From Lineus longissimus (Eukaryota > Nemertea > Pilidiophora > Heteronemertea > Lineidae), in assembly GCF_910592395.1 (NCBI RefSeq), contig NC_088310.1, forward strand, positions 24,383,491 through 24,447,490: a stretch of 64,000 nucleotides of DNA, written 5' to 3'. The translations under genes and the position numbers were made by a program. The notes beneath the pieces were generated by a model. That model made no database searches. It was given only the letters and a program-made list of their open reading frames with translations, and had not been told where the DNA came from. Below, one piece after another: positions 1-64,000 of the stretch; positions within the stretch are counted from its first letter, which is position 1; each line of letters starts with the position of its first letter.

Positions 1-3000
1 AGACGAGTTATTATGTTTACAAATTCACAGCATAATTTGTAAATAGTCATTGTGGAGTATTTCGACAGAGCTATCACGCGTGGTCAAATATATCAGTTAA
101 AAAAGAAAATGTCGGTAAATAGGCTGTCACAGGTACAGATTTGAACATTCTATCTAATCAACATTGGAAATTATAAATGACGCTGGTATCAAGAGACTGT
201 TGACAGAAATAACCTTTGAGGGGTTGCTCTTATCCTATTTAAGAAGCAACGTGCACGCACTGTTGATACCGTGTGTATGTCATCACTCATACGAGGCAGC
301 TAGAACCCCCCTCAAAGTATTTTTATGTATTCACCACTTAAAAAGGTAGCCTGTCGATAGCAAAAATGAACTGAGGAGTTCAAGAACACATTGTTTAGGT
401 ACATTTTCAACACGATTTTACATCGAATTGTAAAAGCTTTATCGAATCTCGAAGAAGGGTGTGTTTGATTATCCACAAGACGATTCAATCGTTGGAAATT
501 ATAGCATCAACTACGCCAGAGTTGATGTCGATCTCCTCTCACGACCAAATAGCTCGCCTAAAAGCGGATGCTTATAAATTGACATTGACTAGAAGTGCGC
601 GTCCTGATAACTACAAGATATACATTAGTCTCGTTGATAGTGACACTACTTGATCTTCCTACTTCTGTTCTGTCACTTGGAACCCCATCGCCGACATCAC
701 GTGATGCTGTGCTTCCGTTTGCCGTTCCCAGAGGGGAAGTAGAGGACACTACAGGAAAAGTGATGTTGTCTTCAAGTATGTACAACTTGTCGGTTGACAG
801 TCGTGTGTACCCCCACGCAATACGCAGGAGTTCACACCAGTCCTTCTTAAGCAGGATGATGGTACACGGACATATACCGTTTATATCGCCAAAATGTTAG
901 AAATATATTATAGGCATAGCCATACAAATCAAGTAAACTCTGATTTGGCGTAACATGGAATTCTAGACGGAAAAAACATACCAGAAAGCGCATGTAAAAA
1001 CGCAGATTGATGGTCCTTCTCATCACCCTTCTATGCAAATGGTCAGCAGATCATTTCTCGAGGCATGTCCAGCTCTTTCACATAGAATACACGTGAATAT
1101 CTGCAAAGAAAACCAATCTTGGTCACAATACGAATCAACGCTGCGTGGCAGATATGCGCATGGGCAGCAGATGGATTTTTCTTTAGAAATCCCAGTTACA
1201 TCAAAGCTCAGTTATTAAATAATTTACAATTTCCTGCGCAAAAGATGTGTCCGGCGGTAGGATCTGAGAAATGGCACACCACGTGGTCAATATACATCGC
1301 CGATAAAGTCGCATAAAAAGCAACACTATGCAACATATGAGGTAGTCCTGAGGCAATCGAGATTGTCTTGGTGAACCCAAAGAAAACTTTATGAAGAACT
1401 TTGTGTTACCGGTACCGCTTTCTTCTATTGGATCTGACTTTTTGACTCATATTACTAGTATCAGGTGATGATACGAAATGTATACGTCGACATTCTGCTT
1501 TAAAGATACTCGTCTTCCCGTCTTTAGATAGTTGAATAGAACTAGAGTTAAAATTGTGCAATTGATTCTTGCCACAATAACCAAAGGCAAGCTTTGTAGA
1601 TTGCCATGAACTGTGGCCATCAACGCTTTCTAAGCAATCCACCATAACCTTGCTTTCAACACCCCAATATCTACTTCGCCGCGGCCAATGCTTGATCTTA
1701 GCGCGGACTTCTACAGAGGTCCGTGATCTTAGCTGTTAGACATTTTACCTCAGTCTGATACTTTGCCGACCACTTTAGCCAATGTTTACTTAGGCAGGTG
1801 GCCAATGTGTCTAACGTATAGCCTGGTCGTTGTCCTTCGCCTCGGCAAACATGACCACATGGTGATTTCAGGGTCAGTTTGGTTTGCGCTGAAAACATAG
1901 GATGATTAACAGCCATCGCCTACATTGCATTAAAGGTAGGTCAAGTCGACCTAGTTTATCATTGTGTAATTAAGGCCAGGCGACTAAATCTGTCTCCAGC
2001 GCGCGGTCGAAAGTTGTACAACGTGCAAACTTTAAGTATCATATCTTTGAAGCAGTGTATAAAGTCTTTGACTGATCACAATATTCACGAGTTTTTTTCG
2101 CGACACTTACTTTATACACGTTAGACGTCTGACCAAGTGTCATCCATTGGATACTTGGCTGTCATGAAACTGCGCTAAACAAAGAATAGATTCTAAACTA
2201 AGGCGTCGAATCCGATAAAAAAACAGAAAACATAATCATTGACGCCACAGCTTACAATAGTTCCTCCCGTGACAACTTTAACTCTGTCGTTCTAATAACA
2301 CCAAAAGAAGGAAATTGATTTGAAATAAGTTTATTTTCCGCAATGAAAACATTTACTCTGTGAAAGGTGAAAGGCAAAGTTCGCTATAGCTAGCCGCCCT
2401 TTTGATTGCAACAAGAAGTATCCAATTTAGAACTTTTATGCCCGATTTCACCCATCATGTCTTTGGAGTTTTATGCATGCAATGGGATCGATTCAATGCA
2501 ATTAGTCAATGAAACGAATTTGATGGATTATTCTAGAACAGTATAGTTTCAAAGAAATGTTGTCGCTTCGACTAGCCTACCACACATAATTTTGCAATGC
2601 ATTGGCTGCTACTTGTTTTCGCTTCGGCTCAAAAGAATGAATGACAGTGCCACCGTACGTGGTAGTCTATCGGGATGGCCTTGAAACATGGCGGACGGTC
2701 GTTTAAAAAATGGCGGCCGGGTGTTGAATTGCAATGTCTGAAAGTCCAAGTATAACGCAGATATTCCAAGATGATTAAAGGACTCACACCAAATCTCCAG
2801 TGTCATGTCAGTGGCTATAAAATCGTTTTTGTAGAGAATGGATTGGCGCTAATAGGCCGCTTCTATATCGGTTCAATGTCTCGGATGGCGTTTTATGGTC
2901 GGCATTCTGGAGTATGGTTTAACATAATGAAAATGGACCAATCCTATATTGACCCATCAATGGACTCCAAATAGTTTCACGTCAGAGGAGGGGATAGGTA

Positions 3001-5500
3001 GATCTGGTCGATGTATATAGAAAGCGTTGTTTTAATGGTGGGGGGGGGGGGGGTTCTTTGTAATAAACCAGATGTAGAGAAATGCTATTTGCTTGGGCAA
3101 AATGATAACGCCAAGTGTTCGCCGTTTTTGTTGAAACATGACAATCAGAACAGACATGACACGTCTGTGTTCTGTGGCCACATTCTTCTAGTTTTTACCT
3201 TGGTAATAAAGTGCGCCAAACAGTCATTTACTGGACGCCATGTGGTAAAAGATACGCATCCCGGTCTCATTAGCTCGATGCGAGGTTGTAACAAGGTAAA
3301 TAGTCGCTTCTTCCTCTCGACCAAATAGCAAGGCAGATGGGACGTAAAAAGCTATGTAAATAGCGAATACTTTAGCGCAGCCGCTGTTGAAAAAATACGA
3401 TTTTTTGTCCAGATTGCCTAAACACTACGCTAGGGAATAGGGCTCGGTAAACAGTCGATTGGCACAGCATGTTTAGGTATAGAAGCCGTTTTCTTTAATT
3501 TTGTCTTCTTAATGAAAATGGCGCGTTGAATTTATAACAGCTGACCGTTCGCGAATTATGCATTACTAGCAAATTGATCCTTCTGTATTCAAAATACAAA
3601 TGTATATCACTGTTCCAGAAAAAAGCAGGAAGTACAGTCTGCAGATGCTGCATGTGACATCCAATACACACATCGAACAAATTTAAAACTTGAAATGTGA
3701 TCATTGGTTTTATAGTTAAAGGTCAGTTAGCTCAGTTACCCAGTACATTTCAAGTAACCAGTTATACCTGATACACCAATATCCTCCTCCAAGATATATC
3801 TTGCCTAATCAATCTCATGTTCAGTCTAATTATCTTCGGTTAATTAGATTCTATATAAGGCATTATATTTTCGAAGCCAAGATACTGATGGCTATCCTAT
3901 AGCACCAATAAAAGTTAATTGCGTAAGCGGGGGAGAAACAGAGACGACACGATCATTTGAATATTGATGAGGTTGGAGGGAACCAGCTCTCAGTTAGGAG
4001 AAGCATTTTTTGCTGTGGATATTTTATTTGGACTTGTATTGAACACATACTTGGAGTAGATCTTGGAATCAATCCGAACAATCTTTTGAAAATAAGTCGT
4101 GTTGGCACTTCCAGCTGGTAGCAAATGTGCTGAACTTTGTAACATTGAAACTAGCAGAAATTTTCTGAAATCCTCGATTCTCACATTTAGGAAAGCCTAC
4201 GATGCCAGAGAGAGTCGCACTCTCTACTATCAGATGAAGATGTTAGTTTCAAAGTTTCATCACCGACCAGCAAAGGTTTTTTTTATGATACATTGATGCT
4301 TCAACGTGTCGAATAATCACATACATGTATACTAAAAACGTTGCTTAATATTTTCTTTAACGAAATGATCGAATGTGCAGACTCATTGGAAAGTTACAGC
4401 TTGATCATCTGTCCTAGCTTAAATCAACCAAAATATTCATTGTGTAATACACTAAACGATGGTGTAATAACGCTACATCTATAATAGCATTATTTTTCTC
4501 TATCAGTCTTATCAAAATGTCCAAACTGAATTATAGCTTATGTTATATTCCATAAGCGTGATAACGTAGACGTGATTTCCAGATAAAAAAACAACTCTAT
4601 CTTGCAGGTTTAGAAGGCTCCGACTTCTAATGATAATTACATGCACTTTATCGCGATAAATAGCAACTAATAAGGGCATTGTGGAAGTAAATTACACGTT
4701 CATTGCAATCTTAATAGATGGCTTCTTTAGGGAACGATTTTGCGACCATAACCACTGTCATGTTTGCTTTCATGGGTTGCTACATGGAGCGGGTGGATGT
4801 CTTGGAGTGGTACTCGCAGTAGAAAACAGTATCAGGTTTACCTTTGGTTTGCCTCTGGTAGAAGTGACGAAAAACCTGCCACAAACATCAAATATGATAA
4901 GGGATGGGCTGACCCTCACTGGTGTCCTAAATTTGATGCCGTCTCTTGTTAGGTGATATAGCAACAGTGAGGTTTGCTTTGCCTTATCAAAACCAGTGAA
5001 CAGAGGACCGTACATCCCCACGGGTATCACTGAGAAGGAGAAGCATTGCCGGCGTCCTTTCTTGACATACCTTCTCTGATACAAAATCTTTGTTTAGAAG
5101 GAGGTTCATGTGTTAAAGCAAAAGAGTGCATCAAGGCCCAGTGGAACTAAAATGCAATTTTGACTCATCAGCACGACATTTTCAAGAAGACTGGCTTCAG
5201 AGTAATTGTTTTTCACGATACCCAAACGGCAGCCTATGTAAAGTAGCCATTTTTTTCCTTACCAATACTTTTTGTCACTATCGTACACGGATGCGACATC
5301 CAGGCGACATTTCAGTCAAGACGGCATTGCCGCCGTGTCCGCAGGGATCGTCTTCGCTGCATTAAGCGGAAACATACCGACGTCTGAATGATGACATCAA
5401 CTTCTTCAGAAAAGAACTGATTACTAGAGACATGATATAAACTTAACCGGTACCCTAAATAAACTGCTGGCACACAATGGCAGCTGTCGCCCGAGGGAAT
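1..5500. other. Gene-poor DNA, no supported gene
   Basis: No open frame here shows a family motif, and frames are short and broken. A 14-base poly-G run lies at 3040-3053. Around 4740-5100 and 5260-5445 some frames read like protein in short stretches, including a hydrophobic segment near 5320-5390, but each is interrupted by stops or changes of frame. At best they are decayed coding or transposon sequence that I cannot name. Confidence 0.5.
3040..3053. repeat. Poly-G homopolymer (14 bases)
   Basis: Uninterrupted run of 14 G; length may be unreliable in sequencing. Confidence 0.9.
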
Positions 5501-5514
5501 ACTAGTAGCGTGTT

Positions 5515-5660
5515 TGATTACCAGCGCGGCGCTTGCGCGAGTAAGCGCCAGTGCGTTCTTTTTGGTACTGGCGCCTCATCTCGCGCCAGACCGAAGTGCC
5601 GCCGCACGTGACTTTTGAGAAAAGATGGCAGACGATCTTGTAAATGCCGGCTTTGCGATA
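5515..5660 (+). promoter_or_regulatory. CpG-rich block with AAGATGGC start-site motif
   Basis: This short block is much richer in C+G and CpG than its A+T-rich surroundings. It ends in AAAAGATGGCAGACG, which resembles the YY1-type AAGATGGC element often found over the first ATG of constitutive genes. An ATG here (5625-5627) opens only a 19-codon frame (MADDL...), and GTAAATG right after the fifth codon could be a splice donor. No convincing downstream exon was found, so this is a candidate promoter and first exon only. Confidence 0.3.
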
Positions 5661-5828
5661 TATACAAATGTGTTTATTGCATGATACTGCAGTTTTTTGG
5701 CAAAAAAAGAATAGCTGATGGAAGAAATTGCCGATATCAGAATGTGAAAAATTGGTCAATAAGGTTAGTGAGTATTTTTGTAGTTTACGCACACCCTGTC
5801 GTCGTATGTCCGGTCATTCTTTTTAACG

Positions 5829-6110
5829 CTACTTCACCCTAAAGTTACTCGGGCCTGGCGCGAGAGCGTTCGGGCTCAATACATACTGGGTATGCGCTTC
5901 AAGGCGCGAGATCCACTGCTTACCGAAGTGCTGAGCTAGAAATCGAACACGCTGTCGTAGGCGCTTCTTACTAGTTCCCAGGTTGGTAGCGAACCGCGTT
6001 TCAGGATAAAAATTATCGGCATCAGGCCGATTGGGTATCCTTCTTTTTACACTTTTGTTAAATTGCATTAGAATGTTAGGGACAACTTCTTTCTTGTCTT
6101 TGGCTAATAG
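5829..6110 (-). mobile_element. BEL/Pao retrotransposon relic (DUF5641-like end of pol)
   Basis: The minus-strand frame from the ATG at 6068 down to a stop at 5829 encodes 79 residues. It contains a proline/aspartate-led segment (NFYPETRFATN) followed by SKKRLRQRVRFLAQHFGKQW. This matches the family pattern at the C-terminus of BEL/Pao polyproteins, just after the integrase: a P-x-x-x-F segment, then K/R-R-x-R-x-x-L-A-x-x-F-W-x-R-W. The codons just upstream (VPNILM) fit the usual LTPNHLL position. No integrase core, protease, reverse transcriptase or LTR was recognised nearby, so this is a short 5'-truncated fragment. A basic cellular protein is a less likely alternative. Confidence 0.5.
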
Positions 6111-6119
6111 TGTTAAAAT

Positions 6120-9100
6120 AAACTTGTGAATCGTCAGCTATGGGACCCATAATAGAGCTCGTGCACTTCTCTCTGTTCTCTGCTTATGATGAGTTTTGAA
6201 TTTATTCAGTTCGTGTTCTGAAGCGATAAATCAACATCTTATGCGTTGGGAACGAAATGGTTTTGAGTGGTAAGTGCACCGCTACATCTGTTTAGCTCCC
6301 CACTTCATGCGAAGAAAAGATAGAAAAAGCTTGCAAAATAGCTATGTTTGGTTTCTAGTATAATTATGATCAAATAAACGATATTTCTATACTAACAATA
6401 ATCTTATTAAGGGGAATGAGTTTACGTGATTGCAAACGTGAGCAGCGCTGGCAATTACCCGAGTTTTTCTGTGCAGTTGTTAGATATAAAGTATATGGGT
6501 TTTCTTGGCTGATCGATGCCGGATTACCACCATGAGCGACTCGCACCAAGTGGGCATTTCTAGACTGACGTGAGGTAGCGTGAACTCTATCAGTAACAAT
6601 GGAGACAAAAATATTTACCACGATAACTCCGACTGAAAAAGAGACAAATCAACCTTCAGTAAGAAGGAAAATATAGCTTTCAACAAACCAACACTTCGCT
6701 GTAATATTCGGCCATCAACAGCAGGTAATTTCCTTTTACATGTGATGAAATATCGATGATTTATCGTCAATCAGTTACGGATTGGTTTGCCAAGATAATG
6801 GACGTGTACACTGTGACAGTTATCACCTGAGTCAAACACATTGGTTCTAGTTTATCATGTTTATTCCTTCCTGGGAAACCTGGCATATGATAGTCATTGA
6901 GCGCGCTATCTCCTCGGGCCATTATGGTACGCGACACCTTGAAGTAACCTTTACCAAGGTTGAGAAAGGGATCTCTTGATTGTAAATAGATACTGTAAAC
7001 TTTAAAAGTGGTCGATCCTTTAGCTCGGATTAAGAAAGTATCTTCGTCCTATGGCTTTGCACGTGGGTCGCACTCCCACCCCGCCACTTATAGTTAGAGA
7101 GACAGATGAGGAATAAAAATGCCAATGCTCTCGGCTGAAACTTAACAAAACGATATGGAAAGAATAGTCAGACATTTTTGTTGAAAAAAGAGTACTTCCC
7201 TCAAGTCATACATGTTTCGGTTGTTGTCATCATATTCAAGCCAAGGAAAAGTTCAGACTCTTGATGATACCTACATTTTTGGCTGAAATTAGTTTTCAAT
7301 ACTAAAAGAAATTTGCCCGATACAATGGTTGACGTTAATGCTACGTACGAGTTTCGTGCTAGCGATGGACAGACGCCATTATACTATATAAGCATGCAAT
7401 ATTTGATGAAACATATCAACAGGAACCCGATCTATATCAGGCTGAATCAGACACCACGAGTGCATACCAAATTGAGTGGAATGAAACCCATTAACAAACC
7501 ATGTTTGAAACTGCCTGGTGTATCAAAAGCAAACTAAAAGCAATTAATATTGTCAACTTAGAGCCGCTATATGTTTACTTTTGTAGCATAACCTGGAAAC
7601 GGGTTGTGCTGTCATCACGCAGCGTATCGAGTTAATGACCCGTGTTCTCGGCTCAGGACATTACATACAATATCGTAATTGTGTTTATTAGTTTGATAAT
7701 ACTTCTCACGTTTCCTGAAAATTTATTATTTTATAATCCATTAAATTAAATTAAAATGCTAAGGACCCAAGTTATACATCATCCTTCCGCTGCAATCTTT
7801 CATTCCTAGAGCCACTTTTGGACTTGCATGTATTTCCCGCATACTGATTTAAATGCTGATATGTATTCAGTGCGGTATACTGTACCGTAAGGTCACCGCT
7901 CACTTGTTGGACTGCTGGTCGTATACATGTTGTCGTATTTGTACATTCCATCGGGTTTCACGTATGGCTTATCGACTTCAAACCCACGCTAAAACGTCCA
8001 TTATTTCCAGCCTCCCACTGGCCACACTTTGGACCACGGGCCGTTCAATCCAACCTAAGTCTGCCACGTACGAATCAGATTATTGTGAAAAGTACAAACC
8101 CAACGTCACGCAATCCAATTCAAACAATATTCATCACCTTTTTGTTCTAATACAAAAAGCACCATCAGATTCTAAATCCATTTCACAGTTGGCTATTTCC
8201 TAATTGCAAACCAGTAAATCAACATGGTGCGCTAATGCGTATTTACTTTGTTAATAGTTTCAGGTGCGACATTGACAAAGTAGTAGATGTGCCAGTTCAG
8301 CCCAGTTTCGTTTTGTGCTATTAACATATTTCAAATGACACGTGACATCTGATATGACGGAGTGCAAGGTCACACCGGGTGCTCATTTTTTGGATCAAAA
8401 GGATTTTATAAGTGCCACAAGTGTTTATCCTGTGCATTTTACTTCATACATAAAAATGCTGCAGTTATGTCAATCTAGAAGTTGCCTCCACAAGGTTAAA
8501 AGTTTCAGTTCACTCTTAGTTTGTTGTCCCTAATTCTAAAACACTTTAGTAGCAGTACTTCACTTTATATCATTTAAATCATTTAATAATTTATTGATTA
8601 TGCCTAAAAAATATATCAATTAAGCAGGGTTAAGAATAGAAACTGATGCCTTGCTGTCGGTTATCAATTATTCTCCCAAGTGGCCTGAGGAAATTAAACA
8701 TATTTGTACACTATGAAAGACTCAATTCTGCACGGATCAGCTCGGGAGGCAACCCACTTGAAACTGCTGACTGCTGAAGCCGTTCAGTATCTTGACGTCT
8801 AGAACAAAACCACTTTGGTTAAGTCATTCTATTCTCCGATCGATCGATCAAACAACAATAGATTTAATCTAATATTCCAACAATAAACGTGACAGAAGGT
8901 GCTAAATCTAACTTGCCTCAGCAAAGGAATGAGTTTTCTATTAATTGTGCTACTCGGAGGTTGAGTCTGTGCATTAACTGCAGCTTTCTCACCGACTTTC
9001 AGTTCCTTTTGACTGCCGTTTGAAAATTAAATTTTTTTTATCTTGTCCCCAAAGGTTGAAGTTTTTGGGGAAAGCTTACTTTGCTAAATTATGAAAATTT

Positions 9101-12100
9101 GCCACTCAATTGTGTACCAGTAAAGTTATTGGAAAATCAGGTGATGCACACATTCATAGCTCAATTCATAAATGTTTTGTGCCCATCGTTTTGGCTCTGG
9201 AGCACGATCTACATTTTGTACTTGTTAAGATCTGAGCTTCGCAACCAAAGAGGATAAAGAACGTTAACAACGTTCCACGATGAAATACAATTGAATCATG
9301 GGTAGGGACCCATTTTTACCACGAGCTGTGCAGTGTACGTGCTATTTGAACTATGCTCCATGAGATTGAAACGAAAAGTAACCAGAACGCAATATGTCGG
9401 ATGTTTGTCTAAGTTGTTACAGATTGAAGAAGCTTTCACTTACATGTTAGTTAACACATAACCTTCAATCTCCAAGTTTATTCGAATTGGGTTGTTACTA
9501 TCATGTAACCCTCTTCAACTGATTGGATATTGATACTTGAAGGGAATTCATATCGACATATTATATTATCAGTACTAACCCTGTCAGAAAAACGAACTCA
9601 TTTGGATTAGCTATAGTTAGAAGAAAGCTCATTAATTAAGATTTCCATTATATTCTGGCATGGTAAACCCTAGCCATAGCATTTATTCATGGACAATATC
9701 GCTCATGAAACCATTGTAAAGCTTTCTAAGTAATGTAAGGTCGTTTCTGTTGAAGCTAAAATAAAATCTCCAAACACCACTTTGTTGCCACGTGCTGGTG
9801 CATTCATACTGATGATTGTACTGAGAATTTATTAAACCTTCCGACATACTGGCGGTCTTGTCCCATTCCGGCTTAATTGGCCAGGTTTCTTTAACTGCAA
9901 CATAGCAACCATGCTGCATGCGAAGAATAATAACTTAGTTGTATTAAAGTAGCCATTATGTGACGTTTACGTGCGTGGTTCCATTAGGGAAGGACAACTA
10001 ATACGACTAAAAGGCGAAGGACAGTGAAAAGTAAACCACTTTCTCATCCGCCACTACTGAACAGGTTGCACGGTAAACGGAAATGGTAATTTCATAAAAA
10101 ACAGTTATTGTAATTTGATTGCAATACCATGCCATGTTTTCATACAAGCTGTCTAGGTGGGCCGTCCTACCTTACCATTGGCTGACCAAGACATTGGACG
10201 TCCAGTTGTTCAGTTCATGGATGTAAGTCTGAAGATTACAATTTACTGTTGAAGTAACAGTTGAAGAACATATTTTGTAATTTGTGCATCGACATAGATT
10301 CATCCTGACTTTGACCGGGTTCGTTTCCGTGACTGGCTGCATTACATTATGTTGATGATCCCTCAGCTTGCGTCCTTATTCTGGCCTTGGTTCCTTTCAG
10401 GTAAGTTTAGCATGCCTTTTGAAGGCAAGACTAGTTCGCTCAAAATTTGAATTTGAGATTATTTCTCACATATTCATTGAATGCAAATTTCAAAAACCAT
10501 GCTTTGCACACACTACATAAAAAAGAAAACTGCACGTGCCCCTGTTCATCTACAATGAACAGGGGCCGGCTAACAATTGACCAGTCTAGAGAACGAATTT
10601 GACCTTTATCTGCAGTACCGTTGGTATAACGTAACATCATCTGAAAAAGACGTGACCTTGAGAAGGAGGCACTACACTTATACATGTTGCAGTTTGTTCC
10701 TTGGCCTAGGATTTGTCATTATTAACTGCATTCTTTGCCATAAATCAAAGGAAATAGCAAAGACGTTTGACTGTACTGGCATCAGCTAATTATGATAAAG
10801 TGTTCCATTATTTTCTATTCAGCTAACTGCATAGCTAAGCGATATTGCTTACTTCTATGAATCAGTTTCTGACATTTTACGTTACACAGCATCTAGTAAA
10901 AACAACTGGCCATTGGTTGTAAAACGTTTTACCCATTGATAGTGGAAGGATATTTGGACAGTTCCGCAGGTTTTATTCTTACTTCTTTGACATCTTTGAT
11001 AACTTTTTTCTTCTGCATGTGACCACTAAATATCAAGCATGATTGCTAAAAGAATCAGCTCTTGTGTCAGTACAGACAGATCCCCTGAAATTCAGGTGAA
11101 GATCGACAAATAAACAAGAAATTAGGGTTGCCACAATTAACACAAATGTAGCCATAGAGTAAAATGAGAATGTACGTAGTACGGTGGGGAGGATTTTGCT
11201 CCATCAGCAACGATTTTTGTTTTCGTGGAATCTTGCCACTGTACAGTGATTAGATTGGAGATATATAGTCTGCTCTGAAGGTAATGTCCAGGAGACAGGC
11301 TGTGGGTGATTGATGTACAGTAATATACCACTTGCCATAAGCTTGAGGCAATAAACTCAATCTAATTCACTCCCCCTTCGAGATAGACGCAGTAGTGTCT
11401 GAACAACAATGCCAGATCTTATAAATAATCTGGAGGGAGGCAATAATTGATTACTTGTATTCGAGATTAAGTTATTCTGTGATAGCCTGTGGTACGATGC
11501 TGCTAGCCATGGGGTGTATGGCAGAAGGTCGCTTGGCATTGTACCCCCGGTGGCCCAAGGCCGCTGGCGAGCATCCTCAAACAAAGTCGCGAAGAATTTA
11601 TTTGTACATAACAGGGTGTCCTTTGCAATGACCGAATTCTGCCTCTACAACTACAACTTCGTGTTTTCTTGTGAGTGGGTCAGCTAACTGCCTCTCTGTT
11701 ATTAAGTCTATATAACACTGATGCCGCCAGGAATAATTTTTCCGAATTCCTTGAAGAAACAGCACTATGTGTACAACCCTCCCCACTGCTTAAACGCCAT
11801 ATGCAGATGAACTTTTATTACAACCACATATTAGAGTGGTGGAAGAAAAATCCTGGTGGACATCTTCTTGCACTTAATGCAATTAGGTGAGCTTGCCATT
11901 GGAATATATTTTTTCAGTCGGCTCGTTTCTCGGTGAGTCGTCAGCCACCTCCAAGAAATAATGATGAGAAATGACTTGGAGGTTCAGTGACATATTTCTG
12001 AAGCAAAGCTAGTTTACTAAATCTGACTTTCATAAAATAGTAAATTGTGTTACTTTTACCAAGAATCGATAAACATGAATAACAACACAAAGACTATATC

Positions 12101-13920
12101 TTGATAATAGAATGATTTTAAGTTCTTTTAAGTCACTTGAAGAAAGAAGATCCGGCTACTTTTTCATGACTTTACAACTGACCTCATTATCGTGATGTGG
12201 GCAGCTACATTGCTGATGCGGGTAAGACTCATAGTATCTTCTTGTCAGCCACAGGATTGCAATCACTAGACAACGGCCCTCATTTTGATTGCTACATCCC
12301 TATTCTGAGTTCAATCACGCCGTATCATTTTTAATCATCCGCGTCAGTTGCCTCGAACAGCCGTGTCATTATCTTTAATTAAATCTCGATATAAAGAAAG
12401 AAGTTGACTTATCTGGCAGTTTATGCCATAAACAATGCGAGAGGAAGCCCCTTGTTGGAGTATCTGTGATTGAACAATGTGTCAAGAATATGTGAAGAGT
12501 ATTAAGACGATAAGACATGTTTAATACACCATCTTATGGATGTAGATTTCGTTCATGTATGCAGCAAGTGAGGGATTTAGAATTATTGAAGAGAATTGGG
12601 ACCACATTCGAAGTTTTGGTATGTCCTTGTGATAAATCGTAAGACATCAATTATAAAAACTTATAACTCATTTTGAGCAGTAAGGGCATCATATAAAACA
12701 AGTCACCAATGGCAATTGATCTCCTGTAAGCTTATTCGTAACAAGTGGACTTTGTGTGGTACATTTTTACTTTCGGTTACGACTATCTTTCTGCTAGGCT
12801 ATCTCTGTAAGATGAAGCGCTTTATTGAATCCGACAGCAAGTTTTTTTGTCTTTAATATGTTTTCTTTATCTCTGAAATTAGACCCAAATGTTATGAGGA
12901 AATAAACAGACAACAAAAGATTTGAAAACCCAGTGTTTGAAAGGACCTTATAATCGAGGAAAATCATGACTAGCTGGCGTCATAAAGTCACGACGAGTGA
13001 TTGAAGTATTTGACTTTGGAAATGAGACTCAACACACACCAGAGTGTACTGTCAACGCAGGGAAGAACCTCATCATTCAAAGCATCGGCAGTTAAATCAT
13101 GATGCAACCTATTGCATGGTGGAATTAACATTGGCAGCTCAATCAGTCTGACCTGACATCTCCTTCTACGCTATAGTTTGTCTGTCGGTGGTTAACACCA
13201 ACATCTTTTAATTTTGAGAGATGTTGACATTGTGTCATATCGTGAAACCTCTGCATGTTAACTATAAACAACCTTCATATGGGTATCAGGAGGAGAGCAA
13301 GCAAATACACTTTTACTTTAGATTAGGTACGAAATATTGATGTGCATCAGTCGAAAAGTTGAGGTCTGCAACATCACGATAGCGTAAATGACGAGTATAG
13401 AATGCATGTAAAATAAGCTACAAGAGCACATGATTTCGTTCCGTATAATCAGAAATTGGGGAATATTCTAGCCACCCAGATAAGTGGTAACTCTCAGAAA
13501 GTGTCGATCTACGATATTAATTCAAGATACAATTATTTCCCAACGAAATATTTATGGGTATTTCTGTATTGTTGTTGACGTTTTCCCAAGATACATCTAA
13601 ATCTTCCTGGTTGATTACATGGTTTTTTTAGTATGATATCGCATTCACCAAACAGTTGGATAAGATAAGCCCTGGGCATGACTCTTCTCATAGAGTTTCA
13701 CATGCGCCCGCTACTCCTGGGAAATCCAAACTTAGATATGTCAGCCGATGCCTTGTCTCTCCCAAGTAATTACTCTCATCATAGCGCAGCGGGTCCAACC
13801 GCTTATTTCCCAACCATGCATTATTTAGGCGATGAAGAACGCCTTTGCTTGCTCAGTCTCATCACAGTTGTCGTCTACGCAGAGGGTATTATCAGACTTT
13901 AATATCAAGTGATCTGTCTG
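6120..13920. other. Gene-poor DNA, no supported gene
   Basis: No frame with a recognisable domain was found on either strand. The longest frame is a plus-strand one of about 116 codons at 7853-8203, with no motif or compositional support. Scattered A+T-rich stretches and one hairpin (10538-10566, listed separately) are the only structures I can point to. Confidence 0.5.
10538..10566. repeat. Perfect 12-bp-arm hairpin
   Basis: The arms GCCCCTGTTCAT and ATGAACAGGGGC are exact reverse complements separated by a five-base loop (CTACA). The G+C-rich base of the stem contrasts with the A+T-rich flanks. Function unknown. Confidence 0.8.
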
Positions 13921-13932
13921 GCATATGGGCAG

Positions 13933-14040
13933 ATATGAATGAAGTCTAGCAAATGCTTTTACTTCAATTTTGTATACAAAGACCAAGAGTAAATGTGCAT
14001 GGAGATTTAGATAGAAGCATTTGCTAGTCTTTATTCATAT
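13933..14040. repeat. 26-nt inverted repeat with 56-nt loop
   Basis: Arms at 13933-13958 and 14015-14040 are reverse complements at 24 of 26 positions, sharing CTAGCAAATGCTT. Similarity continues a little outside the arms with a small indel. It has the geometry of a fold-back transposon remnant or a long hairpin transcript. No coding frame runs through it. Confidence 0.75.
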
Positions 14041-14049
14041 CACCCATGG

Positions 14050-14750
14050 TCTTTGGGAGCATCTTGATCGATTTTTCATCGATCAGAAGTATTTTTCTTA
14101 CATTGTAAAATTAATTGAATACTTACACTCTTGTCAGACTTGGCGTTTGCAGGATTAATGGCCCTGATGGCTTCAGAGTTTAAGCAGATAAAAAGCTTTT
14201 GCTTGAAATGCTGTCAACAATGTTAATCTCCACGCCATCGCTGTTACTTTGCTGCCTACAAATGACCCACAACCAACCAAATTATTCATTTCTCTTTTTA
14301 TTGTCTTTCGACTTAATAAATTGGTTGGATGAGTATCAGGCTAAGTGTTGATAATACTTTCACAAATCGCGGGCTGCAGTGGATGAGACCAATGCATTGC
14401 AAACTTGTGCATGGCGTGTGTATTGCTAAAGATTACGTGATTAAAAAAAAAGAGAATTGATAGTTAATAAGAGGTGCTTTTCACCGTATATTCAAGTAAA
14501 ATAATACCGAATTATAAGATAGGAACTTCACTTTCCTGCATCTGAACAAAATAAGTTCGATTATATCTCCTCAGATTGTCCTCGGTTATCTAACGGAAAC
14601 TTGTCTTCTTGATTATTAATCTACATGTAACAATTTACTCAACCTAACTCGCCTTACCGCAGGAAAAAAATGACAGTAAAAAATCTGACAACTGAATATG
14701 ATAACTCCGTGTAGATTCGCTTAGATTCTCGACATATAGTCAACGAACCA
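14050..14750. other. Non-coding, nothing recognised
   Basis: A+T-rich sequence with no supported frame, RNA gene or named repeat. Confidence 0.5.
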
Positions 14751-14753
14751 GCC

Positions 14754-14932
14754 TCACAGATGTGGGTGTAGGACGTGTTCCGAATACACCGATATCAGGG
14801 GACCCCCGTAACTGTCCCTTAGGGGGCCATTCGAACATTCGTTGAATATAAGAAGACACTCCTGGCAATTTTGCCCATTGTCGTTAAAGCACTTCGCAAT
14901 GCAAATCTGTTCCCAGTTTATTTCGCGATGTC
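14754..14932 (-). CDS. Candidate terminal exon of an unrecognised Cys-rich protein
   Basis: On the minus strand a TTCACAG acceptor precedes an open stretch of 58 codons ending in TGA at 14754-14756. The first two bases would complete a codon from an upstream exon (phase 1). The frame contains five cysteines (CIAKC, then NCQEC, then NEC) and ends GGPLISVYSEHVLHPHL. Third positions are fairly G+C-rich for this region, which is why I list it. No upstream exon, signal peptide or polyadenylation signal was identified, and I do not recognise the family. It may be a chance open frame. Confidence 0.22.
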
Positions 14933-15048
14933 CTGTGAATACCAATTGGTCCGTATCTTGTCTGCTTAGCTCTTCGCTTTCAGAGTGTATCGTAGCAGGC
15001 GTTTAAGATAACACCGGTAATTAGTTATTACAGACAGAATACTAATTG

Positions 15049-15354
15049 ATGGAGTATAAATGTCCGGTTATCATTCTCCTTCATTTGACTGGTTACGTGC
15101 CTGCACTGCCGTGTAGACGATGTACACAGTTCATTACAGAAAATGATCACAGAGGTGGCGATGGTAACATCCGCTTGGAAATTATAAAAGCCTGTTGCCC
15201 GGATGAAAAGAGAGACGTACACATCGATGTACACAATGATGCTTTTTCCACTCGGCAACGAACCTGGCAACCATCTTCTACTAAAACGAACTGCCCTCAA
15301 CTGTCTATTTTACAGAAAAGTAATGGAGAACCTTACGTACAATATAGAATGTAA
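15049..15354 (+). CDS. Candidate small Cys-containing (secreted?) protein, 101 aa
   Basis: An intronless frame from ATG at 15049 to TAA at 15352-15354 would encode 101 residues. The N-terminus has a hydrophobic run (CPVIILLHLTGYVPALP) that could act as a weak signal peptide. The rest contains CRRC, ACC and a later single Cys, and is rich in charged residues. A canonical AATAAA lies about 150 bases downstream (near 15507). Alternatively the GTGTAG at 15111-15116 is a splice acceptor and only the part after it is coding. I do not recognise a family. Confidence 0.25.
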   Translation: MEYKCPVIILLHLTGYVPALPCRRCTQFITENDHRGGDGNIRLEIIKACCPDEKRDVHIDVHNDAFSTRQRTWQPSSTKTNCPQLSILQKSNGEPYVQYRM

Positions 15355-15359
15355 AAAGA

Positions 15360-18300
15360 GTGTATATACATATATTTGACAAAGATTATTTGCATTGTTT
15401 TCAATCGGGAATGCTCTTGTTTGTAATTTATTATATATTAAGTGGAATTTGTTGTTTGTAATTTTCTACATATTAACTTCTTGTTACCTTATTTTTTCTT
15501 TTTGCCAAATAAAAGTGGAAGGTAACACTGTGGTTTACAATTATGATATATAGGCTTGGTGTTACCTAAGTTAGAGGCATGTTTGGAAATTTATTGAGTT
15601 TGAAGTGTGAGCAAGTTAACAATGCACTCACCAGTGGATTTCAGTTTATGCACAATATTTCTTTTTTTCAGCAGGATAGAGAATGCCAAAAGGATCAGAA
15701 CACGTTATGATATCACACATAGATTATAATTTCATTTATATTCGTGTTTTGCACTATTAATAATTCTGTTCACTTTTTCTTTCCTTTTCACAAATTTACA
15801 GCAAAAGGTAAAAAAAAGCTTATACGTGTAATATGAAAGAAAGAGAGTAACTCTCTCTTTCAAAATTGGTGTGACTGTGTAGGTAGTCAGTTGTGCTATT
15901 GTGTAGGTGGTCGAGTCCTCAAGCAATAGATAACATCAAATTGGTCGTAATCGTTAGACATGTATCATCTACATTGTTCCATCAATATTAAGGCAACATA
16001 ATTTGAAACATCTCCCACGAATCTTCAATGAATGTGAATTTGATGTTATTTCATTGCTTCCAAAATATTATCAGATTCCAAAGTAATGTCCAACACTTAG
16101 GAAATCCACTTCCCTGCTGAGTTTTTGCCAGTCAATTTAGATGTATGAGAAAGTCAATGTTCATGATAGAACGTGGGGAACACCAAAATACAAGAAATGC
16201 ATACATTCTTATTGGTCAAATTATGCACTAGAGGTAACAGAAAAGTATGCAGCAGTGTTTACCAGGTACGCTGCTAAGGGGCAGCCATCCGAGAGGTTTA
16301 TCTCTCGATATCTTTCCTTACTTTGGAATTGATTACTTCTACTATGTGGTCGATATTCTCGAACCATAGCGGAATTATAGAAGCTGTTAGTGCAATGTAC
16401 GTGAAACGTGTCAGTCACCGTGTAGTATGACCAAGAGGGCAAAGAGTTTTGGCACAAATGCGAAAAGTTAATGAAGTATCTTAAATGGACTAAATCTGTA
16501 ACATATGAGTTTATGGGATGGATTCTGGTTTGTGAATCCAACGTAATCTTTGCCGTGTTTACAAATCCGAATGTCCAATACATACTTCGAACAGAAGTGG
16601 ATGTTCAGAACAAAAATCTCCAAGTTGGATATTTTCGCATTTGGATCTTGACTCCTTGCCTCAATCCTGAACCCTCGCTCATGTAGCTTTCCCTCTTTTC
16701 CTACTTGACCTTGCCTCTGTTCTCATTTTCTTCTTTGTTTACCACTTTGTTTTAGTTATATGGGGAACTGTACATATGAGTCTATATAAACGTGAGTATA
16801 GGAATGGTGTCAATGGATGCTTCACTTGTGGTTGTCTATAATTTTTTATTGCCAAATGTGGGAGCGATGAACATGCCTTTAAATGTAACAAGTGGCAAAT
16901 AGGGGACATTCATTTTCAAATTACGCTATATTCAGAGCTCGATATTTTTCTTAGTTTCAGCTGTAATAATGACATTAAAATATAATATCAGTGAAGTACA
17001 TGTAGCACATGTTTATACTTCTCAAATAAATGTCTCGGTTTGGTTGAACCTTTAATGCCTACTCCGTTCGTCAATAAAGTTAAGAATTCAACTCAAATTA
17101 GAAAAAAATAAGATTTGATTAAACAATAGAAGACAAATATGAAAAGAAAATTGCATGAGCGGCTGATCCGAGCCTCCAGATAGCACGAGGTGATTTTCTC
17201 TGAGTCTGAAAGCTCGAGACCACAGGAACACGATACGGCGAACCGGTATAAATTAGAATGCTGAAAAAAAGAAAAAATATTCGAAGAAAAATATAGAGAG
17301 AAAGATAAATTTTCCCTATGAGCCACGGAATGTTTAAGCACATAAACCTGCATTATTCTTGAGGTCTATAATTGTGGATTTTTTCGCATTACCTTTTTAG
17401 TATCATTTTCAACCCATTTATTTTCATAACCTCATGATTAATATAATGTAAGAATTATTAGGGATAAGCTGCGTGATACTTCAAAACAAAATGTAAGTGA
17501 GTACTGCTATCATTCTGTTCTTCATTCTACAACAATTGACAGCTTCAATTAGAAGTACACTGAGTCTATTCTAAAAACACAATTTCCAGAAGAAGTTGCA
17601 AATTAGCTTACGCAAATGAGCTCTCATTCTAAAATTCAATTATGTTCAAAAATCCTGGAAAGTTGATTAGGCCCCTATCAATTGGCAATTCGATAATTTG
17701 TCCTTTCCGACTGATTGCAAAACAGGGAAAATGATAAAACACATGATTAGTGGCAATCGTTTTTTTAAACTCCGTCACTCACAAAAAACTGACATTGTCA
17801 CAAAACGAGCAGAACTTCTTTATGAACCAAGGCAGTTGCAATCAAGTATACACAGACTAATCATACTCTCCAGTCACAAGAGCAGACCTGTAGTCAAGGT
17901 AAATACCTCGCGAAAGGAAGGACGGAGGTTCAAGGCCCACAGTACAAAACCTATTTCGTCTCGAAGGATTCTATTTTAATTTCAAAATGACCAAATTAGA
18001 TTAATAACCTCACACTGTTTGTTTAATGCCAAATTTTGTGCCAAAAACATATCCATATTTCTCCCACTGTTTTGACAAATTCTCCGTTTCAGGAATGTCG
18101 AAGATAATGCTTTCTTTATTTCAGCGATTATGTTAAGTAGCCAAAGTACATCTATAATCATTCGCACTATCCTACAAATTCGGTGTAACAATTGGTATTT
18201 GAAATTTTACGTGGGCATAAAATATATTCAGCTTGTACGTATTTCCAACTTTTGGGCCAGAGGTTTCCTCGTAAGATTATCATCTGTCACTAAAACCCAT

Positions 18301-21300
18301 CCTACCTGTCCTTGGGTGTGTACACCAATGTTTTAGCAGCTGTGTGTATAGTAGTGAAGCTGGTAATAGCATCTGCATTTTACTTATTGGGGGTAAAAAG
18401 CAAGAGTTATGTGGTAAACTGGGTAACACGTGTGCTATGAGTGTGTCGCCCTTGCTACTCAAGCATTGTAGCTCCCGACTCATATGTCTGATATACGAAA
18501 TCATGTTGGTATTGATTTTGTGTGCCGATTCATTTTCTTGTTTCATTACTGTCCAAAATCGACATTGTTATATCAAATTCAGCAAAAGAAACGCCGGCTA
18601 CCGCAAATAGATCTGAATGTGCAGCTCTTTGAATACTGCCCTCAAAAGTTAATAATTTAATGTAGCTATTTTCAAGAATGAACACACATTTTTTTTCCTC
18701 AGCTTTCCTTCTCCCTGAATGGATGTTACCTCCGCATACAATATTCATTGTTGTTGTCGCTGGTCCTACACGCCTGAGTCAGCTTCAGCCGCTTCTTCTC
18801 TTCACCACCAAACTGATTGTGAACTATGCGCGTCACTTTGCACTAGCCACTTTGCTTAATGTGAGGGTACGGTTTGTAAAGTAGTGTCATCCTTTGTGCA
18901 ACTGTCTTTCCATTGCAGCTTATCAATGAAGACCAATTCATTATTCGAGCCTAATCAGCCGAAATAAGGAAGATACTTTTTTTATAGGCTGTGAAAAATT
19001 TAAACGGTTAAAACACGATGCAAAATTGGAAGCTTTTTAATAATTACTCTTGGACAAATGCTGCCAAAGATGGAGCTCGAGCCGATTTATTTTTCATTCC
19101 GTTACCGTTATTCTCACTTTAGTGTTTTGCAACAGATTAGTGAGAAAAAAATATATCTATAACTAGAAAACGAGACGAGTGACTACATGTATAAACACGA
19201 CACCCATAACAATATTTTGATTGTGATCCAGCAATGGGATGTGATTTCTGATATTTAAAATTACTCAGTACATGTATAATTAGTTGTTGATGCATTATGT
19301 CATTCGCAAAGGTAAGTATGTTTCTCATGTTTACTAAAAGTTGTTCAAATATCAAGCCTGTGACAAAGCTTTAATGAGGTCAAGACAAAAATCAATCTGA
19401 TCACAACAATATACGTCAACAACCAACCATATGTACAAATCATATAACAGAGTTGTGGTCGAACGCAGTTAATGTAACATTAACATCGAGTCACTCCGAA
19501 GGTGAAAAGATGGAATCGCTCTAAAGTCTCACTAAGCTGTGGAAGCCGTATTAAAGTCGTAATATCATTCACGCCAATTTACTTTCTCGAAGTACGGACA
19601 ACTTGCAACCTGTCTGAGACTTCCTCAGGGAGTAAACATATTCTTGGATTGAGATTACCCTTGGGTTGAGAATGAGACTAATGCTCCTGCTTGCTGAATT
19701 CACCTAATGAAATAACCAGACGCGCCCAACCTTTGCCTGGAAAAACTAACATCATATGTCACAACGTTCCACCTAATAAATGATGCTTCAATGCCTTTTC
19801 AAAACATATTTATTAATCAACAACGCCGCAATAACTGCAATGTCGATGCAGTTTGCTAACTAGGTGTGTCAAATTTAGTTGTGCGGTTATATGAAGTGAA
19901 TTAATGGTCAAGGGCGGGGTTCACCGATCAATATTTTTCGTGTGCATGGTGCATTGAGGTGATTTTATAGCGCAAAACTGGCTGTTATTTAATTAGTTTA
20001 TCAGCGACATAGAGTAGGATGATGGTAGCATGATTTACATCAATTGGTTCAATTGATGAGAATCCTTAGGTGATAGCATGCGTACCCCGGCCCCTCCACG
20101 ATTTTTCCTTCCAATTTTCATCCTTGACACAAATTTTGGATGAGTTAAAAAATATCTAGAAAAAGGCTAGGTTTATTTGACTTAACAATAGGCGTTGGCA
20201 AGAAACTTGCGTTACTCCTCTAAATCTCGTGGGAGTACGGCATCTATTTTTGTCGCTTGATAATTATGTTTTGATAAAAATGAGTGGTCGTAATCAGAAT
20301 ATGCCTTAAACATGCGATTTTGAGTGGTCAGTAGCTGAGTGCATTTTAATTATTAAACCAATGATATTAAACAGGCGCTAGTCACGAACTTCAGATAGGA
20401 ATAGTTTCCATGGAAAGACACTTCTGATTCATTATTAACCACTGAAGGTTTGACGAGAGTATTCAATACCAGTCTTGCGCATGTACGTTTTACCTACTTC
20501 ATTATGATGGCTTATAGTGTAAACATAATGTAATATTTTGCTGTCAAGACTAGCATGTCCTACCTAATCAAAAATGCCAGGTATCAGCACAAATTGAAAA
20601 ATTAATTGTGTAGGTTTGCCGTGTTTCAGCTGACTCAATCGATAACACACAACGTCCTGATAAATTGAATACAAAAAATGGTTGAAAAGAACCTCTTCCA
20701 TCAAATCAAAACAGACCAACTCATATTGATACGTCAGAATTGATTTTGGCTATATCTTGTGATCAGCGTATTTTATCATGCTTAAAGAAAAGTCTCCAGC
20801 AATCAAATTCATTTTGAGAAGTGAAAAATTGATTTGCGAATTTGCCTACTCTTTTTTGTCGTGTTTACAGCTTTACACACCGATTAGGTTATGTATCAAT
20901 CTCCTAGCCTAGCCATTGGTAACGGTTGCTAAGTGATACTTGCACCGTGTGCTGATACATTTTGCCTCTTCCGGGTGGGCCGAGGCAAATGAAGCGGAGT
21001 CCTCTCATTGGGAGATTGGTTAATTATGTAAAGTTTGGCCATTTCTCGTTGGGATGTACATGGCTTACCTTGTTTATTCATCCATGATTGATTCAAGAGA
21101 ACATTCATTGAACTAACTTAAACTTTTTAACAAGATATTTCCATCCCGAACAACACCGTGATGGTGCGAGTGGTTTCTTACGCAGGCGACCGATGCATGT
21201 ATCTGCAGTGTGATTTACTCATAAAACACAGTGGGCGTCAATAAACAGGAACGGTCAAACGAAATCCTGCATTGATTCAATTTTGCATAAGCTGATCCCT

Positions 21301-22010
21301 TTTGCGAAAATGAGTTGGTCAAACGAAATATTGAAGGGATAATGGTATTACTTAGGCTTACTGGGCATCTGTGACTGCGCTAAGTTGGTTAGAGCCGCCC
21401 AAGATACTCCACTGAAGGTGTAATGCGTAGAAGGTAACTAAAAACCACCAAGGCGTCTTCAATTTGCACTTCTTTGTGATGTGATGCTCGCAGCCAAAAA
21501 AGTTCAGCAGGGTTTGTCATGTGGGAACACCAGTAAAAGCAATCCTATCCTTTTGCAAAAACTGACGTGGGTATGAATTATTCTAAGATCGAGACTGGTA
21601 AACGCTTTAACTGTCATTGTCGGAGGGACTACGTTTCTTTTAAAGAAATATCAATGCTGTGCTATTCTTGGGCTACAATCAACTTTTTTATCAATGATGG
21701 TAGGTTTTTTTTCGATTCTCCACACAGGCCAAAGGTTGATCCAAAGCGTCAGCAACTTAACAATGTGATAATAATGCTCAGTGTGGATAGAATTCTAGCG
21801 ACAGCGGGGTACATAACACTTGCGAAAGTGGCATATAAGGCAAAGAAATTCACCTCCTTCGAAAAAAAGTACGATGGCGAATGATAGAGTTGAAGACAAT
21901 CATGCTGAATAGCATTCTGTGAAAAACACTTCAAACATCAAAACATTCGACACTCATCGTGCGCCTACGTTTTCTCATAAGCAAACATTGCCTTCGTCAT
22001 TATGATGATG
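15360..22010. other. Gene-poor DNA, no supported gene
   Basis: Frames on both strands are short and without family motifs; the longest, about 120 codons on the minus strand near 16221-16583, has no supporting signal. A nearly palindromic AGAGAGTAACTCTCT lies near 15850. No RNA gene recognised. Confidence 0.5.
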
Positions 22011-22020
22011 TCAAAACACC

Positions 22021-22526
22021 TATAAAAGCCGCCGATTTTAACTCTGCCGTCGTCGCACTCGACTCATTGTCAGATTTGCTCAATATACCTATTTTATCGC
22101 CGCAGTAATGGGTGGTCCGACCGGTAGCAATATCCTGTCGAACGGCATCTCCCTCTTAAGTTTGTCTCATCAGTTTACTGTTCATATTGGTGTTGTTCAA
22201 ATAGCTCTTGATCAATATTAGCAAACTTGTGTAAAGATCATCGGATAATACATAAGGGAAAACACGGAGAAGTTTCTTTTTCATCTTAAAAAGTCCTTAT
22301 TGTACTGCAATTTTGATCAGAATGGCATTTACAATGTAACGACTTTTACATCTGTACTCTTCATGTTTGTGACACCGCCAAATATCCCGCTGCGTCACGT
22401 CATGCCGAGTGATTTATATACACGTGCGCAACAGTTAAGAAATGCGTAACCATAGTCACTGCAAGTCAGTGGGCGTTGCATCTTGACACCGATTTGACAC
22501 TTCGACTCTAAACGACAGCAGATATG
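22021..22526 (+). promoter_or_regulatory. Candidate TATA promoters and short first exon
   Basis: Two TATA elements lie 395 bases apart: TATAAAAG at 22021 and TATATA at 22415, the second beside a CACGTG E-box. About 95 bases after the second, ATGGCA at 22521-22526 is followed directly by GTAAGT, a near-consensus donor. This could be a first exon coding only Met-Ala in phase 0. No acceptor exon could be joined to it with confidence, and it does not match the phase needed by the prohormone-4-like exon at 29918. Confidence 0.3.
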
Positions 22527-22529
22527 GCA

Positions 22530-25500
22530 GTAAGTATCATCTTAACAGGAGTATTGTAGATGCAGTCGGGGCCAACACGAAAAAAGTTTATTTCCCTTGT
22601 CAGGCTTCATCATGTTCGCCATGATTGTGTAAATTCGCACAAAAACATGATTTGCTGAGACTCACGTAAAAGCAGGATCAATAGTACAATCACAGTCCTG
22701 CATGTATTTTCATCAGCCACCAGAGGGTACACTTCCAGTGAGAGCATCTGGCGATTAATGGCTTTAATATTACAGGGCTTTCATTCATAATATGGTAGTG
22801 CAAAAAATGAATTGACTAAACTATTGGTGTCTTTAAAATTAAGCAACGCCAAAATATCACTCAAATTTCTTCGGTTTATTATCAGGTTCGTCTGAAAATA
22901 CTTTCTTGAATTTCTCAAAATGCATTCTAATTTGAGATATTGAATTTGAGATTTCTGTCTGATTGATGATGAAATATCAAATTTGAATGAATAATTTACA
23001 GCAGCAAATTTGGCAAACCAAATATATTAGAATATATTTCAAGACCACCTTGATGATAAACCAAAGAAATTAGAGTGATATGTTGGTGCAGATTTTTTTT
23101 AAAGCTACAAATGGTTAGATCAATTTTATCTTTCCACTACCATTTTTTAAATGAAAGCCTATTGATACAGTAGTAAGGCAACTGGACACTTTGAGTGTGG
23201 ACCTTACCATCCGCACCTTTGACAAACTGATAACTTTCCTCGGAGTGTAGCTTACTCCATGTTGTCTGTGGAGAATGTCGTGCTAACCAATCATTCTCAA
23301 TAGCATTCCGCGAAGATGACGTCACTGCAGATGCTGCCCTCTATTTCCCCATCGCTGAATTACAGGCAATGTCGGACAAACATGCGGTTTCGTAATGGAT
23401 TCAGGCTTTCTAACTAGGGCAATTGGATTCAATCTGGCACATGTCCGAGTGTTGGAAATACTACATAATTGTTCTGAATATTTCTCTCTCTATGGTATCA
23501 TTCATGCTAAAAACAATGCAGGGTCAAAGATAATTGACTTCGAAATAAGCTCAAATGCGTAGAAATAAGTGTCGATGTCCGACTGTCACGTGACTAAAAC
23601 GTCATCAATATCTTATTCAAATGACCTTGTGAGCTATAAATAGTAACATCGCGGAATGCTATAGAGTACGTAGTGATCAAATGCACAGATTCCAGAGCGA
23701 TGGTAACACAGACACATGGCAAATTAGGAGAACAAAACATTCTCTCCGTACTTTTTCCCTAACCCCTAATTACGTACGACTTTCATTAGTACATCGTCAA
23801 CAACATTGAAGAAAAAATGATATTGCAGCTTCTTCGAGTATGCTGAGTACGCGTCACTCATAAAGAAATATAGGTGGCCATTCACTATCTCAGAGGCGAT
23901 CCTCATGTGAGTGAGACCTCAATGTGCACGAGTTTGCTTTAGGCATTAGGTATATCCTCGCCTTCACCCTTGGATCGGACCATCAGGGATTTTTTTCTTG
24001 CTTCAGCAATCGGATCATCTCTACTCGGCTCCGGTCGCTTTACCAAGGGAGTTGATAAGTTGTGTTATCGATATAAATTACATTTGTGTCGGGATGACGG
24101 ATGGTAGCCACCAACAGGTACTAAATCGTTGAATAATCTGAGTAGAACACGAGGTTGATACCGTGTATTATTGATAGGGCGGCATAGTAAAGTGCACTAG
24201 TCGTCAGAACGACGCAGGCTCTCCAGAAGAAGATCTTTACTGCTTCCCGCAGATACCACTTTCCACCATATTTAATCTGGCCATTATTACCACCATTCGT
24301 TACCATCCGCGGACAGAATGCCGAATCAGAAAATTGCGTCACCAATCCAAGGTCGAAAGTCCAGATACAATTTAAAAAAATTTAAGTTATGATCTAATAT
24401 TCAGTTTGTGTACATGGACATGTTCATGTACATTCGTTAACAGATTCTTTGTAAGGATCTCAACTAAGAATCTAACAAGATCTTGTTACGTATGTGAATG
24501 TTCATGCACACGTAACTGAATAGTAAGATCCTAGCTAAAAATCATATCCCATTCTGTATTTTCGACCTGGGATACCATCGCAGACGTTTCCACCAATCAT
24601 TCTAGCGTTGTACTTAGTTAATTCATGAAGTTCAGAAACGTGTTTCCGGCAGCCTAATAATGTTATCTATGTTGCAGCAGCACGATTAGTTAGTTATTAA
24701 GAGTATTTGGAGAACAAGCGGGAGAGAAAGACGGGTTTAATTGAGTAATCAGGTTCATTCGTGAGCGCACGCTTCTTTATCTACTTCAGAACTGATTTGT
24801 CGTGATGATGCACATAATGAGCCTTGCACTATGAAAAGTCATGTAGACGTCCCGTCAGCCCCGTCAGTTTGACAGCGATCGCGAGTTTTCAGTTGTTTGG
24901 TACCCAATGTCGACAAAGTATGAGGGGGAGACAACTCTTGAAATCAAATTTCCAACTTTCAACTGAGACTCAGACGGAAACGAGAGAGACGGCGACTGGC
25001 CTTTTTCGCTCTTTTGTGATACAAGACTTATATCCTTAGAATGGTTTGACATCACTCATCTTTTGCGAAGAAGCCTTTGCTATGAAAACAATTCGAATAA
25101 GAGTGCGCTGTCGATGTTGATAAAGAATGTGACGTAGCCACACTGCTGGGGGTCAAGAGACAGCGATAGAGCCGTCACGAATAACCCTCATCGGTGATAG
25201 GCTTGAGGAATGTGGTCGTGTCTCCCAAGATACTGTCATGTCAGATTCCAAGACCATCTGCTATCAATTATTCAGTAAGAACGTCCAAAGATACTCGTGA
25301 GGATTCAACCTTCCACGACATAGCGCACGAAATAACCCGACAAGAGCCTATTATTACAACAGATTACCTCTCAAATACCCAGGAGGGTTCCCTGGGTTGC
25401 AGTGACAAAGCTGTCATATATTCGATCGTGGAGAGCATATATATCTTCCCAGAACCTACTGAGAAGTCTTTTCCTTCTTACAGTCTCGACAGACACTCCG

Positions 25501-25670
25501 CCACTAACGTGATGAGTCCATGTATATCTAAGTTTTGGTCGCGCTTCTCGGGATCGAAATGACCGATCACAGCGCCGGTAATTCGGCATGATTTCCTGAT
25601 AAAGCATGTCGCAGAGATACCAAAGTAGGAATCTAGAAAGTATGACACAAGCCACAAAACATAATTTTGT
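22530..25670. other. Gene-poor DNA, no supported gene
   Basis: No domain-bearing frame. A TATAAATAG with a nearby CACGTG sits around 23595-23643 but leads only to a 21-codon frame. The stretch 24400-24540 is rich in ACATG/CATGT words that form weak inverted repeats. Confidence 0.45.
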
Positions 25671-25677
25671 CATTGGG

Positions 25678-25842
25678 ACCGCCAAATCTAGTGGTCGTGG
25701 TCTGGGTACCGGGGTGGTCGTGTTACCGGGGGCCTTGTAATGGTAATTAGAGAGGAAACCATTCGGGACCAGCGATTCTTGGTCGTCATAGCGGTGTGGT
25801 CGCGTTACCGGGGTGGTCGCCAACCCGGGGTTCCACTGTACT
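25678..25842. repeat. Degenerate GGTGGTCG repeat block
   Basis: The phrase GGTGGTCG(T/C)GTTACCGGGG recurs with variations, and the block ends CAACCCGGGGTTCCACTGTA. The repeated G+C-rich units in A+T-rich DNA look like part of a dispersed non-autonomous element. No terminal repeats or coding capacity were identified. Confidence 0.5.
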
Positions 25843-25844
25843 AC

Positions 25845-27870
25845 ATGATGTGATTTCCCAAATGTGGATTTTAATTGACTCTTCAAAATGACTTATTAGC
25901 ACCGTGGTTACCTCGAGAGGTTCAAGTTCCAGGTTGAAGTTGCATCTTAACATGCTAGACTGAGACTGCAAAGCCCTTGGTGTCAGGGCCATCGGTACGC
26001 TTCCCAAGAAAGGTGAGATTTTGGACTTAGTAAAGTGCGATGATGATGTCAAATGGTGCCAAGTTTGGGCTTAAATTGTTTTTCCATCCAGCTCATTTCT
26101 TTCGGGATAGGTTTACCTTCCCAACAACGGGTCAAGCAACGTATGTTCGAGTCTACCATGTTGAATATTCACAGGAATTAGAACTACATGATGAGTACAG
26201 AAACCAGAGTGTGTCCAAACCAGTATTCAATGTCTTAACCTCCCACGGTCTCGAGTTTGGGACCCGAATGTTCTGGCTGTCATATTTTAGACAGTCTGGC
26301 CGTGTACATATGACATAAATCTCGCGGTTCCATAGCCAATATCGCTATGCGATCTATAACCAAGTAGTTGGTACATCAGTGTAAGATGACAAATGAGCGT
26401 CTAAATTGGTGTCCAATCGACAAAAGTCATAACCCGACACTTCCAACCGACACATGCGCCTCAAGTGCATGATTAAAGGCCAATCTTTCTTTCTAATCAG
26501 ATTTTGAAGAAACCCAGACGAATCAGCAGTCGAAAGATGTGCTGGGTGATTTAGGTAAAATTCTAGGCAGCTCAAAATAAATCGGCCTTTGAATACACAT
26601 TCTCATTTCTTTGCCATTTTATCAGCTTTCGGGTTTGGTGGAAAAATTACTCCCATCTCTAGAAAGAAGGGAAAGCAACTGGGCATAAGGTCCAACAGTT
26701 TTAAATATCCCTATCCACCTGTGAGAATAACACTCACACAGGCTTTTGGATAAAACACAAAAGCTCATTTTCAGAAGAAGCACCAAAAATAATTATATCT
26801 GAGAAGCACAGAGCTGAATTTATATTGCAACTGATTTATTTCATGCGACCGATGTCATCTTTGTCAGCAACAACCCCAGCACTCTCTCGCTGTCTCCCCA
26901 TCCCGGTGTCTTAAAGTATCATTTCCCTCTCTAATCAAACGGAACAAGATCTCCTGCCCCCGGCTACACAAGATTGGTACCCGCCACCAATGTTGTGATC
27001 TCAATCAATTCCATATTACAAGTTTAAGTAGACGTTATTGTCTACTATTTATCATGATTTGAGCTCAAGTACTCGTCCGCGGTCGCTTCCGCCGAGTGGC
27101 CCGAAGATACAGACTAACGATATAATGGTCACTAGAAATGCACTTACGGAAATGTTGGCTGACAATGGCGAACTTCAGGGCGTTGTTATGCGAGCTAACC
27201 AGCAAGTTAGTTTTGTTTTATTGGCTGTCTACATTCATTTCCAGCTCCCTCCGAAAGCGGTAGTAACCGCCACTCATGATATTTCAGTCTGGCCAACTTC
27301 GAATTAAGGGATCGTCATATATTTCGCAGGAGCTTGTCAGTGTCTGCCAAGTGCAGAGACGCAACACATAACAAACAAGTAAAAAAGAAAGGTTGTGGTC
27401 AAGATACTGGGTTGAAAAAAGAGGAGGTTTTGGTCGGGATATTACCAGGGTTGATAAAATAAAGTACATTGAATAGCAGAAAAGAAGGTTGGTCAAGATG
27501 AGTTGTGATATTTTAGTACAATGAAGACCAAAAAAGATAGTGCCTATTGACTTTTCTAGACATGATAAAAGTGAACTCTCAAGTGAACATTCTCCAAATT
27601 GTATATTTCATACAATAACATAGAACGAATTCGCTGGTAATTTCATGGCTTACGTATACTGTGGTTATACATTACATATGTCTTGCGATATCAAGAATTT
27701 GTGAAAAAGAGCCTTAAAAGACGAATGAATTTCAATGGAACAGTTCCCCCAGTTCGTCTTCCTTGTCATTTGCATCAAGATTAATGCTGACAAGAAACCA
27801 GTGTCAAACTGTTGAAATTATTGTGTTGCTTAATTATTAATTTGAGTTCAGAAAATTGGATTTATTTCGT
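25845..27870. other. Gene-poor DNA, no supported gene
   Basis: Several frames of 70-90 codons exist on both strands, but none has a recognisable domain, and no exon could be linked to the downstream peptide-hormone gene. Confidence 0.45.
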
Positions 27871-27876
27871 TCAGAG

Positions 27877-27936
27877 TATAAAAGGTGTTTTTAGAATTCA
27901 TCGGGGCGCCAGTACAGAAATCTGCAGCTGGAGACG
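27877..27936 (+). promoter_or_regulatory. TATA box and short non-coding first exon candidate
   Basis: TATAAAAGG at 27877-27885 is a strong TATA match. About 30 bases on, around 27907, is a plausible start of transcription. A stretch without ATG ends in GAGACG followed by the consensus-like donor GTGAGTG at 27937. It lies 2 kb upstream of the prohormone-4-like coding exons on the same strand and could be their 5' non-coding exon. The link is inferred from position only. Confidence 0.4.
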
Positions 27937-27939
27937 GTG

Positions 27940-29917
27940 AGTGACGAAATTGAATATTGCTAGGGAATTGATCCTAATTTCATTTTTAAAACCTAATTAT
28001 AAAATATTATTATTGTAAGAACAGTGTTACATAAACACTGTCAGTTCAATTCATCGCCCACGTGATTGAACAGATACTGACGATATGTTGTAAGGTTTCG
28101 ATGGAGATTATCAATCAGCTATCGCAAACTTGAAGATAAACTTAGAGTCTCTATGGAGGTATTCAAAATAGACAACTTCTTTAGAAAACAATTCAGCAAA
28201 TTGACGAAATTGACGAAATTTTACAATTCTGATCATTGTGACAAATGGACACTTGCCAATAGGTTCGAGTATTGGGTTAAAATTTACAGTCCCCGATCGG
28301 AAATGACGTAGTTTGATCGCATTCAACTATAAATCCATTGAACAGTGGTGCTTCGTTAGTCAACCGATGACCTTTTTTGGGGTGTGATCGGGGATTGTAA
28401 ACTCGTTCCGAGTATTGTAAAATGTCGTAACGAGGTTCTCATGTCGTAACGAGGCTCTCATCCAAATACAAAACAACCAAGTAAACAACGAACGCGTCAC
28501 ACAAGATAACCGAATGAAGTGACACAAGTGTCGCCCAATCTAATAAAAGCGTTACCCAATGCGTTAAAGTGCCAAATGTGTTCAGAACAGAGTGAAAGCG
28601 CCGAGAGATTCCGACTGCTCGTCACCCCAGGCAACCAATATGGCTTACCGCTCGTCATTCCAACGCGACTCATCCATAAACTATATTAATTATAAAACAG
28701 ATTGCAATTTGTAAATGAGGGTACTCATTTTAAGGCTGCATATCAAATGGTTTGTGGGTGATTAGAGCCGTCTCGTGGGCCCAGTTCTGATGGGAGCAAT
28801 AACGAAAGTGCTTTCCAAATAAATTTGGACCAGAAACTGTGCACATTCAGTGTTGTTGATGCGCTTGTGGCGAGGGTCTAGTTATAGTGCATTGCACTAT
28901 ACTAACAATGTGTACCTTACCACCAATAAATGCAATTATCAGTGGTAAACTTCCGGGAGGACTGCGCATGTTCATTCCCGCCACGTCTTTTTGCAGACGA
29001 ATTTCGGCCATTTCAAAATGGCCGAAATTTATTTTCGCAAACTATCTTTTTGGACATGACAAAATAGTGATGGTGTCAAATTGACACAGAAACTTCTATA
29101 TTTGACATAACTGACACTTTTTTTACACTGAAATGACATACACCGGCTTTCTTTGTGCCCCACTCTATCTCCGGCCTAAATCTTTCAGGGCAACTAAAAA
29201 TCAATTTATACGAAAGTTGCACTTACCTTTTCACGATCATCACAAAAATGTACGGACTAACAAATCCAATACCGAACTGTTTAAACGCATCACGTTAGGT
29301 ACATATTATTTGGTCCATGCACACTTCTATATTCCGGAAATGTCGCAACGAGTGAAATACGAGTCGCGCTGACCCTTCTCTCGTACAATATGAAACGCCC
29401 TTCATTGATAGGCCGGTCTCAAAGTGCTGAGCCTCCGTTACGCTGTTCAAAATGTGTTTAATGCGATAATATTAACCTGATTATTGTATAATCATCACGA
29501 TTTTGTAAACTGAAATTATTATGACATGTTTGTTTCTGATGTCGTCTGAGTTATATTCACCTTCTAAGATATTGACAACTTCCAATCGTTTGCGATTGAA
29601 GACATTCTACACGCAGCTGCATTAATCGATAGTAATAATCGCTTTCGAAGAGGACATATTTCAACAATGCGAATGCCTTCAAGAGAGAGACCACGCCGGC
29701 TATTGAATAAATTCATGGAAATGCGAAATACGAAATTTTATTACACTCTAACCGTACAGAATATAGTTACAATTTTTAAATTGCTATAAATGTAGTATAT
29801 CATGCATATGAACATAAGATTCCATTTATACATGTATGTGATTGATTTATTGTTGATAAAAATATAGAAAACGACAAAACTGACTCCTCATAGCGACCTC
29901 TTCTTGTTTCTTTGCAG
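27940..29917 (+). other. Spacer or intron 5' of the prohormone-4-like gene
   Basis: I searched this stretch by eye for an exon with a signal peptide and an IDLSRF-like peptide ending in phase 1, and found none. It contains short direct repeats (TTGACGAAA twice at about 28202-28220; TGTCGTAACGAGG twice at about 28424-28455) and a perfect hairpin at 29000-29029. Confidence 0.45.
29000..29029. repeat. Perfect 14-bp-arm hairpin with 2-base loop
   Basis: AATTTCGGCCATTT and AAATGGCCGAAATT are exact reverse complements separated by CA, giving a near-perfect 30-base palindrome. It could be a cruciform-prone site, the centre of an inverted-repeat element or a protein-binding palindrome. No function can be assigned. 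Confidence 0.8.
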
Positions 29918-32070
29918 ATTATAACCCCTGTGACCTACTGGAGAAGCCGTTCCCCTGTAAAGATGCAACCCAATGTATCCCCATGAAGTTCGTCTGTGAT
30001 GACAACTACGACTGTGACGACGGCAGTGATGAGGCGCGTGGTCTGTGCACAGCCAGTAAGTTTCACCAATACCTTAGTTTTTTAGTTTTTTCTTGGCACT
30101 GATATGTCTTCAAGATAGGCTGTTCCCCTAGTACTACATGTGTATCACACAGGGCTGGCTGCCTCCAGCTAGGTTGTTCCCCAGTACGCCTACCATCAAC
30201 ATCGAGGAAAGATTATAAAGCTGAGGTTGTCCGCAAGTAGGCCTAGAATTCTCCTATCCAGGAAAACTTGAGACGTGATTTGCTTTGAGTAAAGACAGAA
30301 TTCAGTGCAGCTGTCTCAAGCCCATTGAAATAGGCTTCGATCCGCTACGCTGTACACTGGTAGTGGGAAGGGCCAGCCCGTTACTGTCTCAGTGGCAAAG
30401 GCCATTTATGAAGAACATGGTCCTCCCCAGAAGATAAACAATATAGGGCCACGGTAATCCGTATCACAATTGTCACATCTTTACGAGCCCGTCACTGTCA
30501 AGTGCTGCTATTTGAGCTACGACATTGGAACTATAGGCTTTGCCTAAAATTTAAAAAATCACGACCGTTTTTAGGGCGGGCGACGATTTATAGCAGGAAC
30601 CCCAAACTTGCCTAGTTGATCCGTTATCCATAAGGCATCTAGTGCAAGTATGAACAGAGACCGAGCCCGTTCGACCCTTCACACGTTTTTTACCCGACCC
30701 GGACTCGACCCGGGTCGATTCCGCCGATTTTGGATAGTGGAAAAGGGGCTTATGAGACATGGCCACTCAGCACAGGCAACCTACGACTCATTATAGTTGA
30801 TAATGAAATACATAGTGCGTTTCTGTGTTGTCAGCGTTGCGATGAGACGTGCAGAGGCTTGCCCCTAGAATATGAAAATTTAAAAAAATCCTGTTTTTGA
30901 ATGTTACGATCAAAACCGTAAATTTCCCTCTTGATGAACTCTCCCATAAAGATTGATAACCAAGTATATTTCTCACAATACATGATGACTTCCTTATGAG
31001 TCGGAAACTTTCAGAATTGTTCTTGAATCGGTTTTTTACATGGATCGTGTAAACTTATCACTTGAGACAGTTCCATATTGTTGTCCTTAATGACTTTAGA
31101 ACTTTATTTGACTTCGAGAACATTTATTGGTCACCAGAAGTGGGTTTAAGAGCTGTTGCTGAGAACCGTTAGAACATTTTTATTGATCTCGAGAAATGAC
31201 AATGGTACAGGTTTGTAATATTTGACTCTATCACAACAATGCTCTTTAATAGAACACTCTTAGAAATATATAGTTTTTCCAGGGGGTTTCCCTGGCAACT
31301 TTATATGAAACCTTTCTGTGTTTCCTATAGAATAGCCAAAAGCTGATGGAGACGGAATACCTCTTAAGGTTTTTCTAGAAAACTGGTTTTAACCCTTTCC
31401 AGTTTTCCAAGAGCTCATAAACTGTGAGACGAGGTATGTTCTACTCTGTGGAATAGAATGGTTACTTTTACATTTACATTTGCCTTTGAAAAAAAACTTC
31501 GAAAAACCTTGTTTCTAGGAGTGCACGGGTCGCAACTGTTCCATTGATTTAAAGGGATACAAATATACAAAGTACACCCTTAATCTCCTATATCATCTTT
31601 TTTCAGTCCGACGTCCCCCAGCAGACGACATGAAAAAATTCATTACCAAAGAAAGAGCCTGGATCCTGCCCCATCTCCTCGGCAATCAAAACGTGGAAAA
31701 AATTGTGCATTACCTGGCAGGTATGTCTTCCTTGAGGTGAAGTAACCATCTATCAGACTGGCGTCCTTTTAGAGACCAGTGATTAGGGCCTAGCTAGTTA
31801 CCTGGAGTGGCTTGAAGCATCACACACTTCATTTACGGAACTAGTTTGTATTATGATCCTTTGTTCATTTTGATTTCAGTCAGCCCATCGATAGATGTTT
31901 TCAGAAGGCGCGTTGGACTTAACAGGGAGCAGTACAAAAACCTGCAACTTGCTTTGAAGGCAATTCAAAACGGCGACGAAGAAGCACTGCAGAAGATGGG
32001 AATGCCTGATAACGCCTGGGAAGAAACCAAGTTCATGTTCGGCCGCTTGCTGAAGAGTGGTTTCTACTGA
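29918..32070 (+). CDS. Prohormone-4-like (IDLSRF-type) neuropeptide precursor, partial 5'
   Basis: Three coding exons join in phase: 29918-30055, 31607-31720 and 31880-32070 (stop TGA). Each intron has GT-AG ends, all in phase 1. The first exon encodes an LDL-receptor class A module with six cysteines and the calcium-site signature CDDGSDE, then GLCTAS. The next begins RRPPADD, and the last ends ETKFMFGRLLKSGFY. Insect prohormone-4 has the same order: an N-terminal IDLSRF peptide, an LDLa module, LCTAAKRPPVEE, then a helical C-terminal region ending near VNTGF. The product would be a secreted precursor processed in neurosecretory cells. The exon with the signal peptide and the amidated-peptide region is missing from what I can recognise; it must end in phase 1 and lies upstream. 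An AATAAA at 32516-32521 follows the stop by about 450 bases. The family assignment is strong; the 5' structure is unknown. Confidence 0.88.
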
Positions 32071-32515
32071 GGAGGACGACCGGAACCAACAGTACAATAG
32101 GTGTACAGATTCGACATTACCCACCATGTAGAGAGGTCACAACAAAGTGTAATTTACTGTAGGATTATTTTCAGACTTAAACTTCTAACTTTTATTATAC
32201 CCCATTGCCGGAGTACATTATACGACACGATTTGCCCGATACATTGTGGTAGCATCAGTGGTGGATAAAGGTGAAAATATTCCTAGCTCTTATAAGTAGC
32301 CTTTAAATACCAGTGTATGGAGAAGAGTGCACTAATGTTAATGATGTTATGAGTCCGATATGTACTGTCATTTCGTGTGATTACGGTCAGCCATTGCCCT
32401 GAGAGGGTCTGGACGCATGAGAGATTCTTGGGGGTATCTTGATCGGTTCACCTCAGTCATTCCAAAAATTTTCCAACGGATACGGGGAACATATCGTAAC
32501 ATTTAACAAAATGAG

Positions 32516-32521
32516 AATAAA
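32516..32521 (+). terminator. Polyadenylation signal AATAAA of the prohormone-4-like gene
   Basis: First canonical AATAAA on the plus strand after the stop codon that I noticed, in an A+T-rich tail followed by T-rich sequence. It would give a 3' UTR of about 450-470 bases. Confidence 0.5.
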
Positions 32522-32529
32522 AGTCTATT

Positions 32530-34020
32530 TTATTACCCAAATCTGTCAGATATTTTATTAAACGCCGTATGTAAATTTGCTTTGCCTTGTGACGATACAC
32601 AGCTAATTACGTCAACATCAAGGATTCACCGAACTTTTTGAGGTTAAACCATACGAGTGATCCTCCTTAATTAAAATGTGTGACATGGAACTCACCCCTG
32701 GCGATAAAAAGATAAAATGATTCGCGTGGATAGAGATCAAATTATCGCTTCGTTTTATTACGAGTAAAACGGGTCTCAACATAATGAGATCGAACAGCTT
32801 CATGCATATCACATTTCCCCGAACACGTAAAATCCATGCTGAATTTTCTAACTCCTTTTACCGCCAGTGGTGCTGATTTGATTCCAAAATGGCCAGATTT
32901 GCCCGCCCTGTGCCATTTTGGAAACAGAATGACTAGCCTGTTCCATAAATCAAGTTTTCCGTTTCGCCTGTTCCCTCTGATGTGCCATCATGCCGCTAGG
33001 GTATCCATGGACCCGTATCCATTGCTTTTGCGCCCAGCAGAAACAAACTGGCTTCATCTGAGGCTTGAGTGCCCAGTGTTGCGTGGTGGCGACTTTGGGA
33101 ACTAGCGAACGTTTTCCATTTGGCCCTTCAGCTGACTGTGATTACTTTGAGCCGGACGACGTGCTTGACCGAAATACCTGTGTGTATATAGACATGCTTA
33201 TATTTATAAATTGTATAGATATTAATTCAGTTTCGTGTGCTAAAAATAATCCCAACGTGCACTTTACTCTTCTTGAATTAATTATATCACTCACGGAGAT
33301 GAAACATGGAAAAGGGAGTTGAGTGAGATCCTGCGAGGCGGCTGAACAGCGCCACCTATAACAAATGATAGGCCGTAGGATTCTGAGTGGTTCGGATCAG
33401 TTTGGATGACATCACTGCCGTAATTTATGCACAGAGAGAATTAATTCTTGCAAATTATCTGGACAGAGCTAAACGGTCATAAATTTAACACATGTATTCG
33501 CACAATGTTCCACTACTCTCTGTAACACATAAATAAGAATAAAAATCGACGTGTTGGTTATTTTGGAATAAAGATGTTATTCTAGGGATGAAGAGTGCGA
33601 CCTTCCTGCATTGTGATTATGTAGACTATAAACTTCCATTAGCAAGACTAGAAAGATCAAAATATAAGTTGTCTTTTTCTTTCCACCCTGATGACGATTG
33701 CAAACGTTTCCGGTCAACTCACGCCTAGCAGCGGTTTTATTCGTTAGAATTACTCAGAATTCCGAAGATTTGGTCACACAGGTTCAGTTTCTAGACCATT
33801 GAGTTTGACGCTGGTTGGCATCAAAAGAGCGCATTACGCCTTTGAGACGACTATGGTGACCACGAACTGCAACTGCAAAATACCACCGGGCTCCCCAGAT
33901 TGATGATCAATATTGACCCCGCCGCATACATATTTAACCAAATGTTCTCCTAAACTCGAATACAAAGTAATATAAACATTAATGGTTATCTCTTTGTGGT
34001 ATATTTTATATCAATTGGTG
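32530..34020. other. Intergenic, nothing recognised
   Basis: Frames such as those at 32836-33105 and 33065-33322 carry no motif. No RNA gene or named repeat seen. Confidence 0.5.
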
Positions 34021-34078
34021 ATTTAGGAGCCGGCGAACCATGCATATTGCCGTTGCTCAACCGGTAGCTTGGCGGGGC

Positions 34079-35008
34079 GCGAAATTTTTTTCTGCAGGAT
34101 ACTTCTGCCATAGTGTACATCTGACAGCCAATCAGAATTCAAGGCAAGCACGTGTCTTTGTTGACATCATCTTTCCACATGGCGCAATAATGTCAACAAT
34201 GCCACGTGTTCTGATAATCTTGGAAAGAACAAGTTAGCAAATGGTTAGAGGAGTATATTAGCTAAAATATATTTATTTGCAGTATCTTAACATGTATTTT
34301 CATTGTCGAGTGGACTGTATTTATTGGACTTGTCTGTTAAAGGCGCACTGTGCTCGGCAAAATAGCCGAGGTTGAATGTTTATCTGTCAACCGTGTAACT
34401 AGTTCTGCTGTATATGCATAGGTGGCGCCACCATTCAATTTATTTTGTTTGCTTGTCAAAATGTGTTTTATACAATTCAACAATGTTCAAACTACCAAAA
34501 TAGGCCTGATACCTTCAACAGCAGACATCGGATACACTGTCCCTTTAATAATTATCAACATTGGCAACACTGTCAGTGTCACTGCCCCTTAAAATTTCAC
34601 AAATCGCGAGACATCGGATACACTGTCCCTTTAATAATTATCAACATTGGCAACACTGTCAGTGTCACTGCCCCTTAAAATTTCACAAATCAATGCATGC
34701 ACTGCAATGTAGCGATCAGATCAGCTGATGCCTCTTTTGTACGCATAATATCATCAATTTTACAATGAATCTGTGCAATTCATTCCTAAACACTACGACA
34801 CAAACCTTGAGTTGAGCATAATTGGGGTCAGACAATGAACTATTGTCACATTCACAGTTGAAGTGGCACTCGGCATGCGACTCGGTATCGTCCATTGTAT
34901 TTGCATTATCATGCATAAATAAACAGTGTGACGTCAAAGATCGCGCCAATTGTGATTGGCTGTCAGATGTACACTGTGGCAGAAGTATCCTGCAGAAAAA
35001 AATTTCGC
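34079..35008. mobile_element. Fold-back (inverted-repeat) element, about 0.93 kb
   Basis: Arms at 34079-34139 and 34948-35008 are reverse complements at 59 of 61 positions (both contain a T7/A7 run next to CTGCAGGATACTTCTGCCA). Weak similarity extends outside them. The interior has no coding frame but holds an exact 86-bp tandem duplication. This is the structure of a non-autonomous DNA transposon or fold-back element. I did not recognise target-site duplications. Confidence 0.65.
34523..34691. repeat. Two-copy 86-bp tandem duplication
   Basis: The unit starting AGACATCGGATACACTGTCC at 34523 is repeated from 34609, and the copies read as identical over the 83 bases of the second. It lies inside the fold-back element. 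The identity implies recent duplication or an assembly duplication. Confidence 0.85.
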
Positions 35009-35009
35009 T

Positions 35010-35585
35010 GGCGGGGCAGTGACAACCGGAAGTCAGTTAATCAGTCACCCGCGGAAAGGTATTGAAATGGGAACCGATCCTGGACCGTCAGTATAAAGCA
35101 AAGGACTGGCTGAGTGTCGACAGAATGCTCTTCGAAAGAAACTGAGGGATATCGTTGGTGTCGGGTGTGAACAGAAAGTGGTCATCGATGATGTAGCTCA
35201 TTTCAGTAAAGTTTTGAGGCCAGCACGATAACGAACCAGATAGATGAATAGCAAAGATTTTATCAACGAAAACATTCTTGAAACACGTACAGTATAGTTA
35301 AAATCAAGGTTGAACGCTAAAGAATGGACTAAGACAAAGACAAGATTGATAAAAACATTGTTAGTTTTAATTTCACGTTTTAGCCGAGAGTCTTAATTAT
35401 GTGTATTGAATTAGAGAAAACAATTTCAAAAAAATTTATATCTACGACTAGGTAGATAACATCAGAATTATTATAATTATGATAATTATTGCTTTCACCA
35501 TCTATCGATGTGCAATACATATAACACTACTATGTACTGTACAGTGTCAAAGCTCTGGGTACACCGAAATGATTCTGCTCTCCGT
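35010..35585. other. Intergenic DNA and NPC2 3' flank
   Basis: No frame with support. The part nearest 35585 should be the 3' UTR of the minus-strand NPC2 gene; I did not fix its polyadenylation signal. Confidence 0.5.
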
Positions 35586-36984
35586 CTATGCGCTCTTGAT
35601 CTCAGCAGGCACGACAAAACAGAACAGGTCGTTGCCCTTGTCATCAGCGAGTTCCCATTTTACAACCACAGATACCTGAAAGATGTTAAAATCTCGGGTT
35701 AGAACAAACTTTGCGAAAACTCCTTCGTCACTTCCATAAAAAGCCGTAAACAATGGAGCCAATAGACAACGCCACTATACTACCATGCGTCGAACTGCCG
35801 TTCAGAAGCGATGCATGTGTAGCGACATGCACCGTGGTGACTGAGTAACATTTTCCTCTATTGAATAGCTTCTTACCTGAGGGTACAGTTTTGAGACGTA
35901 AATTTGATTCTTGTAAGTCTGTTCCGTTCCTGAGACTGTGGGGCAGGTGACGCCAGTTTTGCAGCCGTCAGTTTGCGGGATAGGGAATGCAATAGGTACC
36001 CTTGCAATGATACCATGGACTGAAGCCGTTGCCGAGGTAGACACGACAGCTGAAATCGCAAGGAAAGTCATTGCAATAATATATCGTCGATTCGTATATA
36101 TATATAGCCTACGTACGGTGTCTATAAGCACCGGAAACGGGCAACAGAACAGACGGATGACAAAAGGGCTAGCTTCGCCGCATCATTGGCCACAAAGGAT
36201 TCTACATCAGAATGTTTTCAAAAGGTTCCGATTTGGAGAAAAGTGTGTGATTTAGAGTATTTGCCTCCATAGCCAGCTTGATGGAGAACGATAGTTGAAT
36301 GACTGAACAAATTCTTTCATCAAAGCCGGAATGACTGTATCTAACAAAAAGAAATCTGCATAAAGGCGACCAAACTCATCAATGATTGCAAGTCTACCGA
36401 TCAAAGATAAATATATTGTGCTGTTCCAGAATCGAATAAAAACGGTCAGACACTTTAATTCAACTTACATGGAGTAAAAACAACAGCGACGGTTACATTT
36501 GTTCCTTTTACCAATGGGCAAGGGAAGGCAGGACAGTTGCTAACGTCAACCGATGTAATATTGCCGGTCTTGGAACCTAAATGAGAAAACAAAACACGTC
36601 AATGTCACCCTATACATATTTTAAGAGCCGTCCGTTGCGAATTCTCTTTGCAAGCTCCTAAAGCGGTGGTGCATTTTCGATTTTCCGCCGTCGGCGAAAA
36701 CGACGGGCGCGGTGTAGGAAATGAGCCTTTGGTGTGATTATTTGCTAACTGCCCGGCGATGGCCAACGTCTGCTGGATGGAGACCAGGATGATTCTCGAT
36801 CCATCAATGGAGAAGAAATAATAATTCACAAGAAATAATTCACAGTAAAGGGCAAAATATGTCGGGAATTTACACCCAACTAGACACATCAACTGGCCAA
36901 GGTATTTGACTTACCACAATCCTTGAATGGGACTTTGTCCGCCAAAGCGCATGCGATGATGGCTGCCAAGATGAAGAACTTCAT
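35586..36984 (-). CDS. NPC2: NPC2, intracellular cholesterol transporter / ML-domain protein, 146 aa
   Basis: Four exons on the minus strand join in phase with GT-AG introns: 36984-36915, 36576-36469, 36049-35877 and 35675-35586 (stop TAG). The 146-residue product starts MKFFILAAIIACALA, a clear signal peptide, then DKVPFKDCG. It has the family's six cysteines after the signal (about residues 23, 38, 43, 89, 95 and 136), the segment VPIAFPIPQTDGCKTGVTCP, and KWELADDKGNDLFC near the end. Human NPC2 has the same order and similar length. NPC2 is a soluble protein of late endosomes and lysosomes that carries cholesterol in a hydrophobic pocket and passes it to NPC1; invertebrate members bind varied sterols and lipids and may be secreted. 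Asparagines in NIT and NVT are potential glycosylation sites. No TATA box was seen upstream. Confidence 0.97.
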
Positions 36985-38895
36985 GATGTCTCTTTAAAGT
37001 ACCAAGGTAATGCGGTTTCGCGAAGAACACGGTGATAATTTGTAGGTGATTGATAAGCACCATCAACAGCCGATTTCCTTATCTCATTTTCAACCAATGG
37101 GAAGGGGCCGGAAGAGATGCTGATTTCTCTGGTGACGAGACCGGGTGCGATACCCATCTGTAAGGTTCCCTTGATAACAGAAGGGTATCCATGGTTTGGG
37201 AGATAAGTCATGTCGAACTCTGCGTTCCCAATCTATCATACATTTGTACGAGTTGGTATGCTTAGCACCCCAGTTTTGCGCTAAATTGGACAGATGCTTC
37301 CGCATTCGACGTGCTAGACTGATTTGCCCATATTTGCAACTACTTCAAGGTTTCGAAATAGACCGAGTTGCTGAATAATAATGGACTGCGAACTATAATG
37401 CTTCATCCACGGAGTAGCAGCAGTTACACCTGACCTGACACTTTATTTGAAAGACTCTGCTTGGACCAAGGCGACCAGGCTACCGTATAAGGCGCTTAAT
37501 GTATAACTTCCATTATCACTCCTATAGGCAGCTTGACCTGCCCTGGACATGCTGGATCATCCTGGCTGGCACCAGCTGTTTTCTGAATATACTCCGCCTC
37601 TCGATATATCAAGAAGTACATGTATATGTATGTATATGAGGTAGGAGTCTCAAAAACCTGAATCTAAAAATGTGCTGGATGAGCTCGAGCCCATATTAAG
37701 TTAGTTCAGTTGTCAGTCAGCTGTAGATAGGATGTACCGCTTCTGGTTGATTCTCACAAACTAGGCGACCGAAATGATGAAATTTTAGATAATATCAGAC
37801 GGCAAGATAAGGCGCGATATCATACTAGTGAGATAACATCTTAATCTATTTACCTCCCTGTGTTTTTCATATTCAGAGTTTGCCAAAGTTCCGTTGGGAA
37901 ATATAAAGTAAAGACATGCATTCCCACAACATCAATGGTATTATGTCACCACCTCACACTAAACCAAGAGCTCCTGGATCTCGTTTTTTCCCCCATGGTC
38001 ATTTTAAAACGAACAAATAGGGTGAATAAGTGTGGATTCGGGCTGAGTCTGGGACTGAAAATCCTAGTTGTTCATTAATTGTAGCGACAGCGCGATCAGT
38101 GTTGCATCTACATGTACATTCAAAACCCAGGACATGGTTTGTTTTCTTTAAACTGCTTGTATACTTGTGCGTGTTTCTGGTTGAAGCTGGCACTCCAAAG
38201 CCTCACTGTACAGGCTTGAAGGTATGGAATCGTTAGAACCAAGCCGATAATTAAGGAATGCATGATGCATGGCCTTATGTCGTATATAGTGTTGCGCTTA
38301 GGATTCAGAAAAGTCACTGGGGTAGGAACATGAAGACAATAGTAGGGCCTATACGACAGCAAACTGAAATGTGGGGGAACTTCGTTAATTAAGCTTACCA
38401 AACAGACTTATAGGAGTGTCTTCAATCAGTCTTACAAATACACTGAAAAACACTCCAATAGTCAGGCTGATACGTCTTAGAAATGCCTTGTCGGCGATGG
38501 TTTATTTAATTCACTTGTCGTATACACAATTCAACTTTTATGTTTTTAAATCCTTTTTTATAATGAAATTAATGATAGGTGCCAAAGTGAGAGACAATAT
38601 TAATTAATTAAAAGAAATTTGTCATTAGACAGAAACGAAGTAAGTGCCGATACTTTTAATGTCACAATCGTTAAACTATTTGCGACAGCAACACAACAGA
38701 AATTCTAGCCGAGACAGCAATATCACCATGACAATTTGAAGTCTCTCCTTGTCCCGGGATCCTTGCTAAATCACGACAGTGCCACTGGCATCTTGGAAGG
38801 CGTTCTACAACTGGTATGGAAAAGACTACGCATGACTTTGCGACCGAACTTTGGCATCAATACGTAGACGAGTTACCCGGGAAAAAGCTATATGT
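36985..38895. other. Upstream region of NPC2 and intergenic DNA
   Basis: The minus-strand promoter of NPC2 lies at the low end, without an evident TATA box. No other gene recognised. A copy of a dispersed repeat is listed separately at about 37558-37697. Confidence 0.5.
37558..37697 (+). repeat. Dispersed repeat, copy 1
   Basis: This stretch aligns by eye, in the same orientation, with 42258-42376. Shared phrases are CATCCTG, ACCAG(C)TGTTTT, CTCC(G/A)CCTCTCGATAT, GTACATGTA and TCAAAA(A)CCTGA. Copy 1 carries an extra TATATGTATG microsatellite-like insertion. Likely a non-autonomous element of unknown class. Confidence 0.55.
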
Positions 38896-38898
38896 TCC

Positions 38899-39084
38899 CT
38901 AGCAGGCGAGATGGTCGACTCTTGGTAAAATAAGTATCCCGGGTGACGACTTTGTTTCGTGTCCAAAGCCAAAGGTCACGCGGCAACGATTAGGCCGGAT
39001 GGAAATGTTGGATGTGGTGGGTTGAGTTGTATTTTCCACACCCCAGGTGACCTCCACGTTTAGGCGAGGATCGCGACGGTACAG
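38899..39084 (-). pseudogene. Isolated open frame of coding-like composition
   Basis: After a TATAG acceptor-like site on the minus strand, 61 codons run open to TAG at 38899-38901. The translation starts LYRRDPRLNVEVTWGVENTT, and codon third positions are G+C-rich relative to the region. The frame lies in a locally G+C-rich block (about 38700-39110). No start codon, donor site or family match was identified, so it may be a decayed exon, a transposon remnant or chance. Confidence 0.2.
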
Positions 39085-39099
39085 CTATATTGTTACGAT

Positions 39100-42000
39100 G
39101 CAGAAACGGCATCACAGTAGAAATCAACGTTTCTTCGCACGAGACGAGACGGAGAACTAACATGGACACAATAAAAAAAGCAATTATTCATTCACTGAAT
39201 TTGATGAGTGCATGTAGAACTTGATACCATTTCATTGATATAAACAACTCCTGAAATTATAAAGTCTTTGCTGGGCGTGGCAGCTCGGACAGATACCGTG
39301 GTTTCTTGTTCCATCTATGAGTCATGAGTATCTAATCATAGACGCGCAATAAGCATCGTCCATCATTTTGTTTCCGCAGATGATATTACATTGTTCAATT
39401 GATCATATATATTAGCATTGGAAGAAGTCACACGCAACCTCCAAAATCTTATAAACGAACAATTGCTATCATTATAAAAGTCGCTGCATTGCAGACACAC
39501 GAATGCCGGTAATCCTGGTATCAAATTATTCTGATACAAGTATCAGTTTTTCGGACCATCAAACTTTTATCAAATGACCCATTTCGTAAATGTAGGTCAT
39601 TCTCAACGACAATGTGGCATTTTTGGCATTGTCCATTACTTAAGCGCCTTACAACTTGAGACCTGGGGAAAAAACACAAATATCCTGTAGTTGACGAAAT
39701 TGATGTGGATGGAATTCGATCTTATGAACAAAAGAATGTCGATCACCAGATAAAGAAGGCATTCTGATGGCGAACATTAATGATTGAACAACCTTCTCAG
39801 AAAAAACACAACACTGCCATCCACTTTAAAATACTGTTTTATTATATCATCACACTAATAACATAAGTTCCTAACTCACTTTTTGGCCAAATTGAGATTT
39901 TTTTACAGAAATAGCTCCCCATAGCAAGCCGCACTATCTGGACTATATGTGCCTCAGTCAAACAACCAATCACGTCACAGATTACATATTAGAAAAAGCA
40001 TTTTCGCCTGACTCAAGCATTTGACATCGGCATTTTCTCTCTGACATATATTCTGTGACATAAGCATTTTTCCACAGTTTAAAAAATACTTTTGTAAGGT
40101 TGATTGAATCGTAATTGAAAATAAACACAAGTTTTTGAAAATTTGAATAGGTTTTCTTTGATTTTCTCAAAAGTACAGAAAACGAGCTAGGCACTTTATG
40201 TCATTGAGGATAATCACTGATTGACTTGATAGAGAACAATGGATCACTGCACAAATTAACACTCTACACTTAAGTAATATTACTTCACGACTGTACTGTT
40301 GTCATAAAACTTTGACACCCCAATCAGTGTGCCCGAGCAGCTAGCACACTCTCTATTAGACACTTGTTATGGTATCAAATTCATTATTATCATTCAGTCA
40401 CAGCACTATAATAAAATGGGCTTAACATTTTCAAATGCTCATCCCCTTTCTGTCTACTTATTATATGAACCACCCCTGACTACTGCTCCTTTGTGATTCA
40501 TCTGTTAATCGATATAAATAAACTTAGGTTTCCTCACACTTCAATATTGGCACAACCATATTGGACAAAAGACCATAATAATGTTCAAAGAAAAGAAATG
40601 AGATTTAGCTCCATTTAATACTTCAAAAACAATTCAACTGGCGTAAAACAATTAATATTTAACCATGATGAAATAGAAAACATGCAAAACTTATTACAAT
40701 AAACTTGGAAACAAGTTTTGACAGTAATTGATATGGGTATGCACTTATGTAATGGACTGTAAATCATCCGCTGGCAATGAGTATTTCCAAAAACTTGTTC
40801 CTCCAAAACATCAGTATTAAAACTGTAATTTGAGAGCAGTGTAGTAGGAAAAAGTATGGGATTGGCAAGGTAATAAAGTAAAGCCTAATGCCCTATTGGC
40901 TTCGCAGAAAATTTTTCTTTTTCCAAAAAACGAACTTCTCTCGGTTAAAACAGCGACAACATTGGCTTTTTGACAAGATATGCTTACAGTTACAAGTCCA
41001 TTCATAAGTGCATGATGAAATTCAATAATTCAATAAAACTCTAAATAAATACGTAGTAACATTAGATTAACTCTTCATATTTGAGACCAACTTATCCACA
41101 GACAAAAATAATTACAATTACCAAATTTCAAATGACTATACAATCAAAAGCGTACATTCATGTACGATGCTACAGGAATGCCACAATAGAACAAAAGGTG
41201 CATAACATAAAACGGTCGTCAATTAACAACTGAAGGTGTCAACTAAATCAGAAATGTTGACAAAATATGCAGAAAAGGTGATTAGTAATGATAAACATAG
41301 AGTACATGACTAGTTTTAGATTTTGATATAACACAAACCAGCTGGGTGCATCAAAAAGCTAATTGTTCAAATACAGGCTCACCCTCCTGGGATGACACTC
41401 TATCAATTTTTATACAGTACAAACTGAAATACTAAAAACGGGCAAATCTGTTGTTTCTACCATACAGATGCTCTCTGATCAATTGATAAATATTTCTATT
41501 GATATATGAGCAGATACTACCAGTGTACAGTTCATTCTATTAGGACAATGGCTGCAGAATACTTGAAAGGAGCTTAGGAAGAACAGTCATATACTATACA
41601 TTCACTATTCACCAAACAGGTCACATGAGCTGTACATTACCGGTACTTACATTAGTCAAACTACAGGGTGAAGCAGAATAATTTAGGTTACAATATAGAA
41701 CATATAGAACAGCACATTTAGACAGTATTGAGTTTGTGTAAGGTTTATACTTAATAGCATTAAAAGCACACAAAGTTAATCCAACCTGAAGTGCCATACA
41801 TTTATATATAAAGCTATTTTCAGTGCTACATGTACATGGTGCCAGCAAAGACAGAAGACCAACAATATGCTTGTCTACATTCCATGCAGTTATACATCTA
41901 TATTTAGTATTATAAAAGATAAATGCTTATAAATGCATTAGGCTTCTTCCATGAAGGCACAATCATCAACCATTCACTTTTCAAGGACAGACATAAACCA

Positions 42001-43010
42001 ATAGGCCCTCACCTGACACCACATTTTATTTTCAGAAAACAGGTCAGTAACAATACCTAATCAACATCACTCCTTGAAGCAGTGAATGATTACCTATATC
42101 CTTAAAAAACCTTTGCCAGCTCTCGGAGTGGTGAAATGTAAGCATCGGTGTCTGTCACCTCTGAGGTCTTGATCCTGGTATATTCACATGTATGTGATAG
42201 GTGTCCTCCGAGTTCCCGGTTAACTGTTACAGTACAACTCACCCTAATATTGTCCATCATCCTGACATAACCAGTGTTTTTAAATATTCTCCACCTCTCG
42301 ATATTTCAAACAAGGTACATGTAGGGGTATCAAAACCTGATCTCCGGATGATTTTCCATGTGCTCATGACTCAATATTTTCAAAGAAAGAACACGGCTTT
42401 GTTTACGTCCAATTCTTAACTGCCCAATGCAGTTTATGCTTTACACCAAGACAAAATTTATATTTTCTGGTTACTTAAGTTATACAAGCTCTGCTGCACT
42501 TTTGGGGAAAAAGTCCAGTATTTGAGTGAAGGTTTGGATAGAACCATGATTCTTATTATCCTTATTAAGACAATTGAGTAGCAAACTATATGTAGACCAT
42601 GTTTAAGTGATAATCTTTCCTTTGAAAACTGTAGGCCAGGTTGAGTATAAAGTAAATCTAACTGGTCTTCAAATAGTTTTAAAATCTTTGGCAAGATTCA
42701 GAACCACAACCCCATCATAAATGCATACAAAATCCTTTCTAATTTCATAAAACAGGCTAAGAGACCTGTCATGGATGCGCCTAAGTTCAAATGCACCTGA
42801 TTATACAAAGGTGCATTTTCAATCAAATTACAAACTTTGAAGCCATTTTTCTCAAAATGGTTATACACATATATATGGTATAATTTTGCAAATTTTGCAT
42901 GATTAACCTGCTGACGCAACACATTTCGCTATTTCAATCTTTCAATATTATGCTGCTAGGACCCCCACTCTCTGGAAGATGTACTGGTGCCAGACAGCAG
43001 CGATCCCAAT
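39100..43010 (-). other. A+T-rich flank, including 3' UTR of the C1orf198 homologue
   Basis: No supported coding frame on either strand. The part nearest 43010 is the 3' UTR of the minus-strand C1orf198-like gene; AATAAA on that strand occurs at 42030-42025, about 980 bases after the stop, and again further on. A second copy of a dispersed repeat lies at 42258-42376. Confidence 0.45.
42258..42376 (+). repeat. Dispersed repeat, copy 2
   Basis: Same element and orientation as 37558-37697, without the microsatellite insertion. It lies inside the probable 3' UTR/flank of the C1orf198-like gene. Confidence 0.55.
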
Positions 43011-45291
43011 CTACCAATTATCAAGGAAGTCAAATCCGGTCAGTGTCTTCGACTTATCACTACCAGTTGAAGTTGTATCATCCTGGAAAGACAATCAACG
43101 TATTAAGGAAAACTATTCAAGAATAAATATAAGGGGTAATAAATAAACTGAAATGGTTTTACAGCAGAATTAGCTCAAATTTTATTCTGGCTGCAATCGT
43201 TCATGAAACAGTGGTAACTCCAGAAATATTGGAAAGGGGGGCTGCAGCCCCAGCCTTGGGAAAGTCAAAGGTGCGATCTTGGGGGTACCTCTCTAATTTC
43301 ACTCATGTCACTATAATACTGTAATATTTACTGTACAACATATGGTTGAAAATACACCAATTTTACTTACTGGTGCCTTTTTGTTATCAATGGTGCCATG
43401 TGGCTCATATTCATCATAGAAAGGTGTGGGCTGGGTAGTAACAACAGTACTCGTGGCCTTCTTAAATGGGGATTCGTCTGGAAGAAGAGCTGTTGATGAC
43501 GAGTTGCTACTTGAACTATCGTGTTTCTTGCGAACAGGTTTGGCAGCTTTTGCTGGTGGTTTGGAATCAGTGCTACCAGAAGAATGTAGCAAGGCAGTGG
43601 TCTCATCCTTCTTAATGCTTCGAATTGGAGAATTTTCAACACTGCTGTCATTCGAAGCCACAAAGTTATTGTTCCTGTTCACTTCAACAAATTCATACGA
43701 GTCGTCACACTCAGGTTCGTATTTTGGTTTGGGTTTGGTAGCAAGTGGTATCGGAGGTGGCCTCTTGTTTCCGGAAGGAGCAGCATTTGATGACTTAGTT
43801 GGAGTATTCACCATTTGCCTACTGGGGGCATTTGCGACTGGTTTCTGTGGAGTTTTTACCATGGGTTTGGGAGCAACCTTTACCAAAGGCTTTGTTTCTC
43901 TTGAAAATACAGGGCTACCAACAGGACTGTAGTTAGGGGAAGATTCCTCAGACTTCTTAATGGATTCACTGTCACCAAAGGGTTCAGGTGGGCTATTAGC
44001 TTTTTTCTTTGAATCGTCATCATCGTTGGAGCCAAAGGAGATGTGGAATTTCTGGAATAGATCATCAGCCTCTTCATAGTCTTGAGACTTATCAGGTGAA
44101 GCCATGATTTGGTCAACAGGAGAAACATCATTCATACCACTGTCAGGAGAAGCTTCGCCACATTCCTCATAATTAGCAGATTCTTCACCACACTCTTCAT
44201 AATTAGCCGAGTCAGCAAGATCTTGCTCCATTTCTTCAGGAGTCTTGCCCAAATCGTTCATATCCAGTGGATATCCAGAATCTCTGCCTCTATCAGCAGC
44301 GAGGAATGGAGAATCCCAAATACTTTTACCCTGTTTTGCAGGATTGAAATTGATTTTCTTCAAGTCAGGTGATCTTGGTCGTCTCTTTCGAGCCTTTGCA
44401 GCTTTCTCTTTGTCTTCCTCTGTCTCAAACAATGGCATGTCCAGTTGACTCTGTAAAATAGGATGTTTTAGAAAGTACATGTATAAGACCATGTATTATC
44501 AATGATGTACATTGCAAACATGTTTCATTTTGTGTCATTTCAGTTATTAGCATTAGCAACATCCTATGATGGATGGGATATCAGAAAACTAACTATGTCC
44601 CTGGCATTTGGTTATTCCAAAGAGGAATATTCTCTCAATACAGCAAACTCGGACTGTGAATGAACAGAAGTAGGTCTTTACTTGCCTTGGTCTCCCAACA
44701 AAATGGTCCTGAATGTTCATCTTGCCATGTCCGAAACTGGAAAGAAAACCAAGAGATCACAAAACAAGATTTGTACATCGTGCAAGCAAGAAAGTGCATG
44801 AAGTGGGGGCTGGAAAATAAACCTTTCATTCAAAGAGGTGTACGGTATACGGTATGGTAGGCCTCTGGGAATCTGCCGATATGAGAATTTTAGGTTGATG
44901 TAACAGAGTTCTAAATAAGGCTGGTGCCAAAGGCAAGCACTACGCATGATGCGCACACACATGTATGCAAAAGTCACTGTGTCTAGGGCTTAGGCCGACA
45001 CAGCTTGATCGAACTTACGTCATCATCGACAATAATTTTCTCTCCACTTCCTAATTTCAGTTTAGGAAAGTATTCTGGTGGATCCTCCCAACGGGAATAG
45101 GTTTTGTAGTGCTCAAGGATCTCAGCCTTGATGACATATTCATCAACAACAGCATCCCTTTGTTCAAAACTCATCTGCTCCCATTCAGCCCCATACATGG
45201 ACCGGACAAGCTCCTGATCCTGCATCACCTTCCTGGCAAGAGGTCCCAGGGATGAAAAGTATTCAAAGACTAATTGGTCTGTTTCAGTCAT
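43011..45291 (-). CDS. C1orf198: C1orf198 homologue (DUF4706 family), 491 aa
   Basis: Four phase-0 exons on the minus strand: 45291-45019, 44736-44686, 44450-43371 and 43082-43011 (stop TAG). The N-terminus MTETDQLVFEYFSSL, then ARKVMQDQE and YGAEWEQM, matches human C1orf198 (FTYFSSL, ARKIMQDKE, YGPEW). Exon 2 encodes TWQDEHSGPFCWETK and the last exon ends TGFDFLDNW; both are near-identical in the human protein. The middle exon is a long low-complexity region absent in that form from the shorter human protein (327 aa). It holds a basic KARKRRPRSPDLKK, a duplicated SANYEECGE unit, acidic patches and a proline-rich KRPPPIPLATKPKP. No signal peptide or membrane segment is seen; function unknown. 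ATG at 45291 is chosen because it opens directly on the conserved block. Intron 2 needs a GC donor (AAG|GCAAGT), giving WETK-SQ as in human. Confidence 0.92.
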
Positions 45292-46242
45292 TTTGCTGTT
45301 TTGGCTGAAGATATCAAGCAAAAAACCAAAATCTATTGATTTTTCGTCAATTTTCACAAACTTCCTGCTTCTTGTCCACCATTTTGTTTTCGCAGTAAAT
45401 TTTTCGATATTTTATCATAAATTACACTAATTAGAATAGTGACACAATAGTTATTCCAGTCATCAATTTTAAAAAATCTTTTAGTCGTTATATGTGTAAG
45501 AATATTATTTAAATTGCAAGAAATCCGCAATAGTGGACTTCTTAGGTGCGAAACTTTCAAGATGTCAGCGCCCAGGGCTTCATTTTCCGATGGGGTTCGT
45601 TTCAAATTTATCTTTTTACTCCTCAGTTCCTTTCAAAAAATAGTATTTGTGAACTTCCGAATGAAGATTAATTGTGTCTCCTTCAGATAAAACCATCTGT
45701 AGTGGTGTAGCTTGCGTAAATTAGTAGATATATCCAAAACAATTTTGTGTCCCATTCGCATGTGTGGTCGAGCATGCAACACATGCAACACACATGTATG
45801 TCGGCTATGTAGTAATGACTGATGTACCGTACATACTGCTGTGCATGGGCGTCCTTTCAGTTGTATATTGATCAGGTTGATAGCGAGTTCATTTCACACT
45901 ACCCATTAATTTCATTTCAGCAGTAAGAACTAAAATTTCCCTCATCCTCAGTCGAGTCGGAGTGGTGTGGCAATAAATAGGCCCTCTGCCAGATATGTAG
46001 GTACCACCTGACCTCGGCTCGGGTCGGGAAAACAAGCTATCCTGTCAACTGTGCAGCCTGCCTGAAGAATTCAGAATTTTGGTGGTGGATTGTACAATTT
46101 GCACATAATTGCTATGCGCAAACCGTACCATCATCATATCTGCATAATCTGGGACCAAACTTCTGACGTGTCATACACACAGATTTCACCATAACTATAT
46201 GTAACCATATTTTATTTGATTTTGCATTTTTCTTTTGCACAG
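45292..46242. promoter_or_regulatory. Shared spacer between divergent C1orf198-like and PUS10 genes
   Basis: The two genes point away from each other, so this stretch should hold both promoters, the 5' UTR of the former and the first exon of PUS10. A candidate PUS10 start is ATG at 45562-45564 (MSAPRASFSDG), which could be spliced at GGG|GTTCGT in the required phase 0, but the donor is weak. No TATA box was seen next to either gene. Confidence 0.45.
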
Positions 46243-49200
46243 TTGCAGCTGCTTGTGGGAGAAAATGAAAGCATTGGTCAGATCTACAAGTCACTTCGTG
46301 AGTGGGGCTGCTGCCCTATGTGTTCATTGAAGTATCTTGGAGAAAAGCAACAAGAAAAGTTCACATTTTCACAGAAGGTAGGTTTTGTTCAGTTCTTTAC
46401 AGAAATACTTGTGCTTCATGTGGCCTTAACTACGTCATCCATGTACCAGCCTAACTAACGAAAACATTGGAAGGTAATAGATTAGAATATCTTGATCCGA
46501 ATAACCTTGCCATTTCCTAATCATATTAAGACAAAGCCTGGTTCTTGGTGTGCAGTCCAATCCTTACCTATGTAGACCAATTGATTATGATAAATACCAG
46601 CATCCACTTTGCAAAAGATTAACAGAAATCTCTGATCTAAATATTAATTTCTGTTTTATCATTGCATTTCACTTTCAGGAGATCCATGCATATTTTTCAA
46701 GTCTATGTCCAGCCCCAGTGCCAGCATTTGTTGAGGACACTTGCTGCACTTGTCTTGGCATATTGCAAAAACTCACCACAAAAGAGTTTTTGATGGAGAT
46801 TGACAAAAAGGTTAAAGAGGGAAATAATGTATACACAGATTTCAGAATTGCGATCAGCCTTCCTGTTGCTGCTATTGTACGAGAGGTGCGTATGAAAAAA
46901 CCCAGAAAGGAGTATGCTGAATGTGGCATACTGCCGTAACTTTTTATCAGCTTACTTCAGTTACCCACAGTGCAGCAATTCTGTTTCATTGCGTTGCAAC
47001 TTAACCCTACCTTTATGGAATCTTACATGTTTGTACTTGTTAAATTCATTTTAAACAACAAAATGTCCATGTATCATTTACTGCAATGTAAGAATAACAG
47101 TTTTTTTAACTTGTCATTTCAGCATGCAATTTTGGTACTCTTGATTGAAAACTTTCCGTAAGTGTTAGTTTCGCAGAGAAGTTGTTAGTATTCTTGTGTG
47201 CACAAAATTGAACAATGGCTACGTTTTCCAGTGACACTCAGTTCATTAAAGATTAACATTCCACTATAATTATGATGAAAAAAGAAACTACATTACAGGT
47301 CAGTTTTAAAGTGTTGACAATTTCAAACTTTCACAAAAACAAATATTCACTCTTAAGTTTGTAATTAACTAAGTGCATGTTCTCCAAGAAAGCAACAAGT
47401 AAAAAATATTGAATATTTTTAGCAAGCCGGGTCATCTCTTTTATGATAACTAATGATAGCTTTTTATCCAGGCTCACCTACAAGGTGCAGAAGGAAGATG
47501 ACTTTGTGGCGATAAAGGATGCTTGGAGATGGGTTTGTCTCGATCAGCTGAGTGCAATACTGAAGATTCCATGTGATGCAAAGGTACCCACTACTAGGGA
47601 GGTTCCATTGGGATGGTAAAATGTATACATGTAGAAGTAATAATATTTTTGACTCCACACAATCTGCTGAAGAAGTCAGCAAACCAAAGTTTTCTCTGCC
47701 TCAGTGCCTAGAGTGCTGTTGATATGGGATAGAAGAAGAAGATAGATGCAGTCCAAGCCAATCCTGAATGTTTTGGTGGTAGATTTTCTGAGATGCATTA
47801 TGTGCCTTTTACTTTTTTCAGAGTCCCTTTGACATCACACTGAACTTTGAACATGAGGGTACCAAGAAGGAGTGCGATTTCCTGTAAGTATTCTTCTGAT
47901 CTTGTAATATTTGATTTGTAATAAAAGTAACCTAACCTAATGATGAGGATACTGATTTAAAGGCAAGAAGAACTTGTATTGTACCAAAGGATCTGAAACA
48001 AGTCATTTGAATCCATGCCTTTATCAACCTGTTTCTCTTTTCCAGCAAGTTTATGTGTCCACATATATTCCAGGAAAGAAAGAACAACCGCGTAAGTTTT
48101 GATCACACATATACACAACATGAGTAGTTTGTGTTCTTTAATACACCACCAATCCATTTCTAGGTTGATGGTTTTTAACTAGCAGTGAACCCTAACACCA
48201 TTGGCAATTGAATCCTCATAGTAACTATCTAAAAGGTGGCTGAACACAAATTCCCTCTCTTTCAGTCCTTGAGCACCGCAGATGAAGGTTCTCATAGTGC
48301 ATCAGCCAATGCATATGGTACTATGCATTAGAAAACTACCTGGATGAGTCATAGTGTTGTCAACCAGCAGCAAGCAACTCCTTTTCTTGAAGAAGTGCTG
48401 AATATTTAAAACTTTACTAACCTCAATTTCAACTGTGGTAGAGATTTTGTCTCAAAGCTTTATGAGCATTATATTTATAGGTATGTCTTCCCAGGTGTCT
48501 TGCCAGTCAAGGAGTTTAGTTCCAGATACACAGACTTAAGATCTACAGTCACCGGGATGACAGCCTGTGCCAGAGAACCAAATGAAGGAGAAACTCCCAA
48601 AGTAGATTTCCTTTGCAGTAGCTAAAAAACCACTCAATTTTTTTGACATCAACATTTTCAGTTTGGATGGGAAATGTTCACCAGGATGAACGTCCGCAGA
48701 GCTGTAGCCACAGTCAAATATGCGTCGTTCAAACAGTAAGTGGATGTACATTTTCCATCTTCCAAACTCAATGCATTCATCATAAGAATGCAAATATTCT
48801 ATATAAAAGAGCATTTGACCTGCTCTGGCAAAAGTAGGCACTTGTCACATTATAGAGAAGTAGAGAAATAAAAGGATTTGTTCTTTTTTAATAGGAGATT
48901 GAAAAAACCATTATCTCTTTTGCTAGTTACTCCCAGTGCCCACCAAAAAAGCTCCAAGGCCCAGCTACATGCGTCGAGATCGTTTGTTCACATGAACCTA
49001 TTTATATTTGTGGTAAGTGCTTCAATTGAACATCTCCATCAAAGGCACCCTGACAACTGACAAATGCTGTCCTTGATAGCGAGGGGTCCTGCTTGTAGAA
49101 GTCAAATCAAGTATAGAAATTACCAATTTGGGACCAAAATCATTGTCCCTAATACAGAGGGTGCCCTGTACAAACCAGATCTCCCCCAGTATGAAGTAAA

Positions 49201-50920
49201 AATTTATCTGATTTTGATTTTAATTTGGAGCACTATCAAATTCCTGTCTAAAACAAGCATACTATACAAACTGTATTTTCTTTCAGGCCGGTATAACAAA
49301 TACAGTCGTGAGTTGAGCCAGACTCCTTGGATCATTGACGGAGTCAGAAAAACAGAGTTTTCAGTTCAAGAAAGGATCTGCGGGGCATTGGAGGAAGCAA
49401 TACAATGCAGTGACCACCGATTCTCATCAGCGGGCCGGGAAGATGTTGATGTCAGAATGCTTGGTACTGGGCGTCCTTTCATGGTGGAGTTCATTAAACC
49501 GAAAATAGTCACATTCTCTCAAGCTGAAATCACCAAACTTCAGAACCAGATTAATGCGAATGCAAAGGACGTCAGAGTGACTGATTTGCAGATGTGCACA
49601 AAGGAAGACTCCGGCACTTGGATAAAGTCTGGCGAAATGACCACTTGTAAATCATATACTGCACTTTGTTGGATGAAGGAAGTCGTGAAGCAATCTGATC
49701 TTGACAAACTGAAGGAAATCAAGGTATGTTGATGGAGTCTTTGCAGGAAGAACTACAGCACCAAACAATAAGACTTTACTGCAGGAAATGTTTAGATTGA
49801 GCACAATGTTACCGAGGTCAGCATATTCTTACTAAGATGATCATCACTTCACCCTGAAGCCCATGGTAATGCAGTATGGAGAATCTCGCTTTATGGACAC
49901 CATTGCCTGGCAGACACCGCAACCTTACAGATATGACCGTTCAGTCCCGACTTTTAGCTCACCAGTGGGGAGCATCTGTCGGTCTTCGTTCGTTAGCGAA
50001 GCACGTTTTGGGGGAAGATTGCTAAAACTTAACATTATGGAAATTTTTGGCAGTATGCCCAAACATTATGTTTGGTGTATTAACCCTTTTACCTGTGAAA
50101 TATGTTTACAGGTATGCTCTTATTTGCAGGATCTCACACTTGACCAGAAAACACCAATCCGAGTTCTCCACAGACGTCCCCTGGCTGTGAGAGAGAAAAT
50201 GATTCACGGCATCTCTGCTACACGCGTGGATGACCATCTCTTCACAATGCTGATCAGGACGGGAGCTGGAACGTATCCTTTGGGTTGAAAGTTGACCTTT
50301 GGTTTATGATTTCAATGTTTACCTTATGAATAGATTTGATACTTTCCTTTTCTTTAACTATCGCGATATTTTATTCATACAGTATTCTCATTCTATGCCG
50401 TAAGCAAATGTTGCCAATAGCTTATATAAAGTCCAGTTAGCTCCTGAAAAACAATGCTACAAATACAATGACTCCGAGGTAAAGGTTATTGATTGAGTCT
50501 TGGTGTGCTCATTGTATAAATTGTCCAAAAAGTGATTAAAATACCTTGACCCTTCCTTAAGATACATCAAAGAGTTTGTCCATGGAGACTTTGCCAGAAC
50601 TAAACCAAGTCTGAGAACGATTCTCGACTCTGAATGTGACATACTTGAACTTGATGTTGTGGTAAGTTGTCCCAATCTTCTTCAGGGCTTTTCTGGATCA
50701 GGTATTTCCATCGGTTAATTGGTAGTGTTGCTAATTATGAAAACTGCAACTGATATTCATTTCACACCATACCAACTATAAGACCATTTCTGTTGCTTGT
50801 ATTACCAAGAACAAGGACCTCTGACAAGCAGTAGTTTTTATATTGTGTTCAGGACTAATCATGTCTTTATCATTATTGCAGGAGATTGAGCTTGACTGGC
50901 CACCAAAAATTGATGCTTAA
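46243..50920 (+). CDS. PUS10: PUS10, tRNA pseudouridine synthase Pus10 (first exon not identified)
   Basis: Twelve exons join in phase: 46243-46377, 46679-46885, 47123-47157, 47472-47583, 47822-47883, 48046-48091, 48662-48735, 48927-49012, 49287-49723, 50130-50272, 50562-50661 and 50882-50920 (TAA). They encode 491 residues; human PUS10 has 529. The N-terminal THUMP-like part has the paired zinc-type cysteines GCCPMC and CCTC. The catalytic domain opens GRYNKYSRELSQTPWIIDG and holds GREDVDVR, whose first Asp (codon 49442-49444) is the expected catalytic residue. RVLHRRPLAVR and YIKEFVHGDF follow, and the end is LDWPP. The enzyme makes pseudouridine 54/55 in tRNA; human PUS10 also aids microprocessor activity in the nucleus. 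No start codon precedes the first exon in frame, so the initiator lies upstream. The intron 50273-50561 is U12-type. The gene converges on the metallothionein-like gene. Confidence 0.97.
50273..50561 (+). other. U12-type (minor spliceosome) intron of PUS10
   Basis: The donor is GTATCCTTT, the exact U12 5' splice-site consensus. TACCTTGAC at 50542-50550 matches the U12 branch-point consensus at eight of nine positions, with its branch adenine 12 bases before the end of the acceptor AG. The join AC|A restores Thr-Tyr-Ile-Lys-Glu-Phe, the conserved PUS10 reading. Confidence 0.9.
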
Positions 50921-52524
50921 AGGAGGACACTGTCAATATCAAGGAACAAGACATTCTTTTCCTACACTTCATGAAGTTCCTTTGAAGATTGCCCCATTGG
51001 AAACACTATTCATCGACTGGAGCAGGCTATCTCCAAATGTCAGGGAGGATGTGTACACAAAAGCAGAATAAACTATCACTCTACCCTAACGTACATGTAC
51101 TGCAAGGCCCTGGGCCTAATCAATGTCAATGGTTTCAATTGACACTATAGTATTTGGCGTAATAGATGTCTTTGCAGTTGGCATCAACACGAAATTCAGG
51201 TTTATTCATATGGAAGTAAAAAAAACGTTGTCAATCAGATACATACATGTATCTAGCTGCTTTACTGCTACATAGTGTCTGGTTTAAAATAAGAGTTTAG
51301 TTGTCTTAATGTATTACTGCATCCGACATGTCAGAACCGACAGCAATGTACATCTCTTGAACAGTAAATGAGTAAAATCACATCCTTTTCGATTTCTTTC
51401 AATGCAATAACAATCCACTGAGGACTGTTCTCATTTATACCAGACAGTGTGAGGTCACTAAACCCCTGATAAAAAATGTGTCTTTCAACTGGCTCTGAGT
51501 GACATGCACAGATGCTGCCTGGAGGCCTCAAACAAAAGTGCAGAGGGGGAGATAATTCCGACCAAACCCAAAAACTTCTGGAGACTTTGAGACAGCAAGA
51601 CCATATCCATAGTAGTTTGGGATACTTTCACAACCTATCCTGGATGGAGACATTGGAACAACCAGAGTACATGCAGTTGGAGACACTTCCACCACTCCTG
51701 CCATTGCCAATTATTAGTCAAACAAGACAAGGCAATTATTCAAACAAGACAAAATATCCATTTTTACTTCAAGCAATGAGTGTATTTCCGATATCAGTTT
51801 GAAAATATACATATTGGGTAGGTTAAAGATTGCTAACATAATCAGTAATATATTTCACATGTATCAGTGAGAATATTGACAAGAATGATAGCTTAAGGCT
51901 TTAGCAATACCGGTATCATGATACCAAAGGTAATCAAGAAATAGGTGTAGGCCTACAAGTTAAATGTTACGGTCTCGGTTGGTATTAGTGTCTAGGATAA
52001 TGCATGTATGTACATGTACATTGCGCTATCAGTAAGTTTTCAGACACAAGTGGCCCGTATTCACAACTGTTAATTCATATATAACAAATAGCTGAAAATT
52101 ATTACTTATACATATACTGGCGGCTGAATAGAAAGTACTGAGAAATATACTTCACACTAGCTGTATCCCGGTGTTCGTCACTGTCACGGTGAACAACTAG
52201 GCTACTTAAATGTTTACTAAATAAAGGTCACAAGTTCTCAATAATAGAGAGTGCTGAGTCAGGTTAATTATTGAGAAACTAGTCAGTTAGATTATTTCAT
52301 TCAATTTCATTTATTCATTTTCAAAAACGTATGAATTTTTGTGAAATATGTATTTTGAACAATGAAACGGCTTTTTAACGTCCATCACTTCGCCTATTCG
52401 AAAGTTGTATTATTCAAAGGAGATACTCTTAAATCATAAAAATTACAATACTATACTGCCAACACACCATGCACTGCTATAATCAAGGGTCACAAAAAGG
52501 AACTTCAATATTTAACAGCATCCT
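50921..52524. other. Convergent 3' ends of PUS10 (+) and the metallothionein-like gene (-)
   Basis: AATAAA on the plus strand occurs at 51067-51072, about 150 bases after the PUS10 stop, and at 52220-52225. On the minus strand AATAAA lies at 52315-52310, about 210 bases after the metallothionein-like stop. Intervening frames have no support. Confidence 0.5.
52310..52315 (-). terminator. Polyadenylation signal of the metallothionein-like gene
   Basis: TTTATT on the plus strand reads AATAAA on the minus strand, about 210 bases past the stop codon at 52525-52527. Confidence 0.5.
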
Positions 52525-55500
52525 TTACTGACCAGCCTTGCCACAGCTTGCACCGGACGACTTGCAGCAGCAGCAGCAGCAGGTACACTTCTCACAGGTA
52601 CATTCACCACCCTTGGCACAGGCTTCACAGCACTTGCAGCCACCGGCACAGCAGCTGGACTTGGCCTTGGACTTGCAGCAGCAGCAGCAGGTACACTTCT
52701 CACAGGTGCATTCACCACCCTTGGCACAGGCTTCACAGCACTTGCAGCCACCGGCACAGCAGCAGGACTTTGCCTTGGACTGGCAGCAGCAGCAGCAGGT
52801 ACACTTCTCACAGGTACATTCACCACCCTTGGCACAGGCTTCACAGCACTTGCAGCCACCGGCACAGCAGCAGGACTTTGCCTTGGACTGGCAGCAGCAG
52901 CAGCAGGTACACTTCTCACAGGTACATTCACCACCCTTGGCACAGGCGTCACAGCACTTGCAGCCTCCGGCACAGCAGCAGGACTTTGCCTTGGACTTGC
53001 AGCAGCAGCAGCAGGTACACTTCTCACAGGTGCATTCACCACCCTTGGCACAGGCGTCGCAGCACTTGCAGCCATCGGCACAGCAGCAGGACTTTGCCTT
53101 GGACTTGCAGCAGCAGCAGCAGGTACACTTCTCACAGGTGCATTCACCACCCTTGGCACAGGCTTCACAGCACTTGCAGCCACCGGCACAGCAGCAGGAC
53201 TTGGCCTTGGACTTGCAGCAGCAGCAGCAGGTACACTTCTCACAGGTACATTCACCACCCTTGGCACAGGCGTCACAGCACTTGCAGCCACCGGCACAGC
53301 AGCAGGACTTGGCCTTGGACTTGCAGCAGCAGCAGCAGGTACACTTCTCACAGGTGCATTCACCACCCTTGGCACAGGCGTCACAGCACTTGCAGCCATC
53401 GGCACAGCAGCAGGACTTTGCCTTGGACTTGCAGCAGCAGCAGCAGGCACACTTCTCACAGGTGCATTCACCACCCTTGGCACAGGCGTCACAGCATTTG
53501 CAGCCGTCAGCACAGCAGCAGGACTTCGCCTTGGACTGGCAGCAGCAGCAGCAGGTACACTTCTCACAGGTACATTCACCACCCTTGGCACAGGCGTCAC
53601 AGCACTTGCAGCCACCGGCACAGCAGCAGGACTTGGCCTTGGACTTGCAGCAGCAGCAGCAGGTACACTTCTCACAGGTGCATTCACCACCCTTGGCACA
53701 GGCGTCACAGCACTTGCAGCCATCGGCACAGCAGCAGGACTTTGCCTTGGACTTGCAGCAGCAACAGCAGGCACACTTCTCACAGGTGCATTCACCACCC
53801 TTGGCACAGGCGTCACAGCATTTGCAGCCGTCAGCACAGCAGCAGGACTTCGCCTTGGACTGGCAGCAGCAGCAGCAGGTACACTTCTCACAGGTACATT
53901 CACCACCCTTGGCACAGGCGTCACAGCACTTGCAGCCTCCGGCACAGCAGCAGGACTTGGCCTTTGACTTGCAGCAGCAGCAGCAGGTACACTTCTCACA
54001 GGTGCATTCACCACCCTTGGCACAGGCGTCACAGCATTTGCAGCCGTCAGCACAGCAGCAGGACTTTGCCTTGGACTGGCAGCAGCAGCAGCAGGTACAC
54101 TTCTCACAGGTGCATTCACCACCCTTGGCACAGGCGTCGCAGCACTTGCAGCCACCAGCACAGCAGCAGGACTTTGCCTTGGACTTGCAGCAGCAGCAGC
54201 AGGTACACTTCTCACAGGTGCATTCACCACCCTTGGCACAGGCGTCACAGCACTTGCAGCCTCCGGCACAGCAGCAGGACTTGGCCTTTGACTTGCAGCA
54301 GCAGCAGCAGGTACACTTCTCACAGGTGCATTCACCACCCTTGGCACAGGCGTCGCAGCACTTGCAGCCACCGGCACAGCAGCTCGACTTGGCCTTTGAC
54401 TTGCAGCAGCAGCAGCAGGTACACTTCTCACAGGTACATTCACCACCCTTGGCACAGGCTTCACAGCACTTGCAGCCGTCAGCACAGCAGCAGGACTTTG
54501 CCTTGGACTTGCAGCAGCAGCAGCAGGTACACTTCTCACAGGTGCATTCACCACCCTTGGCACAGGCGTCACAGCACTTGCAGCCGTCAGCACAGCAGCA
54601 GGACTTTGCCTTGGACTGGCAGCAGCAGCAGCAGGTACACTTCTCACAGGTGCATTCACCACCCTTGGCACAGGCGTCACAGCACTTGCAGCCTCCGGCA
54701 CAGCAGCAGGACTTGGCCTTGGACTGGCAGCAGCAGCAGCAGGTACACTTCTCACAGGTGCATTCACCACCCTTGGCACAGGCGTCGCAGCACTTGCAGC
54801 CACCAGCACAGCAGCAGGACTTGGCCTTGGACTTGCAGCAGCAGCAGCAGGTACACTTCTCACAGGTGCATTCACCACCCTTGGCACAGGCGTCGCAGCA
54901 CTTGCAGCCACCGGCACAGCAGCAGGACTTGGCCTTGGACTTGCAGCAGCAGCAGCAGGTACACTTCTCACAGGTACATTCACCACCCTTGGCACAGGCT
55001 TCACAGCACTTGCAGCCACCGGCACAGCAGCGGGACTTGGCCTTGGACTGGCAGCAGCAGCAGCAGGTACACTTCTCACAGGTACATTCACCACCCTTGG
55101 CACAGGCGTCACAGCACTTGCAGCCTCCGGCACAGCAGCAGGACTTGGCCTTGGACTGGCAGCAGCAGCAGCAGGTACACTTCTCACAGGTGCATTCACC
55201 ACCCTTGGCACAGGCGTCACAGCACTTGCAGCCGTCAGCACAGCAACGACTCACACAGCAACTTTCTGGAAAGATAAAGTGAGGACATATTGTTAAATTT
55301 GTATCAGTATTTTCAACGGGGTTATAATTCAGTGAAGTGGTATCATGCACTGGCCGGTATCATGGAGTTTGAAATATCCTAGGATAGGATGTCCTGGGAG
55401 CAAAGGATTCTTTTATGCGCTGTCATAGCCTCAGTAGAACCACTTTACCATAATCCATCAGAAAACAATGGGGCCAGACACTTTTTCCAGGGGGATATCA

Positions 55501-56198
55501 TTTTCTACTTCTACACACCGGGTCCTAAATGCATGTCAAATGCTTGTGAGGCTACATTCATTATTATAGGCTACAATATGCAGTGACACTCTAAACATTT
55601 GTTGGCTAAAACCATGTAACTTTGGTTTTAGTTACTCTGCCAAGGCCTACATTTGTACAGGATGAGCATGAAGTCTCCCCCTAAGAAAATATTGATCAGG
55701 CAACCACAAGAAAAAGAGAGGGACAATCCAATATCATGGCCCAAGGCTGGTTGATGTGGCATATAGCGGCAGTTGGGCAATACAAGACAATTAAAATATC
55801 TTACAAATTATAATAATGTTTTGTGGTAGTATCAATGATATTGGTCCCGCGAGCCCCATTAGGCATTGACTTTTCCAGGGTGTGAAGACATGCTAGTAAA
55901 AGAATGACCTTTACAGGCCTACAGATTGGTGCTACACCCCAGGCCACTACACTTCCAAATTCACAAAACATACCCCTGGCCACTCGCGAGATTATATCTT
56001 TATTGAGATATTTGAGAAAAAGGAATTATACGCCAAAAGCTGAGTGATGTAGCCAACACAAAGTAAAGTGTTCAAGGATACAGTTAACTGGTTAATGCTT
56101 AAGAGTAAGAGTAACCAGTCTAATGGTGGTTACCCTAAGGTTATTGCAAGCATAAAGTACTTACTTGTCTCGGTATCCGATGCTCCCTTTGATGCCAT
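52525..56198 (-). CDS. Giant poly-repeat metallothionein-like protein, 924 aa, 25 repeats
   Basis: Two exons on the minus strand: 56198-56165 (MASKGASDTET plus one base) and 55265-52525 (stop TAA), joined A|AA across a GT-AG intron. The protein is a 17-residue leader, 24 repeats of 36 residues and a final longer one. Each unit reads CCCAGGCKCC, then DACAKGGECTCEKC, then TCCCCCKSKAKS, with small changes (AGG/ADG, D/E, K/Q). I count 375 Cys in 924 residues. There are no aromatic residues or histidine, no signal peptide, and many Lys. CC, CxC and CxxC clusters next to KSKAKSCC recall the lysine-linked cysteine clusters of metallothioneins, cytosolic proteins that bind Zn, Cd and Cu through thiolates. 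Expanded metallothioneins are known in some snails and in Oikopleura; this repeat and its five-Cys runs are not ones I recognise. Metal-response elements upstream support the call. A cysteine-rich structural protein is the main alternative. Confidence 0.88.
52567..55248 (-). repeat. 108-bp tandem repeat array inside the metallothionein-like exon
   Basis: Copies 1-24 are exactly 108 bp each (36 codons), running from 55248 down to 52657, and copy 25 starts at 52656. There are no indels between copies. Changes are few and recur across copies, so the array is homogenised. Copies 12-14 and 15-17 share a three-copy pattern, offset by 324 bp. Because 108 is a multiple of three and most frames lack stops, long spurious frames also appear on the plus strand. 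Confidence 0.97.
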
Positions 56199-56712
56199 CG
56201 CTAGTTGTTCTCTGTAATGTTTTTCGTCAGAAGTCAGCTTCCAAATCTTGAAGTGTATTTCAGAAAGTTTCCTCGACCTCTCCAGCAAATTTGGTTTCAC
56301 AATGTAATTTAAGAGAACGCCTTCCCCTTATATCTGTCTGATATGTGAAACTGTGAAACGAGTGCAGAAAACTGGGGAAAACCGTTCAAGGCAATCTATT
56401 AATTGAAAGGGGTATATGGTAGAGAGACCCCGATAAGTTTTAGTTAGATTTTACTTAATCAATCGTGAAGTTCAATATAACTCAATACTCAATCGTTCCT
56501 AAGACTGTGGTCGAGTATACCGAATCGTGATTTGGTAAATGCAGGTTCATTTGAGCAAAATTCCCCAATTTCCATAAACCTAACACATCTGTGTGAAATG
56601 GAACTCACCCAATATGGGAATCACGGTGTTATGTGAAACTGCAATGTGAAGCATTGACGTCAGCAAGGTCGAAACGTGAAATAGGGCCGGGTGCAAAGCT
56701 TAAATGAGCGCA
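56199..56712 (-). promoter_or_regulatory. Metal-responsive promoter: MREs, CRE and TATA-like box
   Basis: Reading the minus strand: TGCACCCGGCCC (56695-56684) matches all 12 positions of the metal-response element consensus TGCRCNCGGCCC bound by MTF-1. Core TGCRCNC sites also occur as TGCGCTC (56712-56706) and TGCACTC (56366-56360). TGACGTCA at 56655-56662 is a perfect palindromic CRE. AGATATAAGG (56336-56327) is a TATA-like box placed about 25 bases downstream of the nearest MRE, predicting transcription start near 56300 and a 5' UTR of about 100 bases. A further core, TGCACTC, lies at 57027-57021. Confidence 0.75.
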
Positions 56713-57268
56713 ACACAGACGACTCCATTGTGCGTAACAGGTATCAATGAAGTTCACAAACTTGTGTTGTCGAAGATAATGTCAAGATCTTGTACTTGGG
56801 CAGTGATGAATCATGTTATTTCTGTGAAAAATGAAGACATTTTTTCGAAAAGCTGACTTGAAATTGTATTACTCGCATTTCGATCGAAACTTTTTATTTC
56901 ACGATTCAACCTTACACACCTTGTCAAAATGGATCCATCGGATGACAGGAATACCTCCGGTTCGTGAATCTGCAATGGGAATACAAATGTAAAGATCAAT
57001 AAAACGTGAAACAGTGTGCTGAGTGCAAAAACTGTGACCTGAATGACTGTTGGCACTTGATCAGGTGATTGTGATTTATTTTCGTCCAATTGAGATGACA
57101 TTTACATACTTTCTGGAATGTTCTCAATTTGGATATCACCGCATATGGAGACCAATGGTTGAAATGTTAAGAATCTATTGGGGAAAATGAAACGACACTT
57201 TTGAAAATATCCGAAGTCTCCTCTTGAACAAAACAATGAGCCATTGTCTTTCTTTCTTTGGGGGTGTT

Positions 57269-57284
57269 CCCCCCCCCCCCCCCC
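57269..57284. repeat. Poly-C homopolymer (16 bases)
   Basis: Uninterrupted run of 16 C between TGTT and GACATG; length may be unreliable in sequencing. Confidence 0.9.
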
Positions 57285-57732
57285 GACATGTCACATCTCG
57301 ACAGTAAATGAAAGAAGATAAAACAAAACTGCCATTTGAGATTCTTGTTAATACTTTTTTGTATCAAAAGCAGACTATACAAATATGTAGGCAAGCGCAA
57401 AGTGGACCAGATTAAGTAGACATGGTACCCAATATAGGCCTACAGCATATCTGGAATAAGCCACTTCCCTGACTGTCTATAAGTCACGTTGAGACGACTA
57501 ATTTGACCCCAAATACCCGGGCCGACCCCTGCCTACATAAATATATTTATTTTAGTTTTATACTATAATGTAAGTTCAAGTTCTAGTGAGCACACACAAC
57601 TGTTTGACAGTCCTGGCTGCTCCACCATTGTTGTCCTAAGGTTGTTGCTTTTAAATGAATGTCAGCCTGACGTTTAGCATCGAAAAAAGCCAAAAATGAT
57701 GAGTTATCGCATCCTCATCAAGTATATAATGG

Positions 57733-57789
57733 TTCAATGTTCGCTTCTCCGGCTCGCACATAAATATGGCTGGAGAAGCGAACATTGAA
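57733..57789. repeat. 18-bp perfect-arm hairpin with 21-base loop
   Basis: TTCAATGTTCGCTTCTCC (57733-57750) and GGAGAAGCGAACATTGAA (57772-57789) are exact reverse complements. Inner bases allow a few more pairs. The size resembles a microRNA-precursor stem, but I do not recognise the sequence, and a fold-back repeat is equally possible. Confidence 0.75.
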
Positions 57790-58365
57790 GGATGCATGGA
57801 GTAGATCCATCCCGCCACGTGTAGCCGCAATGGGATGACGACGACATGTATACTTGAATAGTGTGGTCAGTCAGCCCTGTCGTCTTCGAAGAAGTATTTT
57901 ATCAAAACTTGTCTGTCAAACACATTGTACCCGCAGTTCGATCCAACGTCACTATAAGCAGGAATCCAGTTTGAGGTCATAATGTGAAAGCTGTCGCTCG
58001 CTGGCCGTGTGCAAATTCAATGGTGTGTACTTGTATGTTCAAGTTATCAGCTGCATAAATAATTTTATCGATTTCTTATCAAAATGATTTAGAAAGAGAA
58101 AACAAATAGTGATTAATCAACTGTGTGGATAAAGGTCGCCTCGACCAGCCTTTTGCAGGGTCGGGGGGGGGGGGCTCTTGTCTTCCGTCAACCTGCCTCC
58201 CCCGTTCTATCTACGCCCCTGCTGCTTATCCAGTGATCAGAGTTCGACCCAAGGCATGTGTTGTGGTCAAGCGACAGAAAACCAAATTACGATATGAGAG
58301 TAAAGGAACACTCAATGATCGAGGCTTTGGTTGGAATGTTCCTTTAACAATACATAGCCAGGGAA

Positions 58366-58529
58366 GTTTAGAAAGGGCCAGTTAGAGACTGAAAGGTCAG
58401 GAAGAAACACACAACGAGGGAGAGGTTGGAATAGCCCTTTAGCATAAGAGAGATGTTTAAAAGGGCCAGTAAGAGATTGAGAGGTCAGAAAGGACCGCAG
58501 AACGAGGGACAGGTTGGAATAGTCCCTGT
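58366..58529. repeat. Degenerate 89-bp tandem repeat
   Basis: 58366-58440 and 58455-58529 align along their length, sharing AGGGCCAGT, AGAGA(C/T)TGA, AGGTCAG, ACGAGGGA and AGGTTGGAATAG. The end of a third, more diverged copy (TTGGTTGGAATGTTCCTTT) lies at about 58327-58345. Confidence 0.7.
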
Positions 58530-58649
58530 AGGACTATCCCTTGGAACTTGGAGATGGGCTATGGTTATTGTCCTTTCTGTAGGTATGTTGCAGGCAGCAT
58601 AACTCAAATATCTAAAATCTAAATACCAAGGGAAAGAAACGCATTATAA

Positions 58650-58790
58650 AAATAAAATATAAAGAAAAAAAGAAAAAGAAAAATGTTGTACACAACCGGA
58701 TTCGAACTCGCGACCTTTGGATCGAACATCGTATTCTGCCATTTCTGACGAGCGTTCTAACCAAGTGCTCTAAAGTTCGAAGACTTCTGA
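58650..58790 (-). mobile_element. tRNA-derived SINE-like sequence
   Basis: On the minus strand TAGAGCACTTGGTTAGAACG (58772-58753) resembles the tRNA A box and D arm, and GAGTTCGAATCCG (58709-58697) matches the B box and T arm. The spacing of 63 bases suits a tRNA head with a long variable region. It is followed by a T-rich tail with runs of four or more T (58684-58656), as at a Pol III terminator. The cloverleaf does not fold well enough to call a functional tRNA. Confidence 0.55.
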
Positions 58791-59921
58791 CGTCATGTAT
58801 TTGTCGAAATCTGATTGGCTGAAAGTCCCTGTACAAATGTGCACTAAGGTGCTCCAAAGGGTCAGGAAAAAAATTCGCGCGCGGGGCGGGGGCTCTATCT
58901 TCTGACGTCATTGCAGGACGACGTTTTTAACGAACAACACTGGAAGGAGTTAAAACATTGAAAATGGTTCACAGCTATTATTTATTCCTAGTGTAAGCGC
59001 TCATGAAAGTCATTGACGCGATTTATTATAATACCAATATACCTACAATAAATGATATCAGCAAATGTCTTTAGTTGGCTATTCAATACCTTCTGTATCT
59101 AAACAAGGCCTAGCAGGTCAGCGGATCAGCAATGGAGGTGGAGGTGAGGTTTATTCCTGCGTGCATACAGGATTCAACAGAATACAAAGTCAAGTAAATA
59201 CATGTACATGTAAGGAAGCCCCTCCACATCTACCGGGTAGACTCCCGGGGCAGCCCATTGCGTCACTCTAATTGGATTTCCTTATGGGTGAGGGTGAGGG
59301 ACGAGGTCGGTCCACTGCGTCCGGAGTGTACTACCATGCAGGCGGCTATGGGCCAACAACTCGTATCGTCGCTACACAGAGTTACAGAAACTCGAGTTAT
59401 ATACCCTATTGATATTGATCAGCATCATTGGAAGGCTAATCTCAAAATATTATTACCACAACATCTATATTTGATAAGGAAAATCCTTGGCGCAAGCATG
59501 CCAATGGTCGATTGGGAAGAAATGTTATTGTATGTTGTTGTATGCATATCAATCACTCTTGCACGAATTTCACCCAGGCAAAGGACTGATTCAGGTAACA
59601 GAACCGAAGTGCAATTCATTTGGAGTAATTCACACTGCTATTAAGGTGACGTAATTATTTGTTATCTATCAATTATAAAACCCGCATAAATCAATTAAAT
59701 GAGGGGCGGCCCGAGGAGGCTTCATGTAGCTTATCCAGCGTACAAATAATAGATGTACTGGGGTACAGCATGCGCACGGGAAGTTCTACGAATTCGCTTT
59801 CGTCCCATTAATCAGTTGCAATCAAAATATATTTAATTCTGCTACATGTAAAACCGTAAGACAAAATACAGTGTTTAAGACGATTTCAGACCAAATTTTG
59901 CTATCGTGAAGTCGAAAAAAA

Positions 59922-60251
59922 TTAGACACGTTTAATTCTGGTAGGTTCCATCCGATTTCTTGAATGAACGGCGCTCACCATCTTGACCTCGTCGTCGGAG
60001 AATTCGGCTGGTACTTTTCGCGCCTTTTTCCTGATAGAGTGGTAAGCGTTAGTAGTGGTGTGTTGATAACTCCTCTTCTCGGCATCATTTGATGACATTA
60101 TATTCTCGTTATGGGGTGGCAGCACTTTCGTCTTCCCATCATCGACAGAACGCGTGCAATTTATGGTTGTCAGTGTGTCGGTCGCATCTGAGGAATCTAT
60201 AGGACTTCGCACATGTGAAGTTGCGTTTGAACCGTGTGATATCAAGACCAT
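59922..60251 (-). CDS. Unrecognised 109-aa open frame
   Basis: From ATG at 60251 (minus) to TAA at 59922-59924. The frame is also open upstream of the ATG, so the true start may be earlier or in another exon. The product starts MVLISHGSNATSH and ends with a basic-acidic-basic pattern: IRKKARKVPAEFSDDEVKM, then RNRMEPTRIKRV. Third codon positions are G+C-rich for this region, which suggests real coding sequence. No domain is recognised; the basic cluster could be a nuclear localisation signal. No splice sites or polyadenylation signal were established. Confidence 0.35.
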   Translation of the reverse strand: MVLISHGSNATSHVRSPIDSSDATDTLTTINCTRSVDDGKTKVLPPHNENIMSSNDAEKRSYQHTTTNAYHSIRKKARKVPAEFSDDEVKMVSAVHSRNRMEPTRIKRV

Positions 60252-60688
60252 TGCATTTCCCGAAAAAATACCCAGTTGAAAAAAGTGATAGCTTTGGATA
60301 TTTGTGGTGTGTATTCTGGCAGATTTATTGGAGGAACAATCTCGATATAGATGCGATTTGAGTGTCCACGTTTTCCCGCACTGGACGAAGATGAAATATT
60401 TGGATACACTTTGCTTTGTCGGTGACGCTCCCAAAGGAGGCCGGTACGTGCTTTAGAAAATTATTTTTGGGAATATCAACTACTGCTCTTTAGTTCAGCT
60501 CATTGGAAGCCATTCTTGCGGACTGTGTTGATGAATGTTCTATAGGAATCCGTGATTAATCCAACTGCATGTCTAGTCCATAATTTTTGATAGGTTTTTA
60601 CCAGTTTATGCAGTTGTTTGGAAGCATAAGTGGTGTTTGGAAGTTCTTGGCATAATTTCAGTGGATATTTCGCAGAATTTGCTTTTAG

Positions 60689-61103
60689 GTGTTAAGGATA
60701 TTGAATATAGTTTTTGATCTTGTGGATGATAGTGTATACTGTGAGGTAAGAACTTTTAGCAGAAAACATTTAGGGACAGTAAAAAAATATTCAGTTGTCA
60801 TAGGCTTTGAACATTTAAAATATTTTGGTCACGATTTTGGTTTACTGTCAACACCTTTGTTTTTACACCTAATGGGCTATTTTGCAAGTTTCATGGAATA
60901 GGGTAACTGATTTATCATTATAGGAGTTGGTGTCTCAGGCAACATCGGCCCGATCTCAAGAAACATCTGCCCTCTTCAATTCAATGACACAAAAGTTGGT
61001 GAAATGGGCCATATTTCCCATCCTGGCCAACGTACCTAGGGTACAGCATATTTTGTCTTTCTACGGACTTCTAAGATGCAATGAGTATGGAGATGCCATC
61101 TGA
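60689..61103 (+). CDS. Candidate two-exon C-terminus of an unrecognised protein
   Basis: Exon 60689-60745 is preceded by GCTTTTAG and followed by GTAAGA; it encodes VLRILNIVFDLVDDSVYCE. Exon 60924-61103 follows TCATTATAG and stays open for 59 codons to TGA. It encodes a helix-like stretch (SARSQETSALFNSMTQKL) and VKWAIFPILANVPRV. Both junctions are phase 0. A possible donor (AAC|GTACCT) inside the second exon would instead make it internal. No upstream exon or family was identified. Confidence 0.28.
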
Positions 61104-61109
61104 TGATTA

Positions 61110-64000
61110 GCCAATGTGTAGCATAAGCCATAAATTTTCAAATGGAAGCAATGTTTTATCAAAAATAGGGCTCAAATATGAGGGATGGGGTGGTATATGA
61201 AAGTACTGTTGAAGATGAAATAATTCTATGCTCAGTTGAAAGTATGAATAAACAAATATTTTTTGGGGGGAGGAGCGAGTTGGTGATTTACTTGACATTC
61301 ACATGTTCCATTCAGTGTAACAAACATGACAGGAAGACCGGTGGTTTCGTATTTATTACTGGTACCATTCTACTGTTGTTCCGACATAGTCTGACCTTTT
61401 CTTTCATATTTGGCACATTAATTGATTCGAAAACTGATATTCCAAAATTTGACAGATTTCACGAATAACTGCGACTTGTTGGTAATGAGCCCAAAAAGTC
61501 TTGAATTTTAATTAGTTGCTAATTCCAAACATAAACACTACAGGTGTAAAAGTGTCTTGTACTTGTTGCAAGAATTGAGAGCAGGAACCCTGAATCATTG
61601 CTCAAGATTCTTGGTAGTTTTGAAAATGACCTATAGGGGAAGTGGAAGCTCTTGCTGACACGAACTGTCAGCCTGACTGGCATGGGCCAGGGAATTGAAA
61701 AAAGTATGGATGTAGATTTGATTATTCTCTCAAATTTGTTATGTGGTGATGGGAAAATATGGTTTGGTTTGGGAATAAATTTGACATGTACCTTGACAGT
61801 TGAATATCATATATAAACTTTAAAATTTGTGGTGAATTGAATTGCATTTTTTACTTGGTTTATTACATGGTGGGTCATGAGAGTCTCTTAGGAAAACTTT
61901 CCGGTCTGCTAAACTGACTCTCAAGGACTGGTTCCAAAGAGTTGAAAGTTGAAGTTGGGGCTTATAGTCTTATATCATTAAAGTTCAATGTAAAATGTAA
62001 TGTAATATTCGTGTAAGTTGTGTTTGCTTTCTCTGTTACATGAAAAATGACTCAATTAAGAATCCACTTTCAAAAAACCGATTTGAAGCATTGGACTTAA
62101 CCGTTATTAAACTGGCAGATATAAATGGCTGTGACAGGATGTAATGGTGTAGATACAAATATAATAGCAATAGATTTGTGAAATATTACATGTTTTATGA
62201 CATGAAGTTGAAATGGGATTTTGTGAAAATGTATCTGCAATAATGTATACTGAGTGTAATGCATTTTATGCAATTTGTGATAGGATTATTGATAAAAAAA
62301 CTAAAGACGGATGAAAACTAAGTTAACCCAGGCTATTTAAAATGACTCATCTGGTTATGGTTTGAGGTAATCATAACATGCTCTAACATGTCCAATATGT
62401 TATTCTCTGCACTTTTCAAAGTCCTGTTTATTTTCAGCATCATTTCGTTGGGTTTTGAATCTAATTCAAGGTCTACCAGAAACATTGAAAGGGTTTATTA
62501 AAGATTTTGATGAAATTCTTAAAAAGACAATGCTTTTTGACATCTTGGTGGTTGCATGACACCATGACCTTTGTAGTAAAGGGTGTCCAACATGTCAAAC
62601 TTCGTATTCCTCAACACCCGGGGCAATGCATTATGCTCTGCTAATATGCAGTCGCACTTTACGATGACTCAAAAGTAATACGGTTGACTCATTAAACAGT
62701 TGGTTGAATATCCGAAGTAACCCCACAGCACATTAAACCATTATAACTCACATATCACATGCATCTTATCTTAAATAAAATTAAGTGTTTTCATCAAGGG
62801 AATAATAAAATTAAGGAAATTACATTAGATGAACAATTTCATTTACGCACCTTTCTTTCACTAATTACTTTTAGAGAAGTTATAAAAATGTAAGTGGCGC
62901 CTTCGGAACGAGAAAGATGTTGGTGAAATAGCGATTCAGTTATTTGTTGTACAGCATTTCAGATGTGAAAAAGGAATGTGATGTAATTCGTATGGCAATT
63001 GAAAAAGATATACATGTACATCTTATCAGTTTTAAGGTTTTAAAGTTTGAATTTTTCGGAAATTTAGATGAAGTAGGCATATTTTGAAATAAAGCATCCT
63101 GAGATAAATTCAGGCCTGTCAATTTCCTATCTCATATGCAGTACATACAGTAGGCTAGTGATGTGGGAGGAAAATTACTGTTACTCTTTCATATGCGCAT
63201 CAAATGATATAATGTGACAGTGGGCTACCATTAATGAAGTGTGAATGCGATGTGTACATGTTCTGGTTTAGTATGCAGTATTAGTAATACAAAAACTTTT
63301 CATTAGTGTGGGAAATTATATTCAGAGCATGCAATAATGTGGTCCAGTGGGGTTCAATATATTGCTGGTCCTAATGTTCCCTTAAACTGCAAATGAACAT
63401 TACACCTAATTAACCCTTTGTGATGTTGGATTAACTAACCCAGGTAATATCCGGAATTGGGTATCAAGATTTTGATTGATGTTTCTGTTATTTTATTTTA
63501 CTTCATTCGTAACAGAAGCATACAAAGGTCGGTTTTCCGAAATAGAGTCGAGCAGTAAAGCAATCAGAGGAAAAGCAAGTGAATTTCAACTGTGCTGGAT
63601 CTTCATCATGCCTGATCATGCCTATCACCAGTATCATCAACACAGACCTTTGGATATTACTATCAATAAATAAGAATGGTTGTTAGAGATATCCGTGTTT
63701 GTGGGTACACAATTAGGCTTTTAGCAATTTCATCATGATATAAAAAGTTCATAACAAAAAATATTTTTAGATAAGGGTGGATAAATGGAACATTCTCCAT
63801 GAGTCTGTCCGGTTTGTACCCATGGGTCCAGTGGTCATGATTCATCATAGTTAATGTTGAGAGAATCTACATTTAATGATGAATAAAACATGATATCATG
63901 CAGATCCCAGGAAAAACTTGATATTACTTGTGTAGGCATGTGGACATGTTTGAATATGTATTTTGAGGTAACCCAGGGATGGATAAGGTTTTCCTTGTTG
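61110..64000. other. A+T-rich non-coding DNA, nothing recognised
   Basis: Frames are short and lack motifs. The region could be intron, 3' UTR or spacer. No RNA gene or named repeat seen. Confidence 0.5.

What the first reader, a model, noticed from the sequence alone, without database searches (positions are those of the whole stretch)
52525..56198. Giant metallothionein-like gene of 25 tandem 36-residue repeats
Seen: a two-exon gene encoding 924 residues, 375 of them Cys, with 24 exact-length repeats plus a longer terminal one. Known: metallothioneins are usually 60-80 residues; multi-domain expansions are reported in some gastropods and in the tunicate Oikopleura. Inference: at about three Cys per divalent ion such a chain could hold on the order of 120 ions, making it a very high-capacity metal store. 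This repeat type is not one I know.
Basis: partly seen in the sequence, partly recalled or inferred. Interest (0 to 1): 0.88.

Follow-up and report, generated by a model that had tools for sequence, protein, structure and literature searches.

The report
Giant repeat metallothionein-like gene, ribbon worm
A gene in what is most probably the bootlace worm genome encodes a 924-residue, 41% cysteine protein made of 25 near-identical 36-residue units; it most likely acts as an unusually large intracellular metal store, about twice as long as the longest metallothionein we found described.

Summary
On the minus strand, exon 1 (56165-56198) and exon 2 (52525-55265), joined by a GT-AG intron, give 924 residues, 375 of them Cys, in 25 units: 24 of 36 residues, the last of 43. 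Fourteen columns are Cys in 25 of 25 units. Of 15 variable sites among 24 units, 11 are third codon positions (pN/pS 0.15): the Cys frame looks constrained. That test does not exclude the antisense Q-rich frame; gene anatomy does. A TATA box, four same-strand MRE cores and AATAAA fit a metal-induced gene. Contig lengths fit the HiFi assembly of Lineus longissimus, so an assembly fault is unlikely. No relative appeared in Pfam, NCBIfam, PDB or 5.8 billion proteins; human MT2 was found where run as control. Longest metallothioneins whose length we saw in print: 399 and 319 residues. Best reading: a metallothionein-like multi-domain metal store with a new ~15-Cys domain, about 5 divalent ions per unit, about 125 in all (inferred). 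Metal binding and expression are untested.

The parts
56165..56198 (-). Exon 1 coding part (ATG at 56198; MASKGASDTET plus one base), donor GTAAGT
55266..56164 (-). Phase-1 GT-AG intron, 899 nt; acceptor TTTATCTTTCCAG
52525..55265 (-). Exon 2: rest of the 924-aa protein with 25 units of 36 aa (last 43 aa), stop TAA at 52525-52527
56326..56334 (-). TATA-like box GATATAAGG, 128 nt before the ATG
56360..56366 (-). MRE core (TGCACTC), 26 nt upstream of the TATA box
56689..56695 (-). MRE core (TGCACCC)
56706..56712 (-). MRE core (TGCGCTC)
57021..57027 (-). MRE core (TGCACTC)
52310..52315 (-). Polyadenylation signal AATAAA, 210 nt past the stop

Best explanation
The gene encodes a cytosolic, metallothionein-like multi-domain metal store. 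Each 36-residue unit (CCCAGGCKCCDACAKGGECTCEKCTCCCCCKSKAKS) would fold round about five divalent ions (Zn or Cd) through its 14-16 thiolates, and the Lys/Ser-rich SKAKS stretch would be the linker, so the protein is a string of about 25 metal-thiolate clusters holding about 125 ions. Transcription would be raised by metal through MTF-1 at the MREs, and capacity per transcript grew by tandem duplication of the unit with homogenisation. Shown: gene model from sequence, repeats, Cys conservation, constraint, promoter motifs. Inferred: expression, metal binding, stoichiometry, metal preference, induction, string form.
For: 924 aa, 375 Cys; 14 columns Cys in 25 of 25 units while columns 1, 5, 11, 25 and 31 vary. 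Among the 24 full-length units (unit 25 left out for its different end) 11 of 15 variable sites are third codon positions (binomial P 0.0018); pN/pS 0.150. No aromatics, no His, no Asn, 142 Lys, no hydrophobic leader; a high Lys/Asn ratio is called typical of Cd-selective snail MTs (PMC7084494, passages). Four MRE cores TGCRCNC within 0.85 kb upstream of the ATG, all in gene orientation; the 7 of 1,185 overlapping 1-kb windows that hold four are, by arithmetic on their starts, this promoter. TATA box 26 nt from the nearest MRE. Multi-domain MTs with repeat-proportional binding exist in Oikopleura (PMC8283569, passages), and a 14-Cys mollusc domain binds 5 Zn (PMC9781358, part 1 of the discussion). 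HiFi libraries sheared to 12-20 kb (PMC8593623, part 1 of 2 of the text) against a 2.7-kb array; among 24 units only 15 and 18 are identical.
Against: No match to any metallothionein profile, PDB chain or database protein. Local alignments to human, rat, Helix and Alinda MT segments are weak: of ten pairs, three are reached by fewer than 5% of full shuffles (Alinda 9, Helix 22, human beta 31 of 1000), and none once the Cys places are kept (lowest 55 of 1000). No transcript, protein or metal data. The MRE is a short degenerate motif (33 cores in the window outside the array, these four included). Five Cys in a row are outside the motifs named as usual (CC, CxC, CCC; PMC9781358). The AlphaFold2 model of 100 residues has pLDDT 55 and says nothing.
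Confidence: 0.8

Rival explanations
1. A disulfide-cross-linked structural protein (keratin-associated-protein-like, or a sperm or secretory-granule matrix) that hardens a tissue by oxidation of its Cys.
For: Extreme Cys content and near-identical tandem units also occur in such proteins (recalled, no call). No tissue data exclude it.
Against: No hydrophobic leader; no Pro, no Tyr and only two Arg, unlike the keratin-associated and Cys-Gly-Pro sperm proteins I recall; 15% Lys; MRE cluster and TATA box suggest metal-inducible rather than structural expression.
Confidence: 0.1
2. A variant within the metal-store reading, so its odds overlap with the best explanation: a copper(I) thionein rather than a Zn/Cd one, as in the repeat-built Cu-thioneins of fungi. 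Capacity would then exceed 125 ions.
For: A long repeat-built fungal MT is a Cu-thionein (PMC4755600, abstract). Dense Cys packing suits Cu(I) (inference).
Against: Lys-rich and Asn-free composition resembles Cd-selective rather than Cu-selective snail MTs (PMC7084494, passages). Composition is a weak guide across phyla.
Confidence: 0.2
3. The array is decayed, untranscribed, or translated in another frame; five of the six frames are open over long stretches of it.
For: One search lists long open frames on both strands; the antisense Q-rich frame (916 codons) shares third positions with the Cys frame and has pN/pS 0.207. No transcript was seen.
Against: The Q-rich frame has no Met in 916 codons, and start codon, splice sites, TATA box, MREs and AATAAA all lie on the minus strand. 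The other four frames have pN/pS 1.9-2.7. No frame shift or internal stop in 25 units.
Confidence: 0.05
4. The copy number is an assembly artefact of a shorter or longer array.
For: Tandem repeats are a classic problem; neither raw reads nor the alternate haplotype could be read here.
Against: HiFi libraries sheared to 12-20 kb against a 2.7-kb array; 24 of 25 units distinct. The most exposed part is one block copy: units 13-16 against 16-19, 4 differences; 2 of 500 permutations of unit order do as well. Rests on the species being Lineus longissimus.
Confidence: 0.04

Closest known systems
OdiMT2 of the tunicate Oikopleura dioica (PMC8283569, passages)
   Same: Long multi-domain MT of tandem units; binding grows with unit number; repeat number differs between populations (3 to 7 repeat units).
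   Different: 399 aa and 123 Cys in the six-repeat form (length of the seven-repeat Oregon form not seen; about 465 aa by my extrapolation); t-12C/12C pairs. Here 924 aa, 375 Cys, 36-aa units of 14-16 Cys with a five-Cys run.
9md-MT and 10md-MT of the snail Alinda biplicata (PMC7084494, passages)
   Same: Near-identical tandem metal-binding domains; Lys-rich, His-free; transcribed and raised by Cd.
   Different: 287 and 319 aa, 81 and 90 Cys, repeated N-terminal domain plus a distinct C-terminal domain; intronless; no convincing sequence relation.
Delta domain of FcaMT1 of the mollusc Falcidens caudatus (PMC9781358, introduction and part 1 of the discussion)
   Same: A 14-Cys domain, lineage-specific, thought to be of de novo origin; binds 5 Zn.
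   Different: One copy of 45 aa joined to a beta1 domain; sequence not compared, since it is not printed in the sections read.
TmMT of the fungus Tremella mesenterica (PMC4755600, abstract)
   Same: Long MT built by repeated Cys blocks, high capacity.
   Different: 257 aa, six- and seven-Cys blocks, Cu-thionein, 10 exons.

Membership tests
Metallothionein (general, by character) | Cys-rich with CC, CxC and CCC motifs | tested here: met
   375 of 924 residues are Cys, above the ~15-30% of the classical definition
Metallothionein (general, by character) | Small size (<100 aa) | tested here: not met
   924 aa; accepted multi-domain MTs also break this rule
Metallothionein (general, by character) | Few or no aromatic residues and His | tested here: met
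   0 Phe/Tyr/Trp, 0 His; the feature is recalled, and some gastropod MTs carry aromatics
Metallothionein (general, by character) | Binds transition metals in thiolate clusters | not testable with these tools
   Needs recombinant protein, ESI-MS, ICP
Metallothionein (general, by character) | Metal-responsive promoter (MREs) | tested here: met
   4 cores within 0.85 kb upstream of the ATG, all in gene orientation; motif consensus recalled; induction untested
Pfam PF00131 Metallothio | Profile match above gathering score | tested here: not met
   No match at E<=1 for exon 2 or at E<=10 for a unit; human MT2 control 81.3 bits
Gastropod md-MT (Alinda type) | Repeated N-terminal domain of the Alinda Cys pattern plus a distinct C-terminal domain | tested here: not met
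   Units hold 14-16 Cys and the C-terminus is a last copy of the same unit with a short tail; Alinda 10md-MT has 90 Cys in 10 domains
Gastropod md-MT (Alinda type) | Sequence homology to the Alinda/Helix domain | tested here: inconclusive
   9 and 22 of 1000 full shuffles, 93 and 288 of 1000 Cys-preserving shuffles do as well; the same test misses human alpha against beta (288 of 1000)
Oikopleura 12C-domain MT | t-12C/12C Cys spacing | not tested
   Sequences not printed in the passages read; only Cys counts were compared

The most novel reading that the evidence does not exclude
A nemertean-specific metallothionein class: a ~15-Cys domain with a five-Cys run, of independent origin, amplified into the largest metal-thiolate protein known (about 125 ions per chain), with unit number evolving by unequal exchange and so serving as an adjustable metal capacity that may differ between alleles and populations.
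Probability: 0.4. Interest if true: 0.8.

Novelty: new variant of a known kind. Interest (0 to 1): 0.68.

Why it matters
If it binds metal as expected, it has 2.3 times the length and 3 times the Cys number of the longest metallothionein whose size we saw in print (399 aa, 123 Cys; about twice a seven-repeat form extrapolated by me), has a domain type without detectable relatives, and comes from a phylum for which our paper searches listed no metallothionein work. It offers a clear case for two questions: whether metallothionein domains arise repeatedly de novo, and whether repeat number is a tunable capacity. It could also be a ready-made modular, high-capacity metal binder (inference).

Tried and rejected
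Family and structure searches: Pfam, NCBIfam and PDB gave nothing for exon 2 or for the N-terminal unit; no human MT2 control was run for NCBIfam. Protein search: exon 2, 5,911 candidates, 0 at E<=0.001; its first 100 residues, 380 candidates, 0 at E<=1. Control human MT2: 195 of 198 candidates at E<=0.001; the 120 that were listed bear vertebrate names, so coverage of invertebrate MTs was not shown. A local phmmer test shows that such queries find true copies of this protein despite the Cys bias. The references used begin at 55266, so their first residue reads the last intron base (E in place of K); the rest is native. Viral and prokaryote contigs: 4 and 59 pattern matches, none confirmed.

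Paralogues in the genome: two protein searches found only this array (24 matches, 25), but each scored exactly 25 candidates, so the array may have filled the list and a diverged, normal-sized MT cannot be excluded. In the window plus 100 kb on either side, searched in pieces of 10 kb, no other stretch has 8 or more Cys in 30 residues; stretches across piece ends could be missed. A COX1 search to fix the species, a PF00131 search and a fixed DNA pattern did not complete because the tool was busy (COX1; PF00131: 62, 66, 70, 74, 76, 78, 82, 85, 86; pattern: 63, 79); the protein search failed before one search was answered.

AlphaFold2 on 100 residues: mean pLDDT 55.3, not used. Rfam and tRNA scans of the window: nothing. 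Literature. Nemertea plus metallothionein returned one unrelated earthworm paper; one search listed 30 of 312 papers, and those 30 have zero mentions of metallothionein. Most subscription papers are not in the library, so nothing here shows that such a protein is unknown in print outside it.

Full report
What is there. The finding is exact. The gene lies on the minus strand: ATG at 56198, exon 1 56165-56198, intron 55266-56164 (donor GTAAGT, acceptor CTTTCCAG), exon 2 52525-55265 with TAA at 52525-52527. It encodes 924 residues, 92.3 kDa, 375 Cys (40.6%), 142 Lys, 105 Ala, 95 Gly, no aromatic residue, no His, Asn, Pro, Ile or Leu. After MASKGASDTETKSCCVS come 25 units; all 24 spacings are 36 residues and the last unit runs on for 43. 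At DNA level the array has period 108, 24.8 copies, no indels.

The unit. The consensus is CCCAGGCKCCDACAKGGECTCEKCTCCCCCKSKAKS. Columns 2, 3, 7, 9, 10, 13, 19, 21, 24 and 26-30 are Cys in 25 of 25 units; column 1 is Cys in 21, Arg in 2 and Ser in 2. The other variable residues are G/D at 5, D/E at 11, T/A at 25 and K/Q at 31, apart from the changed end of unit 25. The five-Cys run is written as pure TGC in all units except one TGT in unit 14 and a sixth TGC in unit 25. A TGC tract could slip, so its constant length of five in 24 units suggests selection or homogenisation (inference).

Is it a gene under constraint? Among 24 units (unit 25 left out), 15 of 108 sites vary, 11 of them at third codon positions of the Cys frame (P 0.0018), with pN/pS 0.150; four other frames give 1.9-2.7. 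The antisense Q-rich frame of the plus strand shares the same third positions and gives 0.207, so this test does not separate the two. That frame has no Met in 916 codons, while start codon, splice sites, TATA box, MREs and AATAAA all belong to the minus strand.

History. Mean nucleotide identity between units is 94% over 108 nt (25 units). Among 24 units only 15 and 18 are identical. The best four-unit block match is units 13-16 with 16-19 (4 differences; 2 of 500 unit-order permutations do as well). This points to tandem growth in blocks of about three units.

Regulation. Four MRE cores (TGCRCNC, consensus recalled) lie at 56360, 56689, 56706 and 57021, all in gene orientation and all within 0.85 kb upstream of the ATG; the window outside the array has 33 in all, these four included, 0.54 per kb. 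Seven of 1,185 overlapping 1-kb windows hold four, and by their start positions these seven are the promoter itself (the last step is my arithmetic). A GATATAAGG box at 56326-56334 lies 26 nt from the nearest MRE. The AATAAA is at 52310-52315.

Organism and assembly. The window is G000:C3:24383491-24447490 of a 391,118,348-base genome in 30 contigs. The bootlace worm assembly is 391 Mb, 32 scaffolds, 19 chromosomes (PMC8593623, part 1 of 2 of the text read). Of five contigs checked, C2 (29,188,318), C3 (29,083,594) and C19 (15,888,539, the size printed for chromosome 18) match printed sizes to 0.01 Mb; C4 (25,594,645) is 5 kb short of the printed 25.60; C1 came back as 29,440,000, my own start value, against 29.45, and is not trusted. 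I take the species as Lineus longissimus, very likely but not proven; the COX1 check did not complete. Its HiFi libraries were sheared to 12-20 kb, so reads should span the 2.7-kb array.

Neighbours. Pus10 exons on the plus strand (within 46505-50285) and a DUF4706 exon on the minus strand (44986-45411). No other dense Cys stretch was found in the window or in 100 kb on either side (pieces of 10 kb).

Relatives. None found. Pfam and NCBIfam: 0 families. PDB: 0. Protein database of 5.8 billion: 0 of 5,911 candidates for exon 2 and 0 of 380 for its first 100 residues, while human MT2 finds 195 of 198 there, its own Pfam family and PDB chains. Of ten pairwise comparisons with known MT segments, three are reached by fewer than 5% of full shuffles (Alinda 9, Helix 22, human beta 31 of 1000), but none when the Cys places are kept (lowest 55 of 1000). 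The control pair Alinda against Helix stands far out (0 of 1000), yet human alpha against beta does not (288 of 1000), nor does Alinda against human beta (77 of 1000), so this test can miss distant kinship.

How it most likely works. A cytosolic metal store: about 5 divalent ions per unit by analogy with the 14-Cys delta domain (5 Zn; PMC9781358), hence about 125 per chain, or 375/3 = 125. Repeat number raises binding in Oikopleura MT2 (PMC8283569, passages). Long snail MTs are reported, from preliminary unpublished data, to be string-like (PMC11101346, passages). Lys-rich and Asn-free composition leans to Zn/Cd (PMC7084494, passages). All of this function is inferred.

Known or new. The longest MTs whose length I saw in the papers are 399 aa (Oikopleura, six repeats; a seven-repeat form exists, length not seen), 319 aa (Alinda) and 257 aa (Tremella). 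A 2025 paper gives the range as up to 'over 300' (PMC12508003, passages). A search for 'longest', 'largest', 'giant' or 'multi-domain metallothionein' held 11 papers, 10 listed, none titled for a nemertean. MTs are described as polyphyletic, with domains arising de novo (PMC9781358), so lack of sequence kinship does not speak against the function. Multi-domain MTs are a known kind; the domain, the size and the phylum are new as far as these searches go. I file it as 'works like a metallothionein'; membership of PF00131 was tested and not met.

Noticed in passing
56199-57100: Nine TTTCAC/GTGAAA hexamers in the promoter of the Cys gene against at most 5 in 575 other sampled 902-bp windows; two sit 8 bp apart between the nearest MRE and the TATA box. 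The motif was chosen after seeing it.
   Followed up: partly
56655-56662: A TGACGTCA palindrome (CRE/bZIP-like, name recalled) between two MREs; 5 in the whole window.
   Followed up: no
52532-55282: Antisense Q-rich open frame of 916 codons through the array without any Met; its third codon positions coincide with those of the Cys frame.
   Followed up: partly
29884-32070: LDL-receptor class A exon (PF00057) followed by open frames that look to me, from memory, like the prohormone-4 neuropeptide precursor; those frames have no Pfam match.
   Followed up: no
34523-34691: An 86-bp unit present twice in tandem, 100% matches by Tandem Repeats Finder.
   Followed up: no
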